Below are positions 1 through 64,000 of a DNA stretch of 64,000 bases, one piece after another. How positions within the stretch are numbered: position 1 is the first letter of the stretch; each line of letters begins with the position of its first letter. The position numbers were made by a program, and so were the translations under genes. The DNA is from Roseovarius lutimaris (GTDB lineage: Bacteria; Pseudomonadota; Alphaproteobacteria; Rhodobacterales; Rhodobacteraceae): NCBI RefSeq assembly GCF_900115165.1, contig NZ_FOVP01000002.1, positions 62,001 to 126,000 on the forward strand, given 5' to 3'. The notes beneath the pieces are model-generated. The model ran no database searches and was not told where the DNA came from. It saw nothing but the letters and a program-made list of their open reading frames with translations.

Positions 1-1
1 C

Positions 2-127
2 GCTGACCGTAAGATCATTGGCGCGGTTGGTGTCATTGGCCCGACGCGCCTGAACTATGGGCGGATTGTGCCGATCGTCGATTACACGGCGCAACTGGTT
101 GGCAAACTGATCTCGGACCGGAGTTAG
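2..127 (+). CDS. hrcA: Heat-inducible transcription repressor HrcA, C-terminal end (partial)
   Basis: Only the last 41 codons are inside the window; the 5' part lies to the left. The visible protein contains the HrcA C-terminal signature [19 protein letters not shown] and ends LISDRS. HrcA represses chaperone operons (groESL, often dnaK/grpE) by binding CIRCE elements upstream of them. The stop lies 9 nt before the grpE start, so the two are one operon, a common alphaproteobacterial arrangement. Any CIRCE element would lie outside the window. Confidence 0.9.
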
Positions 128-136
128 AGGTATAAA

Positions 137-700
137 ATGGCAGAGCCGAACAACGAAAGCTTTCTCGACGATATCGAGGAAGCAGCCGCAGAAGAGAACG
201 AACAGAACGAGGCAGAGATTTCTGACGAAGAGTTGGAGCTTGATACCCTGCGCGCAGAGCGTGACGCCTATCAGGACAAGTTCATGCGCGCGCTTGCGGA
301 CGCCGAAAATGCGCGCAAGCGATCAGAGAAGGATCGGCGCGAGGCCGAGAATTACGGCGGTTCCAAACTGGCCCGCGACATGTTGCCGGTATATGATAAC
401 CTCAAGCGCGCTCTTGAAACCCTGACCGATGAACAGCGTCAGGCCTCGGCCGCGGTGTTTGAGGGAATCGAGCTTACGCTGCGCGAGCTTACAAACGTCT
501 TTGCCAAGCATGGCATCACCGTGATTGACCCGCAGGTCGGCGATCGGTTTGATCCGCAGCATCACGAGGCCATGTTCGAGGCCCCCCTGCCCGGCACAAA
601 GGCTGGCGAGATCATTCAGGTGTCTGGTCAGGGCTTTATGCTGCACGACCGTATCCTGCGCCCGGCGCAGGTTGGCGTCTCGTCAAATCGCGGCGCGTAA
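137..700 (+). CDS. grpE: Nucleotide exchange factor GrpE
   Basis: GrpE is the nucleotide-exchange factor for DnaK: it releases ADP so the chaperone can cycle. The 187-residue length is normal. An acidic, disordered N-terminus (about 1-35) is followed by a long charged helix (about 36-75) typical of the dimerisation coiled coil, a four-helix region, and the C-terminal beta domain (about 120-187) with the GDRFDP and HEAMFE motifs and the ending ILRPAQVGVS. The ATG is preceded by an AGAGG ribosome site that overlaps the hrcA stop. dnaK is not next door; mutS follows on the opposite strand. Confidence 0.96.
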   Translation: MAEPNNESFLDDIEEAAAEENEQNEAEISDEELELDTLRAERDAYQDKFMRALADAENARKRSEKDRREAENYGGSKLARDMLPVYDNLKRALETLTDEQRQASAAVFEGIELTLRELTNVFAKHGITVIDPQVGDRFDPQHHEAMFEAPLPGTKAGEIIQVSGQGFMLHDRILRPAQVGVSSNRGA

Positions 701-707
701 CATCCAG

Positions 708-734
708 GGCGGGCGTTAGCCCGCCTTGGTTTTT
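708..734 (+). terminator. Rho-independent terminator of hrcA-grpE, overlapping the mutS 3' end
   Basis: A perfect 7-bp stem GGCGGGC/GCCCGCC (708-714 and 719-725) with a GTTA loop is followed by TTGGTTTTT. It lies 7 nt after the grpE stop. The opposite-strand mutS stop codon (716-718) sits in the loop, so the hairpin serves grpE while encoding the last residues of MutS. There is no T-tract on the minus strand. Confidence 0.8.
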
Positions 735-3373
735 GTCAGTCCCTTGAGCTCATAGATCAGGTCCAGCGCCTCGCGCGGGCTAAGTGCATCTGGCAGGATA
801 TCTGCGAGTCGCGCCTCAACCTCGGATGGGCCACTGCTTTTTGCGGGTATCGGCGGGGGCGGCATTGCGGAAAAAAGCGGCAGGTCGTCGATCAGCGCCT
901 TTTGGCGGCTTCCGCCTTCGCGCTCACCCTTTTCCAGCGCATCAAGCACGACCCGCGCCCGCGCGACTACCGTTTCTGGCAGGCCGGCCAGCTTGGCGAC
1001 TTGCACGCCATAGCTTCGATCAGCAGCGCCGCGGCGGACCTCGTGCATGAAAATCACATCGCCATCATGTTCCTTGACGGTCACGGTGGCGTTTTCAACG
1101 CGCTCCAGCTTGTCGCTCAGATTGGTCAGCTCGTGATAATGCGTGGCGAAGAGCGCCCGACACCGGTTCACGTCATGCAGGTTTTCAAGCGTCGCCCAGG
1201 CGATGCTCAGCCCATCATAGGTCGCCGTTCCGCGCCCGATTTCATCGAGAATGACAAGTGCATGATCGTCCGCCTGATTGAGGATCGCGGCGGTTTCGAC
1301 CATTTCGACCATGAAGGTCGAGCGCCCGCGCGCCAGATCGTCCGAGGCGCCAACGCGGCTGAACAACTGGCTGACAAGACCGATATGGGCGGATTTGGCG
1401 GGCACATAGCTTCCCATTTGCGCCAAAAGTGCAATTAGCGCGTTTTGCCGAAGGAATGTCGATTTACCGGCCATGTTCGGCCCGGTCAAAAGCCAGATAT
1501 CGCTTTCGCCGCCAAGATCACAGTCATTGGCGATAAAAGGCGCGCCGTTCTGGGCGCGCAAGGCGCGTTCAACCACCGGATGACGCCCACCCTTGATGTC
1601 AAGCGCGCGGCTGGTATCGACCATCGGTCTGCACCAGTTTTCCTGCGCCGCAAGATCGGCAAGGGCGGTCGAAAGATCAATTTCCGCCAACCCGCGAGCA
1701 ACCTGTGCGATGGCGCCGGATTGCTCTAGAACTGCGGCTTTCAGGGCATCATAGAGCCGCTTTTCAATCTCAAGCGCCCGACCGCCCGCGTTCAGGATCT
1801 TGGTTTCCATCTCGCTGAGCGGCACGGTGGTAAAGCGAACCTGATTGGCGGTCGTCTGGCGGTGTTTGAAGGTCTCGTTCAGCGGCGCCGCAAGCATTCT
1901 TTCGGCGTGGGTCGAGGTGACCTCGACGAAATAACCAAGGACATTGTTGTGCTTGATCTTGAGCGACTGAATGCCGGTCAGGGCGGAATACTCTCCCTGC
2001 ATCGCCGCGATAACGCTGCGCCCTTCATCGCGAAGTTGGCGTGCCTCGTCCAATTCGGCATCGTAGCCGGGCGCGATAAATCCGCCATCGCGGGCCAAAA
2101 GCGGGGGTTCGGCCACAAGCGCCTGATCAAGAAGATCAAGCAAGGCGTCGTGACCGGTCAGGCCCTTAGCGGCCTCGGCGAGAAGTGGCGGCAGGTCGAT
2201 ATCGCCAAAAAGCGCTGCAACCTCTTCACCCTGGTCCAGCCCGTTGCGCACCGCGGCAAGATCACGCGGCCCGCCGCGATCAAGCCCAAGCCGCGACAAC
2301 GCGCGGTCAAGATCGGGCACCTTGCGCAGCGCATTACGCAAATCAGCAGCAATTCGAGACTGTTCCACCGCAAAATCAACCGCTGCCAACCTATTCTGCA
2401 CGACATCCAGTACCCGACTGGGGCTTGAAAGGCGTCGTTCCAGCAACCGTCCGCCGCCTGCCGTTACAGTGCGATCAATCGTGGCCAGAAGCGAGCCAGC
2501 CCTGCCCCCTCCAAGCGCCTGGGTCAGTTCCAGATTGCGGCGGGTTGCGGCGTCGATCTGCATCGTGCGTTCGTGTTGCTCGCGCACTGGCGTTCGCAAC
2601 AGTGGCAGGTTGCCCTTCTGCGTGATCTCAAGCCATTCCACGATGGCGCCCATTGCGGCCACTTCGGGGCGGGTAAACTGGCCAAAAGCTTCTAGCGTGG
2701 TGACGCCAAACAGCGCACAAAGCCGCTTTTCACCGCCGGTACTATCAAAAGCCGAACGCCCCAGCGGGGTAAGCGACGCGCCGGATTCAGTGACTGTTTC
2801 GCCTAAAACGTCTTCATCACCGTCAGCAATCACGACCTCTCGCGGAGCGAGCCGGGCCAGTTCGGGGCCAAGCCGTGCGGCCGTCAAGGGCATCACATGA
2901 AACGCCCCGGTCGAAATATCGACCCAGGCGAGCGCACAATCGCCGCGCACCTGGGCAAAGGCGGCAAGGTAATTGTGGCGCCGCGCCTCAAGCAGGCTTT
3001 CCTCGGTCAGGGTGCCGGGGGTGACAAGGCGCACGACGGCGCGATGTACCACCGATTTCGATCCGCGTTTCTTGGCTTCGGCGGGGTCTTCCATCTGTTC
3101 GCAGACGGCAACGCGAAATCCCTTTCGGATCAGCGTCAGAAGATAGCCCTCGGCGGAATGTACCGGCACGCCGCACATCGCGATATCTTCGCCCAAATGC
3201 TTGCCGCGTTTGGTCAGGGCAATATCAAGCGCCTCTGCCGCCGCCGCCGCATCATCGAAAAACAATTCGTAAAAGTCGCCCATCCGATAAAACAAAAGCG
3301 CCTGCGGGTACTGCGCCTTGATCTCAAGATACTGCGCCATCATCGGCGTGACTGTCGATGGTTGTGCTGTCAC
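716..3373 (-). CDS. mutS: DNA mismatch repair protein MutS
   Basis: MutS recognises mismatches and small loops and, with ATP, recruits MutL. The 885-residue length is normal. The N-terminal mismatch-binding domain carries the GDFYELF motif (Phe-x-Glu wedge, around residue 32-38). Connector, lever and clamp regions follow. The C-terminal ABC-type ATPase has Walker [10 protein letters not shown] (around residue 630), Walker [12 protein letters not shown], and the ATHYHELT switch segment. A helix-turn-helix dimerisation tail is at the end ([15 protein letters not shown]). The gene is transcribed alone, convergent with grpE and divergent from the malic enzyme. Confidence 0.97.
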
Positions 3374-3505
3374 GGGGGCCCCCTTTTGTTTGGCGTGACC
3401 TTACAAATCCCCGTGCGCCCGCGAAAGCCAAAACCGCGTTTCAGTTGAGGACATCGCATTCCCCCGCTATGCAGGGTGAAGTTTATCCAATGAACAGGCC
3501 CCGAC

Positions 3506-5761
3506 ATGGCAAAAAACAAACTGACCCGCGAAGAGGCCCTTGCCTTTCACCTTGAACCCACCCCCGGCAAGTTCGAGATTGCGGCCACCGTGCCGATGAC
3601 CACTCAGCGTGATCTTAGCCTTGCGTATTCGCCCGGTGTGGCGGTGCCCTGCGAAGAAATCGCAGAGCATCCCGCGCTTGCCTATGACTACACCAACAAG
3701 GGCAATCTTGTTGCGGTGATTTCGAACGGGACAGCGGTTCTTGGGCTTGGCAATCTGGGCGCGCTTGCGTCCAAGCCGGTGATGGAGGGCAAGGCGGTTC
3801 TGTTCAAGCGGTTTGCCGATGTGAATTCGATTGATATCGAGCTTGATACCGAAGACCCCGAGGCCTTTGTCAACGCGGTGAAATTGATGGGGCCGACCTT
3901 TGGCGGTATCAACCTGGAAGATATCAAGGCGCCGGAATGTTTCATCATCGAGCAGCAGCTCAAAGAGGTGATGGATATACCGGTCTTTCATGACGATCAG
4001 CACGGCACGGCAGTGATTTGCGCCGCAGGGCTTATCAACGCGCTTTTTCTGTCGAACAAGAAGATCGAGGATGTCCGGATCGTGTTGAACGGTGCGGGCG
4101 CGGCCGGCATTGCCTGTCTTGAGCTGTTGAAATCCATGGGCGCCAAGCATGACAATTGCATCATGTGCGACACTAAGGGCGTGATTTATCAAGGTCGTAC
4201 CGAAGGAATGAACCAGTGGAAATCGGCCCATGCCGCCAGCACTTCATTGCGAAGCCTGGAAGAGGCGATGGCAGGGGCGGATGTGTTTCTTGGCGTCTCT
4301 GCCAAGGGGGCGGTGACCCAGGATATGGTTGCCTCGATGGCCGACAATCCGGTGATTTTCGCCATGGCCAACCCCGATCCAGAGATCACCCCGGAAGAGG
4401 CCCACGCCGTGCGCCCCGATGCCATCGTGGCCACCGGGCGCTCGGATTATCCCAATCAGGTGAATAACGTCCTCGGCTTTCCCTATCTGTTTCGCGGCGC
4501 GCTTGATGTGCATGCTCGTGCGATCAACGACCAGATGAAGATTGCCTGTGCCGAGGCCCTGGCGCGGCTCGCGCGCGAAGATGTGCCCGATGAGGTTGCG
4601 ATGGCCTATGGCCAAAAGCTATCATTCGGGCGCGATTATATCATCCCGACGCCGTTCGACCCGCGTCTTATCTATACGATTCCGCCTGCGGTTGCGCGGG
4701 CCGGGATGGAGACCGGGGCGGCGCGTCGCCCGATCATTGATATGGATGCCTATGAGGTGTCGTTGAAATCGCGGATGGATCCGACCGCCAGCATCCTGCG
4801 TGGCATCAATGCCCGCGCCCGCAATGCCCAGGCGCGCATGATCTTCGCCGAAGGTGATGACCCCCGCGTGTTGCGCGCCGCCGTGCAATATCACCGGTCT
4901 GGCCTTGGCAAGGCCCTGGTGGTTGGGCGCGACAACGATGTGAAAGAAAAGCTGGAGGCCCTTGGCCTTGGCGATGCGGTTCGGGAACTTGAGATTGTGA
5001 ATGCTGCCAAGACAGGGCGGCTTGAGGAGTATAAAGAGTTTCTTTACAATAGGTTACAGCGTAAAGGCTTTGATAGGCATGACATTCACCGCCTTGCCGC
5101 ACGTGATCGGCATGTGTTCTCGGCTTTGATGCTTGCGCATGGGCATGGCGATGGTCTTGTGACCGGGGCAACCCGAAAATCGGCGCATGTGCTTGAGTTG
5201 ATAAACCACGTTTTTGATGCCGACGCGCATCACGGGGCCGCTGGTGTGACGGCGCTTTTGCACAAGGGGCGGATCGTTCTGATCGCCGATACGCTTGTGC
5301 ATGAATGGCCCGATGAAGAGGATCTTGCCAATATCGCCACGCGCGCCGCCGGTGTTGCCCGCGATCTTGGGCTTGAGCCGCGCGTTGCCTTTGTTAGTTT
5401 TTCGACATTCGGCTATCCGCGTTCCGAGCGGGCTGAGAAAATGCACCGCGCGCCGAAGGTGCTTGAAACGCGCGGCGTGGATTTCGAGTTTGAAGGAGAG
5501 ATGACCGTTGATGTGGCCCTTAACGTCACCGCGCAAGAGAGCTATCCGTTTCAGCGGTTGACCGGGCCTGCGAATATTCTTGTGGTGCCGGCGCGTCATT
5601 CGGCGTCGATTTCTGTCAAGCTGATGCAGGAAATGGGCGGGGCTACGGTGATCGGTCCGATCCTGTCGGGCGTCGATCAGCCGATCCAGATTTGCTCGTC
5701 GAACTTTACGTCCAACGATATCCTGAACATGGCAGTTCTGGCGGCCTGCAAGGTGGGCTAG
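3506..5761 (+). CDS. maeB: NADP-dependent malic enzyme with C-terminal phosphotransacetylase-like domain
   Basis: It decarboxylates malate to pyruvate with reduction of NADP, feeding gluconeogenesis and NADPH supply. The 751 residues match the long MaeB class. The N-terminal malic domain has the LAYSPGVA segment (Tyr41) and DDQHGTAV metal/substrate motif (about 162-170). It is followed by a Rossmann dinucleotide site with LNGAGAAGIACLELL (about 193-207). From about residue 430 to the end is a PTA/PTB-like domain with the FVSFSTFGYPRSERAEK segment. That domain is usually regulatory, sensing acetyl-CoA, rather than catalytic. The start ATG has only weak ribosome-site complementarity. Confidence 0.96.
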   Translation: MAKNKLTREEALAFHLEPTPGKFEIAATVPMTTQRDLSLAYSPGVAVPCEEIAEHPALAYDYTNKGNLVAVISNGTAVLGLGNLGALASKPVMEGKAVLFKRFADVNSIDIELDTEDPEAFVNAVKLMGPTFGGINLEDIKAPECFIIEQQLKEVMDIPVFHDDQHGTAVICAAGLINALFLSNKKIEDVRIVLNGAGAAGIACLELLKSMGAKHDNCIMCDTKGVIYQGRTEGMNQWKSAHAASTSLRSLEEAMAGADVFLGVSAKGAVTQDMVASMADNPVIFAMANPDPEITPEEAHAVRPDAIVATGRSDYPNQVNNVLGFPYLFRGALDVHARAINDQMKIACAEALARLAREDVPDEVAMAYGQKLSFGRDYIIPTPFDPRLIYTIPPAVARAGMETGAARRPIIDMDAYEVSLKSRMDPTASILRGINARARNAQARMIFAEGDDPRVLRAAVQYHRSGLGKALVVGRDNDVKEKLEALGLGDAVRELEIVNAAKTGRLEEYKEFLYNRLQRKGFDRHDIHRLAARDRHVFSALMLAHGHGDGLVTGATRKSAHVLELINHVFDADAHHGAAGVTALLHKGRIVLIADTLVHEWPDEEDLANIATRAAGVARDLGLEPRVAFVSFSTFGYPRSERAEKMHRAPKVLETRGVDFEFEGEMTVDVALNVTAQESYPFQRLTGPANILVVPARHSASISVKLMQEMGGATVIGPILSGVDQPIQICSSNFTSNDILNMAVLAACKVG

Positions 5762-5786
5762 GTTTTGCGCCTTTGGCAGGTGTTGG

Positions 5787-5812
5787 AATCCGAGTATTTG
5801 GGGAAAGGTGAA
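5787..5812 (+). repeat. Dispersed intergenic motif, copy A (GAGTATTT..GGAAAGRTGAAA)
   Basis: The AT-rich stretch CCGAGTATTTGGGGAAAGG followed by TGAAAC lies just upstream of the kinase gene. It aligns with a copy before polA (about 29409-29432) and more loosely with one after tenA (about 57380-57405). From memory, motifs of the form GAGTATTTnnGGnnAGAnGAAG are common between genes in Rhodobacterales. The function is unknown. Confidence 0.5.
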
Positions 5813-5825
5813 ACAGGGGCTGAGC

Positions 5826-6683
5826 ATGATTTTCAACCTTGGCTCGATCAACGCCGATCACATCTATCGCTTGCCTCACCTGCCAACGCCCGGCGAAACC
5901 CTTGCCACGGATAGCTATCACCGCACACTCGGCGGGAAGGGGGCCAATCAATCGGTGGCCGCCGCGCGGGCCGGGGAACGAGTTTGTCATATTGGGGCTG
6001 TTGGCCCTGATGGCGGTTGGATGGTTGATCTGCTTGAGGAATATGGCGTCGAAGTTGGGCATGTTGCGCGGTCGGATGTGCCCTCGGGTCATGCGATGGT
6101 TTGTGTGGACAATGCCGGTGAGAATGCAATTGTCATCTATCCTGGGGCCAATCGCGCGCTTGATCTTTCGGATGTGACATCGGCGCTGGGCGTTGCGTCG
6201 GCGGGTGATTGGCTCATGATGCAGAATGAAACGAATCTCCAGATGGAAACCGCGCGTCTGGCCGAGGCTGGCGGATTGAATCTTGCCTATTCCGCCGCGC
6301 CTTTTGACGCTGATGCGGTGCGGGCGGTTCTGCCTTTTGTCACGATTTTGATTCTGAATGACGTCGAGGCAGGTCAGCTTGAGAAGGCGATGGGCGTCAT
6401 CGAGGTGCCACAGTTGTTGATTACCCGTGGCGCCGAGGGCGCCGAATGGCGTGACACTGTGTCGGGCGAGGTTATCCTGTGCCCTGCCGTTCCGGTTACG
6501 CCGGTGGACACCACCGGCGCGGGCGACACTTTCGCGGGGTATATGGTGGCGTCGCTTGCGCAAGGCTTCGCGCCAAGCGCGGCGCTTAGGCGGGCCTCGG
6601 CGGCGGCGGCTCTTCAAGTGCAAGAGCCGGGCACGGCAGAGGCGATCCCGACAAGCCGCGAAACCGCTGCGCTTCTTGGCTAG
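5826..6683 (+). CDS. rbsK: Ribokinase-like carbohydrate kinase (PfkB family)
   Basis: It is predicted to phosphorylate a sugar, most likely ribose, at the 5-OH with ATP in the cytoplasm. The N-terminus GSINADHIYRLPHLPTPGET and the LGGKGANQSVAAARAG segment are the ribokinase substrate region. The C-terminal DTTGAGDTFAGYM (about residues 222-234) holds the catalytic Asp and anion hole. I chose the ATG at 5826 over an in-frame GTG at 5808 because the family begins at this point and an AGGGG site precedes it. No ribose transporter is adjacent, so the substrate is inferred from family only. The stop shares four bases (CTAG) with that of convergent msrA. Confidence 0.82.
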   Translation: MIFNLGSINADHIYRLPHLPTPGETLATDSYHRTLGGKGANQSVAAARAGERVCHIGAVGPDGGWMVDLLEEYGVEVGHVARSDVPSGHAMVCVDNAGENAIVIYPGANRALDLSDVTSALGVASAGDWLMMQNETNLQMETARLAEAGGLNLAYSAAPFDADAVRAVLPFVTILILNDVEAGQLEKAMGVIEVPQLLITRGAEGAEWRDTVSGEVILCPAVPVTPVDTTGAGDTFAGYMVASLAQGFAPSAALRRASAAAALQVQEPGTAEAIPTSRETAALLG

Positions 6684-7348
6684 GACGATCCCGCAAAGGG
6701 CGCGTCATTGCCCCAAAGCATGCGCACCCGGGCGTCGCGGCCGCAGGCGTCGCGATAAAGTTTGTAGGCCTTTGCCTTGGTGCGTGGCCCGAACCGGGTA
6801 ATGACGAGGGCGTTGCTTTTGTAGTAGTCCTGATGGCCGCTATCGGCCGCATAGAATGTTTGAAGCGGAAGAATCGGCGTGACAATTTTTTGAGACAATG
6901 CATTTGCCGCTGCTGCCTTTGCGGCTTCGGCAAGTTGTTGTTCGGTTGGATCAGAGACGAAAATTGCCGTGCGATAGCTTGCGCCACGATCACAGAACTG
7001 CCCACCCGCATCGGTCGGATCGACGGAACGGAAAAATAGATCCAACAGGGAGGCGCGCGTGACTTTATCCGGGTCGAAAGTGATTTTGACGGCCTCAAAA
7101 TGCCCGGTATTGCCTTGCGTGACCTCTTTGTAGCTTGGATTCTTTAATGTCCCGCCGGTAAAGCCCGATACCGCGCCGATGACGCCAGACACTTTTTCAA
7201 AATCAGCCTCAACACACCAGAAACATCCGCCTGCAACGACCAGATTTTGAGGCTCCGCCGCATGTGCGCGGTTGCCTTGAACGCAAAGACCGACCGCGAT
7301 CAGCATTGCGAGCACGGCTGCTTTGATCTCTCGTTTTTGTAGTATCAT
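6680..7348 (-). CDS. msrA: Peptide-methionine (S)-S-oxide reductase MsrA, exported form
   Basis: It reduces the S-epimer of methionine sulfoxide in oxidised proteins. The GCFWC motif places the nucleophilic Cys at residue 42. A further Cys near the C-terminus (YRDACGRDA) is the likely resolving residue. An N-terminal hydrophobic segment (about 8-25) ending AHAAEP looks like a Sec signal peptide, so the enzyme should act in the periplasm. The ATG has a strong AAGGAGGG site at good spacing. It is transcribed alone. Confidence 0.93.
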   Translation of the reverse strand: MILQKREIKAAVLAMLIAVGLCVQGNRAHAAEPQNLVVAGGCFWCVEADFEKVSGVIGAVSGFTGGTLKNPSYKEVTQGNTGHFEAVKITFDPDKVTRASLLDLFFRSVDPTDAGGQFCDRGASYRTAIFVSDPTEQQLAEAAKAAAANALSQKIVTPILPLQTFYAADSGHQDYYKSNALVITRFGPRTKAKAYKLYRDACGRDARVRMLWGNDAPFAGSS

Positions 7349-7496
7349 AGCCTTGCCCTCCTTGAGTGAGGCTATCCTGCACCAAATCGGCGATCACACC
7401 AAGGTACGAGCCTGTGAAGTCACGCGCAGTTGAGCGATATTTCGCCCTTGGCACGGTTTGGGCGGCTCACTAAACTCGCCGAAAACGGGGGACATC

Positions 7497-8405
7497 ATGA
7501 GCGAACACCAGACCACACATCAAGCCGAGGAGGACGCGCGCAATGAGCAGATCAACATCTGGCTGAACGGCCGGATCGTGCCCAAAGCCGAGGCCTTGGT
7601 AAGCGTTTATGACAGCGGTTTCATGCTTGGTGATGGCGTGTGGGAGGGGCTTCGGCTATATGATGGGACATGGGCCTTTGCAGGCGAGCATCTGGATCGG
7701 CTCTTCGAGGCAGCAAAGGCGATTGACCTTGATATCGGTATGACCCGAAAAGAGGTGTTTCAGGCCATAATAGACACACAATCGGCCAACGACATGACCA
7801 CCGACGCGCATGCCCGCCTCATGGTGACGCGCGGGGTGAAAACCCGGCCATTTCAGCACCCGTCGCTAAGCCGGCAAGGGCCGACCGTGACCATCATCAT
7901 GGAGCATTCAAAGCCAAAGATCGCGCGGCCGATCCGCCTTGCAACAGTGCCGCATATTCGCGGATTGCCGATGACGCAGGATCCGAAACTCAATTCGCAT
8001 TCCAAGCTGAATTGCATCCTCGCCTGCATAGCGGCGGAAAAAGCGGGGGCCGATGAGGCCCTCATGCTGGATCTGCATGGCTTCGTGAACACGACCAACG
8101 CCTGTAACTTTTTCATCGTCCGCAAGGGCGCGGTTTGGACAAGCACTGGCGATTACTGCATGAATGGCATCACCCGGCAAAAGGTGATTGATCTGTGCCG
8201 GGCCAATGACATTCCGGTTTACGAGCGGAATTATTCGCTGGTCGATACATATGGCGCGGATGAGGCGTTTCTGACCGGCACCTTCGGGGCACAAACCCCC
8301 GTGGGCGAGATCGACGGCCGGGTGATCGGGGATGGCGCGCAAGGGCCGATGACACGCCGCATTCAGACGCTTTACAAGGCTCTGATCCAGCGCGAAACCG
8401 GTTAA
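7497..8405 (+). CDS. Class IV aminotransferase (BCAT / D-amino acid transaminase-like)
   Basis: This is a fold-type IV PLP enzyme of 302 residues. Lys170 in NSHSKLNC is the expected PLP lysine. The N-terminal SVYDSGFMLGDGVWEGLR and C-terminal TGTFGAQTPVGEIDGR segments are typical. The ATG at 7497 follows a GGGGGA ribosome site; an upstream in-frame TTG at 7458 is less likely. Oddly, the segment GFVNTTNACNFF has Thr199 where this family normally has the Glu that contacts the PLP ring nitrogen. Its nearest well-known relatives, from memory, are plant 'branched-chain aminotransferase-like' proteins, which are fused to a domain like the product at 9183-9902. The substrate is unknown. Confidence 0.85.
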   Translation: MSEHQTTHQAEEDARNEQINIWLNGRIVPKAEALVSVYDSGFMLGDGVWEGLRLYDGTWAFAGEHLDRLFEAAKAIDLDIGMTRKEVFQAIIDTQSANDMTTDAHARLMVTRGVKTRPFQHPSLSRQGPTVTIIMEHSKPKIARPIRLATVPHIRGLPMTQDPKLNSHSKLNCILACIAAEKAGADEALMLDLHGFVNTTNACNFFIVRKGAVWTSTGDYCMNGITRQKVIDLCRANDIPVYERNYSLVDTYGADEAFLTGTFGAQTPVGEIDGRVIGDGAQGPMTRRIQTLYKALIQRETG

Positions 8406-9040
8406 ACCGGCAATAGGAGAAACGCTTTTTCCGACGCCGGGCAAACACCCTTTAATCCGCCTTTCACCTCTGCATCTTCCAAAAGCGTGATGTCGTAACG
8501 CGCACTGTAGTGACCCCGTACTTCGACCTCTGTCAGGGAAAACGGCGGGCCGTTCATCACCGATTGGTCGTACTCAAAAGTGACAAGCAGTTGAAGCGCG
8601 CGTTGCGTGATCGTTGCGATATGATCGGTATAACGCCTGCGCATATCGTCGGGTAAGGCCACCAGAGCGGCGCGGTCAAATACCGCATCAACCGGCCCAA
8701 GAATCTCGGGCGTCAGATCGAAAATATCACCGACAAGGATATCAATCTCTGTCGCGGCATATCGCTTTAACGGGCCTTCCTGCGTTACCTCGGGTACAAG
8801 GGGTAGTTCGTCAAAAAGCTGTTGCACCGCGATTTCGCTAAGTTCTGCGCCGGCAACGCGATATCCCTTTGATAAAAGCCAGGCAATATCGCGGGTCTTG
8901 CCACAGAGCGGCAGGAAAATCCGCGCGCCCGGCGCAATGGGCAGGGCCTCTAAATGGGCCGCCAACATCCGGTTCACCTCGCCTTCGTGAAACCCGATCT
9001 GCGCATTTTCCCACCGGGTGTGCCAGAAATCTGCCTCCAT
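8402..9040 (-). CDS. Thiopurine S-methyltransferase-family SAM methyltransferase
   Basis: This 212-residue class I SAM methyltransferase is of the TPMT type. The N-terminus FWHTRWENAQIGFHEGEVN and the SAM-binding segment FLPLCGKTRDIAWLLSKGY (about 42-60), followed by GAELSEIAV, are diagnostic. Bacterial members methylate thiol, selenium or tellurium compounds; the native substrate here is not evident. It is convergent with the aminotransferase, sharing a TTAA in which each strand reads TAA. It is divergent from the sulfotransferase-like gene and so sits between two genes whose products are fused in plants. Confidence 0.87.
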   Translation of the reverse strand: MEADFWHTRWENAQIGFHEGEVNRMLAAHLEALPIAPGARIFLPLCGKTRDIAWLLSKGYRVAGAELSEIAVQQLFDELPLVPEVTQEGPLKRYAATEIDILVGDIFDLTPEILGPVDAVFDRAALVALPDDMRRRYTDHIATITQRALQLLVTFEYDQSVMNGPPFSLTEVEVRGHYSARYDITLLEDAEVKGGLKGVCPASEKAFLLLPV

Positions 9041-9182
9041 GCCCTGCCCTTACCTCTGTTGTTGCATCTGCGATTCGACGATTCTAGACTCATGGTGGTA
9101 GCAAAGGGCGCGGGCAGGCAATCATGAAATTTCATCGAACTGTCATGTGGTGCGGTATCGCCCCGTCCGGGCGCCGCTAAAG

Positions 9183-9902
9183 ATGCGGATCGCAATGTGG
9201 TCCGGGCCGCGCAATCTTAGTACGGCGATGATGTATAGCTTTGGCGCCCGCGCCGATTGCGCCGTGGTGGACGAGCCGTTTTATGCCAGTTATCTTGCCC
9301 AAACCGGGCTTGATCACCCGATGCGAGACGAGATTATCGCGTCGCAGCCGACCGATCCGGCCAAAGTGATCGAAACCCTTTTGGGGCCGATCTCTGGCGG
9401 CAAAGCGCATTTTTATCAAAAGCACATGTCGCAGCATATGATCGAAGGCGTGCCGCGCGATTGGGTGCACCGGGTGGCGAATGTTTTCCTGATCCGCCAT
9501 CCGGCGCGGGTTGCGGCAAGCTTTTCAACGAAATACGACAATCCGACATTGGCCGATATCGGCTTTGTCCAGCAGGCAGAGCTTTACGATCAGCTTGTCG
9601 CGGCAGGCGCCCGCCCGGTTGTGATTGAGTCCGCTGATATCCGGCGTGACCCCGAAGTTATGTTGAAACGGCTTTGCGCCGCCATTGGGCTTGGCTGGGA
9701 TCCGGCGATGCTAAGCTGGCCATCGGGCGGGCATCCGGATGACGGGGTTTGGGCCGCACATTGGTATGGGGCGGTGCATCAATCGACCGGGTTTGCTCCG
9801 GCTGAGGGGGCAATGCCCGATCTGGATGGCCCGCGCGCGGCATTGGCAGAGGCGGCGATGCCCGCCTATGCCCGCCTGCGCGCGGTGGCGCTTAGCCTTT
9901 AA
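9183..9902 (+). CDS. Sulfotransferase-like P-loop protein
   Basis: A 239-residue protein of the sulfotransferase superfamily. The start [18 protein letters not shown] carries a 5'-phosphosulfate-binding-like loop. [11 protein letters not shown] follows, then the [14 protein letters not shown] segment (about 110-125) corresponding to the 3'-phosphate-binding region of PAPS enzymes. The ATG at 9183 matches the family start; an upstream GTG at 9147 adds only a basic, non-conserved leader. Which acceptor is sulfated, if any, cannot be seen. Its plant counterpart is N-terminal to a class IV aminotransferase. The last 11 nt overlap the end of argG. Confidence 0.75.
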
Positions 9903-11118
9903 GGCGACGATTGCGCGCCGCCAGAAGTTTAAGGCGCAGCGCGTTAAGCTGAATGAAACCAGCCGCGTCTTTTTGATCATACGCGCCAGCATCGTCTTCA
10001 AACGTCACATGCGCCTCGGAATATAGGCTGTGATCTGACCAGCGGCCCACGGTGGTTGCCGCGCCTTTGTAAAGCTTGAGGCGCACGGTGCCGGTCACAT
10101 GTTCCTGGCTTTTGTCGATCGCGGCCTGAAGCATCTCGCGCTCGGGGCTGAACCAGAAGCCGTTGTAAATAAGCTCGGCATAGCGCGGCATCAGCGAATC
10201 CTTGAGGTGGCCTGCGCCGCTATCAAGGGTGATCTGTTCGATTCCACGATGCGCCTCTAACAGGACGGTGCCGCCGGGGGTTTCATAAATCCCGCGCGAT
10301 TTCATCCCGACAAAGCGGTTTTCCACGAAATCAAGCCGCCCGACCCCGTGTTTGCCGCCATATTCATTCAGCCTTTTCAGGATCGTGGCCGGGCTCATCG
10401 CCTCGCCATTGATCGCCACGGCGTCGCCCTTTTCAAACGACACTTCGATGAATTCGGGGGTGTCGGGGGCGTCTTCGGGGCTAACCGTGCGCTGAAAGAC
10501 ATAGTCGGGCGCGGCCTCTGCCGGGTCTTCCAATACCTTGCCCTCGGATGAGGTGTGCAACAGGTTCGCATCAACCGAGAACGGCGCCTCGCCGCGTTTG
10601 TCCTTGGCGATCGGAATCTGGTTTTGCTCGGCAAAGGCCAAAAGCTTGGTCCGGCTGCTCAGATCCCATTCCCGCCAGGGCGCGATCACCTTGATGTCGG
10701 GATTAAGGGCATAGGCCGCCAATTCAAACCGCACCTGATCGTTGCCCTTGCCGGTCGCGCCATGGGATACGGCATCGGCGCCGGTTTCGGCGGCGATCTC
10801 AACCAGGCGTTTGGAGATCAGCGGTCGGGCAATCGAGGTGCCCAAAAGGTAAAGCCCTTCGTAAAGAGCATTGGCGCGGAACATCGGAAAGACGAAATCG
10901 CGCACGAATTCTTCGCGCACATCCTCGATATAGATGTTCTCGGGCTTGATCCCCATCAGCTCGGCTTTTTTGCGAGCGGGGTCAAGCTCTTCGCCCTGCC
11001 CCAGATCGGCGGTAAAGGTCACGACTTCACAGCCATACTCGGTTTGAAGCCACTTCAAAATAATCGAGGTATCAAGGCCGCCGGAATAGGCCAGAACAAC
11101 TTTCTTGGGCGCAGACAT
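9892..11118 (-). CDS. argG: Argininosuccinate synthase
   Basis: It joins citrulline and aspartate with ATP in the penultimate step of arginine synthesis. The 408-residue length is standard. The PP-loop [15 protein letters not shown] begins at residue 10, and [15 protein letters not shown] and [16 protein letters not shown] follow as in type I enzymes. It is monocistronic, divergent from ilvA with about 150 bp between the starts, and overlaps the convergent sulfotransferase-like gene by 11 nt. Confidence 0.97.
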
Positions 11119-11272
11119 TCACTTTCCCCTTGCGTCAAATCTGGCTGGCGGAGTAGCGGCTTTTTCCCCAATGGGCAAGTGGACCCGGTTGATCGCGCTT
11201 TGTTGAGGTTTTGTCGAGGGTCGCGACCTCTGACCCTTGTCAGAGCGGCACGATTGCGGCACTCAGGCGGGC

Positions 11273-12511
11273 ATGACTGATTTCAGAACAATGGCCCAAG
11301 CCGCCGAAACCGCGATGCGCGAGGTTTTCGAACCGACGCCGCTTCAGCGCAATGATCACCTGTCCGAGCGTTACGGTGCCGAGATCCTTCTGAAGCGGGA
11401 AGATCTTTCGCCGGTTCGCTCTTACAAACTTCGCGGCGCGTTCAATGCGATGCGCAAGGTCTTGGCGCGAGCGCCCGAAACGACACAGTTTGTCTGTGCC
11501 AGTGCGGGCAATCATGCGCAGGGGGTGGCGTTCATGTGTCGCCATTTCGGGGTCAAGGGCGTGATCTTCATGCCCGTCACGACGCCACAGCAGAAGATCG
11601 GCAAGACCGAGAAGTTTGGCGGCGATGCGGTGGCGATCCGGCTTACCGGCGATTATTTCGATGACACGCTGCATGCCGCGCAGGCCTATTGCGCGCAAAC
11701 CGGCGGGCATTTTCTGTCGCCGTTTGACGATGAAGATGTGATTGAGGGCCAGGCCTCGGTCGCGGTTGAAATCGAGGCGCAGCTTGGCGGCCTGCCCGAT
11801 CATCTGATCATGCCGGTCGGTGGCGGCGGGCTTTCGGCGGGGGTCCGAAGCTATGTCGGTGATCGCTCATGCCTGACCTTGGTGGAACCAATGGGCGGCG
11901 CCTGTCTCGGGGCGGCGCTTGCGGCGGGCAAGCCGATACGCCTTAACCATGTCGACACCTTTGCCGATGGGGCGGCGGTGGCCCGGATCGGGGCGAAAAC
12001 CTTTGCCCGACTGCGCGATTTTGATGCCAGGCATGCCCGTGTCATTGACGAGGATCGGTTGTGCACCACGATGCTTGAAATGCTGAATATCGAGGGGATC
12101 GTTCTTGAGCCTGCGGGCGCCTTGTCGGTGGATGTTCTCAAGGATATCGGTGATGTGATCCGGGGCAAAACGGTTGTCTGCGTCACCTCTGGCGGTAACT
12201 TCGATTTCGAGCGCCTGCCCGAAGTCAAAGAGCGTGCCCAGCGGTTTTCGGGGGTCAAGAAATACTTTATCCTGCGGATGCCGCAACGCCCCGGTGCATT
12301 GCGTGATTTCCTGGAAATCCTTGGTCCGGATGACGACATTGCACGGTTTGAATATCTCAAGAAGTCGGCCCGCAATTTTGGGTCTGTCCTGATCGGGATC
12401 GAAACCAAGAACCCCGACAATTTTAAGCATTTCTTGCAAAAGCTTGCGGCGGCCGGATTTGATTACCGCGATATCACTAAGGATGAGGTTCTGGCCGAAT
12501 TCCTGATTTAG
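11273..12511 (+). CDS. ilvA: Threonine ammonia-lyase (threonine deaminase)
   Basis: It converts threonine to 2-oxobutanoate, the first committed step to isoleucine. In this 412-residue protein the PLP Lys is Lys52 in SPVRSYKLRGAF, and CASAGNHAQGVAF is the substrate loop. A single ACT-like regulatory domain (about 320-412, beginning KKYFILRMPQRPGALRDFL) indicates the short, single-regulatory-domain class rather than the two-domain E. coli type. I prefer the ATG at 11273 over an upstream TTG at 11237. The stop overlaps the stop of the convergent Hpt gene in TTAG. Confidence 0.94.
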   Translation: MTDFRTMAQAAETAMREVFEPTPLQRNDHLSERYGAEILLKREDLSPVRSYKLRGAFNAMRKVLARAPETTQFVCASAGNHAQGVAFMCRHFGVKGVIFMPVTTPQQKIGKTEKFGGDAVAIRLTGDYFDDTLHAAQAYCAQTGGHFLSPFDDEDVIEGQASVAVEIEAQLGGLPDHLIMPVGGGGLSAGVRSYVGDRSCLTLVEPMGGACLGAALAAGKPIRLNHVDTFADGAAVARIGAKTFARLRDFDARHARVIDEDRLCTTMLEMLNIEGIVLEPAGALSVDVLKDIGDVIRGKTVVCVTSGGNFDFERLPEVKERAQRFSGVKKYFILRMPQRPGALRDFLEILGPDDDIARFEYLKKSARNFGSVLIGIETKNPDNFKHFLQKLAAAGFDYRDITKDEVLAEFLI

Positions 12512-12840
12512 GCGGCGATGACCCGGTCAAGGCCTGACAGGAAGGCGGATTTCGACGCATCATAGCAGCTTAGAACCTCAGCGAGGTCGACGGTGTCCTG
12601 CTGTCCGGTCGCAGAGGCCATTTCACCCGCGTGGCAAAGGTCTGAAAACGCGGTAAACCCAAGGTTAAGCGCACTGCCCTTGAGAAAATGAAGCTGGCCT
12701 TCAAGGTCGCTGCGATCCGAAAGGGCGCGCAGCTTGTCGATTTCGCCGTCCACCTCTTCAAGAAACAGCTCGACCACCTCGCCAAATGCCTCTGCTCCGA
12801 TTTCGTCACGTAAGTCCTGAACACGGTTCCAGTCGATCAT
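12508..12840 (-). CDS. Histidine-containing phosphotransfer (Hpt) domain protein
   Basis: A free-standing 110-residue Hpt protein. The phosphoacceptor is His51 in LHFLKGSALNLGF, and the four-helix pattern is otherwise complete. The ATG at 12840 has a strong GGAGG site; a longer reading from 12912 is unlikely. Hpt proteins relay phosphoryl groups between hybrid kinases and response regulators. The divergent neighbour (12983) is a response regulator with a phosphatase output, making it the obvious candidate partner. No hybrid kinase is nearby. Confidence 0.85.
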   Translation of the reverse strand: MIDWNRVQDLRDEIGAEAFGEVVELFLEEVDGEIDKLRALSDRSDLEGQLHFLKGSALNLGFTAFSDLCHAGEMASATGQQDTVDLAEVLSCYDASKSAFLSGLDRVIAA

Positions 12841-12982
12841 TTCCCAGCCTCCTTTCGCTTTGGCCCAAGGCTGCCGGTAACCTGCTGACAAAGGGTTAAA
12901 TCCAGCGGGCAAGCGTTGAAAATTTTAGCATTCACATCCCGTTAAGCGGCCTTCGGTTAGGCGTTGTTCAGTTAAACCAAAG

Positions 12983-14269
12983 GTGGCGGTTGTGCGGTCT
13001 CGGATGCAGGAATTATCAGATACGGATGCGGGCGGCGGTGTGATCCGACGGGTGCTTGTGGTGGATGATAGCCGCCTCCAACGCCGTATTCTGAGCGCCT
13101 CGCTTCAACGTTGGGGGTTTGAGGTGCAAGAGGCCGAATCAGGTGGTGATGCGCTTGTACTGTGCCGTGATAATCCCCCCGATCTTGTGATGAGCGATTG
13201 GATGATGCCGGGTCTGAGTGGTCTGGATTTCTGTAAAGAATTCAGGCAGATGTCGCGCGATAACTATGGGTACTTCATCTTGCTCACCTCAAAAAGTGAT
13301 AAGGATGAGGTCGCGCTTGGTCTTGATGCGGGGGCCGATGACTTTCTAACCAAACCCGTCAATGCCGCCGAATTGCGCGCCCGGATTTCCGCCGGTGCCC
13401 GTATTTTGCGGATGGAGCGGGAACTCACCGAGAAAAACCGCCTTATCAAGTCGACGCTGGATGAATTGCAGACGCTTTATGATTTGCTGGATAGTGATCT
13501 GATCGAGGCCAAAAAGCTTCAACAATCCCTGGTGAGCGAGCGGTATCGCGATTTTGGCCCCGCAGAGGTATCCCTGATGCTGCATTCGGCGGGGCATGTG
13601 GGCGGCGATCTGGTGGGCATGTTCCCGATCAGCGATCAGCGTATCGGCCTCTATGGCATAGATGTTTCCGGTCACGGAATAAGCTCTGCCCTGATGACCG
13701 CGCGGCTGGCGGGATATCTGTCGTCCTCTGTGCCGGAGCAGAACCTCGCGCTGCGCAAGACCGCCGATGGCCGTTTTGTCGCCCGCCCGCCATCCGAGGT
13801 GATTGCCAATCTCAATCGTCTGATCATGAGCGAGATGGAAACCGAGCATTACTTTACCCTGCTTCTGGCGGATGTCGATCTTGCCAGTGGAAAGGTGATC
13901 ATGTCCCAGGCCGGTCACCCCTACCCGGCCCTTCAGCGGGCCAACGGGCAGGTTGAATTCGTCGGACGCGGCGGTCTTCCTGTGGGTCTGATTGACGGGG
14001 CCGAGTATCAACAGTTCGAGGTAACCATGGCGCCGGGCGATCGCTTGCTTATCCATTCCGACGGGATAATCGAATGTGCGGGCACATCCGGGGCGCTTTT
14101 GGATGACGCGGGCCTTGCAAGCATCCTGCGCGATCTGCGTCAGACGCGCGGCATGGCCTGTCTTGAATCGCTGATCTGGAAGCTGTCGGAATTTGCTGGC
14201 GATGCAGATTTTGCCGATGATGTTTCGGCCGTCTTGCTTGAATTCAAGCCAAGCCTGTTTCCTGGCTGA
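12983..14269 (+). CDS. Response regulator with PP2C/RsbU-type serine phosphatase output
   Basis: An N-terminal receiver domain (about 22-140) has the acidic pair Asp28-Asp29, phosphoacceptor Asp72 in VMSDWMMPG, and Lys in FLTKPVN. A helical linker with heptad character (about 137-180) leads to a PP2C-type phosphatase domain (about 195-425) with GGDLVGMFP, GIDVSGHGISSALMT and FADDVSAVLLEF metal-binding segments. Such proteins often dephosphorylate an anti-sigma-factor antagonist in a partner-switching stress pathway. No anti-sigma or STAS gene is adjacent. The start may be the GTG at 12983 or the ATG at 13004. Confidence 0.88.
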   Translation: MAVVRSRMQELSDTDAGGGVIRRVLVVDDSRLQRRILSASLQRWGFEVQEAESGGDALVLCRDNPPDLVMSDWMMPGLSGLDFCKEFRQMSRDNYGYFILLTSKSDKDEVALGLDAGADDFLTKPVNAAELRARISAGARILRMERELTEKNRLIKSTLDELQTLYDLLDSDLIEAKKLQQSLVSERYRDFGPAEVSLMLHSAGHVGGDLVGMFPISDQRIGLYGIDVSGHGISSALMTARLAGYLSSSVPEQNLALRKTADGRFVARPPSEVIANLNRLIMSEMETEHYFTLLLADVDLASGKVIMSQAGHPYPALQRANGQVEFVGRGGLPVGLIDGAEYQQFEVTMAPGDRLLIHSDGIIECAGTSGALLDDAGLASILRDLRQTRGMACLESLIWKLSEFAGDADFADDVSAVLLEFKPSLFPG

Positions 14270-14687
14270 CAAAAAACCGATCACCTTCGTTGCCCAGTTC
14301 ACGCGCCGCGATGTCGGGGCTGATCCAGATCGCCTGATGCCCCGGCTCGGTGGGTGGCCCAAGGACGCGTACCGGATGAGCGCGATAGATCACACAGAGT
14401 TTTTCGGCCCATAGATCGTATTCTGGCATGAAGGTGAACCGCCGAAACGCCCCGATCCGAAGGGGCCGTGCGATTTTCCAGCCGGTTTCTTCGAACACTT
14501 CGCGGTGCAGTGCCTGAATCGGCGATTCGCCGGGGTCGATTCCGCCACCGGGAAGCTGAAGCTCAGGCAAGGGATTGACCTGATGGGTGACAAGCAGCTG
14601 CCCATCGCGGGGCAAAATCGCATAAACGCCCGGTCGTCGGCGATATGAAATGCCGGGTTTTGGTGTCTCTCCGAATCGTCTGATCAT
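14244..14687 (-). CDS. Nudix hydrolase
   Basis: A 147-residue Nudix protein with a complete Nudix box beginning GGGIDPGESPIQ and continuing REVFEETGW. The family hydrolyses nucleoside diphosphate derivatives; the substrate is unknown. The start ATG at 14687 follows an AAGGGGG site, whereas the upstream in-frame codons read through the hslO promoter region. It is convergent with the response regulator, overlapping it by 26 nt, and divergent from hslO. Confidence 0.85.
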   Translation of the reverse strand: MIRRFGETPKPGISYRRRPGVYAILPRDGQLLVTHQVNPLPELQLPGGGIDPGESPIQALHREVFEETGWKIARPLRIGAFRRFTFMPEYDLWAEKLCVIYRAHPVRVLGPPTEPGHQAIWISPDIAARELGNEGDRFFVSQETGLA

Positions 14688-14764
14688 GGCTTGCCCCCTT
14701 GGACGCCGACTTGCCCTGCCTATATAGTCGCGATATGCCAAGAACCGGCGCTGAAGGAAACCCC

Positions 14765-15757
14765 ATGACACTCGGACAAAAAATCGCCTGGGACGACACG
14801 ATATTGCCGTTCCAGCTTGACCAGGCAGATATTCGCGGTCGTGTTGCGCGGCTTGACGGGGTGCTGGATGGCATCCTCAAGCAGCATGACTATCCCATGG
14901 TGGTTGAGGCGCTTGTGGCCGAAATGGCGCTTTTGACCGCATTGATCGGACAGACGATCAAGCTCCGCTGGAAGCTATCGCTTCAGGTGCAAACAAATGG
15001 CCCCGTGCGGATGATCGCCACCGATTATTATGGCCCGACCGAAGAGGGCGAGCCCGCCCGCATACGCGCCTATGCCAGCTATACCCAAGAGAGGCTAACC
15101 GACGCCGCGCCGTTCGAGCAGCTTGGCGATGGCTATTTTGCCGTGATGATCGACCAGGGTCAGGGTATGGCGCCCTATCAGGGGATCACCCCGGTGGCCG
15201 GTGACAGCCTGCGCAGTTGCGCCGAGGCGTATTTTGCCCAATCCGAACAGCTTCCGACGCGTTTTGCCCTAAGCTTTGGCAAGTCAACCGAAGCCGGCGG
15301 AGCAGAGCACTGGCGCGCGGGGGGCGTGATGTTGCAACATATGCCCAAGGCCTCGCCCTTTGCAAAAGAAGGGGGCACCGGGGAAGCCGGGCTTTTGATG
15401 CCGCAGGATATCCTCGATGGCGAGGAGGCGGAAAACTGGAATCGGGTAAATATCCTGCTTGATACGGTTGAAGACCTTGAAATGATTGGTCCCTCGGTGG
15501 CGCCGACCGAACTTTTGCTGCGGCTGTTTCATGAAGAGGCCCCGCGGGTGTTTGATGCTCAGCCGGTGCGCTTTGGCTGTACCTGTTCCGAGGATCGGGT
15601 GCGCAACAGCCTGTCGATCTACTCTGCCAAGGATATTGAAACAATGACCACCGAAGAGGGTATCGTGACCGCCGATTGCCAGTTCTGCGGTGCGCATTAC
15701 CGGCTTGACCCGGCGACAGTCGGATTTGAGGCAAAAGAGGGTCCCGGTGGCGCCTGA
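14765..15757 (+). CDS. hslO: Redox-regulated chaperone Hsp33
   Basis: Hsp33 is a holdase switched on by oxidation and unfolding. In this 330-residue protein the zinc/redox cysteines are all present: Cys272 and Cys274 in FGCTCSEDR, and Cys305 and Cys308 in DCQFCGAH. The N-terminal substrate-binding domain begins about residue 10. The ATG at 14765 follows GAAGGA. The next gene starts inside its 3' end, so hslO, the CoA-type Nudix gene and cca form an operon. Confidence 0.95.
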   Translation: MTLGQKIAWDDTILPFQLDQADIRGRVARLDGVLDGILKQHDYPMVVEALVAEMALLTALIGQTIKLRWKLSLQVQTNGPVRMIATDYYGPTEEGEPARIRAYASYTQERLTDAAPFEQLGDGYFAVMIDQGQGMAPYQGITPVAGDSLRSCAEAYFAQSEQLPTRFALSFGKSTEAGGAEHWRAGGVMLQHMPKASPFAKEGGTGEAGLLMPQDILDGEEAENWNRVNILLDTVEDLEMIGPSVAPTELLLRLFHEEAPRVFDAQPVRFGCTCSEDRVRNSLSIYSAKDIETMTTEEGIVTADCQFCGAHYRLDPATVGFEAKEGPGGA

Positions 15758-16346
15758 TCCGCTGGATAGGGTGCTTGGTGCGCTGAACGCTGCGCGCCAG
15801 GCCTCGTCTGACTATGATCTCAACCCCGAGATCATCCTTCCTGCGGGGCGCAAACTTCGGGCGGCGGGGGTCTTGGTGCCGGTGATATCCACTGGCGGCG
15901 TGGCGCGCGTGATCCTGACCAAACGGTCGTCGGCTCTCAAGCATCATCCCGGTCAGATTGCCTTTCCCGGCGGCAAACAGGATTTGGGCGATGTTGATAT
16001 CACGGCCACCGCCCTGCGCGAGGCGCAGGAGGAAATCGGCCTCGATCCGGCCAATGTCGAGGTTTTGGGCCATCTGCCAAAACATGAAACCGTTACCGGA
16101 TTTGATGTGACGCCGGTCCTGGCGCGCGTGTCGCATCCGTTTGTGGCGCGTGCGGAAGTGGGTGAGGTGGATGAGGTCTTTGAGGTGCCTTTGTCGCATC
16201 TGTTGACGCTGTCGCATTTCCGGGTTGAACAACGCCGTTGGCGCGGCAGTTGGCGGCGCTATTACACGGTGCCGTTTGGCCCCTACTATGTCTGGGGCGC
16301 GACCGCGCGCATTTTGCGTACCCTGGCCGAGATGGCGCGGCCATGA
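15747..16346 (+). CDS. CoA pyrophosphatase-type Nudix hydrolase
   Basis: A 199-residue Nudix protein of the NudL/CoA-pyrophosphatase group. The segment LKHHPGQIAFPGGKQD is the CoA-Nudix signature, and LREAQEEIGLDP completes the Nudix box. It is expected to cleave CoA or oxidised CoA to phosphopantetheine and 3',5'-ADP. The likely start is GTG 15747, overlapping hslO by 11 nt, preceded by AGAGGG. The stop overlaps the cca start in ATGA, so translation of the two is probably coupled. Confidence 0.87.
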   Translation: MAPDPLDRVLGALNAARQASSDYDLNPEIILPAGRKLRAAGVLVPVISTGGVARVILTKRSSALKHHPGQIAFPGGKQDLGDVDITATALREAQEEIGLDPANVEVLGHLPKHETVTGFDVTPVLARVSHPFVARAEVGEVDEVFEVPLSHLLTLSHFRVEQRRWRGSWRRYYTVPFGPYYVWGATARILRTLAEMARP

Positions 16347-17491
16347 TGCAGATCACCGAAGATTGGCTCAGGCTTGCCGCCACGCAAGCGGTCTGCAAGA
16401 TGCTGACGCATGCGGGATATCAGGCGCTGTTTGTGGGCGGCTGTGTGCGCAACGCCCTTTTGGGCGCTCCGGTGGGCGATATCGACATTGCCACGGATGC
16501 CCTGCCCGGTCAGGTGATGGAATTGGCCAGTTCGGCGGGGCTAAAGCCGGTCCCGACAGGCATTGATCACGGCACGATTACGGTGGTTTCGGGTCACATT
16601 CCCCATGAGGTGACTACGTTTCGAGAGGATATCGAGACTTTTGGCCGTCACGCCAATGTGGCCTTTGGCGGCGATATCATTGCAGACGCGCGACGGCGCG
16701 ATTTCACGATGAATGCGCTTTACGCGCGTCCCGACGGCACCGTTCTTGACCCACTTGGCGGGCTTGACGACCTCAAGGCGCGGCATGTGCGCTTTATCGA
16801 GGATCCGGCGAAACGCATCCAGGAGGACTACCTGCGCATTTTGCGGTTCTTTCGGTTTCATGCCTGGTATGGCGACCCGGATGGCGGGCTTGACGGTGAT
16901 GGGTTGGCGGCATGTGCGATGCACCTCGACGGCTTGGCGGGCCTGTCGCGCGAGCGCGTTGGTGGTGAGATGCGCAAGCTTTTGGGCGCGCTCGACCCGG
17001 CGCCATCGGTTGCCGCAATGCGCACTGCCGGTGTCTTGTCGTCGGTCTTGCCGGGGGCCGACGATCGCGCGCTTGGCCCCCTTGTGCATCTTGAATCAGA
17101 GATTGATACGGCCCCCGACGCCATTCGGCGGCTTGCAACGCTCGGCGGAGAAGACGTGGCCAATCGGTTGCGTCTGAGCAAGGCTGAGGCGCGGCGGCTG
17201 GCGCATTTGCGCGAAGCGGCGACGGGCACGATGGCGGCGCCGGAACTTGGCTATCGTCATGGCGCATCTGACGGGCTTGATATCCTGCTCCTGCGCGCGG
17301 CGCTCTTTGAGCAACCGCTTGCGCCGGGCGCAAAGGATGACCTTGCGCACGGTGCCGCGGCACGGTTTCCGGTCAAGGCGGTCGACCTGATGCCTGATTT
17401 TAGCGGCGCCTCTCTTGGCGCGCGTCTGGCCGAGCTGGAACAGCGCTGGATCGCGTCAGGTTTTCGCCTTGGGCGTGACGATCTGGTGTAA
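16343..17491 (+). CDS. cca: CCA tRNA nucleotidyltransferase
   Basis: It adds or repairs the 3'-terminal CCA of tRNA without a template. The 382-residue class II nucleotidyltransferase has the LFVGGCVRNALLG flexible loop and the GDIDIATDA catalytic Asp pair, followed by RRRDFTMNALY and the EDYLRILRFFRFHA segment that selects nucleotides. I start it at ATG 16343, which overlaps the stop of the preceding Nudix gene; ATG 16346 is equally possible. There is no HD phosphohydrolase domain. Confidence 0.93.
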   Translation: MMQITEDWLRLAATQAVCKMLTHAGYQALFVGGCVRNALLGAPVGDIDIATDALPGQVMELASSAGLKPVPTGIDHGTITVVSGHIPHEVTTFREDIETFGRHANVAFGGDIIADARRRDFTMNALYARPDGTVLDPLGGLDDLKARHVRFIEDPAKRIQEDYLRILRFFRFHAWYGDPDGGLDGDGLAACAMHLDGLAGLSRERVGGEMRKLLGALDPAPSVAAMRTAGVLSSVLPGADDRALGPLVHLESEIDTAPDAIRRLATLGGEDVANRLRLSKAEARRLAHLREAATGTMAAPELGYRHGASDGLDILLLRAALFEQPLAPGAKDDLAHGAAARFPVKAVDLMPDFSGASLGARLAELEQRWIASGFRLGRDDLV

Positions 17492-17533
17492 GCGCCCTTT
17501 AACGCGCCCGCAACTCGGGCTAAAGCCAATCGC

Positions 17534-18757
17534 ATGAGCCAACATAAAATCATTCGATTGGGCCATCAGGGTGACGGAATCGCCCAAGGCCCGGTTTTTG
17601 CCCCGCTTACCCTTCCCGGTGAGGTGGTGAGCGGAACGCTTGACGGCCAGGCGCTGCGCGATGTCAAGATCGACACGCCCTCGCCCGACCGGGTTGCGCC
17701 GCCCTGTCGGCATTTCAAATCCTGTGGCGGGTGCCAGCTTATGCATGCCTCGGATGATTTTCTGGCGGACTGGAAGCAGGATGTGGTGAAATCCGCGCTC
17801 GGGGCGCATGGAATCACGGCCGAGTTTGCGCCGATCCACGTCTCGCCTGCGCAATCGCGGCGTCGCGCGACCCTGACCGCGCGGCGTACCAAAAAGGGGG
17901 CGATGGCCGGGTTTCACGCCAAGGGCTCGGATGTGATCATAGAAATCCCCGATTGCAAGCTCTTGCACCCGGCCGTTTTGGGGGCTGTTCCGGTGGCTTG
18001 CGCGCTTGCCGAAATCGGCGCGAGCCGCAAAAACGGCATTTCGGTGTCGGTGACCCTGTCGCTGAACGGTCTTGATGTTTCGGTGAGCGAGGGCAAGCCG
18101 CTGGACGGGCCGTTGCGAATTGCCCTCGCCGCTCTGGCGGAGCATCATAATCTGGCGCGGCTGGCCTGGGACAACGAGGTGGTTGTGACCCGTCATGCCC
18201 CCGAACAGGTGTTTGGCACGGCGCGGGTTCTGCCACCGCCGGGCGCGTTCTTGCAGGCCACGGCACAAGGCGAAGCGGCCTTGCTTGCCGATGTTCAGGC
18301 GATTGTCGGCGGGGCTAAACGGATCATTGACCTGTTTGCGGGTTCTGGCACCTTTGCCCTGCCGCTTTCCAGAAACGCCGAAGTGCATGCCGTTGAAGGC
18401 AGCGCCGCCATGTGTGCGGCTCTGGATGCCGGGTGGCGCAAGACCCAAGGCCTTAAATCGGTGACGACCGAGGCGCGCGATCTTTTCCGCCAGCCGATCT
18501 TGCCGGATGAGCTAAAGCGGTTTGATGCGGTGGTGATCGACCCGCCCCGCGCCGGCGCCGAGGCGCAGATTGCCGAGATTTGTCGCACCCGCGTCCCTGT
18601 CGTTGCCTATGTCTCATGCAGCCCGACAAGTTTTGCCCGCGATGCCAAGGCCCTTTTGGCCGGGGGCTATCATCTTGATCGTCTGCGTGTGGTGGATCAG
18701 TTCCGCTGGTCCTCGCATGTAGAGATGGTGGCGGGATTCACACTAAATCCTGCGTGA
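17534..18757 (+). CDS. RumA/RlmD-like class I SAM-dependent RNA (uracil-5-)methyltransferase
   Basis: A 407-residue enzyme expected to form 5-methyluridine in rRNA or tRNA. Four cysteines for a [4Fe-4S] cluster are visible: Cys58, Cys64 and Cys67 in PPCRHFKSCGGCQLMHA, and Cys141 in IPDCKLL. The catalytic Cys is 362 in YVSCSPTSFARD. DLFAGSGTFALPL is the SAM site and VVIDPPRAGAE motif IV. The N-terminal TRAM-like region is short. The exact site methylated cannot be told from sequence; RlmD and RlmC act on 23S rRNA. Confidence 0.88.
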   Translation: MSQHKIIRLGHQGDGIAQGPVFAPLTLPGEVVSGTLDGQALRDVKIDTPSPDRVAPPCRHFKSCGGCQLMHASDDFLADWKQDVVKSALGAHGITAEFAPIHVSPAQSRRRATLTARRTKKGAMAGFHAKGSDVIIEIPDCKLLHPAVLGAVPVACALAEIGASRKNGISVSVTLSLNGLDVSVSEGKPLDGPLRIALAALAEHHNLARLAWDNEVVVTRHAPEQVFGTARVLPPPGAFLQATAQGEAALLADVQAIVGGAKRIIDLFAGSGTFALPLSRNAEVHAVEGSAAMCAALDAGWRKTQGLKSVTTEARDLFRQPILPDELKRFDAVVIDPPRAGAEAQIAEICRTRVPVVAYVSCSPTSFARDAKALLAGGYHLDRLRVVDQFRWSSHVEMVAGFTLNPA

Positions 18758-18832
18758 TTCGTAAAATTCCCCCTATTCCAAAGCGGCCAGATTATTGTAT
18801 GAAAGACGCGAGCAGTATAACGGCAGTTTTCG

Positions 18833-19333
18833 ATGAAACCCATCAGATTTCTTTTACTGATGGCGTCCCTTATGGCCCTTGTGGCCTGTGGTGGCCCGTC
18901 AAAATTCAAAACCTATAACGGCCCCGAGGTGACGCGGATCATCATCAACAAGGGTGACCGCGAGATGTTTTTGCTGCATCATGACCGGGTTCTGAAATCC
19001 TATGAGGTCGACCTTGGCTTTGCCCCCGAAGGCCATAAGGAATTTGAAGGGGACGGCAAGACACCCGAGGGCGATTACACCGTCGACCGGCGCAATCCCA
19101 ACAGCTCTTTCCATCTGTCGCTCGGCATCTCTTATCCAAACGAACAGGATATCGCCTTTGCCGAGGTGGCCGGAAAATCACCGGGCGGCGATATCTTTAT
19201 TCACGGTGAGCCGAACAAGCTTGGCATATTCGGCCCGGATTGGACGGCGGGCTGTATTTCCGTCAAGAACGGAGAGATCGAAAGCATCTATGCGATGGTC
19301 CGCGACGGAACGCCGGTGACGATCAACCCCTGA
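18833..19333 (+). CDS. L,D-transpeptidase (YkuD) lipoprotein
   Basis: A 166-residue envelope protein. The N-terminus is a lipoprotein signal with lipobox LVAC (Cys19). The YkuD domain has IFIHGEPN and, later, DWTAGCISV with catalytic Cys141. L,D-transpeptidases make 3-3 peptidoglycan cross-links or attach proteins to peptides; the specific role here is unknown. Its stop abuts that of the convergent CAP-domain gene: TGATCA at 19331-19336 reads TGA on each strand. Confidence 0.9.
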   Translation: MKPIRFLLLMASLMALVACGGPSKFKTYNGPEVTRIIINKGDREMFLLHHDRVLKSYEVDLGFAPEGHKEFEGDGKTPEGDYTVDRRNPNSSFHLSLGISYPNEQDIAFAEVAGKSPGGDIFIHGEPNKLGIFGPDWTAGCISVKNGEIESIYAMVRDGTPVTINP

Positions 19334-19849
19334 TCAACCGCCCAGAACCATGGTCCACCAGATTTTTCCATTGTCTTCCTGAAGCCAGGAGAAGCCCATT
19401 TTCGTGGCGTCCGGCGCAAGAATGACACGACGCGAGCCGGGCTCTTCCATCCATACGGCCAGGGTTTCAAGCTCGGTCTCATAGGTCTCCGAAATCGTCT
19501 CGCCAACAAGATGGCCGGTATATCCGGCGCGTTTGACCCGATCAATCGGCGAAGAGCCGTCAGAGCCAAAGTGCCAGGGCCGGTTTTGCAGCGACATATC
19601 GCGCGAATGGGTTGCGGCGGCGGCATTCAGAGATGCGTCAAGAACAAGCGGCGATTGCCCGGCGGCCTGGCGCAGGGAATTCACCGAATCCAGCATGCGG
19701 AACTGAATTTCCGCCGTTTCGCCCGATCTGATGCGATAAAGCTTGGGTAGCGGTTTGCCATCTGACCCAAGTTGCGGTGGCGGAGGCGGGGCCGCGCAGG
19801 CCGCCAAAGCCAAAAGTGCCGACAGGAAGATGATGTAAAGACGCGCCAT
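19334..19849 (-). CDS. CAP (SCP/PR-1-like) domain lipoprotein
   Basis: A 171-residue predicted lipoprotein. The signal ends in lipobox LAAC (Cys18), followed by a short Pro-rich linker. The CAP domain (about 48-165) has the helix with LDASLNAAAATHSRDMS and the motif VGETISETYETE, with NKIWWTMVLGG-like ending (GKIWWTMVLGG). Bacterial CAP proteins are secreted or envelope-bound, with mostly unknown biochemistry. It lies between two L,D-transpeptidase genes, hinting at cell-wall work. Confidence 0.85.
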   Translation of the reverse strand: MARLYIIFLSALLALAACAAPPPPPQLGSDGKPLPKLYRIRSGETAEIQFRMLDSVNSLRQAAGQSPLVLDASLNAAAATHSRDMSLQNRPWHFGSDGSSPIDRVKRAGYTGHLVGETISETYETELETLAVWMEEPGSRRVILAPDATKMGFSWLQEDNGKIWWTMVLGG

Positions 19850-20018
19850 GATGTCAAACCACTCGAAATTGCTGTAGTCTTTGCTTTATCGTGGGAAACG
19901 TTGCGATTCAAACCCACATACGCGCAAGTTCGCCGGATGACAGTTGTTTGAATTGCGACTGCGTCATTCGCGCCATATATATCTGCAATCCAAGGACCAA
20001 AATCTGGAGAAACCCAAA

Positions 20019-20621
20019 ATGGCCTCTGAAACCCGAGACAACTGGAACCGGCGCGCTTTTCTGGCGGGGACCGCGGCACTGATCGGGGCACCGGCGTTGG
20101 CGCAGAGCGTTGACGGTGAAGGCACCGTCGAGATTGAGCGTGATGTCACCGAAACGGTGCGCCACAATGTATCAAGCTTTCGCACGCTGAGCTGGGAGCC
20201 GTATTTCTCGAACCTCAAAAACGGCGCAATCCTGGTCGATATCGATTCGCGCGCGGTCCATTTCTGGAACGAGGATCAGTCGGTTTACAAGCTTTACCCC
20301 TCCTCCGTGCCGCTGACCGAAGATCTGACACGTCGTGGCCGCACATCTGTGGTGCGCAAGGTCGAAGGCCCAAGTTGGCGTCCGACGCCCTCGATGCTTA
20401 AACGTAATCCCGAATGGCCAGCCTATGTTGGGCCCGGTCCCGATAACCCATTGGGCACCCACGCGCTTTACCTAAGTTGGACATATTACCGAATCCACGG
20501 CACCCATGACACCCGCAAGATCGGGCGTCGGTCGTCCAATGGATGCGTCGGTCTTTACAACGAACACATCGCCGAGTTGTTCGGAATGGCCAAAGTGGGC
20601 ACCCAAGTGTTGCTTATTTGA
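20019..20621 (+). CDS. L,D-transpeptidase with Tat-type signal
   Basis: A 200-residue YkuD-family protein. The N-terminus NWNRRAFLAGTAALIGAPALAQ carries a twin-arginine motif (Arg11-Arg12) and a signal cleavage region, suggesting export by Tat. The catalytic motif is complete: RIHGTHD and, 12 residues on, SSNGCVGLYN with Cys176. The ATG at 20019 follows CTGGAG; upstream in-frame codons are promoter sequence. It is divergent from the CAP gene. Confidence 0.9.
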   Translation: MASETRDNWNRRAFLAGTAALIGAPALAQSVDGEGTVEIERDVTETVRHNVSSFRTLSWEPYFSNLKNGAILVDIDSRAVHFWNEDQSVYKLYPSSVPLTEDLTRRGRTSVVRKVEGPSWRPTPSMLKRNPEWPAYVGPGPDNPLGTHALYLSWTYYRIHGTHDTRKIGRRSSNGCVGLYNEHIAELFGMAKVGTQVLLI

Positions 20622-20649
20622 CGAAAAAGCGCCCTGATATAGCGGCTTG

Positions 20650-20745
20650 GACTTAACTTGGGTTTGCATTCGGTTCGGATTGCTGGTTAGAAAAAAGCCA
20701 CGAGGTTAAGTCTTGGGTGCTTGGCGTTGTATTTAACAGCGTTAA
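20650..20745 (+). promoter_or_regulatory. TTAA-rich symmetric elements upstream of the small exported protein
   Basis: Two arms of an 8-bp inverted repeat, GACTTAAC (20650-20657) and GTTAAGTC (20705-20712), are followed by a compact palindrome TTAAC-AGC-GTTAA (20733-20745) that ends 20 bp before the start codon. They are candidate regulator sites. The spacing does not fit the CtrA consensus TTAA-N7-TTAA. Confidence 0.35.
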
Positions 20746-20765
20746 GCCAATATCTGGAGGATAAT

Positions 20766-20954
20766 ATGAAGAAACTCGTTCTCGCTGCCGCCCTTAGCGC
20801 CGCTGCTTCGACCGCATTCGCCGGCAACTATGCAGAGCCCGTTATCGAGGCACCTGTAATTGTTGAAGAAACCGCTGCAAGCTCGTCTGCTGCTGGCGTT
20901 TGGATTCCGTTGCTTCTGCTGGCCGTTGTGGCCGCAGTCGTCATTGCTGACTAA
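20766..20954 (+). CDS. Small exported membrane protein, unknown function
   Basis: A 62-residue protein I cannot assign. An N-terminal signal peptide (MKKLVLAAALSAAASTAFAG) is followed by about 20 residues rich in acidic residues and Val/Pro. A C-terminal hydrophobic helix, GVWIPLLLLAVVAAVVIAD, should anchor it in the inner membrane with almost no cytoplasmic tail. The start has a textbook GGAGG site, and a strong terminator follows the stop, so it is a separate, probably well expressed, transcript. Confidence 0.75.
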   Translation: MKKLVLAAALSAAASTAFAGNYAEPVIEAPVIVEETAASSSAAGVWIPLLLLAVVAAVVIAD

Positions 20955-20973
20955 GTCAGTATTGAATGCTAGG

Positions 20974-21004
20974 AAAAAGGCAGTGGGAAACCACTGCCTT
21001 TTTT
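20974..21004 (+). terminator. Strong rho-independent terminator
   Basis: AAAAAGGCAGTGG (20974-20986), a GAAA tetraloop and CCACTGCCTTTTTT (20991-21004) form a perfect 13-bp stem with an A-tract before and a T-tract after. It can act on both strands: after the small exported protein (+) and after hemH (-), which ends at 21029. Confidence 0.9.
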
Positions 21005-21028
21005 CGTTTCTGCAGGGGTGATTGGCGT

Positions 21029-22093
21029 TTACTCAAGCCAGCCCTGAAGATTCGCTTCGACAATGGATGCCAGAGCCTTGATATGCGCGTCCTGGTCATT
21101 CAGGCAGGGGATATAGGTAAATTCCTCGCCGCCCGCCTCTTCAAAGCTTTCCTTGATCTCTTCGTTGATCTCTTCCAGCGTTTCGATGCAGTCGGCGGAA
21201 AACGCCGGGGCCATCACGGCGATTCGTTTCTTGCCGTCTTCGCGGGCAAGCCGGGCAACCTCTTTCACGGTGTAGGGCTTTAGCCATTCTTCGGGGCCAA
21301 AAACCGACTGGAACGTCGTGGTGATCTCGGTGTCGTCCCAGCCAAGCCGCTCTTTCAGCAGGCGCGTGGTTTTCTGACACTGGCAATGATAGGGATCGCC
21401 CTGCATCAGATAGCGTTTTGGCATCCCGTGATAGGATACCACAAGGATATCGGGGCGCGTTTCAACATTCGCATAGGCGGTTTCGACCGATTCGGCCAAA
21501 GCCTCGATATAAAGCGGGTTTTCGAAGTAGGGCTCGACCACACGGGCAATCGGCTGCCATGTTTCGTCCATCAGCGCGCGAAAGAACTGATCGTTGGCGG
21601 TGGCCGATGTGGCGCCGGCGTAATGCGGATAAAGCGGAAAGAACAGGATACGGGTACAGCCGGCCTCGACCATGGCGCGGACCTTGGATTTGGTCGAGGG
21701 GTTGCCATAGCGCATGCAGAAATCAACCATCACCTTGTCGCCATAACGCGCCTCAAGGGCGGTCGCCATCTTTGCGGTCTGGTCGCGGGTGATGGTCATC
21801 AGCGGGCTTTCGCCCTTATCCTCGTTCCAGATTGATTTATAGGCATGACCGCTGGTGAACGGGCGCTTGGTCAGGATGATGAGCTGCAACAGCGGTTGCC
21901 ATTTCCAGGGCGCATAATCAATGACACGACGATCCGAGAGAAATTCATTCAGATAGCGGCGCATTGACCAATAATCGTAATTATCCGGCGTGCCCAGATT
22001 GGCCAGCAAAACACCCGTCTTGGCGCGTGCAATTGCGGGGTGATCGCCGGGCGCATGGGCCGGGCGAGCGGCAGAATGACGGGCATCGAGCAT
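21029..22093 (-). CDS. hemH: Ferrochelatase
   Basis: It inserts Fe(II) into protoporphyrin IX, the last step of protoheme synthesis. At 354 residues it has the VLLANLGTPD start, FFPLYPHYAGATSAT, the catalytic His in VVSYHGMPKRYL, and PAFSADCIETLEEI near the C-terminus. I start at ATG 22093 with AAGGA upstream; a TTG at 22105 adds four residues. It is the second gene after the methyltransferase at 22154-22969, about 60 nt downstream on the same strand. Confidence 0.95.
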   Translation of the reverse strand: MLDARHSAARPAHAPGDHPAIARAKTGVLLANLGTPDNYDYWSMRRYLNEFLSDRRVIDYAPWKWQPLLQLIILTKRPFTSGHAYKSIWNEDKGESPLMTITRDQTAKMATALEARYGDKVMVDFCMRYGNPSTKSKVRAMVEAGCTRILFFPLYPHYAGATSATANDQFFRALMDETWQPIARVVEPYFENPLYIEALAESVETAYANVETRPDILVVSYHGMPKRYLMQGDPYHCQCQKTTRLLKERLGWDDTEITTTFQSVFGPEEWLKPYTVKEVARLAREDGKKRIAVMAPAFSADCIETLEEINEEIKESFEEAGGEEFTYIPCLNDQDAHIKALASIVEANLQGWLE

Positions 22094-22153
22094 GGGCTGG
22101 GTCAATCCTTACTGTCTCGGGCTAAGGCTGACATAGAGGTTGCGACGGTAAGG

Positions 22154-22969
22154 TCAATCTTTCAGCGGTGTTTCTTTGGCCCCAAGCACATCTGCAAGCC
22201 GGGCGCTGGCCGATCCGGGCCGCAGGGGCTGGGGTTGGCTGACGTCCGGGGACCAGCCGGTGAGGAATATCATCTCGAAGGTGGCGGGGATGCGCCCGTC
22301 GGCATCGCCAAACTCATGTGCATAGATTTCGGCGGCCCGATCAAACAGCGCGCGCCGGGTTGCGCGCCTTGGGCGGTTTGTCATGGCGTTGCTCTCGCCC
22401 ATCGCGCGCAATTCGCGCATCAAGTGGGCAGGCGAGGCATAGCTTGTCTTAAGCGGCAGGGTATCGGCCACCGGCAGGGCAAAGCCCGCGCGTTGCAAAA
22501 GCGCGCCGAGGTCGCGGATTTCACCCATAGGCAAAACGCGGGGCGACAACCCGCCAAGCAGATCCGATTCCGCCTGCGCCAGGGCGGTGCGCAATTCATG
22601 CAGGGTTTCGCCACCAAACAACGCGGTCAGCATGAGACCATCGGGTTTGAGCGCACGCCGCGCCTGAATAAGCTGACCCACAGGATCATTCGCCCAATGC
22701 AGGCAAAGCGCGTGGATCACCAGATCATGCGCCTCTGGGGCAAGCGCAAGAGTGTCGCCATCCCCAACGCAGAGGGCCTCGGGAAAGCGATTTTGCCAGA
22801 ATTCCGGAAAACCGCTTACCACGGCAGGCGAGGTAAAGGATTTTTTAACCAAGCTCAGGCGATCCTCGATCTCATCAGCGGCGGTTTCATGCAGAAACCA
22901 GACAGGCGCGCGCAAGGCGCGTCGGCGGTTGCGGATCAGGGCGGAGCGGTCTGTCAGGGTTTGCGTCAT
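22154..22969 (-). CDS. NDUFAF5/BioC-like SAM-dependent methyltransferase-fold protein
   Basis: A 271-residue protein whose SAM-binding core is partly degenerate: LCVGDGDTLALAPEAHDLVIHALCLHW replaces a clear GxGxG. It carries the SxxxLHWANDP and LKPDGLMLTALFGGETLHELR motifs of the BioC/NDUFAF5 group. The mitochondrial relative NDUFAF5 hydroxylates an arginine in a complex I subunit. A similar role in assembling the bacterial NADH dehydrogenase is inference. The start ATG 22969 lies 21 bp from the divergent comF start. Confidence 0.78.
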   Translation of the reverse strand: MTQTLTDRSALIRNRRRALRAPVWFLHETAADEIEDRLSLVKKSFTSPAVVSGFPEFWQNRFPEALCVGDGDTLALAPEAHDLVIHALCLHWANDPVGQLIQARRALKPDGLMLTALFGGETLHELRTALAQAESDLLGGLSPRVLPMGEIRDLGALLQRAGFALPVADTLPLKTSYASPAHLMRELRAMGESNAMTNRPRRATRRALFDRAAEIYAHEFGDADGRIPATFEMIFLTGWSPDVSQPQPLRPGSASARLADVLGAKETPLKD

Positions 22970-22990
22970 GGCGGGGACAATAGGGCGAGT

Positions 22991-23716
22991 ATGACGGCTT
23001 TTCAAACGGCACTTCAGGTGATCTATCCGGCGCGCTGCACTTTGTGCGGTTGCCACGTCGAAAGCGATTTTGGCCTTTGCGGTCCGTGTTGGCGGGACAC
23101 GCCGTTCATTGCAGGGCTGGTCTGTGACACCTGCGGTGTGCCGCTTCCCGGCGAAGACGGTGGAGATGCAGAGCATTGCGACGAGTGCCGGAGTGTGGCG
23201 CGCCCATGGTCGCGGGGGCGATCGGCGCTTGTGTACCACGAAAACGGCCGCAAACTTGTGCTGGCGCTCAAGCATGGCGACCGTCATGACGTCGTGCGCC
23301 CCGCAGCCGTCTGGATGGCGCGGGCCGCACAGCCGCTGTTGACCCGCAACACGCTAGTTGCACCGGTGCCCTTGCATTGGCTGCGGATGCTCAAGCGACG
23401 CTTTAACCAATCTGCGCTTCTGGCACAGGCGCTGGCGCGTGAGACTGCTTTGCCGGTCTGCCCCGATCTGTTGCTTCGGTCCAAACACACCCGCTCGCTC
23501 AAGGGGCTGGGCGCTGACGCACGACATGCCACGCTCGATGGTGCGATTCACATCAATCAAAGGCGTCAAACCGAGCTTATCGGGCGTAATGTGCTTTTGG
23601 TGGATGATGTGATGACCTCGGGGGCCACGCTTTCGGCGGCGGCGCAGGCCTGTTTTTCGGCGGGCGCGCAAGATGTGCGCATACTAACACTGGCGCGCAC
23701 GGCCAAGGATGCCTAA
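22991..23716 (+). CDS. ComF family protein (phosphoribosyltransferase fold)
   Basis: A 241-residue ComF/GntX-type protein. The N-terminal zinc-ribbon-like region has CxxC pairs (CTLCG, CGPCW, CDTCG, CDECR). The PRPP-binding loop VLLVDDVMTSGATLSAA is near the C-terminus. Relatives act in DNA uptake in competent bacteria, but no competence genes are nearby and the biochemical role is unclear. It begins an operon with grxC, a nitrilase-family amidase and a MarR regulator. Confidence 0.85.
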   Translation: MTAFQTALQVIYPARCTLCGCHVESDFGLCGPCWRDTPFIAGLVCDTCGVPLPGEDGGDAEHCDECRSVARPWSRGRSALVYHENGRKLVLALKHGDRHDVVRPAAVWMARAAQPLLTRNTLVAPVPLHWLRMLKRRFNQSALLAQALARETALPVCPDLLLRSKHTRSLKGLGADARHATLDGAIHINQRRQTELIGRNVLLVDDVMTSGATLSAAAQACFSAGAQDVRILTLARTAKDA

Positions 23717-23749
23717 GTTCCTGCCAAACAGGAAAACAGGAATGCCAAA

Positions 23750-24007
23750 ATGCAACCAGTTGAAATCTATTCGTCGCCTCTTTGCGGATTTTGTCACGCG
23801 GCCAAGCGGTTGCTCAAGCAAAAGGGCGTAAACTTTTCGGAAATTAACGTGCTGGCCCAACCGGCCCGCAAATCCGAGATGTTGAAACGCGCAAACGGCC
23901 GTCATACCGTGCCGCAGATTTTCGTCGGTAAGACCCATGTCGGCGGTTATGACGAGCTTTCAGCGCTTGAGCGGGCGGGCAAGCTTGACGCGCTTTTGGG
24001 CAAGTGA
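23750..24007 (+). CDS. grxC: Glutaredoxin 3
   Basis: A glutathione-dependent disulfide reductase of 85 residues with the active site CGFC (LCGFCHAAK, residues 12-15) and the TVPQIFVGKTHVGGYDEL glutathione-binding segment. This is a dithiol glutaredoxin with Phe at the variable site rather than the common CPYC. Its stop overlaps the start of the amidase gene (GTGA), so the two are translationally coupled. Confidence 0.93.
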   Translation: MQPVEIYSSPLCGFCHAAKRLLKQKGVNFSEINVLAQPARKSEMLKRANGRHTVPQIFVGKTHVGGYDELSALERAGKLDALLGK

Positions 24008-24846
24008 CGTCAATGCGCGCAGCCCTTGTTCAACTCAACAGCAGCGATGATCCGGCAGCAAACCTGCCGGTCACGCTGGCGTTTATTGACCAAGCAATCG
24101 CGCAGGGGGCCGAATTTGTCCTGACGCCCGAGGTGACCAATTGTGTGTCCGGGAGCCGCACGCATCAAAAGGCGGTTCTGCATCCCGAGGACAGCGACCC
24201 GACACTGAAAGCGCTGCGTGCCAAGGCGGCAGAGCGCGGCATCTGGCTTTTGATCGGCTCGCTCGCGCTCAAGACAAGCGACCCCGATGGCCGGTTCGCC
24301 AATCGGTCGTTTCTGATTGGGCCGGATGGCCGGATTGTTGCGCGCTATGACAAGATCCACATGTTTGATGTCGATGTGTCACCCGAGGAAACCTATCGCG
24401 AATCAGATGGGTTTCGTCCCGGTGCCTGTGCAGTGACCGCCGATTTGCCAATCGGTACGCTCGGTCTGAGCATTTGCTATGACATTCGCTTTCCGCATCT
24501 TTATCGTCGCCTTGCCCATGCCGGAGCGCGTATTCTAACGGTGCCCGCGGCGTTTTCCTATGTCACGGGGGCCGCGCATTGGGAAACCCTGCTGCGGGCG
24601 CGGGCGATTGAAAACGGCTGTTACGTTCTGGCCCCGGCGCAAACCGGCACCCATGCCGCAAGTACCGGGCGCAGCCGTCAAACCCACGGTCATAGCCTTG
24701 TCGTCGCCCCCTGGGGCGAGGTTCTGGCCGATGGCGGCACCGATCCCGGCGTTCTCGTGGTTGATCTTGACCCGGCCGAGATCGAGAGCGCGCGGGCGCG
24801 TGTCCCGTCGCTGCGGCATGACAGGCAGTTTGATGGCCCGGCATGA
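24004..24846 (+). CDS. Carbon-nitrogen hydrolase (Nit1/Nit2-like amidase)
   Basis: A 280-residue nitrilase-superfamily amidase with the catalytic triad visible: Glu in LTPEVTN, Lys in RYDKIHMFD, and Cys in LGLSICYDIRFP. Family members hydrolyse omega-amides (Nit2) or deaminated glutathione (Nit1, E. coli YbeM). The overlap with glutaredoxin favours the deaminated-glutathione repair role, but that is inference. The start is GTG 24004 or ATG 24013. Confidence 0.87.
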   Translation: MTSMRAALVQLNSSDDPAANLPVTLAFIDQAIAQGAEFVLTPEVTNCVSGSRTHQKAVLHPEDSDPTLKALRAKAAERGIWLLIGSLALKTSDPDGRFANRSFLIGPDGRIVARYDKIHMFDVDVSPEETYRESDGFRPGACAVTADLPIGTLGLSICYDIRFPHLYRRLAHAGARILTVPAAFSYVTGAAHWETLLRARAIENGCYVLAPAQTGTHAASTGRSRQTHGHSLVVAPWGEVLADGGTDPGVLVVDLDPAEIESARARVPSLRHDRQFDGPA

Positions 24847-25289
24847 ATGACACGACCAGCAATTCCCTGGCGGTGGCCTTGTTCAGTGAGATCCTCACCA
24901 ATGAACAGCTTATCCGCAATCGGCTAAGTCGGGTGTTGCCCAAGGGCATGGAAATCTCGCATTTCTCGGTTCTCAACCATCTTGCCCGCATCGGCGACGA
25001 GCGCAGCCCGGCGCAGCTTGCCAAAAGCTTTCACGTGACGCGCGGTGCGATGACCAACACGCTGAGCAAGCTGGAGTGGGCCGGATACGTGCATATCCGC
25101 CCTGATTGGGATGATGCGCGCCGCAAGATGGTCGCGATCAGCCCCTCTGGCCGACAGGCGCGCGACGCCGCCATCGCCGGGATCACTCCGATGGTTTCGG
25201 AACTGATCAGCGATCTTGGCGAAGACAGGGTGCGCGCAAGCCTTCCGGTGCTGCGCGAATTACGCTCCAAGCTGGAACCGCGCGGCTAG
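24843..25289 (+). CDS. MarR family transcriptional regulator
   Basis: A 148-residue winged-helix regulator. The recognition helix region [27 protein letters not shown] and the wing [16 protein letters not shown] are typical of MarR proteins. The start overlaps the amidase stop in ATGA, so it is the last gene of the comF-grxC-amidase operon. The stop shares CTAG with convergent ubiG. The ligand and targets are unknown. Confidence 0.88.
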
Positions 25290-26044
25290 CCCGGCTTGAC
25301 GCTGGCGGTGACGTAATTCACGCTCAGATCCCTGTCCGACAACCGCCAGACCCATGTGATCGGGTTGAACACGAAGCCTTTGCGATCCACCGGATCGAGG
25401 CCAGCCTTGCGCAGCAGGTCATAAAGCTCGTCCGGGGTGATGAATTTCGACCATTCATGCGTACCCTTGGGCAGCCAGCGCATCACGTATTCCGCGCCGA
25501 CAATCGCCATGGCGAAGCTTTTGGGATTGCGGTTGATGGTTGAACAAATCTGAATTCCGCCGGGTTTGAGCAATTGCCGACAGGCGGTGAGATAGGCTAG
25601 GGGGTCGGCCACATGCTCGGCCACTTCCATGTTCAACACGGCATCAAACTGTTCGCCAGCGGCGGCCATATCCTCGGCGGTGGTGTGGCGGTAATCAATC
25701 GCAAGGCCGGATTGCTCAGCATGAACCTGTGCAACCGGGATGTTGCGCGGCGCGGCATCGGCGCCAACCACCTCGGCGCCGAGGCGCGCCATCGGCTCGC
25801 TTAGCAATCCGCCACCACAGCCGATATCGAGAATACGCAGCCCTTTGAAAGGCATATCCCCGGTAAGATCACGGTCATATTCGGCCGCGATCTGCGCGGT
25901 GATATAATCCAGACGGCAAGGGTTCAGCATGTGCAGCGGCTTGAACTTTCCGTTCGGATCCCACCATTCGGCAGCCATCGCTTCGAATTTGGCGACTTCG
26001 CCGGGATCAATCGTGCTCTGGGCGGCTTGCATTCTGCTCTCCAT
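25286..26044 (-). CDS. ubiG: Bifunctional ubiquinone O-methyltransferase UbiG
   Basis: It catalyses both O-methylations in ubiquinone synthesis. At 252 residues it has the N-terminal [19 protein letters not shown] segment characteristic of UbiG/COQ3, the SAM site [20 protein letters not shown], and the late segment [14 protein letters not shown]. It is monocistronic and divergent from pip, with only about 36 bp between the starts. Confidence 0.95.
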
Positions 26045-26080
26045 ATGCTCTTTTGGACATGCTTGTTATATAGGACATCC

Positions 26081-27055
26081 ATGAACAAATTCTCAGGCCA
26101 AAAGAGCGCAGTACAATATCTATATCCGCCGGTCGAACCCTTTGACCGGCAAATGATGGATGTGGGCGACGGGCACAGCATTTATGTCGAGCAATCCGGT
26201 CGCCGTGATGGGCTGCCGGTTGTGGTGTTTCACGGCGGTCCGGGTGGCGGGTGCAGCCCGGCGATGCGGCGTTATTTCGATCCGGCCATCTATCGGATCA
26301 TTCTGTTCGATCAACGCGGGTGCGGGCGATCAAGGCCCCATGCCAGCGTTGAGGATAACACCACCTGGCATCTGGTGGCGGATATTGAACATATTCGCCG
26401 CGCGCTTGGCATTGACACTTGGATTGTCTTTGGCGGAAGCTGGGGCGCGACGTTAGCGTTGATTTATGCACAGGCCAATCCCGCGCCAGTGATGCATCTT
26501 GTGCTGCGCGGCGTGTTCACCATGACCGAGGCCGAACTGACCTGGTTTTATGGCGGTGGGGCCGGGGCATTCTGGCCCGAAACCTGGCATCAGTTCAAAT
26601 CGCTGATTCCCAAGGCCGAACACGGCGATATTATCGCCGCCTATCACCGGCGGCTGTTTTCCGGGATATTGAACGAAGAGGTTCGTTATGCCAAGGCCTG
26701 GTCGGCCTGGGAAAATGCGCTTGCCACGGTGCATTCCACCGGCGTTGGCGGCGATAGCCCGGCGGATTATGCGCGCGCCTTTGCGCGCCTTGAAAACCAC
26801 TATTTCACCCATCGCGGGTTTCTGGCGTATGACGGTCAAATCCTTGATCAGATGGATAAAATCGCCCATATCCCCGGCACGATTGTGCAGGGGCGCTATG
26901 ATATGATCTGTCCGCCCGCCACCGCCTATCAACTGGCGCGGGTCTGGGAAAACGCCGATCTGCGGATGATTCCGGTGGCCGGTCACGCCCTGTCAGAGCC
27001 GGGAATCAGCGCCGAATTGGTCGGCGTGATGAACCGGCTGGCGCGAAAAGCCTGA
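26081..27055 (+). CDS. pip: Proline iminopeptidase
   Basis: This alpha/beta-hydrolase of peptidase family S33 removes N-terminal proline from peptides. In 324 residues it has the oxyanion segment VVFHGGPGGGCSP, the RIILFDQRGCGRS strand, the nucleophile elbow GGSWGATLALIYAQ (Ser), and the C-terminal His in VAGHALSE. The ATG at 26081 fits the family start; longer in-frame readings cross the ubiG start region. Confidence 0.93.
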   Translation: MNKFSGQKSAVQYLYPPVEPFDRQMMDVGDGHSIYVEQSGRRDGLPVVVFHGGPGGGCSPAMRRYFDPAIYRIILFDQRGCGRSRPHASVEDNTTWHLVADIEHIRRALGIDTWIVFGGSWGATLALIYAQANPAPVMHLVLRGVFTMTEAELTWFYGGGAGAFWPETWHQFKSLIPKAEHGDIIAAYHRRLFSGILNEEVRYAKAWSAWENALATVHSTGVGGDSPADYARAFARLENHYFTHRGFLAYDGQILDQMDKIAHIPGTIVQGRYDMICPPATAYQLARVWENADLRMIPVAGHALSEPGISAELVGVMNRLARKA

Positions 27056-27109
27056 ACCCTCAAGGCATTGGCGCTTTTCCCGGCGCCTTTCCCGCGATAT
27101 CCCGGTGGT

Positions 27110-28165
27110 ATGGAAACGCTACCCGAACTTTATGCCCGGCGTGTTGCCGACGGCACGCTGACCTATGACGCCGCACAAGAGGCGTCTCTGCCCGAATTCG
27201 AGCGGATTCGACAGGCCCTGGCCGATCAACCGCGCAAAGGCTGGTTTCGCCGCGCACCAGAGCCGATCAAGGGGCTATATCTCTGGGGTGGGGTCGGGCG
27301 CGGCAAATCCATGTTGATGGATCTTTTTGTCGAGACGGTCGATGTGCCCAAGCGCCGGGTGCATTTTCATGCCTTCATGCAGGAAATCCATGCCGGGCTA
27401 CATGCGGCCCGCGCGCGCAACGAAAGCGATGCACTTACCCCGGTGGCGAAAGAGGTGGCCGATTCGATACAGCTTTTGGCGTTTGACGAGATGCAGATCA
27501 CCGATATCACCGATGCGATGATTGTCGGCCGCCTGTTCGAGGCGCTTTTTGCCGCCGGTGTCGTGGTGGTCACGACCAGCAATCGCATTCCCGACGAGCT
27601 GTATAAAAACGGGCTGAACCGTCAGCTTTTTCTGCCCTTCATCGAAATCGTCAAAGAGCGCATGGTTGTCTATGAAATGGCAAGCCCGACGGATTACCGA
27701 CAGGATCGCCTTGCCGGAAGCCCAAGTTATTTTACCCCGATCAATGAGGCATCGCGCGCCGAGGTCCAGAGTATCTGGCAGGATCTGACCGGCGGCAAGG
27801 GCGAGCCGCACAAGATCATCGTCAACAAGCGCGAGGTCGAGATCCCGGCGTTTCACAACGGCGTGGCGCGGGCAACGTTTTATGATCTTTGCGGCAAACC
27901 CCTTGGCCCGGCGGATTACCTTGCGCTGGCAGAGGCGACGCGGGTTCTGATCCTGGAAGACATCCCGCAACTGGGGCGCAGCAACTTCAACGAGGCCAAG
28001 CGCTTTGTCACCCTGATTGATGCGCTCTACGAGGCGCACGTGCGGCTTATCTGTTCGGCGGCGGCAAAGCCGGAATACCTTTACCTTGAAGGTGAAGGAT
28101 CGTTCGAATTTGAACGCACCGCCAGCCGTCTGCGCGAAATGCAATCCGACGGCTGGGGCAAGTGA
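27110..28165 (+). CDS. zapE: Cell division ATPase ZapE (AFG1-like)
   Basis: A 351-residue AAA-type ATPase. Walker A is GGVGRGKSMLMDLF and Walker B LLAFDEMQITD, with the LFLPFIEIVKERM segment typical of the ZapE/AFG1/LACE1 family. E. coli ZapE acts at the constricting Z-ring; the mitochondrial relative assists respiratory complex turnover. The ATG at 27110 follows GGTGG; an upstream TTG at 27068 is unlikely. It follows pip by 54 nt and may be co-transcribed. Confidence 0.92.
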   Translation: METLPELYARRVADGTLTYDAAQEASLPEFERIRQALADQPRKGWFRRAPEPIKGLYLWGGVGRGKSMLMDLFVETVDVPKRRVHFHAFMQEIHAGLHAARARNESDALTPVAKEVADSIQLLAFDEMQITDITDAMIVGRLFEALFAAGVVVVTTSNRIPDELYKNGLNRQLFLPFIEIVKERMVVYEMASPTDYRQDRLAGSPSYFTPINEASRAEVQSIWQDLTGGKGEPHKIIVNKREVEIPAFHNGVARATFYDLCGKPLGPADYLALAEATRVLILEDIPQLGRSNFNEAKRFVTLIDALYEAHVRLICSAAAKPEYLYLEGEGSFEFERTASRLREMQSDGWGK

Positions 28166-28190
28166 CGCCTGTATTGGCAGGCGAATTTTA
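28166..28190 (+). terminator. Hairpin between zapE and the ABC ATPase gene
   Basis: A perfect 6-bp stem CGCCTG/CAGGCG (28166-28171 and 28178-28183) with a 6-nt loop starts right after the zapE stop and is followed by AATTTTA. The U-run is short, so it is a weak terminator candidate. Confidence 0.5.
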
Positions 28191-29117
28191 GCGGCTGCGT
28201 GTCAGTTCCAGAAACACATCCTGAAGATCGGCCTGTTCGGTCTTTACGTCGCGGATGGAAATCCCCGCTTCTCGAACGGCGGCCAGAACCGCTTCGGCCG
28301 AGGTGACCGACGAATGATAGGTGATCACAAGCGCCCCATCCGCACGCGATGAAATCTCTAGCCCCTCGCCCTTTGGCAAGGTTGTGGCCGGGCTATCGGG
28401 CTGAATGATCATCGTCTTGGCATCAAGCCGCCCCAAAAGGTTGGCGGTGCTGTCGCGCGCCACCAGTTGGCCAAGGTTGATGATGGCGATTTCATCGCAC
28501 ATCTCTTCGGCCTCTTCGAGGTAATGCGTGGTCAGGATAATCGTCATTCCCTGTTGATTGAGGCGACGAATATTTTCCCAAAGCATCTGGCGCAATTCGA
28601 TATCGACACCTGCGGTCGGTTCATCCAGCACCAGAATATGCGGCGTATGCACAAGGGCCTTGCCCAGCAAAAGCCGCCGCCGCATGCCGCCCGACAGCGT
28701 TCTGGCATAGGCATCGGCCTTGTCCTCAAGTCCGATAAGGCGCAGGATTTCGTCGCTTTTGCGTTGCGCGCGGGGCACTCCATAAAGACCGGCCTGCACC
28801 TCAAGCGCGCCGTGCGGCGTAAAAAAGGGATCAAGGTTGAGTTCCTGCGGCATGACCCCGATCGAGGCGCGCGACTGGCGCGGGTTCACGTCCTGATCGA
28901 AACCCCAGATCGTGACCTGACCGCTGGTTTTCAGAACCAGCCCGGCAAGAATATTGATCAGCGTCGATTTGCCGGCGCCGTTTGGCCCCAAAAGCCCAAA
29001 AACAGAGCCTTGCGGGATATCAAGATCAATGCCCTTGAGCGCCTGTTTTTCGGGGCTATTGCGCCCGCCGCCATAGGTTTTTGTCAGTCCACGGATTTCA
29101 ATGGCATTTGCGGCCAT
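28188..29117 (-). CDS. ABC transporter ATP-binding protein (ABC-2 export type)
   Basis: A 309-residue ATPase with Walker A GPNGAGKSTLINI, signature LSGGMRRRLLLGKAL, Walker B ILVLDEPTAGVD and the TTHYLEEAEEMCDEI switch region. The last 80 residues form the extra C-terminal region of drug or multidrug export ATPases. No permease gene lies on either side, so its membrane partner must be encoded elsewhere. The ATG at 29117 has AAGGAG upstream; ATG 29150 is an alternative. Confidence 0.88.
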   Translation of the reverse strand: MAANAIEIRGLTKTYGGGRNSPEKQALKGIDLDIPQGSVFGLLGPNGAGKSTLINILAGLVLKTSGQVTIWGFDQDVNPRQSRASIGVMPQELNLDPFFTPHGALEVQAGLYGVPRAQRKSDEILRLIGLEDKADAYARTLSGGMRRRLLLGKALVHTPHILVLDEPTAGVDIELRQMLWENIRRLNQQGMTIILTTHYLEEAEEMCDEIAIINLGQLVARDSTANLLGRLDAKTMIIQPDSPATTLPKGEGLEISSRADGALVITYHSSVTSAEAVLAAVREAGISIRDVKTEQADLQDVFLELTRSR

Positions 29118-29191
29118 GGTGCTCTTGCTCCTTGCTGGCGGATCAATCATATTTGGACCTAATTCAAAGTTACGCAAAAGGAAACGCCCCC

Positions 29192-29371
29192 ATGGTAACG
29201 CAGGCCCCAGAAACGAGAATTGTTGACGCCTATCGCGTGGCCTGTGATGGCGGCGAGGGCGCGCTGGGCCATCCGCGCGTCTGGCTTCAGATTCCGCAGG
29301 ACAAGGGCTATGTCGAATGCCCGTATTGCGATGCCAAGCTTGTGCACCGCGATTTTGAAGGCAAAGTCTGA
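29192..29371 (+). CDS. NDUFS6-like CHCC zinc-finger protein
   Basis: A 59-residue protein of the zf-CHCC family. Cys, His and a CxxC pair are visible in VACDGGEGALGHPRVW and YVECPYCDAKLVHRD. The mitochondrial homologue NDUFS6 is an accessory subunit of respiratory complex I, and alphaproteobacteria have this short form. The ATG follows AAAAGGA. It is divergent from the ABC ATPase and about 85 nt before polA. Confidence 0.85.
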   Translation: MVTQAPETRIVDAYRVACDGGEGALGHPRVWLQIPQDKGYVECPYCDAKLVHRDFEGKV

Positions 29372-29408
29372 ACCGACCAGCGCCGCGTCTGCGGAGACCA
29401 TTGGCGTT

Positions 29409-29432
29409 TGAGTATTTTTGGAAAGATGAAAG
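29409..29432 (+). repeat. Dispersed intergenic motif, copy B
   Basis: TTGAGTATTTTTGGAAAGAT followed by GAAA lies between the zinc-finger gene and polA. It aligns with copy A at 5787-5812 over most of its length (GAGTATTT, GG, AAAGRTGAAA). Confidence 0.5.
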
Positions 29433-29456
29433 CCGTCTGGGCGAAAGGGGCTAGCC

Positions 29457-32258
29457 ATGTCATTCGGAAAAGGTTGTCATCTGCATCTGATTGACGGATC
29501 GGCGTTTATCTTTCGGGCCTATCATGCGCTGCCGCCGTTGACGCGCAAATCGGATGGTTTGCCGATCGGGGCGGTCGCGGGCTTTTGCAACATGTTGCAG
29601 CGTTATGTCGAGGGCAACAATGGCCATGATGCGCCGACCCATGTGGCGGTGATCTTTGACAAGGGGAGCCACACGTTTCGCAACGATATGTATCCCGAAT
29701 ACAAGGCCAACCGCGAGGCGATGCCCGAGGATTTGCGGCCGCAAATGCCGCTGACGCGCGAGGCGACGCGCGCCTTCAACATCGCCTGTGAAGAGATCGA
29801 AGGCTATGAGGCCGACGATATTATCGCGACGCTGGCCTGTCAGGCGCGCGATCTTGGCGGGCGGGTGACGATCATCAGCAGCGACAAGGACCTGATGCAG
29901 CTTGTCGGCGGCGGGGTCGATATGCTGGATGCGATGAAAAACCGGCTTATTGACGTCGATGGGGTGCGCGAAAAGTTTGGCGTTGACCCGGATCGCGTGG
30001 TCGATGTGCAGGCTTTGGCCGGGGACAGTGTCGATAATGTCCCCGGCGCGCCGGGCATCGGGGTGAAGATCGCGGCGCTTTTGATCAATGAATTCGGCTC
30101 GCTTGAAGAGTTGCTGGATCGCGCGGAAGAGATCACACAGCCCAAGCGCCGCCAGACCCTGATTGAGAAGCGTGAACAGATCGAGATGTCAAAGCGGCTG
30201 GTGCAGCTTGATTGCAACACGCCGCTTGATTTCACGCTTGATGATCTTGAGGTGCGTGACCCGGACGCTGATGCCCTGCTGGAGTTTCTTGCCAGGATGG
30301 AATTCCGCACCCTGTCCAAGCGGATTGCCGATGCGCTTGGCGCCGATGCGCCGGTGATCGCAGAGGCGTCGCCACAAGCGGGGACTGAGGCGCAGAATGC
30401 CCCGGTATGGCCCGCAATAGACCCTGAAAAATACGAACGGGTTGGCGATATGGCCGCTTTGGAAACATGGATCGAACGCATTCGGGCGCGTGGTTATGTG
30501 GCGGTGGATACCGAGACGACATCGCTCAATGAGATGCGAGCCGATCTTGTGGGAATCTCGCTTTGCGTCGATCCCGGTCAGGCCTGTTACATCCCGCTTA
30601 TCCATAAGGATGGTGCGGCGGACGATCTTTTTGGATCGGACAAGCTTGCCGATGGGCAGCTAAGCGTCGGCGATGTGCTTGCCGCATTGAAACCAGTGCT
30701 TGAAGATGATGCGATCCTCAAGATCGGGCAGAATATGAAATATGACGCCAAGATTTTTGCGGCCCTCGACATTCAGGTCGCCCCGATTGATGATACGATG
30801 CTTATGTCCTATGCGCTTTATGCCGGGCAGCATGGGCATGGGATGGACACGCTGAGCGACCGTTATCTGGCGCATAAGCCGATCCCGATCAAATCGCTTT
30901 TGGGGACGGGTAAATCGGCGATCACCTTTGATCGCGTACCAGTCGATGAGGCAGTGAAATACGCCGCCGAGGATGCCGATATCACGCTGCGCCTATGGCA
31001 CCTGTTCAAGCCGCAATTGCACCGCGATCAGGTGACCACGGTTTATGAGGTTCTCGAACGCCCGCTGGTGCCGGTTCTGGCCCGGATGGAGCGGTACGGT
31101 ATCAAGGTTGATCGTGAAACCCTGAGCCGGATGTCGAATGCCTTTGCCCAGAAAATGGCCGGGTTAGAGGCTGAAATTCACACGCTTGCCGGGCGCAGCT
31201 TTAACGTCGGTTCGCCCAAGCAATTGGGTGAAATCCTGTTTGACGAAATGGGGCTTGAGGGCGGCAAGACCGGCAAGACCGGGGCCTATGCGACGGGCGC
31301 CGATGTTTTGGAAGACCTTGCAACCGAACACGAACTGCCCGCTCGGGTGTTGGATTGGCGCCAGCTTTCCAAGCTGAAATCGACCTATACCGACGCGCTT
31401 CAGGATCATATCGACCCGGACACGGGGCGGGTGCATACGTCGTATGTTCAGACCGGGGCGAATACCGGACGGTTGTCATCGACCGATCCCAACCTGCAAA
31501 ACATCCCGGTGCGATCCGAAGAAGGCCGCCGCATCCGTGAGGCTTTTGTTGCAGAGCCGGGAAACCGCCTTGTCAGTCTCGATTATAGCCAGATCGAGCT
31601 TCGGATTCTGGCCCATGTGGCGGGGATTGATGCGCTTAAGGCGGCGTTTCGCGAGGGGCAGGATATTCACGCGATGACCGCGTCAGAGATGTTCAATGTG
31701 CCGATGGATGACATGACGCCGGATATTCGCCGTCAGGCGAAGGCGATCAACTTTGGTGTGATCTATGGCATCTCGGGCTTTGGTCTTGCGCGCAACCTGC
31801 GCATCCCGAGGTCAGAGGCTCAGGGCTTTATCGACCGCTATTTTGAACGCTTTCCCGGCATCAAGGCCTATATGGATGAAACCGTCGGATTTGCCAAAGA
31901 GCATGGCTATGTCCAGACCCTGTTTGGCCGCAAGATCCACACGCCCGAGATTGCCGCCAAGGGCCCGCGCGCCGGGTTTGCCAAGCGCGCAGCGATCAAT
32001 GCACCGATCCAGGGAAGTGCCGCCGACATTATCCGCCGCGCGATGATCCGGATGCCGGATGCCATTGCCGATATTCCCTGCAAGATGCTGTTGCAGGTGC
32101 ATGACGAATTGATCTTTGAGGTGGCCGAGGATGCGGTTGATCGTCTGATCACCACGGCCCGCGATGTGATGGAAGGCGCGGCGCACCCCGCCGTGCATCT
32201 TGACGTGCCTTTGGTCGTGGATGCGGGGCAGGGGGCGAACTGGGCCGAGGCACATTAA
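29457..32258 (+). CDS. polA: DNA polymerase I
   Basis: It fills gaps and removes primers during replication and repair. The 933 residues hold all three domains. The 5'-3' exonuclease (about 1-290) has SSDKDLMQLVG and the GDSVDNVPGAPGIG helix-hairpin-helix. The 3'-5' proofreading domain (about 330-520) has intact YVAVDTETTSLN. The polymerase (about 540-933) has motif A SLDYSQIELRILAHV, motif B RRQAKAINFGVIYGI and motif C QVHDELIFEV. The proofreading acidic residues are present, unlike in many Gram-positive Pol I. Confidence 0.97.
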   Translation: MSFGKGCHLHLIDGSAFIFRAYHALPPLTRKSDGLPIGAVAGFCNMLQRYVEGNNGHDAPTHVAVIFDKGSHTFRNDMYPEYKANREAMPEDLRPQMPLTREATRAFNIACEEIEGYEADDIIATLACQARDLGGRVTIISSDKDLMQLVGGGVDMLDAMKNRLIDVDGVREKFGVDPDRVVDVQALAGDSVDNVPGAPGIGVKIAALLINEFGSLEELLDRAEEITQPKRRQTLIEKREQIEMSKRLVQLDCNTPLDFTLDDLEVRDPDADALLEFLARMEFRTLSKRIADALGADAPVIAEASPQAGTEAQNAPVWPAIDPEKYERVGDMAALETWIERIRARGYVAVDTETTSLNEMRADLVGISLCVDPGQACYIPLIHKDGAADDLFGSDKLADGQLSVGDVLAALKPVLEDDAILKIGQNMKYDAKIFAALDIQVAPIDDTMLMSYALYAGQHGHGMDTLSDRYLAHKPIPIKSLLGTGKSAITFDRVPVDEAVKYAAEDADITLRLWHLFKPQLHRDQVTTVYEVLERPLVPVLARMERYGIKVDRETLSRMSNAFAQKMAGLEAEIHTLAGRSFNVGSPKQLGEILFDEMGLEGGKTGKTGAYATGADVLEDLATEHELPARVLDWRQLSKLKSTYTDALQDHIDPDTGRVHTSYVQTGANTGRLSSTDPNLQNIPVRSEEGRRIREAFVAEPGNRLVSLDYSQIELRILAHVAGIDALKAAFREGQDIHAMTASEMFNVPMDDMTPDIRRQAKAINFGVIYGISGFGLARNLRIPRSEAQGFIDRYFERFPGIKAYMDETVGFAKEHGYVQTLFGRKIHTPEIAAKGPRAGFAKRAAINAPIQGSAADIIRRAMIRMPDAIADIPCKMLLQVHDELIFEVAEDAVDRLITTARDVMEGAAHPAVHLDVPLVVDAGQGANWAEAH

Positions 32259-32279
32259 GCGTCGCGTGGCCCAGGGGCG

Positions 32280-32726
32280 TTACCCCGGCAGGCTGCCGTC
32301 CAGAACATAGCGCAGGATTTCCACAACCTGCGCAGGGTCGCGGGCAACGGCCAGGGCGGCGGCGTCGACCTCTTTCAAGGCATGATCGTGATCCGGTTCT
32401 TGCAAGATGATCAGCGATTTGCCAAGCGCGGCGGCATAGCCAGCATCAAACGCCGCGTTCCATTGTCGGTATTTTTCGCCAAAGCGCACGACGACCACAT
32501 CGGCATCGGAAATTCCCTTACGGGTGCGGATCGCGTTGACCATCGCGCCCTTGTGATCGTGCCAGTATTTACTGTCCTCAGCGCCAAGGATCGCCACGCC
32601 GCAATCGTCGCTGGCGGCGTGATCGGTGACCGGGCTGTTGAAGGTCACAGCAAGACCTTTTGCCCCTTCAGTGATCTGTTCGCGCCAGTCGGTGTGAATT
32701 TCGCCTGACAGATAAACGTTCAGCAT
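32280..32726 (-). CDS. YtoQ family protein (nucleoside deoxyribosyltransferase-like fold)
   Basis: A 148-residue protein. The N-terminus LNVYLSGEIHTDWRE and the segments GISDADVVVVRFGEKYRQWNA and ALGKSLIILQEPDHDHALKE match YtoQ proteins, which resemble nucleoside 2-deoxyribosyltransferases in fold. The biological role is unknown. It begins 17 nt after pheT on the same strand with an AGGGGG site, so it is probably in the pheT transcript. Confidence 0.82.
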   Translation of the reverse strand: MLNVYLSGEIHTDWREQITEGAKGLAVTFNSPVTDHAASDDCGVAILGAEDSKYWHDHKGAMVNAIRTRKGISDADVVVVRFGEKYRQWNAAFDAGYAAALGKSLIILQEPDHDHALKEVDAAALAVARDPAQVVEILRYVLDGSLPG

Positions 32727-32743
32727 GCCATATCCCCCTTTTT

Positions 32744-35143
32744 CTAGCCGCGCAGCGTACCGCCGGTGGCTTTGGTGACTTTTTCGATGATTTTGGCCGA
32801 AACAGTCTCTATTTCGGCCTCTTTTAGTGTCGCGCCCTTGGGTTGGAGGCGCACAGTCATGGCGAGCGATTTCTTGCCCTCGCCAAGGTTGCCACCGATG
32901 AATTCGTCAAAGATGCGCACATCCTCGATCAGCGCCTTATCGGCCCCGGCGGCGGCATTGATCAGGGTCAGAGCCTCGACCCCGGCATCGACAACAAAGG
33001 CAAAGTCACGTTCGACCGCTTGCAGATCGCTGATCTCAAGCGCGCCGCGTGTCGCCGAGGTTTTGCGCGGCAGCGGGATTTCGGCGGGATAGAGAGTAAA
33101 GGCGACCGCAGGGCCCTTCACGTCCATCGCCTGAAGGGTGCGCGGGTGCAATTCGCCAAAGACCGCAAGCATCTTTTTGGGGCCAAGGCAGATACGGCCA
33201 TGACGACCGGGGTGGAACCATGCCGGGCCGTCGCGCAGCACTTGAACCTTGGTTGGCGCGCCGATTGCGGCAAGGATCGCCTCGGCGTCGGCCTTGGCAT
33301 CAAACAGGTCAACGGCGCGCGCGCCGCCCTGCACGTCCTTGGGGCCGGTGCGACCCACCAGAAGGCCCGCCATCTGGATATGCTGTTCTCCCGGTTCGCC
33401 GCCCTGAAAGGCGTGGCCAACCTCGAACAGGGCAAGATCCATGATACCGCGCGCCTGATTGCGGGCCGCGGCCAAAAGCAGACCAGGAAGCAGATCGGGG
33501 CGCATATGGCTCATTTCCGAACTGATTGGATTGGCGAGCATCGTGGCATCGTCGCCACCGCCAAACAGCGTCGCGCTGGCGTGATCAATAAAGCTATAGG
33601 TGACGCATTCGTTGTACCCGAGGGCCGCGCCCATGCGCCGGGCGATCTGTTCGCGCTTTTGCATCGGCGACAGGATCGGCTTGGGTACGCCGACATCCAC
33701 GCGCGCCATCGGGCGACCCTTGAGCTTGGTCAGAGAGGCAATGCGCGCCACTTCTTCGACAAGGTCGGCCTCACCAAGGATGTCCGGGCGCCAGCTTGGG
33801 ACATGGGCCATATTGCCTTCAAGTTTGAAGCCAAGGCTGGTCAGGGTCTGGCGTTGCTCGGATTCCGGAATGTCCATGCCAACAAGCGAGCGCACGCGCG
33901 CCGGATCAAGCCGATAGGCGCGCGCCACATCTGGCACCTGCCCTGCGGTAACGCGGTTCGATGGGCTGCCGCCACAAAGATCAAGGATCATCTGGGTCGC
34001 GAGATCGAGTGCCGCCATATTGAAGGCCGGGTCGATCCCACGTTCGTTGCGATACCGCGCATCAGAGTTGATCTTGAGCGCGCGACCGGTGCTTGCGATC
34101 TGGATATGGTCCCAAACGGCAGCTTCAAGGAAGACGTCGGTGGTGGTTTCGGTGCATCCCGTGGCAAGGCCACCCATGATGCCGCCGATTGATTCAATGC
34201 CGTGGTCGTCGGAAATCACCACCTGGCCGGGGCCGAATGTGTATTCCTTTTCATCCAGCCCAACCAGCGTTTCGCCGCCCTTGGTGCGGTGAACCCGCAG
34301 ATTTCCGGTAACCTTGCCCGCGTCAAAGACATGCAGGGGGCGGTTGCGGTCATAGGTGAAAAAGTTGGTGATATCGACCAGCCTTGAGATCGGGCGCAGG
34401 CCAATGGCACGCAACCGATCCTGAAGCCACTCCGGCGAAGGGCCGTTTTGCACGCCCCGGATAAGACGGCCGGCAAAAACCTCACAGCCATTGCTGGCGG
34501 CATCTTCGTCGATGGTCACGGTGATGGGGCAGGGGTATTGACCCTCGATATGGGCCTGCTGTTCCGGCTTCATCTTGCCAAGACCGCGCGCCGCAAGATC
34601 AAGCGCAATGCCGCGCACGCCCAAGGCATCGGGGCGGTTGGGGGTGATCGCGATCTCGATCACCGGGTCAACCTTGGCCGGGTCATTGAGTGCAAGCCAA
34701 TCGGTAAACCGCTGGCCAACCTCGCCCGAGGGCAGCTCGATAATGCCGTCGTGTTCTTCGCTTAGCTCCATCTCGCGCTCAGAGCACATCATGCCATAGC
34801 TTTCGATGCCACGGATCTTGCCCACGCCGATGGTCGTATCAATGCCGGGCACGTAAACGCCGGGCTTGGCGATTACAACGGTGATACCCTCGCGGGCATT
34901 GGGCGCGCCACAGATGATCTGGGTCTGGCCGCCATCCGTGTCGACCTGACAAATCCGAAGCCGGTCGGCATCCGGGTGCGGCTCGGCCTTGATGACCTTG
35001 CCGATGGTAAACTCCGCAAGGCGGCTGGCGGGGTCTGAAACGCCCTCTACCTCTAGGCCAAGGTCGGTCAGCGCCTCGGTGATCTCATCAACCGTGGCCG
35101 TGGTGTCTAGGTGATCTTTCAGCCATGACATTGTGAATTTCAT
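32744..35143 (-). CDS. pheT: Phenylalanyl-tRNA synthetase beta subunit
   Basis: The 799-residue beta chain of the alpha2-beta2 enzyme that charges tRNA-Phe. The N-terminal tRNA-binding EMAP-like domain (about 39-150) has the segment EPHPDADRLRICQVDT. The B3/B4 editing region (about 210-380) and B5 domain (about 400-480) follow. The C-terminal anticodon-binding domain contains DLQAVERDFAFVV. pheS is not adjacent and not in this window. ytoQ follows in the same operon. Confidence 0.96.
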   Translation of the reverse strand: MKFTMSWLKDHLDTTATVDEITEALTDLGLEVEGVSDPASRLAEFTIGKVIKAEPHPDADRLRICQVDTDGGQTQIICGAPNAREGITVVIAKPGVYVPGIDTTIGVGKIRGIESYGMMCSEREMELSEEHDGIIELPSGEVGQRFTDWLALNDPAKVDPVIEIAITPNRPDALGVRGIALDLAARGLGKMKPEQQAHIEGQYPCPITVTIDEDAASNGCEVFAGRLIRGVQNGPSPEWLQDRLRAIGLRPISRLVDITNFFTYDRNRPLHVFDAGKVTGNLRVHRTKGGETLVGLDEKEYTFGPGQVVISDDHGIESIGGIMGGLATGCTETTTDVFLEAAVWDHIQIASTGRALKINSDARYRNERGIDPAFNMAALDLATQMILDLCGGSPSNRVTAGQVPDVARAYRLDPARVRSLVGMDIPESEQRQTLTSLGFKLEGNMAHVPSWRPDILGEADLVEEVARIASLTKLKGRPMARVDVGVPKPILSPMQKREQIARRMGAALGYNECVTYSFIDHASATLFGGGDDATMLANPISSEMSHMRPDLLPGLLLAAARNQARGIMDLALFEVGHAFQGGEPGEQHIQMAGLLVGRTGPKDVQGGARAVDLFDAKADAEAILAAIGAPTKVQVLRDGPAWFHPGRHGRICLGPKKMLAVFGELHPRTLQAMDVKGPAVAFTLYPAEIPLPRKTSATRGALEISDLQAVERDFAFVVDAGVEALTLINAAAGADKALIEDVRIFDEFIGGNLGEGKKSLAMTVRLQPKGATLKEAEIETVSAKIIEKVTKATGGTLRG

Positions 35144-35206
35144 GTGCGTTCATCCGCCTGTAAATCTTGGGTCGACACAGGCTTTAGCGGATATGTCCGA
35201 TATGGA

Positions 35207-35230
35207 AAACCCCGCATCGCTGCGGGGTTT
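35207..35230 (-). terminator. Rho-independent terminator downstream of the cuyA-like gene
   Basis: AAACCCCGCA (35207-35216), a 4-nt loop and TGCGGGGTTT (35221-35230) make a perfect 10-bp stem. On the minus strand it ends in a T-run. It separates the cuyA-like gene (ends at 35269) from pheT (starts at 35143). Confidence 0.85.
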
Positions 35231-35268
35231 CAATATCATGCGTCGGATGGCTCGGGTTTGTGCTGGCC

Positions 35269-36285
35269 TTAGGCCGTCCAGTTGCCCGAGAAATCGAATG
35301 CGTTGTCATAGCCAAACAGAGCGACAGAACCGCCGGTATGAAGGAAGACAACCCGCTCGCCCTTTTTAAAATGACCCTTGCGGATCAGATCAATGAACCC
35401 GGCCGCGCCCTTGGCCGAATAGACCGGATCAAGCAGGATCGCTTCAAGCTCTGCGAACATCTTGATCGCCTCGATACCACCCTCGGTCGGGATGCCATAG
35501 CCTTCGCCGACATAATCGGTATTGGCGACAACATCTTCGCGGCCGACCACACCGGGGCAGCCAAGCTTTTCGGCGGTCTTGACGGCAAGGTTGTAAACGT
35601 TCTCTTCCTGTTTGGCCTTGGGTGCGCGCACGCCGATCCCCAGAAGTGGGATATTGGCGTTCATCGCCTTGAGCCCGGTGATAAGACCCGCCTGCGTGCC
35701 GGCGCTTCCGGTGGCGTGAACGATGTGATCGACCTTGAGCGCGCGATCGTTGAACTGCGCCAGCATTTCAAAGGCACAGTTGACATAGCCCAATGCGCCG
35801 GTCGGGTTCGAGCCGCCACCGGGGATGGTATAGACATTGCGCCCCTCGGCGCGAAACTTGTCGGCGACCGCTTCCATCTCTGCGTGCATGTCCAGACCCG
35901 GACCGCGCTTTTCGGTGGTGGCGCCATGCATATGATCAAGCAAAACGTTGCCGTTATTGTTGTAATTGGCATTGTTAGAGCCTGTTCTGTCTTCCAAAAG
36001 CAGGTGACACGCCATGCCAAGCTTGGCCGCGAAGGCTGCGGTTTGACGGGCATGGTTGGATTGCGTCGCGCCTTGGGTCATCACAAGATCGGCGCCCTGA
36101 AGCTCGGCTTCGGCCATCAGGAATTCAAGCTTGCGGGTCTTGTTGCCGCCCGTTGAGAGGCCGGTGCAATCATCGCGCTTGATCCAGATTTCCGGCCCGC
36201 CCAGTTCGGCGGTCAGGCGGTCCATCCGCTCAAGCGGGGTGGGAAGGTGGGCCATGAAACGGCGCGGGTAACGGGCAAGATGCAT
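35269..36285 (-). CDS. cuyA: L-cysteate sulfo-lyase / D-cysteine desulfhydrase family PLP enzyme
   Basis: A 338-residue PLP enzyme of the ACC deaminase/D-cysteine desulfhydrase group. [12 protein letters not shown] supplies the PLP Lys (Lys49); [19 protein letters not shown] and [12 protein letters not shown] are cofactor and substrate loops. In roseobacters the characterised member CuyA splits L-cysteate to pyruvate, ammonia and sulfite. The length and the N-terminus [20 protein letters not shown] resemble CuyA as I remember it, but D-cysteine desulfhydrase cannot be excluded. The ATG at 36285 has an AGGAGA site. It is divergent from a LysR gene that is a likely regulator. Confidence 0.72.
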
Positions 36286-36393
36286 CTGAGGTCTCCTATA
36301 AAATGCGTTACTGGCAGAATAGAGGGCGACTAACGGGCCGTCTAATGCTAATATCGCCTGGTAATATGCAATATCTGCAAGATCGAATCGAAT

Positions 36394-37272
36394 ATGCGGC
36401 TTGAATGGCTTGATGATATCCTTGCGGTGGCCGAGGCCGGGTCGCTGGCGCGGGCCGCGCAGATACGCCATGTCAGCCAATCGGCCTTTACCCGCCGCCT
36501 GCGCGCCATCGAAGAGGCGCTTGGCGTGCCGCTGTTTGATCGCCGTCGCAAGCCGGTGGTGCTTTTACCTGAAATCGAGGCGCAGGCCGGGGAAATGCGT
36601 GCGCTGGCAACACAGCTTCGCCATCTGCGCGAAACGCTGACCCAGACAAGCGGCGCGCGGGGGCTGACGCTGGCATGTCAGCACGCGATCACCACCACCC
36701 ATTCGCCCGCAATCGTCAGCATTCTGACCGCGCAGGGCGGGCGCCCGGTGCGGGTGCGGTCGGATAATCGCGATGAATGCCTGTTGCGGCTTTTGTCCGG
36801 CGAGGTTGATCTGGCAGTGCTCTACGCCGCACCAGAGATTGCGCCGCTGACCCTGAACCGGGCGTTCGAGCAGGTGTTGCTGGGTCGCGAGCGATTGATT
36901 CCGGTTGCCGTGCCGCGTCTGGCGCAGGGCGATGATTTGCCGTTTATCGGCTATCCGTCGGATGTGTTTCTGGGACAGGTGATGGCCCGCGCGATCTTGC
37001 CGGGGATTGCGGCGCATCGGGTGTTGCGACGGCGGGCGGAAACCGCGCTGACGCTGGCGGCGCGTGAATATGCCTGTCGCGGTATCGGCGTGGCGTGGTT
37101 GCCCGAAGGCATGGTGGCGCAGGATCTGAAATCCGGTCGCCTGATCAGTCTGACAGAGAGCCTGCCAAGCCAGCAGATGGAGCTTTGGATGATCCGCCTG
37201 TCGGATCGCCCCGACGATAGCTGGGCGCAGGATTGGGCGCGGCTTGTGGCGGCACTGGCAAAGCCAACTTGA
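36394..37272 (+). CDS. LysR family regulator, divergent from the cuyA-like gene
   Basis: A 292-residue LysR protein. The N-terminal helix-turn-helix (about 17-38) includes [25 protein letters not shown]. The C-terminal effector domain has the [20 protein letters not shown] segment. The start lies about 108 bp from the divergent cuyA-like start, the usual LysR arrangement, so control of that gene is likely. The shared intergenic region is AT-rich with repeated AATAT words. Confidence 0.9.
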
Positions 37273-37346
37273 CAGTCAGCAATCGCGACCGCGAATCCAT
37301 TACTTTGGCCAGGGTCTTTGGATAAACGGTCAGGACGCCAGGTGTT

Positions 37347-38606
37347 TCACTGCGCAGCGAGAGAAAACGGCAGGTCGCGGGCGGCGTTTTTGTACCAGCG
37401 GATGATCGCCCTGCGCTCCTCTTCTTCGATAAAGGACAGATTGGCCGGGGGCATGGCAACCGATACACCGGCCTGCAAATAGATCTGGCGCGCGGCGCGG
37501 GCGATATCGTTCGGGGTTTCAAGCAGGATATTCTTGGGCGCGCGGTGAATGCCGTCGTAAAACGGCTCACGCGCGTGGCACATGGCACAGCGGCCGGGCA
37601 CGATGCTTGTGATCTCGTCAAACCCTTCGGCGGCGGCGAACACCTGTTCGGTTGCCGTCAAAGGCCGTGCCTCTGATTCCTCATAGCTATCGTTGCGCAA
37701 CGGTGCCGTGCTTAGCCACATGATCGCGACGAACAAGAGGGCGGTCACGGCCCATGTCCAGGTCGGGTTGCCGGTGCCGGCATGGCGGGTGTTGAAATAG
37801 TGTCGGATGCTCACCCCCATCAGAAACACCAGCGCCGCGATAAGCCAGTTATACTCGGTCGCGAAGGCCAGCGGATAGTGGTTGCTGAGCATCAGGAACA
37901 CCACCGGCAAGGTAAGATAGTTGTTATGGGTCGAGCGCAATTTGGCGATTTTGCCATATTTAGGGTCTGGTGTGCGCCCCTCTTGCAGGTCTTTCACGAC
38001 GATCCGCTGATTGGGCATGATGATGAAAAACACATTGGCGGTCATGATCGTGGCGGTGAAGGCACCCAGATGCAAAAGCGCCGCGCGTCCGGTGAACACC
38101 TGATCATAGCCATAGGCCATGACCACCAGCAGGATGAACAACAGGACCATCAGGAAGGTCGGCTTTTCGCCAAGGCCGGATTTGCACAGGAAATCGTAAA
38201 CCAGCCAGCCAACGGTCAGCGAGGCGGCGGAAATCAGGATGCCCTGCCAGATCGCCAGATCGGCCTTTGCGGCGTCGATCATGTAAAGCTCGGCCCCGGC
38301 CCAATAGACGATCATCAATAGCGCCGCCCCCGAAAGCCAGGTGGCATAGCTTTCCCATTTGAACCAGATCAGGTGGTCGGGCATGTTGTCCGGCGCGACC
38401 AGATATTTTTGAATGTGATAAAAGCCACCGCCGTGAACCTGCCATTCCTCGCCATGCGCGCCTGGCGGAAGATGCGGGGCCTTGCGCAAGCCAAGATCGA
38501 GCGCCACGAAATAGAACGACGACCCGATCCAGGCCATCGCAGTGATGACATGCAGCCACCGCACGGCAAACCCAAGCCAGTCCCAAATGATCGCCAAATC
38601 CTGCAT
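37347..38606 (-). CDS. puuD: Urate hydroxylase PuuD (membrane urate oxidase with cytochrome c domain)
   Basis: It oxidises urate to 5-hydroxyisourate, passing electrons to a c-type cytochrome instead of oxygen-dependent uricase chemistry. The 419 residues hold an N-terminal membrane region of about eight to nine helices (about 10-310) and a C-terminal cytochrome c domain with heme motif CAMCH (340-344) and a likely Met ligand in VAMPPAN. It starts the purine-degradation island and is divergent from a LysR gene. Confidence 0.94.
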   Translation of the reverse strand: MQDLAIIWDWLGFAVRWLHVITAMAWIGSSFYFVALDLGLRKAPHLPPGAHGEEWQVHGGGFYHIQKYLVAPDNMPDHLIWFKWESYATWLSGAALLMIVYWAGAELYMIDAAKADLAIWQGILISAASLTVGWLVYDFLCKSGLGEKPTFLMVLLFILLVVMAYGYDQVFTGRAALLHLGAFTATIMTANVFFIIMPNQRIVVKDLQEGRTPDPKYGKIAKLRSTHNNYLTLPVVFLMLSNHYPLAFATEYNWLIAALVFLMGVSIRHYFNTRHAGTGNPTWTWAVTALLFVAIMWLSTAPLRNDSYEESEARPLTATEQVFAAAEGFDEITSIVPGRCAMCHAREPFYDGIHRAPKNILLETPNDIARAARQIYLQAGVSVAMPPANLSFIEEEERRAIIRWYKNAARDLPFSLAAQ

Positions 38607-38713
38607 TGTCTTCTCCTTCGCTCACTTTTGGCGACCTTACTGCACCTCGCCATTGTCCTGTAATGCAAAAAAAATCCTAGCAGCTTCAACAGAAAGCTAA
38701 TAATCTTTTTGCC
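38607..38713. promoter_or_regulatory. Divergent puuD / lysR promoter region
   Basis: This 107-bp AT-rich region contains an imperfectly spaced dyad AGCTT-N7-AAGCT (38682-38698) about 16 bp before the lysR start, and an A-tract (38667-38674). It is the expected binding region for the LysR protein at 38714, but no exact T-N11-A box stands out. Confidence 0.4.
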
Positions 38714-39625
38714 ATGTCCTATCTGAACAATATCCGCACGTTTGTTCGTGTTTACGAGCTTGGTAATATGTCGGCGGCGGCGCGGGATCAGAGGATATCG
38801 GCCGCGGTTGCCTCGGCGCGCATTGCGCACCTCGAAGAGCATCTGAATATTCGCCTGTTTCAGCGCACCACAAGGATGCTTCACCCGACCGAGCAGGGGG
38901 TTTTGTTCTATCGCGGGGCCTGCAAGATCCTTGAGGCGGTGGACGAGGCAGAGGCCGAGATTACCGATGTTACAAGCTCGCCGCGCGGCACATTATACGT
39001 GGCGGCCCCACTTGGTATGGGCAAGCGCCTGATTGCCCCGATGGTCCCTGCGTTCAAAGAGGCCTATCCGCTGATCACCATCCGGCTACGCCTGTCGGAT
39101 CGTAAGCTTGATCTTGCGGGTGAAGGGCTTGATGCGGCGTTTTTTCTTGGCGTGCCAGAGGATTCAACGCTTCGTATTCGCAAGATTGCGGATTGCCCGA
39201 GGGTGCTTTGTGCCGCCCCGGATTACATCGCGCGCAGGGGCTTGCCGCGTGATAGCGCAAGCCTCAGGGCGGATAAACATGATTGTCTGAATCTGCGCTT
39301 TCCCGGCGCGCCGGAATTTCAATGGCCGCTTCAGACGCCCGACGGGATCAAGCGGCTTGCGGTGTCGGGCCCGTTTGAAACCGATGATGGCGATGTTCTG
39401 ACCAACTGGGCGCTGGACGGGCACGGGATTATCCTCAAGCCGCTGTTTGAGGTGGCCGAATACCTAAGCGCGGGTCGGCTTGTCCCGGTTCTGGAAGGCG
39501 AGCCGCCGATTCCTATCCAGATGGCCTGCCTTTACACCCATCGCCGCCACCAGGACCCAAAGACGCGGCTCTTTATTGATTTCATGGTCAATCACATTCA
39601 GGCATCCCTTCCGCAGGACGCCTGA
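38714..39625 (+). CDS. LysR family regulator of the purine-degradation island
   Basis: A 303-residue LysR protein. The helix-turn-helix region has TFVRVYELGNMSAAARDQRISAAVASARIAHLEE in the first 45 residues. The effector domain contains GEGLDAAFFLGVPED and NWALDGHGIILKPLFEVAEYL. It lies between divergent puuD and convergent uraH, so it probably controls urate catabolism; the inducer would be a purine or ureide. It ends 2 nt before the uraH stop. Confidence 0.88.
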   Translation: MSYLNNIRTFVRVYELGNMSAAARDQRISAAVASARIAHLEEHLNIRLFQRTTRMLHPTEQGVLFYRGACKILEAVDEAEAEITDVTSSPRGTLYVAAPLGMGKRLIAPMVPAFKEAYPLITIRLRLSDRKLDLAGEGLDAAFFLGVPEDSTLRIRKIADCPRVLCAAPDYIARRGLPRDSASLRADKHDCLNLRFPGAPEFQWPLQTPDGIKRLAVSGPFETDDGDVLTNWALDGHGIILKPLFEVAEYLSAGRLVPVLEGEPPIPIQMACLYTHRRHQDPKTRLFIDFMVNHIQASLPQDA

Positions 39626-39627
39626 TC

Positions 39628-39981
39628 CTAGCTTCCGCGATAGGTTGAATAACCGAAGGGAGAGAGCAAGAGCGGCACATGATAGTGGCTTTGCTCTGAC
39701 ATGCCAAAGCGCAGCGGTATGATATCGAGAAAGCGCGGATCTTCCGGCGGGGTGCCAGTCGCGGTGAGATAATCACCGGCGTGAAACACAAGCTCGTAGG
39801 TGCCGGTTTCAAAGCGCTCGGCCGACAGGATCTGTTTGTCGGTGCGCCCGTCGGCATTGGTGATCAGCGTCTCAAGCAAGTCGTGACGCCCGCCAGTGAT
39901 GCGGAAAAGCTCGATCTTCAGGCCTTGTGCCGGGCAACCGCGCGCCGTGTCCAGAACATGCGTTGTCAAATAACCGGTCAT
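39628..39981 (-). CDS. uraH: 5-Hydroxyisourate hydrolase (transthyretin-like)
   Basis: It hydrolyses 5-hydroxyisourate to OHCU, the step after PuuD. It is a 117-residue transthyretin-fold enzyme with the N-terminal [13 protein letters not shown], the middle [12 protein letters not shown] and the invariant C-terminal YRGS. The ATG at 39981 follows GAGGA at good spacing. It is divergent from the puuE-uraD gene across an AT-rich region with a perfect dyad. Confidence 0.95.
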
Positions 39982-40082
39982 GATCAATCCTCAATCCTTG
40001 GGGTTGGCTTGCTTTCTGGCGTTATTTAGAGGTTTTTGACAGATTAGTCTTGCAAACAACTCCTTCAAAAATTTCTAGAAGG

Positions 40083-40104
40083 TAATACGCATTCTTCCGT
40101 ATTA
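40083..40104. promoter_or_regulatory. Perfect inverted repeat TAATACG-N8-CGTATTA, candidate operator
   Basis: A perfect 7-bp dyad (40083-40089 and 40098-40104) lies 30 bp before the puuE-uraD start in the promoter region shared with uraH. The centre-to-centre spacing of 15 bp suits a dimeric repressor or activator. The cognate regulator is unknown. Confidence 0.5.
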
Positions 40105-40134
40105 AAACATAATCGAAATCTGGAGACACCTTTG

Positions 40135-41553
40135 ATGACACGTTATCCCCGTAATATGCGCGGCTATGGCACGAAATCGCCCGATCCGAAATGGCCGAAT
40201 GGCGCGAAAATCGCGGTGCAATTCGTGATCAACTATGAAGAAGGTGGCGAAAACAACATCTTGCATGGCGATGCCGCATCCGAGGCATTCCTGTCCGAGA
40301 TCGTTGGCGCCGCCGCCTGGCCGGGGCAACGGCACTGGAACATGGAATCAATTTATGAATACGGCGCGCGCGCCGGGTTCTGGCGTCTGCACCGGTTGTT
40401 CACAGAGCTTGATATTCCGGCGACGGTTTATGGTGTGGCCACTGCCCTTGCGCGCAACCCCGAACAACTGCGGGCCATGCAGGCCGCCGATTGGGAGATC
40501 GCAAGTCACGGGTTGAAATGGATCGAGTACAAGGATCACACGCCCGAGGTTGAAAAGGCCGATATGCTGGAGGCGATCCGCCTTCATACCGAAGTGACCG
40601 GCGCCCGCCCGCGTGGCTGGTATACTGGTCGGTGTTCGGCCAATACCGTTGATCTTGTCGCGCAAGAGGGCGGGTTTGATTATGTTTCCGATGCCTATGC
40701 CGATGACCTGCCCTATTGGATCACGTCCAATGGCAAGGATCAGCTGATCGTGCCCTATACGCTTGATTGCAACGACATGCGGTTCGCCACGCCACAGGGG
40801 TTCAACTCGGGCGATCAGTTTTATGCCTATCTCAAGGACAGCTTTGATGCGCTTTACGCCGAGGGTATCGAGGGTCAGGCCAAGATGATGTCGATCGGCC
40901 TTCATTGTCGTCTTGTCGGGCGACCGGGGCGTATCATGGCGTTGCGCCGGTTTATGGAATACGCTCAAGGGCACGCCGATGTCTGGTTTGCCAAGCGGAT
41001 CGAGATTGCCCGACATTGGCACGAGCATCACCCGAAAGCGGATTTTGTCCGCCCTTCGGAAATGACCAAAGATGCCTTTGTCGCGGCCTATGGCGGGATT
41101 TTCGAGCATTCCCCCTGGATCGCCGAGCGCGCTTTTGATCTGGAACTTGGCCCGGCGCATGATTGCGCCATTGGCTTGCATCATGCGCTGTGTCGGGTGT
41201 TCCGGTCCGCGTCGCGTGACGAACGGCTTGGCGTTTTGACGGCGCACCCTGATCTTGCAGGAAAGCTGGCGGCCGCAGGGCAGCTGACCGCCGACAGCAC
41301 CTCGGAACAGGCGGGCGCGGGGCTTGATATGCTCACTGACGACGAGCGCGCGATGTTCCAATCCCTCAACGCCGAATATGTGGCAAAGCACGGCTTTCCC
41401 TTTATTATCGCGGTACGCGACAATACCAAGGCGTCGATCCAGCAGGCGTTTCAACGCCGGATCAACAACGATAGCGAGGCCGAGTTTGCCGAGGCCTGCA
41501 CGCAGGTCGAGCGGATTGGCGAGTGGCGCCTTACGGACATGTTGCCGCAATGA
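40135..41553 (+). CDS. puuE: Allantoinase PuuE fused to OHCU decarboxylase (UraD)
   Basis: A 472-residue bifunctional protein. Residues about 1-300 are a polysaccharide-deacetylase-like allantoinase, with VQFVINYEEGGENNIL near the start, SHGLKWIEYKDHTPE and GWYTGRCSANTVDL. Residues about 310-472 are OHCU decarboxylase, with FVAAYGGIFEHSPWIAERA and, near the end, KHGFPFIIAVRDNT. It would convert OHCU to S-allantoin and then to allantoate. The ATG at 40135 follows CTGGAG. Its stop overlaps the allA start in ATGA. Confidence 0.93.
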   Translation: MTRYPRNMRGYGTKSPDPKWPNGAKIAVQFVINYEEGGENNILHGDAASEAFLSEIVGAAAWPGQRHWNMESIYEYGARAGFWRLHRLFTELDIPATVYGVATALARNPEQLRAMQAADWEIASHGLKWIEYKDHTPEVEKADMLEAIRLHTEVTGARPRGWYTGRCSANTVDLVAQEGGFDYVSDAYADDLPYWITSNGKDQLIVPYTLDCNDMRFATPQGFNSGDQFYAYLKDSFDALYAEGIEGQAKMMSIGLHCRLVGRPGRIMALRRFMEYAQGHADVWFAKRIEIARHWHEHHPKADFVRPSEMTKDAFVAAYGGIFEHSPWIAERAFDLELGPAHDCAIGLHHALCRVFRSASRDERLGVLTAHPDLAGKLAAAGQLTADSTSEQAGAGLDMLTDDERAMFQSLNAEYVAKHGFPFIIAVRDNTKASIQQAFQRRINNDSEAEFAEACTQVERIGEWRLTDMLPQ

Positions 41554-42041
41554 CCCGCCAGCTCCGCATCACCGCCCTGACCGCAGACGCCTTTGCCGCT
41601 TACGGCGATATTATCGAGGCGCGCGATGCACCGACCAAGATGATCAATCAGGGCATGTGTGGACGTCACCATGATCTTGCCTCGCTTGATTTTTCCGACG
41701 GGCGCGCCGGGATAAGCCTGTTTGACGCCAAGGCGCGCCATCTGCCGCATCTTGTCGATATGGTCGAGCGTCACCCCGATGGAAGCCAGGCCTTCGTGCC
41801 GCTGGACGGCGTGCCGTTTCTGGTGGTCGTGGCCGATGATGCGGGCGGCGTGCCGGTGGATCTCAAGGCGTTCATCACCGCACCGGGGCAATCCATCAAT
41901 CTTTATCGCGGTGTCTGGCACGGGGTTCTGGCCCCGATCGGCGCACCGGGGAAATATATTGTGGTCGATCGCATTGGCGAGGGCCCCAATCTTGAAGAAC
42001 ACTGGTTCGATGACCCGTTTGTCGTTGACTCCATTGGCTAA
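41550..42041 (+). CDS. allA: Ureidoglycolate lyase
   Basis: It splits ureidoglycolate to glyoxylate and urea, the last ureide step. It is a 163-residue cupin-like protein with FAAYGDIIEARDAP, INLYRGVWHGVLAPIG (metal/substrate His) and the ending EHWFDDPFVVD. The start overlaps the end of the puuE-uraD gene by 4 nt, and the permease gene follows after about 60 nt. Confidence 0.93.
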   Translation: MTRQLRITALTADAFAAYGDIIEARDAPTKMINQGMCGRHHDLASLDFSDGRAGISLFDAKARHLPHLVDMVERHPDGSQAFVPLDGVPFLVVVADDAGGVPVDLKAFITAPGQSINLYRGVWHGVLAPIGAPGKYIVVDRIGEGPNLEEHWFDDPFVVDSIG

Positions 42042-42099
42042 GAACCCTGGCAAAAGAACCAGAGGCACAACGCGGACAGCTACGACAGGAGGAATGATC

Positions 42100-43533
42100 A
42101 TGGCTGATACTTCAATCGGGACGCCGGAGCAGCTTCGCGATCCTGACTATTTTCCCGGTCTGGCGCGGGGGATTCCACTTGGAATTCAGCACGTTTTGGC
42201 CATGTTTGTCTCTAATGTGACGCCGGCGATCATCGTTGCCGGGGCTGCCGGGTTTGGATTTGGATCAAACTCGCCGGATTTCCCGGAACTGCTTTACCTC
42301 ATTCAGATGTCGATGCTGTTTGCGGGTGTGGCCACGCTTTTGCAGACGATCACCATCGGCCCGGTCGGGGCGGCCTTGCCAATTGTCCAGGGCACGTCAT
42401 TTGCATTTTTGCCAATCATGATCCCGCTGGTGGCGGGCAAGGGCGTTGATGCGCTTGCCGCCCTGTTCACCGGCGTGATCCTGGGCGGGCTTTTCCATGC
42501 CTTGCTCGGCACGGTGATCGGGAAAATCCGCTTTGCCCTGCCGCCTTTGGTGACCGGGCTCGTGGTGACGATGATCGGTCTTGCTTTGGTTGAGGTCGGC
42601 ATCCAATACGCCGCCGGCGGTGTACCCGCGAAAATGTCGGGTGCTGCGGAATATGGATCATTGCTTAACTGGTCCGCAGCTTTGATCGTGATCGCGGTGA
42701 CCCTCGCGCTCAAGTTCTTTGCCCGTGGTATGCTCGCGATTTCGGCGGTGCTTGTCGGTCTGTTGGTTGGTTATCTCTATGCCATCATGATGGGCATGCT
42801 CAGCCTTGAGACGGTCACCGGATCCTGGGCCGGATCAGCGGCTTTTGCCCTGCCACAGCCGTTCAAATACGGGTTCGAGATGTCCGGCGCTGCGATCATC
42901 GGGTTTTGTCTGATGGCGTTCATCTCGGCGATTGAAACCGTCGGCGATGTCAGCGGCATCACCAAGGGTGGTGCTGGGCGCGAGGCGACGGACAAGGAGA
43001 TTCAGGGCGCGACCTATGCCGACGGTCTTGGCACGGCGCTTGCCGGATGCTTTGGGGCCTTTCCCAATACCTCGTTTAGCCAGAATGTCGGCCTGATTGC
43101 CATGACCGGCGTCATGAGCCGCCATGTGGTGACCTGTGGTGCGATCTTCCTTATCATTTGTGGTCTTGTGCCCAAGGTGGGCGCGGTTATTCGTACCGTT
43201 CCGATTGAGGTGCTTGGCGGCGGTGTGATCGTCATGTTCGGCATGGTTGTGGCGGCGGGTATCTCGATGCTGTCGGATGTCGCATGGAACCGGCGCAACA
43301 TGGTGATCTTTGCCATCGCGCTTAGTGTCGGCCTCGGGCTTCAGCTAGAGCCGGAAGCAGTCAAGTATCTGCCCGATACGATGCGCATTTTGATGACCTC
43401 CGGCCTGTTGCCGGCGGCACTTATTGCCATCGTGCTCAACCTTGTGCTTCCCGAAGAGCTTGCCGATGAAGCCACAGAAGAGGTTTCCGGCGGCATGGCG
43501 GGTCATGGCAAGGGATCGCTTCCCACCGACTAA
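42100..43533 (+). CDS. NCS2 family purine permease (urate/xanthine type)
   Basis: A 477-residue transporter with about 12 to 14 hydrophobic segments. The NCS2 signatures are present: IQHVLAMFVSNVTPAIIVAGAAG, GPVGAALPIVQGTSFAF, and SAIETVGDVSGITKGG, followed by ATYADGLGTALAGCFGAFPNTSFSQNVGLI. The position in the island suggests urate or xanthine uptake (UacT/PbuX-like). The ATG at 42100 is set by AGGAGG seven bases upstream; an ATG at 42094 is too close to that site. Confidence 0.88.
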   Translation: MADTSIGTPEQLRDPDYFPGLARGIPLGIQHVLAMFVSNVTPAIIVAGAAGFGFGSNSPDFPELLYLIQMSMLFAGVATLLQTITIGPVGAALPIVQGTSFAFLPIMIPLVAGKGVDALAALFTGVILGGLFHALLGTVIGKIRFALPPLVTGLVVTMIGLALVEVGIQYAAGGVPAKMSGAAEYGSLLNWSAALIVIAVTLALKFFARGMLAISAVLVGLLVGYLYAIMMGMLSLETVTGSWAGSAAFALPQPFKYGFEMSGAAIIGFCLMAFISAIETVGDVSGITKGGAGREATDKEIQGATYADGLGTALAGCFGAFPNTSFSQNVGLIAMTGVMSRHVVTCGAIFLIICGLVPKVGAVIRTVPIEVLGGGVIVMFGMVVAAGISMLSDVAWNRRNMVIFAIALSVGLGLQLEPEAVKYLPDTMRILMTSGLLPAALIAIVLNLVLPEELADEATEEVSGGMAGHGKGSLPTD

Positions 43534-43552
43534 AGGCGGATTGGCCAATAAA

Positions 43553-43586
43553 AAAGGGGGAAGGGGCGTGATGCCCTTTCCCCCTT
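43553..43586 (-). terminator. Terminator between the purine permease gene and allE
   Basis: AAGGGGGAAGGGGC and GCCCTTTCCCCCTT (43554-43567 and 43573-43586) form a 14-bp stem with one G-T pair and a 5-nt loop. On the minus strand the stem runs into a T-tract (the A-run at 43550-43555), so it mainly terminates allE. It can also act as a block for the permease transcript. Confidence 0.85.
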
Positions 43587-43613
43587 AGACTTGCAGGGTC
43601 TGTTCCGGCAGGA

Positions 43614-44447
43614 TCAGGGTTTACCAAGGCCAAGCGGCATATGCCGGTTCACATCCTTGTAGAGCAGATAACGGAACGGCCCCGGCCCGCCCGCGTAACA
43701 GGCCTGTGGGCAAAAGGCGCGCAGCCACATGTAATCACCGGCCTCGACTTCGACCCAATCCTGATTGAGCCGGTAAACCGCCTTGCCTTCCAGCACGTAA
43801 AGCCCGTGTTCCATCACATGGGTTTCGGCAAAGGGAATGACCGCGCCGGGTTGAAACGTCACGATGGTAACATGCATGTCATGGCGCAGATCGCTTGGGT
43901 CGACAAAGCGCGAGGTCGCCCATTTGCCATCGGTGCCGGGCATTTCGGTCGGCTCTACCTCGGTTTCATTGGTGACAAAGGCGGTCGGCAACTCAAGCCC
44001 CTCAACCGCGACATAGGCCTTTCGAATCCAGTGAAAGCGCACAGGTTTGGCACCCCGGTTGCGCAGGCTCCATGTCGCGTCTGGCGGCAGAAAGGCATAT
44101 CCGCCTTCACCCATCTCATGGGGGGTGCCATCAATCGTCAGGGTCATGGCACCCTCGACCACGAACAACACCGCCTCGACGCCGACTTCGGTTTCGGGCC
44201 GCTCGCTTCCACCGCCGGGCTGAACCTCGGCGATATATTGCGAGAATGTTTCCGCAAAACCCGAAAGCGGGCGCGACAGAACCCAGAACCGTGCGCCCTC
44301 CCAAAACGGCAAAAGGCTGGTGACGATATCGCTCATCGTGCCTTTGGGAATGACGGCGTAGGCCTCGGTGAACATCGCCCGATCGGTCAAAAGTTGGGTT
44401 TGGGGCGGCAATCCGCCCGTCGGTGCATAATAGGTTCGCTTGGTCAT
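43614..44447 (-). CDS. allE: (S)-Ureidoglycine aminohydrolase
   Basis: It releases ammonia from ureidoglycine to give ureidoglycolate, the AllA substrate. It is a 277-residue bicupin with the N-terminal YYAPTGGLPPQTQLLTDRA typical of the family. The second cupin has GAVIPFAETHVMEHGLYVLEG, holding the metal ligands, and ends with ACYAGGPGPFRYLLYKDVNRH. It faces the permease gene and is separately transcribed, with its own terminator. Confidence 0.94.
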   Translation of the reverse strand: MTKRTYYAPTGGLPPQTQLLTDRAMFTEAYAVIPKGTMSDIVTSLLPFWEGARFWVLSRPLSGFAETFSQYIAEVQPGGGSERPETEVGVEAVLFVVEGAMTLTIDGTPHEMGEGGYAFLPPDATWSLRNRGAKPVRFHWIRKAYVAVEGLELPTAFVTNETEVEPTEMPGTDGKWATSRFVDPSDLRHDMHVTIVTFQPGAVIPFAETHVMEHGLYVLEGKAVYRLNQDWVEVEAGDYMWLRAFCPQACYAGGPGPFRYLLYKDVNRHMPLGLGKP

Positions 44448-44718
44448 TCTCGCGCCTTTGAAAAACTCTATTCCATCCTATCAAGCCGCTAGTGAACGCC
44501 AAGACAAGCCTTTAAGTGGCCTGATAATGCTGAAGCTTTATTCTGATGAATTTGATAATACCATCTTGTGCCATGGTGCCCAGCAAAAACAGGCCCTCAT
44601 CCCTGCGATGATAATTCGCCAGGACCTAGCCAAACTTCGCCCTGAACCGGGTGCTTGCCTTGCGCGTCGCGATGCCGTTTGATTTAACCGGCGCAATGTT
44701 TTTACCGGAGCCGTGCCA

Positions 44719-46011
44719 ATGGTCGATATCGCCACCCGTGTTCACAACCACAAATGGAAGATCGACCCGATTGTGCGATCCCTGATCGACACCGATTTTT
44801 ACAAGCTTCTGATGTGCCAATCGGTGTTTCGCAACAAGGCCGATACACAGGTCAGCTTTTCGCTGATCAATCGAAGTAAATCCATCCGTCTGGCCGAGCT
44901 GGTCGATGAGGGCGAGCTTCGCGAACAGCTTGATCACATCCGCTCGCTGTCTTTGTCGCGGGGTGAAAGCACCTGGATGCGCGGCAATACGTTTTACGGC
45001 AAACGCCAAATGTTCACGCCCGAATTCATGGATTGGTTCGAGACGCTGCGCCTGCCGCCTTATCAGCTTGAAAAACGCGACGGGCAATATGAGCTGACGT
45101 TCGAGGGATCCTGGCCCGAAGTGATGCTTTGGGAAATTCCGGCGCTGGCGGTGTTGATGGAGCTGCGCTCGCGCGCGGTGCTCAACACGATGAAAAAGTT
45201 CGAGCTTCAGGTGCTTTATGCCCGCGCGATAACCAAGCTCTGGGAAAAGGTCGAACAGCTGCGCGGTATCCCCGGCCTTCGGATTGCCGATTTCGGCACC
45301 CGCCGCCGCCATTCCTTTCTCTGGCAGGATTGGTGCGTGCAGGCGATGACCGAAGGGCTTGGCGAGGCTTTTGTCGGCACCTCCAACTGTCTTATCGCCA
45401 AGAATCGCGACCTGCCGGCGATTGGCACCAATGCGCATGAATTGCCGATGGTCTATGCGGCCCTGGCGCCAAACGACGCCGCGCTCAAACGCGCGCCCTA
45501 TGACGTGCTGAGCGATTGGCACGAAGAACATGACGGCAACCTGCGCATCATCCTGCCCGATACTTACGGCACCGAAGGTTTCCTGCGTGACGCGCCCGAT
45601 TGGCTGGCCGGGTGGACCGGCATCCGGATTGATAGCGGCGATCCTGCAACCGGCGCCGAAACCGCGATCCGCTGGTGGAAAGAGCGCGGGGAAAACCCGC
45701 AGGATAAAATGGTGATCTTTTCCGACGGGCTTGATGTCGAGAAAATCATCGCCCTCCATCATCAGTTTTCGGGTCGGGTGCGCTGTTCCTTTGGCTGGGG
45801 CACATTGCTGACCAACGATTTTCGCGGCCTGACAGAGGACGACGCCCTTGCGCCGTTCTCTCTGGTCTGCAAGGCGGTCTCGGCCAATGGTCACCCGACC
45901 GTCAAGCTATCTGACAACCCCCGCAAAGCCATGGGCCCCGCAGATGAAATCGCCCGCTACAAACGGGTGTTCGGGGTCGGAGAGCAAGAGGCGCTGGAGG
46001 TGGTGGTTTAA
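44719..46011 (+). CDS. pncB: Nicotinate phosphoribosyltransferase
   Basis: It forms nicotinate mononucleotide from nicotinate and PRPP for NAD salvage. At 430 residues it has the N-terminal SLIDTDFYKLLMCQ, FGTRRRHSFLWQDW, GTSNCLIAKNRDLPAIGTNAHELPM with the phosphorylatable His, and IRIDSGDP. The ATG at 44719 is set by GGAG eight bases upstream; the GTG at 44713 is too close. It is monocistronic. The 270 bp upstream hold the divergent allE and pncB promoters; I see no other feature there. Confidence 0.95.
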   Translation: MVDIATRVHNHKWKIDPIVRSLIDTDFYKLLMCQSVFRNKADTQVSFSLINRSKSIRLAELVDEGELREQLDHIRSLSLSRGESTWMRGNTFYGKRQMFTPEFMDWFETLRLPPYQLEKRDGQYELTFEGSWPEVMLWEIPALAVLMELRSRAVLNTMKKFELQVLYARAITKLWEKVEQLRGIPGLRIADFGTRRRHSFLWQDWCVQAMTEGLGEAFVGTSNCLIAKNRDLPAIGTNAHELPMVYAALAPNDAALKRAPYDVLSDWHEEHDGNLRIILPDTYGTEGFLRDAPDWLAGWTGIRIDSGDPATGAETAIRWWKERGENPQDKMVIFSDGLDVEKIIALHHQFSGRVRCSFGWGTLLTNDFRGLTEDDALAPFSLVCKAVSANGHPTVKLSDNPRKAMGPADEIARYKRVFGVGEQEALEVVV

Positions 46012-46046
46012 GCGGTTTTCCTAGAGGATGGACCTATCCCATGACC

Positions 46047-46075
46047 CGTAGGGTGGGTGAAACCCACGCGCTGCC
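46047..46075. repeat. Short hairpin repeat of the GTAGGGTGGGTGAAACCCACG type
   Basis: Between pncB and the desaturase gene, GTGGGT (46053-46058), a GAA loop and ACCCAC (46062-46067) form a hairpin inside CGTAGGGTGGGTGAAACC and the following CACGCGC. From memory, closely similar elements are scattered between genes in many proteobacteria. Only one copy is in this window. Confidence 0.45.
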
Positions 46076-46101
46076 TTGGTCGTATCAAGAGACCGGCGCG
46101 T

Positions 46102-47160
46102 TCAGACCGTTTTGGCTTCTGAAAAGGAAATCAATCGTCGGCTCTGATCGTCCCAAAGCTGAAGCTTCACGCAGCTGATGCTTTCGCGAATTGTCAGGCG
46201 CTGCGCCTGATCAAGCTTGGGGTGATCACGCAGGATTTCAGAGAGGCGATAGAACGGCACCCGGCTTTGAAGATGGTGCACGTGATGTGCGCCGATATTG
46301 GCCGAAAACCAGCGCAGGATGCCGGGCAGGATGTAGTGCGAGCTGCCATGCAGGGCCGCATCGTGAAGCTGCCAGTCCGGGTCTGGATCCCAGCAGGTCT
46401 CTTCAAACTGATGCTGCACATAAAACAGCCAGACCCCGATCGACGCCGCCACCACGACCGTTGGCACGAACACGAGAAAGATCGCAGCCAAGCCGCCAAA
46501 ATAGGCCAAGCCGACCAAAACGGCGGTCAGAACCACATTCGTGCCCATCGCGCTTACCCAATAGCGCCATCCGGCGCCCATCAGGCCAAGCGGCAAACGG
46601 TTCTCGAGGAAAAACAGGTAGGACGGCCCCAGCACAAACAGGACAAAGGGATTGCGGTAAAGCCGGTATTTCAACTGTCCAAAGCGCGAGAGGCCTTGAT
46701 ACTCTGTGACCGTAAGGGTCATCACGTCGCCCATGCCACGCTTGTCGAGGTTCCCGGCAGAGGCGTGATGCACCGCATGGGTACGCCGCCAGACATCATA
46801 GGGTGTCACGGTCACAACGCCCAGGGCGCGACCGATCCAGTCATTCAGCAAACGATTGCTAAAGAACGATCCGTGGCCACAATCATGCTGAATCACAAAC
46901 AGGCGTACAAGAAACAGGCCGTTGAAAACCGACAGGGCGGCGGCAAGAAAATAGCTGAACGACAGGCTCCAGAGGGCAAGCGCCCAAATCGCCAGAAACG
47001 GAATCAGTGTCACGAAAAGCTCGAACACGCTTCGCGCGTGCGATGGTTCCCGGTAATTGGCAAGAATGCGGACCCAAATACGTGCGTCTTCGGTGTCGGA
47101 CGCCGCGACAGCCTGTTCTTGGGCTGCTGTGACAGCAGGTGACATCAGGTTCTGAGCCAA
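46102..47160 (-). CDS. Membrane fatty acid desaturase
   Basis: A 352-residue di-iron membrane desaturase. The three histidine boxes are intact: HDCGHGSFF, HAVHHASAGNLD and HHVHHLQSRVPFYRL. Four or more membrane helices (about 50-110 and 175-240) surround them. It inserts a double bond into acyl chains; the delta-12/omega-6-like HDCGH box suggests that group, but regiospecificity cannot be read from sequence. The start may be TTG 47160 (GAGGG upstream) or ATG 47145. Confidence 0.9.
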   Translation of the reverse strand: MAQNLMSPAVTAAQEQAVAASDTEDARIWVRILANYREPSHARSVFELFVTLIPFLAIWALALWSLSFSYFLAAALSVFNGLFLVRLFVIQHDCGHGSFFSNRLLNDWIGRALGVVTVTPYDVWRRTHAVHHASAGNLDKRGMGDVMTLTVTEYQGLSRFGQLKYRLYRNPFVLFVLGPSYLFFLENRLPLGLMGAGWRYWVSAMGTNVVLTAVLVGLAYFGGLAAIFLVFVPTVVVAASIGVWLFYVQHQFEETCWDPDPDWQLHDAALHGSSHYILPGILRWFSANIGAHHVHHLQSRVPFYRLSEILRDHPKLDQAQRLTIRESISCVKLQLWDDQSRRLISFSEAKTV

Positions 47161-47622
47161 ATCGAGATATCCCTCAGCGTTTGGGCTGCGATGTTGCAGC
47201 CAACGTAGGTTTCGGGCACGCCATGATCCGGGTCCCGTCGTCAGTATTAGGTGTCGCTACTCTTGCGGTGCTGTCGACCATGAACACGGCCGCCGAAAAG
47301 CCGTGCAGTCTATCGTTTGTCAACAAGCGCATGTACCTCCAAAGAGCCAAAGGATGTTGATGGCAAGGTTTTTATCCATCAAGGTCCACCCAATTCCATT
47401 ACCGCCAAAGCATAGCAGTTCAAAGATTAAGAAGACACGTCTACCCGTCAAACCGTGACGCTTGCTATTTTGGAATTGACGTAAAGACAAGCATTAGATG
47501 GGCATCCTACCCGGCAAGCCGGTCGTGACGGTGCAAAATCGTGTCTTTGGGGCCGATTATGGCCGAGCATTTTGACGCAGGTGCGGCGATTGGTCCTTGT
47601 CACCTGAGACACCCCTAACCTC
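47161..47622. other. Long intergenic region without a recognisable gene
   Basis: This is the longest gap in the window, about 460 bp. It is more AT-rich than its surroundings around 47340-47500. It holds the desaturase promoter (reading left) and the 3' flank of the winged-helix gene. A small hairpin CCGGC-AA-GCCGG is at 47511-47522. A 73-codon frame at 47139-47360 has no plausible protein features. I find no tRNA or known RNA family. Confidence 0.6.
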
Positions 47623-48327
47623 TCAGATGACCCGGATCACGTCCTTGTCGATCGCAAGCATGTAACCGCGTCGCGCGATATTCTTGACCAGAAGTTCGCT
47701 CACAAGCTGATTTCCCAAGGTGTCGCGCAGGCGCTTGATCCGGGTGGCGCCGGCCGCTTCTTCGCAATCGGATGCGTTGCGGCCCGAAATCACGCCCTCA
47801 ATCTCGGCCCCGGTCATGACATCGTCATCCATCCGCGCCTCGGCCAGAACCGACAGGGTTTCCATCGCCGCATCGGTTAGCTTGAAACCCATATTGTTGA
47901 GATACACGGTTTTCTCGTCGCGGCTTATCAAGAGTGAACTTACCTGAATGCCAGAGCGTTCAATCTGGGCCATGCGGCGATTGAGGGTGATCAGCATCAC
48001 CAGAAATACAAGCGCCGAAACCAAAAGAGCGGTGGCAAAGACCAACAGAACGAAGATCACCATACGGTAACTTGTCAGGGTTTCGGAAAATGCCGTGCCC
48101 GAGAGGGCGAGAATTTCCAGAAGCTTGATATCGGTCCGCGCCGTCAGCGCATCGTTTTCCACAAATATCCGCTCGACCCGCGCGTTGAACGCATTGGCGT
48201 CCGGCAGGTTGAGAAACAGGAACACCGCCGCGATCGTCAGGATCGCAACGATGGCCACGACGCCAAGAACCACAACACGGTTGCCCGAGCGCCGCGCATC
48301 GGCGGCTGTACCGATCAATCCCCGCAC
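47623..48327 (-). CDS. Membrane-anchored winged-helix (OmpR/PhoB-type) regulator-like protein
   Basis: A 234-residue protein I cannot name. Two strongly hydrophobic helices (about 18-40 and 88-114) flank a periplasmic loop of about 47 residues. The C-terminal half (about 125-234) resembles an OmpR/PhoB-type winged helix: FKLTDAAMETLSVLAEAR, then GATRIKRLRDTLGNQL and NIARRGYMLAID, as in hIkrLR..l....GYrl. It therefore looks like a membrane-bound transcription factor with the DNA-binding domain after the membrane segments, the reverse of ToxR. The GTG start has AGGAG six bases upstream. It follows a small secreted-protein gene by 24 nt. Confidence 0.7.
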   Translation of the reverse strand: MRGLIGTAADARRSGNRVVVLGVVAIVAILTIAAVFLFLNLPDANAFNARVERIFVENDALTARTDIKLLEILALSGTAFSETLTSYRMVIFVLLVFATALLVSALVFLVMLITLNRRMAQIERSGIQVSSLLISRDEKTVYLNNMGFKLTDAAMETLSVLAEARMDDDVMTGAEIEGVISGRNASDCEEAAGATRIKRLRDTLGNQLVSELLVKNIARRGYMLAIDKDVIRVI

Positions 48328-48351
48328 GCGGATCTCCTTTGTATACCCAAC

Positions 48352-48585
48352 CTACTTTTCCTTCTTCGACAGCACCTTGAGAAGCTTAAGCCCCTTGCGC
48401 GCCAATTTTGCGCGCAACGCCGCCTCCGCAGAAGGGCAGGGCGCGTTGACGGTGGTAACATCATAAAAAAGCTCAAGCGGCTTGTCGCGCTTGGCCTTGT
48501 ATTCAATCTGACAGGCGGCCTGCGCGCCGGTGGCGGCGAGGCTCAGGCCAAGAGCCATAAGAATTATCTGTGCGATGTGTTTCAT
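48352..48585 (-). CDS. Small secreted protein with two cysteines, unknown function
   Basis: A 77-residue protein of unknown function. A signal peptide (about 1-23, ending ATGAQAA) leaves a mature part of about 54 residues. It has one Cys right after the cleavage site and another in VNAPCPSAEA, able to form one disulfide, and a very basic C-terminus (KLARKGLKLLKVLSKKEK). It is first in a two-gene operon with the membrane winged-helix protein, so it may be a partner or ligand of its periplasmic loop; that is inference. Confidence 0.65.
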   Translation of the reverse strand: MKHIAQIILMALGLSLAATGAQAACQIEYKAKRDKPLELFYDVTTVNAPCPSAEAALRAKLARKGLKLLKVLSKKEK

Positions 48586-48618
48586 GCGGGCAAGATGCGC
48601 CGAACCCCACGGCTATTC

Positions 48619-48689
48619 AATAACCTGTGACGTGAAATGAACCGAAGACAGGCTGTTATCTGATAACATCGGGGCGTTATTGCCTGTCT
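48619..48689. promoter_or_regulatory. Nested inverted repeats with four GTTAT/ATAAC half-sites
   Basis: A perfect dyad TGTTATC-T-GATAACA (48654-48668) lies inside a larger 8-bp inverted repeat AGACAGGC/GCCTGTCT (48646-48653 and 48682-48689). The half-site ATAAC/GTTAT occurs at 48620, 48655, 48663 and 48676. It lies in the region shared by the winged-helix operon (-) and the basic exported protein (+), so it is a good candidate operator. Confidence 0.55.
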
Positions 48690-48781
48690 GAACGGGTTGA
48701 CCCCATCTTCAGTGCATCGCGAATGGTCATGCAGGCCGACGCTTTGACATCACTGTCATGAAACCTGAAAGGAAAGAGATC

Positions 48782-49126
48782 ATGCACCGCAAGTTTATCG
48801 CAATCGTCCTGGGCGCCGCCCTTGCCGTTACGGGCCTGAGCACCACTCCAGTGCGCGCACAGGATCGCGGCGAGACCGCCGCCATCATCGCAGGCGTGGC
48901 CGCCCTTGCCATCATCGGCGCCGCCGCTGCCAGTGACCGCAAACATGACCGTCGCAAGGATTACGTCACACGCGGACATGGCCATAATTACGGACACCAG
49001 AATCGCCGCTACAAGCAAAAGCGTCATTACAAGCAAAAACGCTATAATCGCGGCCACCGCGCGCATCAGAATGGGAACCGGAACTCCCATCGCCATATCC
49101 AGCAACGGCGTCAACACGGAAGGTGA
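48782..49126 (+). CDS. Exported His/Arg/Tyr-rich basic protein, unknown function
   Basis: A 114-residue protein of unknown function. A signal peptide (about 1-26, ending PVRAQ) is followed by a small-residue hydrophobic stretch (AAIIAGVAALAIIGAAAA, about 32-49) that may be a second membrane or glycine-zipper-like helix. The last 60 residues are extremely basic and rich in His, Arg, Tyr, Asn and Gln, with a short tandem repeat YKQKR. The ATG at 48782 follows GAAAGGA. The tail could bind metal, nucleic acid or anionic envelope polymers. Confidence 0.65.
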   Translation: MHRKFIAIVLGAALAVTGLSTTPVRAQDRGETAAIIAGVAALAIIGAAAASDRKHDRRKDYVTRGHGHNYGHQNRRYKQKRHYKQKRYNRGHRAHQNGNRNSHRHIQQRRQHGR

Positions 49127-49221
49127 TCAGCGCGGTTTATTCATCCGCCAGTCTGTGGAGCAAAGGGAAGGGGGCACCTCTTCCCTTTTGCATTTCCGGG
49201 CGCACTGTGCGATCCGAGGCC

Positions 49222-49842
49222 ATGTCCGGCCCCGATTACACCCACGAAACGCTTGCCCTGTCTCAGGGGTTTACTCTGATCGCCGGGGTCGATGAGGTTG
49301 GGCGCGGCCCGCTTGCCGGGCCGGTGACCGCGGCGGCCGTGATCCTTGACCCCGATCATATTCCGGCAGGCCTTAACGATTCAAAGAAGTTGAGCGCGAA
49401 ACGCCGCGCCGCGCTTTATGACGCGCTGTTGGGTTGCGCCGATGTGTCGGTCGCCCATGCAAGAGTTGCAGAGATTGACGAGATCAACATCCTGCGCGCC
49501 TCGCACCTGGCGATGGAGCGCGCGGTTCAGGGTTTGCGGCAAACCGCCGATATGGCGTTGATTGACGGCAACCTTATTCCGCGCGGTCTGAGCATTCCGG
49601 CGCAGGCGATTATCAAGGGCGATGCGGCCTCGGTCTCGATTGCGGCGGCGTCGATTGTTGCAAAAATAACGCGCGACCGCATTATGGGGGCGCTTGCGCA
49701 ACAGTTTCCCGGTTATGGCTGGGAAACAAACGCAGGTTATCCGTCAAAAGGTCACAAAGCGGCACTTCTAAATCTCGGGGTGACCCCACACCATAGACGT
49801 TCCTTCAAGCCGGTACACAACATCTTGTATCAAGGAAAATAA
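49222..49842 (+). CDS. rnhB: Ribonuclease HII
   Basis: It cuts RNA in RNA-DNA hybrids and at single ribonucleotides in DNA. In 206 residues the catalytic residues sit in AGVDEVGRGPLAGPV (Asp-Glu), ALIDGNLIPRG and SIAAASIVAKITRDR. The ATG at 49222 matches the family start. ccrM follows about 100 bp downstream and has its own putative promoter. Confidence 0.95.
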   Translation: MSGPDYTHETLALSQGFTLIAGVDEVGRGPLAGPVTAAAVILDPDHIPAGLNDSKKLSAKRRAALYDALLGCADVSVAHARVAEIDEINILRASHLAMERAVQGLRQTADMALIDGNLIPRGLSIPAQAIIKGDAASVSIAAASIVAKITRDRIMGALAQQFPGYGWETNAGYPSKGHKAALLNLGVTPHHRRSFKPVHNILYQGK

Positions 49843-49852
49843 CTAACCCACT

Positions 49853-51059
<1,207 letters not shown>

Positions 51060-51114
51060 GTTTTACAGAACACCGCCGGTGCCTGAGACCTGACTTATCA
51101 GGCACTTTCCACCT

Positions 51115-51141
51115 GCCCCGCCGCAATGGCGGGGCCTTTTT
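51115..51141 (+). terminator. Rho-independent terminator downstream of ccrM
   Basis: A perfect 8-bp stem GCCCCGCC/GGCGGGGC (51115-51122 and 51128-51135) with a 5-nt loop is followed by CTTTTT. A second hairpin, GTGCCTGA/TCAGGCAC with an 11-nt loop (51079-51105), lies just before it. Confidence 0.88.
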
Positions 51142-51231
51142 CGTTCCGTATTTCCGTCATGCGGTCGGCCCCGTCCTGCGGCGCAATCCTCGCTTGCCCG
51201 TGGGGTTTTCTGCTGCTAAACCTATCGCAAA

Positions 51232-51389
51232 TCCGTTGGGGTGCCTGTGTGTCAGGCTGAGAGGCGATAAGCCAACCCATCGAACCTGATCCGGTTGATA
51301 CCGGCGTAGGAAACGGAAATGCCATGGTTCGTCAAAGCCAGATCAGGCCGCTTTCCGTTTCTGACAAGACTGGAAAGAAAGGCCGCGCG
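51232..51389 (+). promoter_or_regulatory. TPP riboswitch (THI element) and its expression platform
   Basis: The aptamer (51232-51317) has the conserved GGGGTGC, GGCTGAGAG, AACCC, and GAACCTGATCCGG followed by ATACCGGCGTAGGAAA, closed by P1 TCCGTT/AACGGA (51232-51237 and 51312-51317). Downstream, CTTTCC (51351-51356) can pair with GGAAAG (51372-51377), and GGCC (51346-51349) with GGCC (51381-51384), hiding the AAAGG site of thiD. Alternatively AAACGGAAA (51311-51319), which includes the 3' side of P1, pairs perfectly with TTTCCGTTT (51352-51360). This predicts translational control: TPP-bound off, free on. Confidence 0.93.
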
Positions 51390-52187
51390 ATGACCACACC
51401 CACAGCTTTGACAATCGCCGGCTCCGATAGCGGCGGCGGCGCGGGTATTCAGGCCGACCTCAAGACTTTTTCCGCGCTTGGCGTCTTTGGAACCAGCGCG
51501 ATCACCGCCGTCACGGCGCAAAATACCTGTGACGTCACCGATGTTTTTGCCATTCCCAATGCCATGGTCGCCGCCCAGATCGCGGCGGTTTTGGGCGATA
51601 TCAGGGTCGATGCGATCAAGATCGGAATGCTGGGCGATGCCAGCCTGATCGAGACGGTCGCCAAGGCGCTGCGCGGGTTCGCCGGGCCGGTGGTGCTTGA
51701 CCCGGTGATGGTCGCAAAATCCGGCGCGCGTCTGTTGCCTGATGCCGCCCGCAGCGCCCTGATCACGCATCTTTTGCCGCGCGCCGACCTTCTGACCCCG
51801 AACCTGCCCGAGGCGGCAAGCCTTTTGGGTCTGCCCGAGGCCGCCACGGACCAGGAGATGCAGGAGCAGGGCAACCGCTTGCGTGACATGGGGGCCAAGG
51901 CCATTTTGATGAAGGGCGGGCACGGCAAGGGCGATATCTGCACAGATTGGTTGTTGGCCACTGAGGTGGTGCAGCTTGACGCGCCCCGCATCGCGACGCG
52001 CAACACCCACGGCACTGGCTGTACGATGTCATCTGCCATCGCCGCCGGTCTGGCCAAAGGGATGCCTCTGGTGCAGGCGGTCGAGAGCGCGCACCATTGG
52101 CTTCACCGTGCGATTGTCGCCGCCGATAGGCTCGAGGTCGGGCATGGTCATGGGCCGGTGCATCATTTCCACGAGGTCTGGACATGA
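51390..52187 (+). CDS. thiD: Hydroxymethylpyrimidine/phosphomethylpyrimidine kinase
   Basis: It phosphorylates HMP and HMP-P to the pyrophosphate used by ThiE. The 265-residue ribokinase-fold enzyme has the N-terminal TIAGSDSGGGAGIQADLKTF, the ALFGTSAITAVTAQNT-like segment (VFGTSAITAVTAQNT), and the C-terminal NTHGTGCTMSSAIAAGLA with the catalytic Cys/anion hole. The ATG at 51390 follows AAAGG; an earlier ATG at 51324, directly after the aptamer, would add 22 unrelated residues. It opens the riboswitch-controlled thi operon. Confidence 0.95.
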   Translation: MTTPTALTIAGSDSGGGAGIQADLKTFSALGVFGTSAITAVTAQNTCDVTDVFAIPNAMVAAQIAAVLGDIRVDAIKIGMLGDASLIETVAKALRGFAGPVVLDPVMVAKSGARLLPDAARSALITHLLPRADLLTPNLPEAASLLGLPEAATDQEMQEQGNRLRDMGAKAILMKGGHGKGDICTDWLLATEVVQLDAPRIATRNTHGTGCTMSSAIAAGLAKGMPLVQAVESAHHWLHRAIVAADRLEVGHGHGPVHHFHEVWT

Positions 52188-53170
52188 CCACACCGGTGAT
52201 CATTCGCGGCGCCGGGGTCGTCGGGCTTTGCGTTGCATCGGAACTGCGCGCACGCGGGGCGTTAGTGACCCTGCTTGACCCGGCCCCCGGTCCCGGCCCG
52301 CAGGCCTGTTCATGGTGGGCGGGTGGCATGCTGGCGCCATTTTGCGAAGGCTATACCGCCGAGGAACCGGTCGTGCGTTTGGGTCAGGAGGCCGCCACCT
52401 GGTGGCAGACCCACGGCGCAGAGGTGCATCGCAATGGATCGCTCGTTGTCACCCTTGCGCGGGATCGGGCCGAGCTCTCGCAATTCGCCCGTCGGACCAG
52501 CGGTCATGAAACGGTATCTGGCGCGAATTTGGGCGGGTTAGAGCCGCTTTTGGCCGATCAGTTTGATCGCGCGCTGTTTTTCAAGGACGAGGCGCATATC
52601 AATCCGCGCCAGTCGCTGACCACCCTACGCGCGCGCCTGATCAAGGATGGCGTGACCTTTGAACAGACCAATGCGGCGCCGACCGCCCCGAATGTGATCG
52701 ACTGTCGCGGGCTTGCGGCGCGCGATGCGCTCAAGGACCTGCGCGGTGTCAAGGGCGAGATGGTGATCCTACGTGCGCCGGATCTTACTTTGTCGCGCCC
52801 GGTCCGGTTATTGCATCCGCGCTTTCCTCTTTACATCGTGCCGCGCGGCGATGGGGTGTTCATGCTGGGTGCGACCCAGATCGAAAGCGGCGAACGCGGG
52901 CGCGCCTCGGTGCGCTCGGTGATGGAACTGCTGTCGGCGGCCTATGCGCTTCACCCCGCCTTTGGCGAAGCCGAGCTTTTGGAAATTGGCACCGACGCGC
53001 GCCCGGCCTTTGCCGACAACCTGCCGCGCATTCGCAGGCGGGGCGGCACGATCTATGTGAACGGCTTGTTCCGGCACGGGTTTCTTCTGTCGCCTGCTTT
53101 GGCGCGAATGCTGGCGGATTTGGTGCTCGACGGTCAGATACCGGAGGTGATGGATGAAGATCATAGTTAA
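52184..53170 (+). CDS. thiO: Glycine oxidase ThiO
   Basis: This FAD enzyme oxidises glycine to iminoglycine, the thiazole precursor used by ThiG. At 328 residues it has the dinucleotide site IRGAGVVGLCVASELRARG (about 5-23), SWWAGGMLAPFCEGY, and the C-terminal GLFRHGFLLSPALARMLADLV. The start overlaps the thiD stop (ATGA) and the 3' end overlaps thiS by 17 nt, so translation of the operon is tightly coupled. Confidence 0.93.
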   Translation: MTTPVIIRGAGVVGLCVASELRARGALVTLLDPAPGPGPQACSWWAGGMLAPFCEGYTAEEPVVRLGQEAATWWQTHGAEVHRNGSLVVTLARDRAELSQFARRTSGHETVSGANLGGLEPLLADQFDRALFFKDEAHINPRQSLTTLRARLIKDGVTFEQTNAAPTAPNVIDCRGLAARDALKDLRGVKGEMVILRAPDLTLSRPVRLLHPRFPLYIVPRGDGVFMLGATQIESGERGRASVRSVMELLSAAYALHPAFGEAELLEIGTDARPAFADNLPRIRRRGGTIYVNGLFRHGFLLSPALARMLADLVLDGQIPEVMDEDHS

Positions 53171-53351
53171 CGGCGCGGCGCATGACACGGCGGCGACCAC
53201 ATTGGCCGGCCTGTTGGATGAATTGGGTCACGGGCAGGCCAAGATCGCCACGGCGGTGAACGAGGCCTTTGTGCCCGCTGCAATGCGTGAAAAACAGACC
53301 CTAACCATGGGCGATCGAATCGAAATCGTTGCCCCGCGGCAAGGAGGCTAG
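53154..53351 (+). CDS. thiS: Sulfur carrier protein ThiS
   Basis: A 65-residue ubiquitin-like protein ending in the required Gly-Gly (residues 64-65). Its C-terminus is adenylated by ThiF and then carries the sulfur that enters the thiazole ring. The [11 protein letters not shown] start and [13 protein letters not shown] end are typical. It overlaps thiO by 17 nt. Confidence 0.93.
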
Positions 53352-53352
53352 C

Positions 53353-54126
53353 ATGCCTATCTTTTACGAGACAGAGGTCAATTCACGGCTCATGCTTGGC
53401 ACGGCGCAATATCCCTCGCCTGCCATTCTGGCGCAGGCGTTCAAACGCTCGGGCGCGGGAATTGCCACGGTCTCCGTGCGCCGCGAGGCGGGCGGCGAGC
53501 GCGCCGGTCAGGATTTCTGGGATCTGATTGCCGATCTGGGAGTCAAGCTGCTGCCCAATACCGCCGGGTGTCATTCTGTCCGCGAGGCGGTGACCACCGC
53601 ACAGATGGCGCGCGAGTTGTTTGACACACCATGGATCAAGCTTGAGGTGATCGGCCATGCCGACACCCTGCAACCCGATCCCTTCGGCCTTGTCGAGGCG
53701 GCGCGCATTCTTACCGATGACGGGTTTCAAGTGTTTCCCTATTGCACCGAGGATCTTGTGCTTTGCGATCGCCTGATCAAGGCAGGTTGTCGTGTGTTGA
53801 TGCCTTGGGGCGCGCCGATTGGCACGGGTTTGGGTCTGAATAACGTCTACGGGCTGCGCTCGTTGCGGGCGCATTTCCCCGATGTGCCGCTGGTGGTGGA
53901 TGCCGGTCTTGGCCTGCCCAGTCAGGCGGCGCAGGCGATGGAACTTGGCTATGACGCGGTTCTGCTCAATACAGCCGTCGCCAAGGCCGGTGATCCGGCA
54001 ACAATGGCCGAAGGGTTTGCCCGCGCGCTTGACGCCGGGCGACTTGCGTTCGAGGCCGACCCGATGGAGCCGCGCGATATGGCGGCCCCGTCAACGCCGA
54101 TCCTTGGCAAGGCGTTTTTGGCATGA
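53353..54126 (+). CDS. thiG: Thiazole synthase ThiG
   Basis: It builds thiazole phosphate from deoxyxylulose 5-phosphate, iminoglycine and ThiS thiocarboxylate. The 257-residue TIM barrel has the Schiff-base Lys96 in [26 protein letters not shown] and [15 protein letters not shown]. The ATG at 53353 follows an ideal AAGGAGG that overlaps the end of thiS. The stop overlaps thiE in ATGA. Confidence 0.95.
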
Positions 54127-54719
54127 CCCTTCCCCGATTTTACCCGATTTTCGATGATTTTCGTTGGCTTGAGCGGCTGTTGCCGCTTGGTGTGAAACTG
54201 GTCCAGCTGCGCATCAAAGACACCCCCGAGGACATCGTGCGCGCCGCCGTGATCAAGGCACAGGCGCTGTGCCGTGCGCAGGGTGCTATTTTGGTGGTCA
54301 ACGACTATTGGCAGATCGCGATTGACGCGGGCTGTGACTGGATTCACCTCGGGCAGGAAGATCTTGATGATTCCGATATCGCCGCGATCCGGCGGGCGGG
54401 GCTCAAGCTTGGCCTAAGCACCCATGACCGCGCCGAGCTTGATCGCGCCTTGTCGTTCGATCCCGGTTATGTTGCCCTCGGGCCGGTCTATCCGACGATC
54501 CTGAAAAAGATGAAATGGCAAGAACAGGGTCTGGAAAAGCTGACCGAATGGAAGGCGGTGATTGGCGATATCCCTCTTGTCGCGATTGGCGGCATGTCGG
54601 TGGAACGCGCCGCTGGAGCGTTTGAGGCAGGCGCGGATATTGTCGCGGCGGTTACCGATATCACGCTGAACGATGATCCCGAGGGGCGGGTGCGCCAATG
54701 GCTTGGGGCCACGGCATGA
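54123..54719 (+). CDS. thiE: Thiamin phosphate synthase ThiE
   Basis: It couples HMP pyrophosphate and thiazole phosphate to thiamin phosphate. The 198-residue TIM barrel has [62 protein letters not shown] and [10 protein letters not shown]. It overlaps thiG and the next gene by 4 nt each. Confidence 0.93.
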
Positions 54720-55705
54720 CCCGATACGCGCGCCAGATCGCGGTGCCTGAATTTGGCCCAAAGGCACAGGCAAGGCTGCGGGCGGCGCGGGTTCTCGTGG
54801 TCGGTGCAGGTGGGCTTGCCGCGCCAGTGCTGCAATATCTTGTCGGGGCTGGTGTGGGGCACATCACGCTGGTGGATCACGACACCGTCGCGCTCAGCAA
54901 TCTGCATCGCCAGACGCTGTTTCGCGAGGCCGATATCGGTCGGCCCAAGGCCGAGGTCGCCGCCGTGCATATGGCTGCGCTCAATCCCGAGTGTCGGGTC
55001 AGGCCGTTGGTTGAACGGCTTGACCCCCAAAACGCCAAAGCGCTTTGCATGGGGCAAAACGTGATCCTTGATTGCGCTGACAGTTTCGCGGCAAGCTATG
55101 TTCTGTCCGATATTTGCACCGCGCTAAACCTGCCACTGATCAGTGCCACTGTTGTGGGCACCTCGGGTTATTGCGGTGGATTCTGTGGTGGCGCACCCTC
55201 TTTGCGTGCGGTGTTTCCCGACCTGCCGGACCGCTTGGGAAGCTGCGACGCCGATGGCGTTCTGGGGCCAGCCGTGGGCGTGATGGGCGCAGTGCAGGCG
55301 CAGATGACATTGGCCGTTCTGGCCGGAATAGAGCCGGATCCACTTGGGCAATTGGTGAGTTTTGAGGCCCTCGGCCTCCGCTTTGGCGGATTCCGGTTTG
55401 AGGGCGCGCCAGAGCCGGACGGCGGGTTTGCCTTTATCGCCGCCAGCGAGATTTGCACCAATGACGCCCTGACCGATTTGCGCGCGGCTGATGAACCCGG
55501 CCCCGCCCTTGCGGGTGCCGCGCGGCGCATTGTTGCCGATTTCGATATCCCGCCGCTGCCCGACAAAGGGCAACGCGTCGTTCTGGCCTGTCGCTCGGGC
55601 CTGCGCGCGTGGCAGGCCGCCACCCGTCTGCGCCAACATTGGCCCGGAGAGATTGCACTGATCGCGCTTGGCGACAGCCCCAATGACACCCAAGGAGACG
55701 ACTGA
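54716..55705 (+). CDS. thiF: ThiF/MoeB-type adenylyltransferase with C-terminal rhodanese-like region
   Basis: It is expected to adenylate the ThiS C-terminus. In 329 residues the E1-type fold has [17 protein letters not shown] (about 27-43), the Arg-containing [15 protein letters not shown] and [14 protein letters not shown]. The usual CxxC zinc pairs are not seen: only single Cys residues remain in [16 protein letters not shown], and the distal pair is replaced by FEGAPEPD. A short C-terminal rhodanese-like stretch has [12 protein letters not shown] with Cys292, a possible sulfur-transfer residue. It overlaps thiE by 4 nt and is followed directly by thiY. Confidence 0.88.
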
Positions 55706-56641
55706 ATGAAATATCTCGCGCTTATGGTTGCCCTGTTGGCGACCGCCCCCGCCATGGCACAGGATCGGATGACGCTGTTGCTTGACTGGTTCGTGAACCC
55801 CGATCATGGCCCCATCATTGTGGCGCAGGAACTTGGTTACTTCAAAGACGCCGGTCTTGAGGTTGAGATCGTCGCCCCCGCCGACCCAAGCGACCCGCCC
55901 AAGATGGTCGCCGCCGGCCAGGCCGATCTTGCCATTTCCTATCAGCCTCAGCTTCATATGCAGATCGAGGGCGGCCTGCCGCTGCGCCGGGTTGGCACGC
56001 TGGTGGCGACGCCGCTGAACTGTCTTTTGGTGCTCAAAGACGGGCCGATCAAATCAAGTGCAGACCTCAAGGGGCGCAAGGTTGGCTTTTCGGTCGCAGG
56101 TGTTGAAGAGGCCCTGTTGTCCGCCATTCTGGGGCAGCATGGCATGTCGCTTGACGATATCGAACTGGTCAGCGTGAACTGGTCGCTGTCGCCCTCGCTT
56201 ATGTCGGGTCAGGTCGATGCGGTGATCGGCGCCTATCGCAATTTCGAGCTGAACCAGATGGAGATCGAAGGCGTGCCGGGGCACTGTTTCTTCATCGAAG
56301 AAGAGGGTATTCCCGCCTATGATGAGCTTATCTATGTGGCCAATCCCGCGACCATGAATGCCGATGTGATCCGCCGCTTTCTTTTCGCCACCGAGCGCGC
56401 GACGCAATATATCGTCAACCACCCCGAGGAAAGCTGGGAAATATTTGCCGGCACCTCGACCGAACTGCGTGACGAGCTGAACGCGAAAGCCTGGGTCGAT
56501 ACCGTGCCGCGGTTTGCGTTGCGCCCCTCGGCGCTTGATCATGCGCGCTATACCCGGTTTGAAGCCTTCCTAAAGGGCTCCGGCATGATCGAAGAGGTCA
56601 CACCCGTTTCGGGTCTTGCTCTGGACCTGAGCGCAGAATGA
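55706..56641 (+). CDS. thiY: NMT1/THI5-type substrate-binding protein (ThiY-like)
   Basis: A 311-residue periplasmic binding protein with a signal peptide (about 1-19, ending AMAQ). The core TLLLDWFVNPDHGPIIVAQE and AISYQPQLHMQIEGGLPLRRVG match the NMT1/ThiY group. ThiY binds formylaminopyrimidine, a thiamin breakdown product, for import. The usual ABC permease and ATPase partners (ThiX, ThiZ) are not in the operon or the window. The start follows AAGGAG right after the thiF stop. Confidence 0.86.
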   Translation: MKYLALMVALLATAPAMAQDRMTLLLDWFVNPDHGPIIVAQELGYFKDAGLEVEIVAPADPSDPPKMVAAGQADLAISYQPQLHMQIEGGLPLRRVGTLVATPLNCLLVLKDGPIKSSADLKGRKVGFSVAGVEEALLSAILGQHGMSLDDIELVSVNWSLSPSLMSGQVDAVIGAYRNFELNQMEIEGVPGHCFFIEEEGIPAYDELIYVANPATMNADVIRRFLFATERATQYIVNHPEESWEIFAGTSTELRDELNAKAWVDTVPRFALRPSALDHARYTRFEAFLKGSGMIEEVTPVSGLALDLSAE

Positions 56642-57324
56642 CCGGCGAGTATGGCACCACCTTTCCCCGCCTGCGCGATGCGGCGGGGCAGGTCTGGCAG
56701 GATTATACCCATCATGCCTTTGTCGAAGGCCTTGGCGATGGGTCGCTGCCGCGCAAGGCGTTTCTTGGCTATCTGGTTCAGGATTACATCTTTCTGATCC
56801 ATTTCTCTCGGGCCTGGGCGCTTGCCGTTACCAAGGCCGACACGCTTGAGGAAATGCGCGCCTGTGCGTCATCGGTCGATGTTTTGGTCAATGGCGAAAT
56901 CAGCCTGCATGTGAAAACCTGTGCCGCCGAGGGGTTAAGCGAGGAAGAGCTTTTCACCGCCGCCGAACACCCGGCCAACCTTGCCTATACGCGCTATGTG
57001 ATGGATGCGGGGCATTCAGGTAGTTTCATTGACCTGATCGCGGCGCTTGTGCCCTGTGTGATGGGATACGGCGAGATTGGCGCACGGCTTGCGGCGGATA
57101 GCCATGCTGATCATCCCTATGCCGACTGGATCAACACCTATGCCGGTGACGAGTATCAACAGGCCTGTCGCAACGCGGGTGCGCTGTTTGACGGGGCGGT
57201 CCTGCGCCGTCTTGGCGAGAGCCCGGAAGTCACCCCCGGTTGGGAGCGGATGTCACAGCGCTTTACGACTGCGACCCGGCTTGAAGTTGCGTTCTGGGAT
57301 ATGGGCGTGTCGTTTGGCAAGTAA
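56638..57324 (+). CDS. tenA: Aminopyrimidine aminohydrolase TenA
   Basis: It hydrolyses aminopyrimidine from degraded thiamin to HMP, which ThiD then uses. The 228-residue all-helical protein has FLGYLVQDYIFLIHFSRAW and the nucleophile Cys140 in LVPCVMGYGEIG, with YADWINTYAGDEY after it. It overlaps thiY by 4 nt and ends the thi operon. Its pairing with thiY points to salvage of environmental thiamin fragments. Confidence 0.92.
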   Translation: MTGEYGTTFPRLRDAAGQVWQDYTHHAFVEGLGDGSLPRKAFLGYLVQDYIFLIHFSRAWALAVTKADTLEEMRACASSVDVLVNGEISLHVKTCAAEGLSEEELFTAAEHPANLAYTRYVMDAGHSGSFIDLIAALVPCVMGYGEIGARLAADSHADHPYADWINTYAGDEYQQACRNAGALFDGAVLRRLGESPEVTPGWERMSQRFTTATRLEVAFWDMGVSFGK

Positions 57325-57325
57325 C

Positions 57326-57372
57326 CCCTGCACAGTGGTGCAGGGTCTGGGGTGAGGGGCGCTGCCCCTCAC
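57326..57372 (+). terminator. Two tandem hairpins at the end of the thi operon
   Basis: CCCTGCAC-AGTG-GTGCAGGG (57326-57345) starts one base after the tenA stop. GTGAGGGGC-GCT-GCCCCTCAC (57352-57372) follows. Both stems are perfect, but neither has a T-tract, so termination may be inefficient or factor-dependent. Confidence 0.6.
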
Positions 57373-57379
57373 ACTCCCC

Positions 57380-57405
57380 GGGATATTTTCGGCCAGAAGA
57401 TGCAG
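57380..57405 (+). repeat. Dispersed intergenic motif, copy C
   Basis: GGGATATTTTCGGCCAGAAG followed by ATGCAG lies just after the second thi-operon hairpin. It resembles, from memory, the frequent Rhodobacterales element containing ATTTTTGGCCAGAAGAAG, and is a looser match to copies A and B in this window. Confidence 0.45.
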
Positions 57406-57523
57406 GGAAGGATCAATCAAGGTGGCCGGACATTGTGATGCTCAAAGGCAGGGTTGCTTTGAGGCGCGGAGCGGGGAGGATGTGAAATGCTTGGGAAGCG
57501 TTCAAGTCTCGACATTTTTGATA

Positions 57524-57561
57524 TATACTGAATTTACAGACACTTTATAAACGATTTACAG
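57524..57561 (+). promoter_or_regulatory. Promoter region of the MarR-like gene with a direct repeat
   Basis: A -10-like TATACT (57524-57529), 17 bp after TTCAAG (57501-57506), is followed by two copies of ATTTACAG (57532-57539 and 57554-57561) spaced 22 bp, two helical turns. The second copy overlaps the ribosome site, so autoregulation by the encoded protein is plausible. Confidence 0.4.
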
Positions 57562-57571
57562 GAAAACCTTG

Positions 57572-58087
57572 ATGAGCGAACCCGACCGCCGACGTATTGT
57601 CTCCTCTCGTCATCTGGCCGAAGGCGAGGGTTGGGAAACCTCGGAATTCGAATATGGCCTGATCATTGCCTATAATGCGTTCAGCCGCTGGATGCAGAAA
57701 TGCATGAATGCCGCAGGCATGCCCGAGCTGAGCTCGCTGGAGATTCTGGCGTTGCACAATGTCAATCACCGGGACCGAGAAAAGCGGCTGGCCGATATCG
57801 GGTTTATGCTGAATATCGAAGACAGCCACACCATCAATTATGCCCTGCGCAAATTGCTGAAACTTGGGCTTGTGACCTCGGAAAAGCGCGGCAAGGAAGT
57901 GTTTTACCGCACTTCAGAGACCGGGGCGGAGCTTTGCGATGTCTACCGCAAGGTGCGCAAGGAATGCTTTCTAAGCGGCATGCCCCGGACCGGGGTTTCC
58001 GGTGCCGAGCTTGCCGAGATTGCATCGACCCTGCGCACGATGTCGGGCCAGTATGATCAGGCAAGTCGGGCCGCCTCGTCGCTTTAA
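57572..58087 (+). CDS. MarR-like winged-helix DNA-binding protein
   Basis: A 171-residue protein with a winged-helix core: MPELSSLEILALHNVNHRDREKRLADI, then INYALRKLLKLGLVTSEKRGKEVFYRTSETG. This is a MarR-type reader with a longer N-terminus than usual. It lies next to, and convergent with, the TRAP transporter genes, sharing TTAA at the stops, and may control the TRAP or pxp genes. The effector is unknown. The ATG at 57572 follows AGGA. Confidence 0.8.
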   Translation: MSEPDRRRIVSSRHLAEGEGWETSEFEYGLIIAYNAFSRWMQKCMNAAGMPELSSLEILALHNVNHRDREKRLADIGFMLNIEDSHTINYALRKLLKLGLVTSEKRGKEVFYRTSETGAELCDVYRKVRKECFLSGMPRTGVSGAELAEIASTLRTMSGQYDQASRAASSL

Positions 58088-59385
58088 TTTCCCATGGCGT
58101 TTGGCAAGACCGTTACGATTGACGGAAACACCGTGATCAAAAGCGCGCCCAGAAGCAGCAGAAAAAAGAACGGCATCGCGGCACTTGCGACCCGCAGGAT
58201 ATTGATCCCGGTCAGGCCCTGAATGACAAAGAGGTTAAAGCCGACGGGCGGTGTGATCTGACTCATTTCAACGACCAGCACAAGGTAGATGCCAAACCAG
58301 AGCGGGTCGATTCCGGCGGCCTCGACCATGGGCAGGATGATCGAAGTGGTCAGCACCACAACCGAAATCCCGTCCAGAAAGCAGCCCAGGATGACGAAGA
58401 ACACCGTAAGCGCGGCCAGAAGCGCATAGGGTGACAGGTCAAACCCGCCGATCCAGGTGGCCAGGTTGCGCGGGATGCCGGTAAAGCCCATCGAGATCGA
58501 CAAAAACGCCGCGCCCATCAGGATGAAGGCGATCATGCAGGAGGTCTTGGTCGCCGACAAAAGCGCATCCATGAAGTCGGCAAAGCCAAACCCACCGGTC
58601 GACATCGCCAGCACGATGGACAAGACAACGCCCAGGGCGGCGGCATCCGTGGGCGAGGCCACCCCGGAATAGATCGAACCGATAACGCCGCCGATCAACA
58701 ACAGAACCAGGATAAGCCTGCGCGACGCACGCAGCTTTTCACCGAAGGAATAGGTGCCATCAAGCGCGGGAATGCTCGCCGGGTTCATAACCGCCCTGAG
58801 CGCCACATAGCCGATGAACAACCCGACCAGCATCAAACCGGGCAGAACCCCGGCCACGAACAACCGCGCGATGGATTGCTCTGTTGCCACGCCATAAACG
58901 ATCAGGATGATCGAGGGCGGGATCAGCAGACCCAGTGTGGCAGAGCCGGCCAGCGTGCCAAGGATAAGTTTTTCCGGATAGCCGCGTTCGGTCAGTTCCG
59001 GCACCGACATGCGCCCGATCGTGGCGGCGGTGGCGGCGGACGAACCCGAAACAGCCGCGAAAATCGCGCAGCCGAGGATGTTGACATGCAACAATCGCCC
59101 CGGAATACGGCCAAGCCAGGGGGCGAGGCCTGAAAACATGTCCTGGCTCAGGCGGGATCGCAGCAATATCTCGCCCATCAGGATGAAAAGCGGCAAGGCG
59201 GCCAGCGGCCAGCTATGGCTATGCCCCCAGAGCGTGGTAGCCAGAACCTGACCGGCGGGCGGATTTGCAAAGAACACCAGCGCGACAAAGGCCATGATCG
59301 TCAGCGAGAGCGCCACCCACATCCCCATCGCCAACAGCACCAGCAGGATAGAGAGCAAAACGGTGAAAACCATCGGGTCTGACAT
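58084..59385 (-). CDS. dctM: TRAP transporter large permease subunit DctM
   Basis: The 433-residue large membrane subunit of a tripartite ATP-independent periplasmic transporter, with about 12 membrane helices. Typical segments are ALPLFILMGEILLRS, AAVSGSSAATAATIG and LLIPPSIILIVYGVATEQSIARLF, and MSQITPPVGFNLFVIQ near the end. It drives sodium-coupled uptake of a small acid delivered by DctP. It starts 3 nt after dctQ. The dctP gene of the same operon carries a nonsense codon. Confidence 0.93.
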   Translation of the reverse strand: MSDPMVFTVLLSILLVLLAMGMWVALSLTIMAFVALVFFANPPAGQVLATTLWGHSHSWPLAALPLFILMGEILLRSRLSQDMFSGLAPWLGRIPGRLLHVNILGCAIFAAVSGSSAATAATIGRMSVPELTERGYPEKLILGTLAGSATLGLLIPPSIILIVYGVATEQSIARLFVAGVLPGLMLVGLFIGYVALRAVMNPASIPALDGTYSFGEKLRASRRLILVLLLIGGVIGSIYSGVASPTDAAALGVVLSIVLAMSTGGFGFADFMDALLSATKTSCMIAFILMGAAFLSISMGFTGIPRNLATWIGGFDLSPYALLAALTVFFVILGCFLDGISVVVLTTSIILPMVEAAGIDPLWFGIYLVLVVEMSQITPPVGFNLFVIQGLTGINILRVASAAMPFFFLLLLGALLITVFPSIVTVLPNAMGN

Positions 59386-59388
59386 GGG

Positions 59389-59913
59389 TTATTCCGATCC
59401 TGAATCGAGAAGCACAGGCGCGCGGGCGATCAGGGCTTCGATCAATGTGTCGATCAACGCGACGGTCAAAAGGCCAAGCCCCGCAACCATCGCCGTCTGT
59501 GGTATCCAGAGCGGGATGGCGATGATGCCGGTCGAGATATCGCCATATTCGATGCTTTCGGCCATCAGGGCCCCGGCACACCACGTGGCATAGCCGGTGA
59601 TCGCGATGGTAAGCGCCAGAACGACAATTTCAAATGCCCATTTCGGGCCGTCGCTCAGTTTCTGAACGAAAAGATTAACGCGAATATGGTTTCCGCTGCG
59701 CAGGGTATAGGCAAGCGCCATGAACGACGCGGTCGAGAGCATATACCCGGCGAAATCGGCGTAAGAGGGAATGGTAAAGGACAACTCCGGTCCGCCAAGT
59801 CGCGCCAGAATATTCAGGACAACCTGCGCCGAGACCACAAGACAAATGCCAAGGATAGACAGTGCCGCAATAGCGCCCGCGATCTGATAGAGCCGATCAA
59901 GTAGTTGCCGCAT
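59389..59913 (-). CDS. dctQ: TRAP transporter small permease subunit DctQ
   Basis: A 174-residue four-helix membrane protein with the DctQ pattern: helices at about 10-33, 48-66, 89-108 and 133-155, with ALAYTLRSGNHIRVNLF between the second and third. The ATG at 59913 follows GAGGAG. It lies between dctP and dctM, 79 nt after the former. Confidence 0.9.
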   Translation of the reverse strand: MRQLLDRLYQIAGAIAALSILGICLVVSAQVVLNILARLGGPELSFTIPSYADFAGYMLSTASFMALAYTLRSGNHIRVNLFVQKLSDGPKWAFEIVVLALTIAITGYATWCAGALMAESIEYGDISTGIIAIPLWIPQTAMVAGLGLLTVALIDTLIEALIARAPVLLDSGSE

Positions 59914-59992
59914 TATGTGGGCTCCTCTTGGCGTTGGTCGGGGGGTAAGTGGGGCACAGCATCGCGCATTGGCCATGCTGTGCCGGGTGCGT

Positions 59993-60958
59993 CTATTTCT
60001 GGTAAGCGTCCAGAATGGCCATCGCGCTTTCGCTCGCGTTCGCCTTCCAGCTTTCAAGCATGGTTGCACCAATCGCCTGAAGGCCAGTTGTCAACTCATC
60101 GGATGGGGGCACGATGGCCACGCCGTTATCCGCCATCACCTTGGTTTTCTCGGCCGCCTCGGCGCGTGACATATCCCAGCCGCGGGTTTCTGCCGCCGCT
60201 GCGGCCTCGATGACGGCCGATTGCGTCTCTGGCGACAGCTTGTCAAAGACGCGCTTGTTCACAACCACGATGTTTTTCGGCAACCATGCGTCGATCGGGG
60301 AATAATGGCTCAGGAAATCCCAGGCCTTGGAATTGGCACCGGTCGAGGGCGAGGTGATCATCGCCTGAACCTGACCCGTGGCAAAGGCCTGCGGGATGTC
60401 AGGGGCTTCGACCTGAACCGGGGCCGCGTTGACGGCAGCGGCGAATTCTTCCAGCGTTGCATTGTAGGCGCGGAACCGCAGACCGGCCAGATCATCGACG
60501 GTCTTGATTTCACCATTGGTATAAAGCCCCTGCGCGGGCCAGGGCACCGAGAACAACGGCATCAGCCCCTCGGCGGCCATCAACTCGGCGATCACAGGTT
60601 TCTGAGCGGCCTAAAGCTTGGCGGCATCGTCATAATTGGTGGCCAGAAACGGCTGACTGTCGAGACCATAGGCGAGATCCTCGTTCGAGAGCCGCGACAG
60701 GAAAAATTCGCCGATCGGCACTTGACGCGAGCGCACAGCGTTCTTGATTTCCGGATGCGGATACAGCGACCCGGCGGAATGCACGGTGATGGTCAGATCG
60801 CCGTTGGTGGCCGCCTCTACATCCTTGGCAAACTGCTGAATGTTGACGGTGTGAAAGGTGCTGTCGCCATAGGGTGTGGGCATGTCCCAGCTTTCGGCGA
60901 GGACCGGTGCGGCCATGGCCATGCCTGCCGCAAAAAATGCTGCGTTAAGTACTTTCAT
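59993..60958 (-). pseudogene. dctP: TRAP transporter substrate-binding protein DctP, interrupted by an in-frame TAG
   Basis: Read through, this is a full-length 321-codon DctP protein with a signal peptide (about 1-21) and the family features SAGSLYPHPEIKNAVRSRQVPIGEF, LRFRAYNATLEEFAAAVNAAPVQVEAPDIPQAFATGQV and WLPKNIVVVNKRVFDKLSPETQ, none of them broken. One amber codon at 60611-60613 follows residue 115, between DDAAKL and AAQKPVIAEL. Both halves are in the same frame, so this is not a frameshift. A recent mutation, a sequencing error or suppression would all fit. A 200-residue C-terminal fragment could start at ATG 60595 but would not be exported. Confidence 0.85.
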
Positions 60959-61067
60959 TCTTTTGGTCTCCCGTTGGTTTGATACCTAAACGATATCTTT
61001 TTACACGTATTATGTTGACAATTTATCATCGTTTTGAGATTGTGACAAGTGATATCATCAAGGTTAG
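60959..61067. promoter_or_regulatory. Divergent dctPQM / pxpBCA promoter region
   Basis: This AT-rich 109-bp region has a consensus -35 TTGACA (61015-61020) with a weak -10 GATTGT 17 bp further (61038-61043) for pxpBCA. The palindrome TGATATCA (61050-61057) lies 10 bp before the pxpB start, and another GATATC is at 60992-60997. For dctP a GGGAG site precedes the ATG. Confidence 0.45.
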
Positions 61068-61832
61068 GTGACGGTGACAGATCAAGCCAAACAGTCAAAG
61101 ACTTTTCCAAGGCTTCAAAACGTCGGCCTTGACGGGTTGTTGATCACCTTTGCCGAGCGCTTGTCAGACGGGGCCAATCGCGCGGCGCTCGCCTTTCGCG
61201 GACGGGTCGAAGCCGCCGATATTGAGGGCATCACCGAAACGACAACATCGCTCGCCTCGACCTTTGTCCTGTTCGACCCTTTGAAATCCGACCTGGATCA
61301 TATCCGCGCGCAGCTTTTGGCGCTTTTGGATGGCACGGATTGGGCCGATGTGCCGCTGCCGCAGGGGCGGCGCCTGTGGCGTGTGCCCGCTGCCTTTGGC
61401 GGCACACGCGGGCCGCAACTTGATGAGGCCGCCAAGCTGGCAGGGATCGACCGGGATCGGGCGATCGAGGAAATGACAAGCACCCGCGTGCGTGTTCTCA
61501 CCATCGGCTTTGCCCCCGGACAGCCCTATCTTGGCACCTTGCCACCGCATTGGAATATCCCACGCCAATCGGGGCTGACCAAACAGGTGCCGACGGGGGC
61601 CATCGCGGTGGCGATCCGGCAGTTGGTTCTATTTACGGCCTCAACGCCGACCGGTTGGCGGATGATCGGGCAGACCGCCTTTCGTGGTTTTCGCCCGGAT
61701 CAGGACGCGCCGTTTACCCTTGGTGTCGGGGATGAAATCCTGTTCGCGCCAATCTCTGAGCAAGAGCTGACCGAGATCGAAAACACCGACCAGACCGGGC
61801 TTGGCGGCGCCACGTCCGAGGTGATCACATGA
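61068..61832 (+). CDS. pxpB: 5-Oxoprolinase subunit PxpB (KipI-like)
   Basis: One of three subunits of ATP-dependent prokaryotic 5-oxoprolinase, which opens 5-oxoproline to glutamate. This 254-residue protein of the allophanate hydrolase subunit 1/KipI fold has RVRVLTIGFAPGQPYLGTLP and PRQSGLTKQVPTGAIAVAIRQ. The start is GTG 61068 or 61074. It is followed by pxpC with an ATGA overlap. Confidence 0.88.
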   Translation: MTVTDQAKQSKTFPRLQNVGLDGLLITFAERLSDGANRAALAFRGRVEAADIEGITETTTSLASTFVLFDPLKSDLDHIRAQLLALLDGTDWADVPLPQGRRLWRVPAAFGGTRGPQLDEAAKLAGIDRDRAIEEMTSTRVRVLTIGFAPGQPYLGTLPPHWNIPRQSGLTKQVPTGAIAVAIRQLVLFTASTPTGWRMIGQTAFRGFRPDQDAPFTLGVGDEILFAPISEQELTEIENTDQTGLGGATSEVIT

Positions 61833-62851
61833 CGGCCGCCTTGATCGTGCGGCGGGCCGGCCCCGCCATGACGGTTCAGGACCTGGGCCGCAAAGGACAG
61901 CTTGTTTACGGGCTGGCGGCGGGCGGTGCCGCAGATCGGGTTGCGCTTGCCGAAGGGGCCGCACTGCTTGGTCAGAGCCTTGGGCTTGCGGCGATTGAAA
62001 TGGCCGGCATGGGCGGCGAGTTCGAGGCGACACAGGATATCCGCATCGCCCTTACCGGGGCCCCGATGAAGGCCGATCTTGATGGCGCGACAGTGGTCTG
62101 GAATGCCAGTTACCTCATGGCTGCGGGCCAGCACCTTACACTTGGCGCGGCCAGTTCAGGCAATTACGGGTATCTGCATGTGGGCGGTGGAATCGACACC
62201 AAACCGTTTCTCGCAAGCCGCGCCGCGCATCTGACCGCGGGCATCGGCAAGCTCATTCAAAGCGGCGATCACCTGCCTGTCGGCACCGATCCGCTGCTCG
62301 ATCAAACCGGCAATGTCCTGATACCGCAGGACCGGTTTTCCGGTGGAACCGTCACCGTTTTACCAAGTGTTCACACCGCTCACTTCCCCGAGGATGTGCG
62401 CGCGCGATTCGAGGCCACCGCGTTTGAGCGTACCCCACGCGGCAATCGTCAGGGCGCCGAGCTTGCGTTTGAGGGCGCGCCGTTTTCGACCGGTGAACAG
62501 CTTACGATCCTGTCGGAATGCATGACCGTCGGCGATATTCAGATGACCGGCGATGGTCAGCCTTTCGTCTTGCTGCCCGAATGTCAGACCGTTGGCGGAT
62601 ATCCCCGTATCGGTACGGTCACGCCCGGCGACCTTGCCAAAGTGGCACAGGCGACGCCCGGTACGCCCTTGAGGTTCGAATTCGTGACCCATGAACAGGC
62701 GCTCGCAGCACATCGCCCCCTTGAAACCCTGCGCGCCGACATGGCACGTTCGGTGCAACCGCTGATCCGCGACCCGCACCGCATGCACGATTTGCTGAGC
62801 TATCAGTTGATCAGCGGGGCGATCACCGGATGGGACCACATAGAGGACTAG
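61829..62851 (+). CDS. pxpC: 5-Oxoprolinase subunit PxpC (KipA-like)
   Basis: A 340-residue protein of the allophanate hydrolase subunit 2/KipA family, with the N-terminal RAGPAMTVQDLGRKGQLVYGLAAGG, the GNYGYLHVGGGIDT region and FVLLPECQTVGGYPRIGTV. With PxpB it forms the complex that phosphorylates and opens 5-oxoproline. Overlap with pxpB and a 4-nt gap to pxpA show one operon. Confidence 0.9.
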   Translation: MTAALIVRRAGPAMTVQDLGRKGQLVYGLAAGGAADRVALAEGAALLGQSLGLAAIEMAGMGGEFEATQDIRIALTGAPMKADLDGATVVWNASYLMAAGQHLTLGAASSGNYGYLHVGGGIDTKPFLASRAAHLTAGIGKLIQSGDHLPVGTDPLLDQTGNVLIPQDRFSGGTVTVLPSVHTAHFPEDVRARFEATAFERTPRGNRQGAELAFEGAPFSTGEQLTILSECMTVGDIQMTGDGQPFVLLPECQTVGGYPRIGTVTPGDLAKVAQATPGTPLRFEFVTHEQALAAHRPLETLRADMARSVQPLIRDPHRMHDLLSYQLISGAITGWDHIED

Positions 62852-62855
62852 CGCA

Positions 62856-63623
62856 ATGGCACGAACCGTCGATCTCAATGCCGATATGGGCGAATCCTTT
62901 GGTGACTGGACCATGGGCAACGACGCCGCCCTTTTGGATGTCGTCACCTCGGCCAATATCGCCTGTGGTTTTCATGCCGGTGATCCCGACGTGATGGCGC
63001 GCACCATGCGATTGGCCCAGGACAAGGGCGTCGGCATCGGCGCGCATCCGGGATTTGGCGACCTTCAGGGGTTTGGCCGCCGCCGGATGACCCTCTCACC
63101 CGACAGCCTGCGCAATATGATTCAGTATCAATTGGGCGCGTCGCTGGCGATGGCCCGTGCCGCGGGGTCGCAGGTCAGGCATTTCAAATTGCACGGTGCG
63201 CTCTCGAACATGGCCAGCGAGGACGGCGAGCTTGCCCGCACCTGTTACCGCGCCGCGCTGGAGATCGCGCCGGATATCACCATTCTCGTTCTGGCCGCCA
63301 CCCCGATGCAGCAGGTTGCAGAGGAACTTGGGTGTAACTGGGCCGGTGAGATTTTCGCCGACCGCGCCTATAATGACGATGCCACCCTGGTTGACCGCAA
63401 GCGTCCCGGTGCGGTTATCCATGATGCTGGCATGGCGGCGGATCGCATCCTTGGGATGGTCACGGAAAACGCGATTATTGCGGAAAGCGGGAAACGGATC
63501 GCAACGCGGGTCGATACGATCTGTGTGCATGGCGACACCACAGAGGCGCTGGACATCGCCCGCGCCGTTCGTGAAAAGCTTGAAAGCAAGGGCGTCCGCC
63601 TGGCGCGGTTTGGCACAGCCTGA
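62856..63623 (+). CDS. pxpA: 5-Oxoprolinase subunit PxpA (LamB/YcsF family)
   Basis: The 255-residue LamB/YcsF-type subunit. DLNADMGESFGDW begins the barrel, followed by IACGFHAGDPDVMARTM, GIGAHPGFGDLQGFGRR and VRHFKLHGALSNMA, with FADRAYNDDATLVDR and ICVHGDTTEA. These supply the metal and substrate residues. It ends the pxpBCA operon. The adjacent TRAP operon is a plausible uptake route for 5-oxoproline. Confidence 0.92.
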   Translation: MARTVDLNADMGESFGDWTMGNDAALLDVVTSANIACGFHAGDPDVMARTMRLAQDKGVGIGAHPGFGDLQGFGRRRMTLSPDSLRNMIQYQLGASLAMARAAGSQVRHFKLHGALSNMASEDGELARTCYRAALEIAPDITILVLAATPMQQVAEELGCNWAGEIFADRAYNDDATLVDRKRPGAVIHDAGMAADRILGMVTENAIIAESGKRIATRVDTICVHGDTTEALDIARAVREKLESKGVRLARFGTA

Positions 63624-63692
63624 AGCGGCAGCGTTGATGGCACAGGCCTGTTTGCGCTTGATGTTCTTTGGATCAGACGGTGCGAAACCCAC

Positions 63693-64000
63693 TCAACCTT
63701 GCGGAAACACCAGGGTGACAATTTCTCCGCCATCTGCACGCGAGTCGAAATCGACGGTGCCACCAAGACGTTGCAAAGCGGTGGCAACGATCGACAGTCC
63801 AAGTCCGCTGCCACCCTCTTTCGCACCGTTTCCGCGATAGAACCGATCCGTTATCCGCGCCCGATCCGGCCCCGAAATTCCTGGTCCGCGATCGAGCACG
63901 GCCACCAGACAGTGCTCGCCGTCCCTGGAGACGACGATTTCTACCGTGGCGCCGGGTGGCGAGGCGATGATTGCATTCTCAAGGACATTTCGCACGGCAA
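63693..64000 (-). CDS. Sensor histidine kinase, C-terminal part (partial)
   Basis: Only the catalytic ATPase end lies in the window; the gene continues to the right. Visible are the N box NVLENAI, G1 LDRGPGI, the F box FYRG and G2 GSGLGLSI, a complete HATPase fold of about 100 residues. The input domain, the phosphorylated His and the partner regulator are outside the window. Confidence 0.88.
   Translation of the reverse strand, partial: AVRNVLENAIIASPPGATVEIVVSRDGEHCLVAVLDRGPGISGPDRARITDRFYRGNGAKEGGSGLGLSIVATALQRLGGTVDFDSRADGGEIVTLVFPQG

Follow-up and report, generated by a model that had tools for sequence, protein, structure and literature searches.

The window, the whole stretch of 64,000 nucleotides analysed here, comes from a Roseovarius genome of 4.28 Mb and carries on its minus strand a pair of genes encoding a small exported protein with two Cys, hereafter the partner, and a predicted membrane protein with a DNA-binding fold, hereafter the regulator (Table 1). 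The partner gene lies upstream, separated from the regulator gene by a gap of 24 bp, and the regulator gene begins with a GTG codon that has AAGGAG 7 bp upstream of it. The pair is preceded by an operator made of two dyads and a half-site. On the far side of this operator lies a divergent gene for another small, basic and exported protein, which is a possible additional target of the same operator.

Table 1. Features of the regulator locus, with positions counted along the window.
Feature	Position	Strand	Description and basis
Membrane regulator gene	47623..48327	minus	234 residues; open reading frame, orthologues and alignments
First membrane helix	48208..48273	minus	residues 19-40; hydropathy; predicted helix 8-40 in the AlphaFold2 model
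Predicted periplasmic loop	48067..48207	minus	residues 41-87 (47 residues); hydropathy, model and conservation
Second membrane helix	47983..48066	minus	residues 88-115; hydropathy; within the long predicted helix 64-124
Predicted C-terminal OmpR/PhoB-type winged helix	47656..47937	minus	residues 131-224; Foldseek, and PF00486 in orthologues
Exported two-Cys partner gene	48352..48585	minus	77 residues; linkage, alignment and model
Operator dyad 2	48612..48624		GCTATTCAATAAC; on the gene strand GTTATTGAATAGC
Operator dyad 1	48654..48668		TGTTATCTGATAACA
Third operator element, half-site	48676..48682		GTTATTG (CAATAAC); 8 bp further out than dyad 1
Divergent small exported basic protein	48785..49126	plus	tblastn match in 38/80 named loci

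The regulator carries a net charge of +3 ahead of the first membrane helix, of -2 within the loop and of +2 beyond the second helix and, because the outer flanks of both helices are positive, both termini are predicted to be cytoplasmic and the loop periplasmic. The AlphaFold2 model, based on 59 orthologues, reaches a mean pLDDT of 74.4 and a pTM of 0.44, with 0 residues above 90. It contains helices at residues 8-40, 45-57 and 64-124, the last of which spans from the loop through the second membrane helix into the cytoplasm and is followed by strands and helices ordered as in the OmpR winged helix. The loop itself is helical in the model and comprises 47 residues, so it holds no large periplasmic sensor domain, while the lowest confidence is found between the second membrane helix and the winged helix (block 121-130, mean pLDDT 56). 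Foldseek matched the model to OmpR/PhoB-type DNA-binding domains, including those of GlnR, ArlR, YycF, PhoB, RstA, ToxR and CadC, with a probability of 1.00, a best E of 5.5e-4 and TM-scores, normalised to target length, of about 0.6-0.75 for isolated domains. A phmmer search of the regulator against PDB chains gave 0 matches. At the level of sequence families, PF00486 is matched weakly by the single regulator sequence (E 0.021, under Pfam's curated cut-off) and at E <= 0.01 by 51 of the 59 orthologues, the best at 1.4e-6, and no receiver-domain family occurs among the Pfam matches of these orthologues, whose N-terminus is the membrane segment.

These results agree with the original prediction of a 234-residue protein having two membrane helices, a periplasmic loop of about 47 residues and an OmpR/PhoB-like winged helix at its C-terminus, the first two features being recovered by hydropathy and charges and the third by the predicted structure, Foldseek and the orthologue matches to PF00486. 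The charge rule also predicts the C-terminus to be inside rather than in the periplasm. A periplasmic C-terminus, considered as a candidate topology, was rejected, as the charge distribution opposes it and the predicted DNA-binding fold lies at that end. Membrane helices and a DNA-binding domain are thus predicted to be combined in a single chain. Mean column conservation is 0.81 in the winged helix, 0.80 in the loop, 0.77 in the linker and 0.62 in the first membrane helix, and it is highest among the stretches measured in the recognition helix, at 0.94; the loop is conserved to the same degree as the DNA-binding domain.

The regulator is present in 34/36 genomes of the genus set (Roseovarius), in 233/295 Rhodobacteraceae genomes (232/294 genera) and in 179 of the 196 near-complete genomes from the order sample, all 196 of which belong to the Rhodobacteraceae, with one copy per listed genome. 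In the class sample of 289 genomes, single-sequence and profile searches alike detected it in four, all of them Rhodobacteraceae, and in none outside this family. Identity to the 234-residue protein is 53-97% among the 58 aligned orthologues, and this recurrence across genus and family sets aside a chance finding. Among the 17 genomes of the order sample that lack the regulator, seven come from seven different genera and ten from one further genus, designated g48, in which it is missing from 10/10 sampled genomes and a single dyad-pattern match was found (G082). Genus g48 therefore represents a natural loss of the regulator that is usable for comparison.

The mature partner has 53 residues, a pI of 9.75 and two Cys (C25 and C50) that are invariant among 70 aligned members, in keeping with the small basic secreted protein with two Cys that had been proposed as the product of the upstream gene. 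The aligned members are about 76-104 residues long and share a YKAK-type motif after the first Cys. In 79/80 named loci (77 by tblastn and 2 more by motif), the partner lies directly upstream of the regulator, an adjacency on which its placement there by chance was rejected. When the start codon closest to the aligned N-terminus is used, 87 of the 142 distinct partner sequences overlap the regulator frame, 53 end 0-60 bp short of it, 1 ends further away and 1 is without a clear start. Divergent rnhB is found in 68/80 and ccrM in 66/80 named loci, and of the 12 named loci without a tblastn rnhB match, some of which end nearby, 11 retain the partner, which likewise speaks against a chance neighbourhood. 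The partner model shows a beta-beta-alpha-beta arrangement with a mean pLDDT of 82.3, for which Foldseek found no credible match in the PDB (best E 0.66). Pfam and NCBIfam searches with the partner alone identified no family, and a Pfam search with the 70 members returned scattered weak matches only, the best at E 0.015.

Dyads of the form GTTAT-N3-ATAAC occur ahead of the partner-regulator pair throughout the Rhodobacteraceae. From the partner outward, the operator is ordered as dyad 2 (GTTATTGAATAAC-like), dyad 1 (TGTTATCNGATAACA-like), which is the nearby dyad to which the original prediction had pointed, and the half-site; the 13-bp core of dyad 1 is the sole exact GTTATYNRATAAC in the genome of the window. 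Dyad 2 begins 39 or 40 bp ahead of the partner start in 100 of the 116 strict matches, and the distance from the half-site to dyad 1 is constant in 124/142 upstream regions, with spacers of 5-12 bp permitted. The distance between the two dyads falls into classes of 31-33 bp (48 pairs) and 42-43 bp (41 pairs), which differ by roughly one turn of the helix, a spacing to be expected where bound proteins touch. With its half-site and two dyads set at distances that are fixed or helically phased, the layout suggests co-operative binding.

Across the order sample, the three-element pattern was found in 108/196 genomes, corresponding to 108/179 with the regulator and 0/17 without it, against one control match. 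A looser dyad pattern was matched in 154/196 genomes, comprising 152/179 with and 2/17 without the regulator (Fisher p about 1e-9, in a comparison where a single genus supplies 10 of the 17 regulator-free genomes and where losing the operon trivially deletes its own operator), while its reversed control was matched in 13/196. The pattern occurs at two or more places in about 108/179 regulator genomes, so the association reaches beyond the operon's own promoter. Two observations count against it: the pattern has no match in 27/179 regulator genomes, and dyads are present in three genomes without a regulator match. These are G659, where one dyad, a palindromic one, occurs, and two fragmented assemblies of the genus set, G024 and G032, in which dyads are kept; they may be real exceptions or may reflect divergence or gaps in the assembly.

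The contexts of the sites were drawn from part of the listed matches, giving 111 site loci (108 distinct). Of these, 72 show the start of a recognised gene within 300 bp, 13 are loci of the operon itself and the other 26 lack a recognised target, some of them being located within genes. The gene start lies about 50-116 bp from the site at 66 of the 72 loci with a recognised gene, and nearly all of the recognised genes belong to exported or envelope families. Pfam assigns them to DUF5333 (25 loci, 12 genera), OmpA/glycine-zipper lipoproteins (12 loci, 4 genera), LolA (5 loci, 3 genera), CIA30 (4 loci, one genus), curlin (3 loci, one genus), murein transglycosylases of the SLT_2 family (2 loci, 2 genera) and BA14K (2 loci, 2 genera), in addition to LptA, RcnB-like, SH3 and peptidoglycan-binding proteins at 1 locus each. 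Under our own labels, these are joined by CATPQ lipoproteins (5 loci, 4 genera), TbpB-like lipoproteins (4 loci, one genus), znuA (4 loci, 3 genera) and porin-like genes (2 loci, one genus). Signal-peptide-like starts were called in 51/71 site-adjacent open reading frames vs 31/215 others at the same loci, a count that rests, like the gene calls, on home-made rules, omits 9 own and 4 znuA loci and retains one own-locus site (L362) and three duplicate sites.

The second three-element match in the genome of the window lies upstream of lolA. Since the spacing of the elements differs there, the 28-bp operator model is uninformative for lolA, and the dyads were scored with a 15-bp dyad model. The training set of this model was the operon's own promoters, where it reaches 98.6% by construction. 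With this model, a strong dyad precedes lolA in 19/34 regulator genomes (18/27 in the genus and 1/7 outside) vs 0/16 regulator-free genomes, in a test covering 50 of the 51 genomes in which lolA was found (G325 was left out). The background from shuffles is 0.8%; it is preferred to the "other windows" control, at 3.8% with the same threshold, which contains some reversed lolA upstream stretches. Because the regulator-free genomes belong to other genera, the lolA dyad amounts to strong conservation within the genus, and lolA-adjacent dyads in two further genera are single finds (L335 and L341).

The chief rival to the membrane regulator as reader of the dyads is Zur. GTTA-N5-TAAC is given, in the parts of a Caulobacter study drawn on here, as a motif conserved in the Zur sites of many proteobacteria (PMC4176598), and it fits the outline of the dyad, so that Zur, a soluble zinc regulator, or another soluble regulator could bind these sites while the membrane protein would be merely one of the targets, working elsewhere. 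Four sampled dyads do sit before znuA, and in some znuA promoters of regulator genomes a Y-type dyad is accompanied by an A-centred site; in L386, L396 and L398, the Y-type dyad and the A-centred, Zur-like site are about 30 bp apart, and cross-talk between them is possible. Moreover, the dyad model scores >= 8 in 11/11 znuA upstream regions with the regulator and in 8/12 without it (23 regions), and because of the latter, the model alone cannot separate Zur boxes from regulator dyads. Related sites in which the first GTTAT or GATAT is followed by an A occur in 11/11 znuA regions with and 6/12 without the regulator, a mid-site difference that is partial. A mark that may separate them is the Y-type pattern, which is nearly lost where the regulator is missing, both genome-wide and at lolA: all 17 regulator-free genomes have a znuA-like gene, yet just 2 of them have a Y-type dyad, and the strong dyad ahead of lolA is absent from every regulator-free region scored. 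The remaining dyad targets are not known zinc genes either, and we regard a soluble reader as unlikely.

We consider it probable, instead, that the regulator is a membrane-tethered one-component protein of reversed ToxR topology, which governs its own operon and an envelope regulon together with its periplasmic partner. As judged from sequence and model, the regulator would be held in the inner membrane by its two helices, with the short conserved helical loop facing the periplasm and the predicted OmpR/PhoB winged helix at the cytoplasmic C-terminus. The linkage of the genes suggests that the exported two-Cys partner probably acts on the loop as a sensor, co-factor or inhibitor, and the co-occurrence of dyads and regulator suggests that the winged helix probably binds the GTTAT-N3-ATAAC dyads from the membrane. 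OmpR-type domains usually bind direct repeats rather than dyads, which counts against this binding. If it takes place, it would control the operon itself, with the co-operativity suggested by the spacing of the elements, and, as predicted from the motif, a regulon including lolA, the OmpA/glycine-zipper lipoprotein, DUF5333 and murein transglycosylases. The signal would, at our guess, be the state of the envelope, and the regulator could either activate or repress these genes. The "compact envelope-sensing system" of the original prediction is supported, as the pair and many exported envelope genes have an operator in common, while sensing, DNA binding and contact with the partner stay at the level of prediction.

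A winged helix freed from the membrane by proteolysis and acting in the cytoplasm, like other membrane-bound factors, would keep the same regulon and differ in delivery alone. The low model confidence of block 121-130 resembles that of a flexible linker, but the linker is well conserved, and we hold this route to be improbable. That the winged helix is degenerate, no longer binds DNA and acts as a membrane adaptor would fit the single-sequence Pfam score under the curated cut-off, but is very improbable given the conservation of the recognition helix and a dyad presence that tracks the regulator gene.

The membrane-tethered arrangement that we favour resembles several known systems. ToxR-type and co-component systems combine an N-terminal winged helix with a periplasmic partner encoded next door, as set out in parts of PMC9214523. 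ToxR and CadC, both among the Foldseek matches, likewise unite an OmpR-type winged helix and a membrane anchor in one chain, with the winged helix at the N-terminus, a single membrane helix and a periplasmic domain that is large (parts of PMC9214523), whereas the winged helix of the regulator is C-terminal, behind two helices and the loop; with residues 131-224 preceded by two hydrophobic stretches, the predictions bear out the reversed topology originally claimed. In co-component systems, the periplasmic partner comes from a neighbouring gene, and the genes often overlap (parts of PMC9214523). VtrA/VtrC and ToxR/ToxS follow the same plan of a membrane regulator with an adjacent partner gene, to which the adjacency and overlap counted above correspond, but here the partner gene comes first and the topology of the regulator is reversed. 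The lipocalin-like partner of co-component systems is not matched by the 77-residue beta-beta-alpha-beta model.

OmpR/PhoB response regulators have an N-terminal receiver domain, in place of which the membrane regulator has its membrane segment. TfoS and ChiS carry a C-terminal DNA-binding domain, of other domain types, and to our knowledge neither contains an OmpR-type winged helix. Like the proposed regulator, they control genes from the membrane, according to parts of PMC11856585. Envelope control through an OmpR-family regulator is described, in parts of PMC9275681, for CenKR of Rhodobacter sphaeroides, which belongs to the same bacterial family as the present regulator, but CenKR is a pair of kinase and response regulator, and the CenR sites given there are unlike the GTTAT-N3-ATAAC dyad. 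The regulator architecture is not described in the parts considered of a survey of transmembrane regulators (PMC10269533) and of a Vibrio paper (PMC11856585), and literature searches on such a protein and on membrane regulators of envelope genes yielded no description of it, as judged by title or the start of the abstract.

It is conceivable, and we suggest it tentatively, that the regulator is the first member of a Rhodobacteraceae-wide envelope response, a reversed co-component system in which the two-Cys protein would report the state of the envelope to a membrane-held winged helix of the OmpR type, which would tune lipoprotein transport (lolA), outer-membrane lipoproteins and murein enzymes without leaving the membrane. 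If this is true, the Rhodobacteraceae, including marine roseobacters, would own a one-gene route from the periplasm to envelope genes without a kinase or sigma factor, and OmpR-type winged helices could be anchored to the membrane by either end. It would also provide a case of a membrane-fixed regulator serving several promoters scattered round the chromosome, a capacity that is called poorly understood in parts of PMC11856585. A testable role would thereby be offered for exported proteins that are still uncharacterised, among them the partner and DUF5333, the latter being a family for which a literature search returned 0 papers.

In eight of the site loci (L298, L299, L302, L308, L318, L319, L322 and L323), the exported DUF5333 gene lies beside sequences that look nuoF- and nuoG-like by eye, with the dyad about 60-116 bp ahead of it; in several loci, again by eye, it is placed between the two. 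In the genome of the window, the gene preceding lolA (L195, 749-1489) resembles, again by eye, a DMSP lyase of the dddL type. Sites near nadK- and acs-like sequences were seen in L226, L228, L229, L369, L375 and L376, some of these loci having a CIA30 gene and others a small protein, membrane-anchored or exported, that is encoded divergently.
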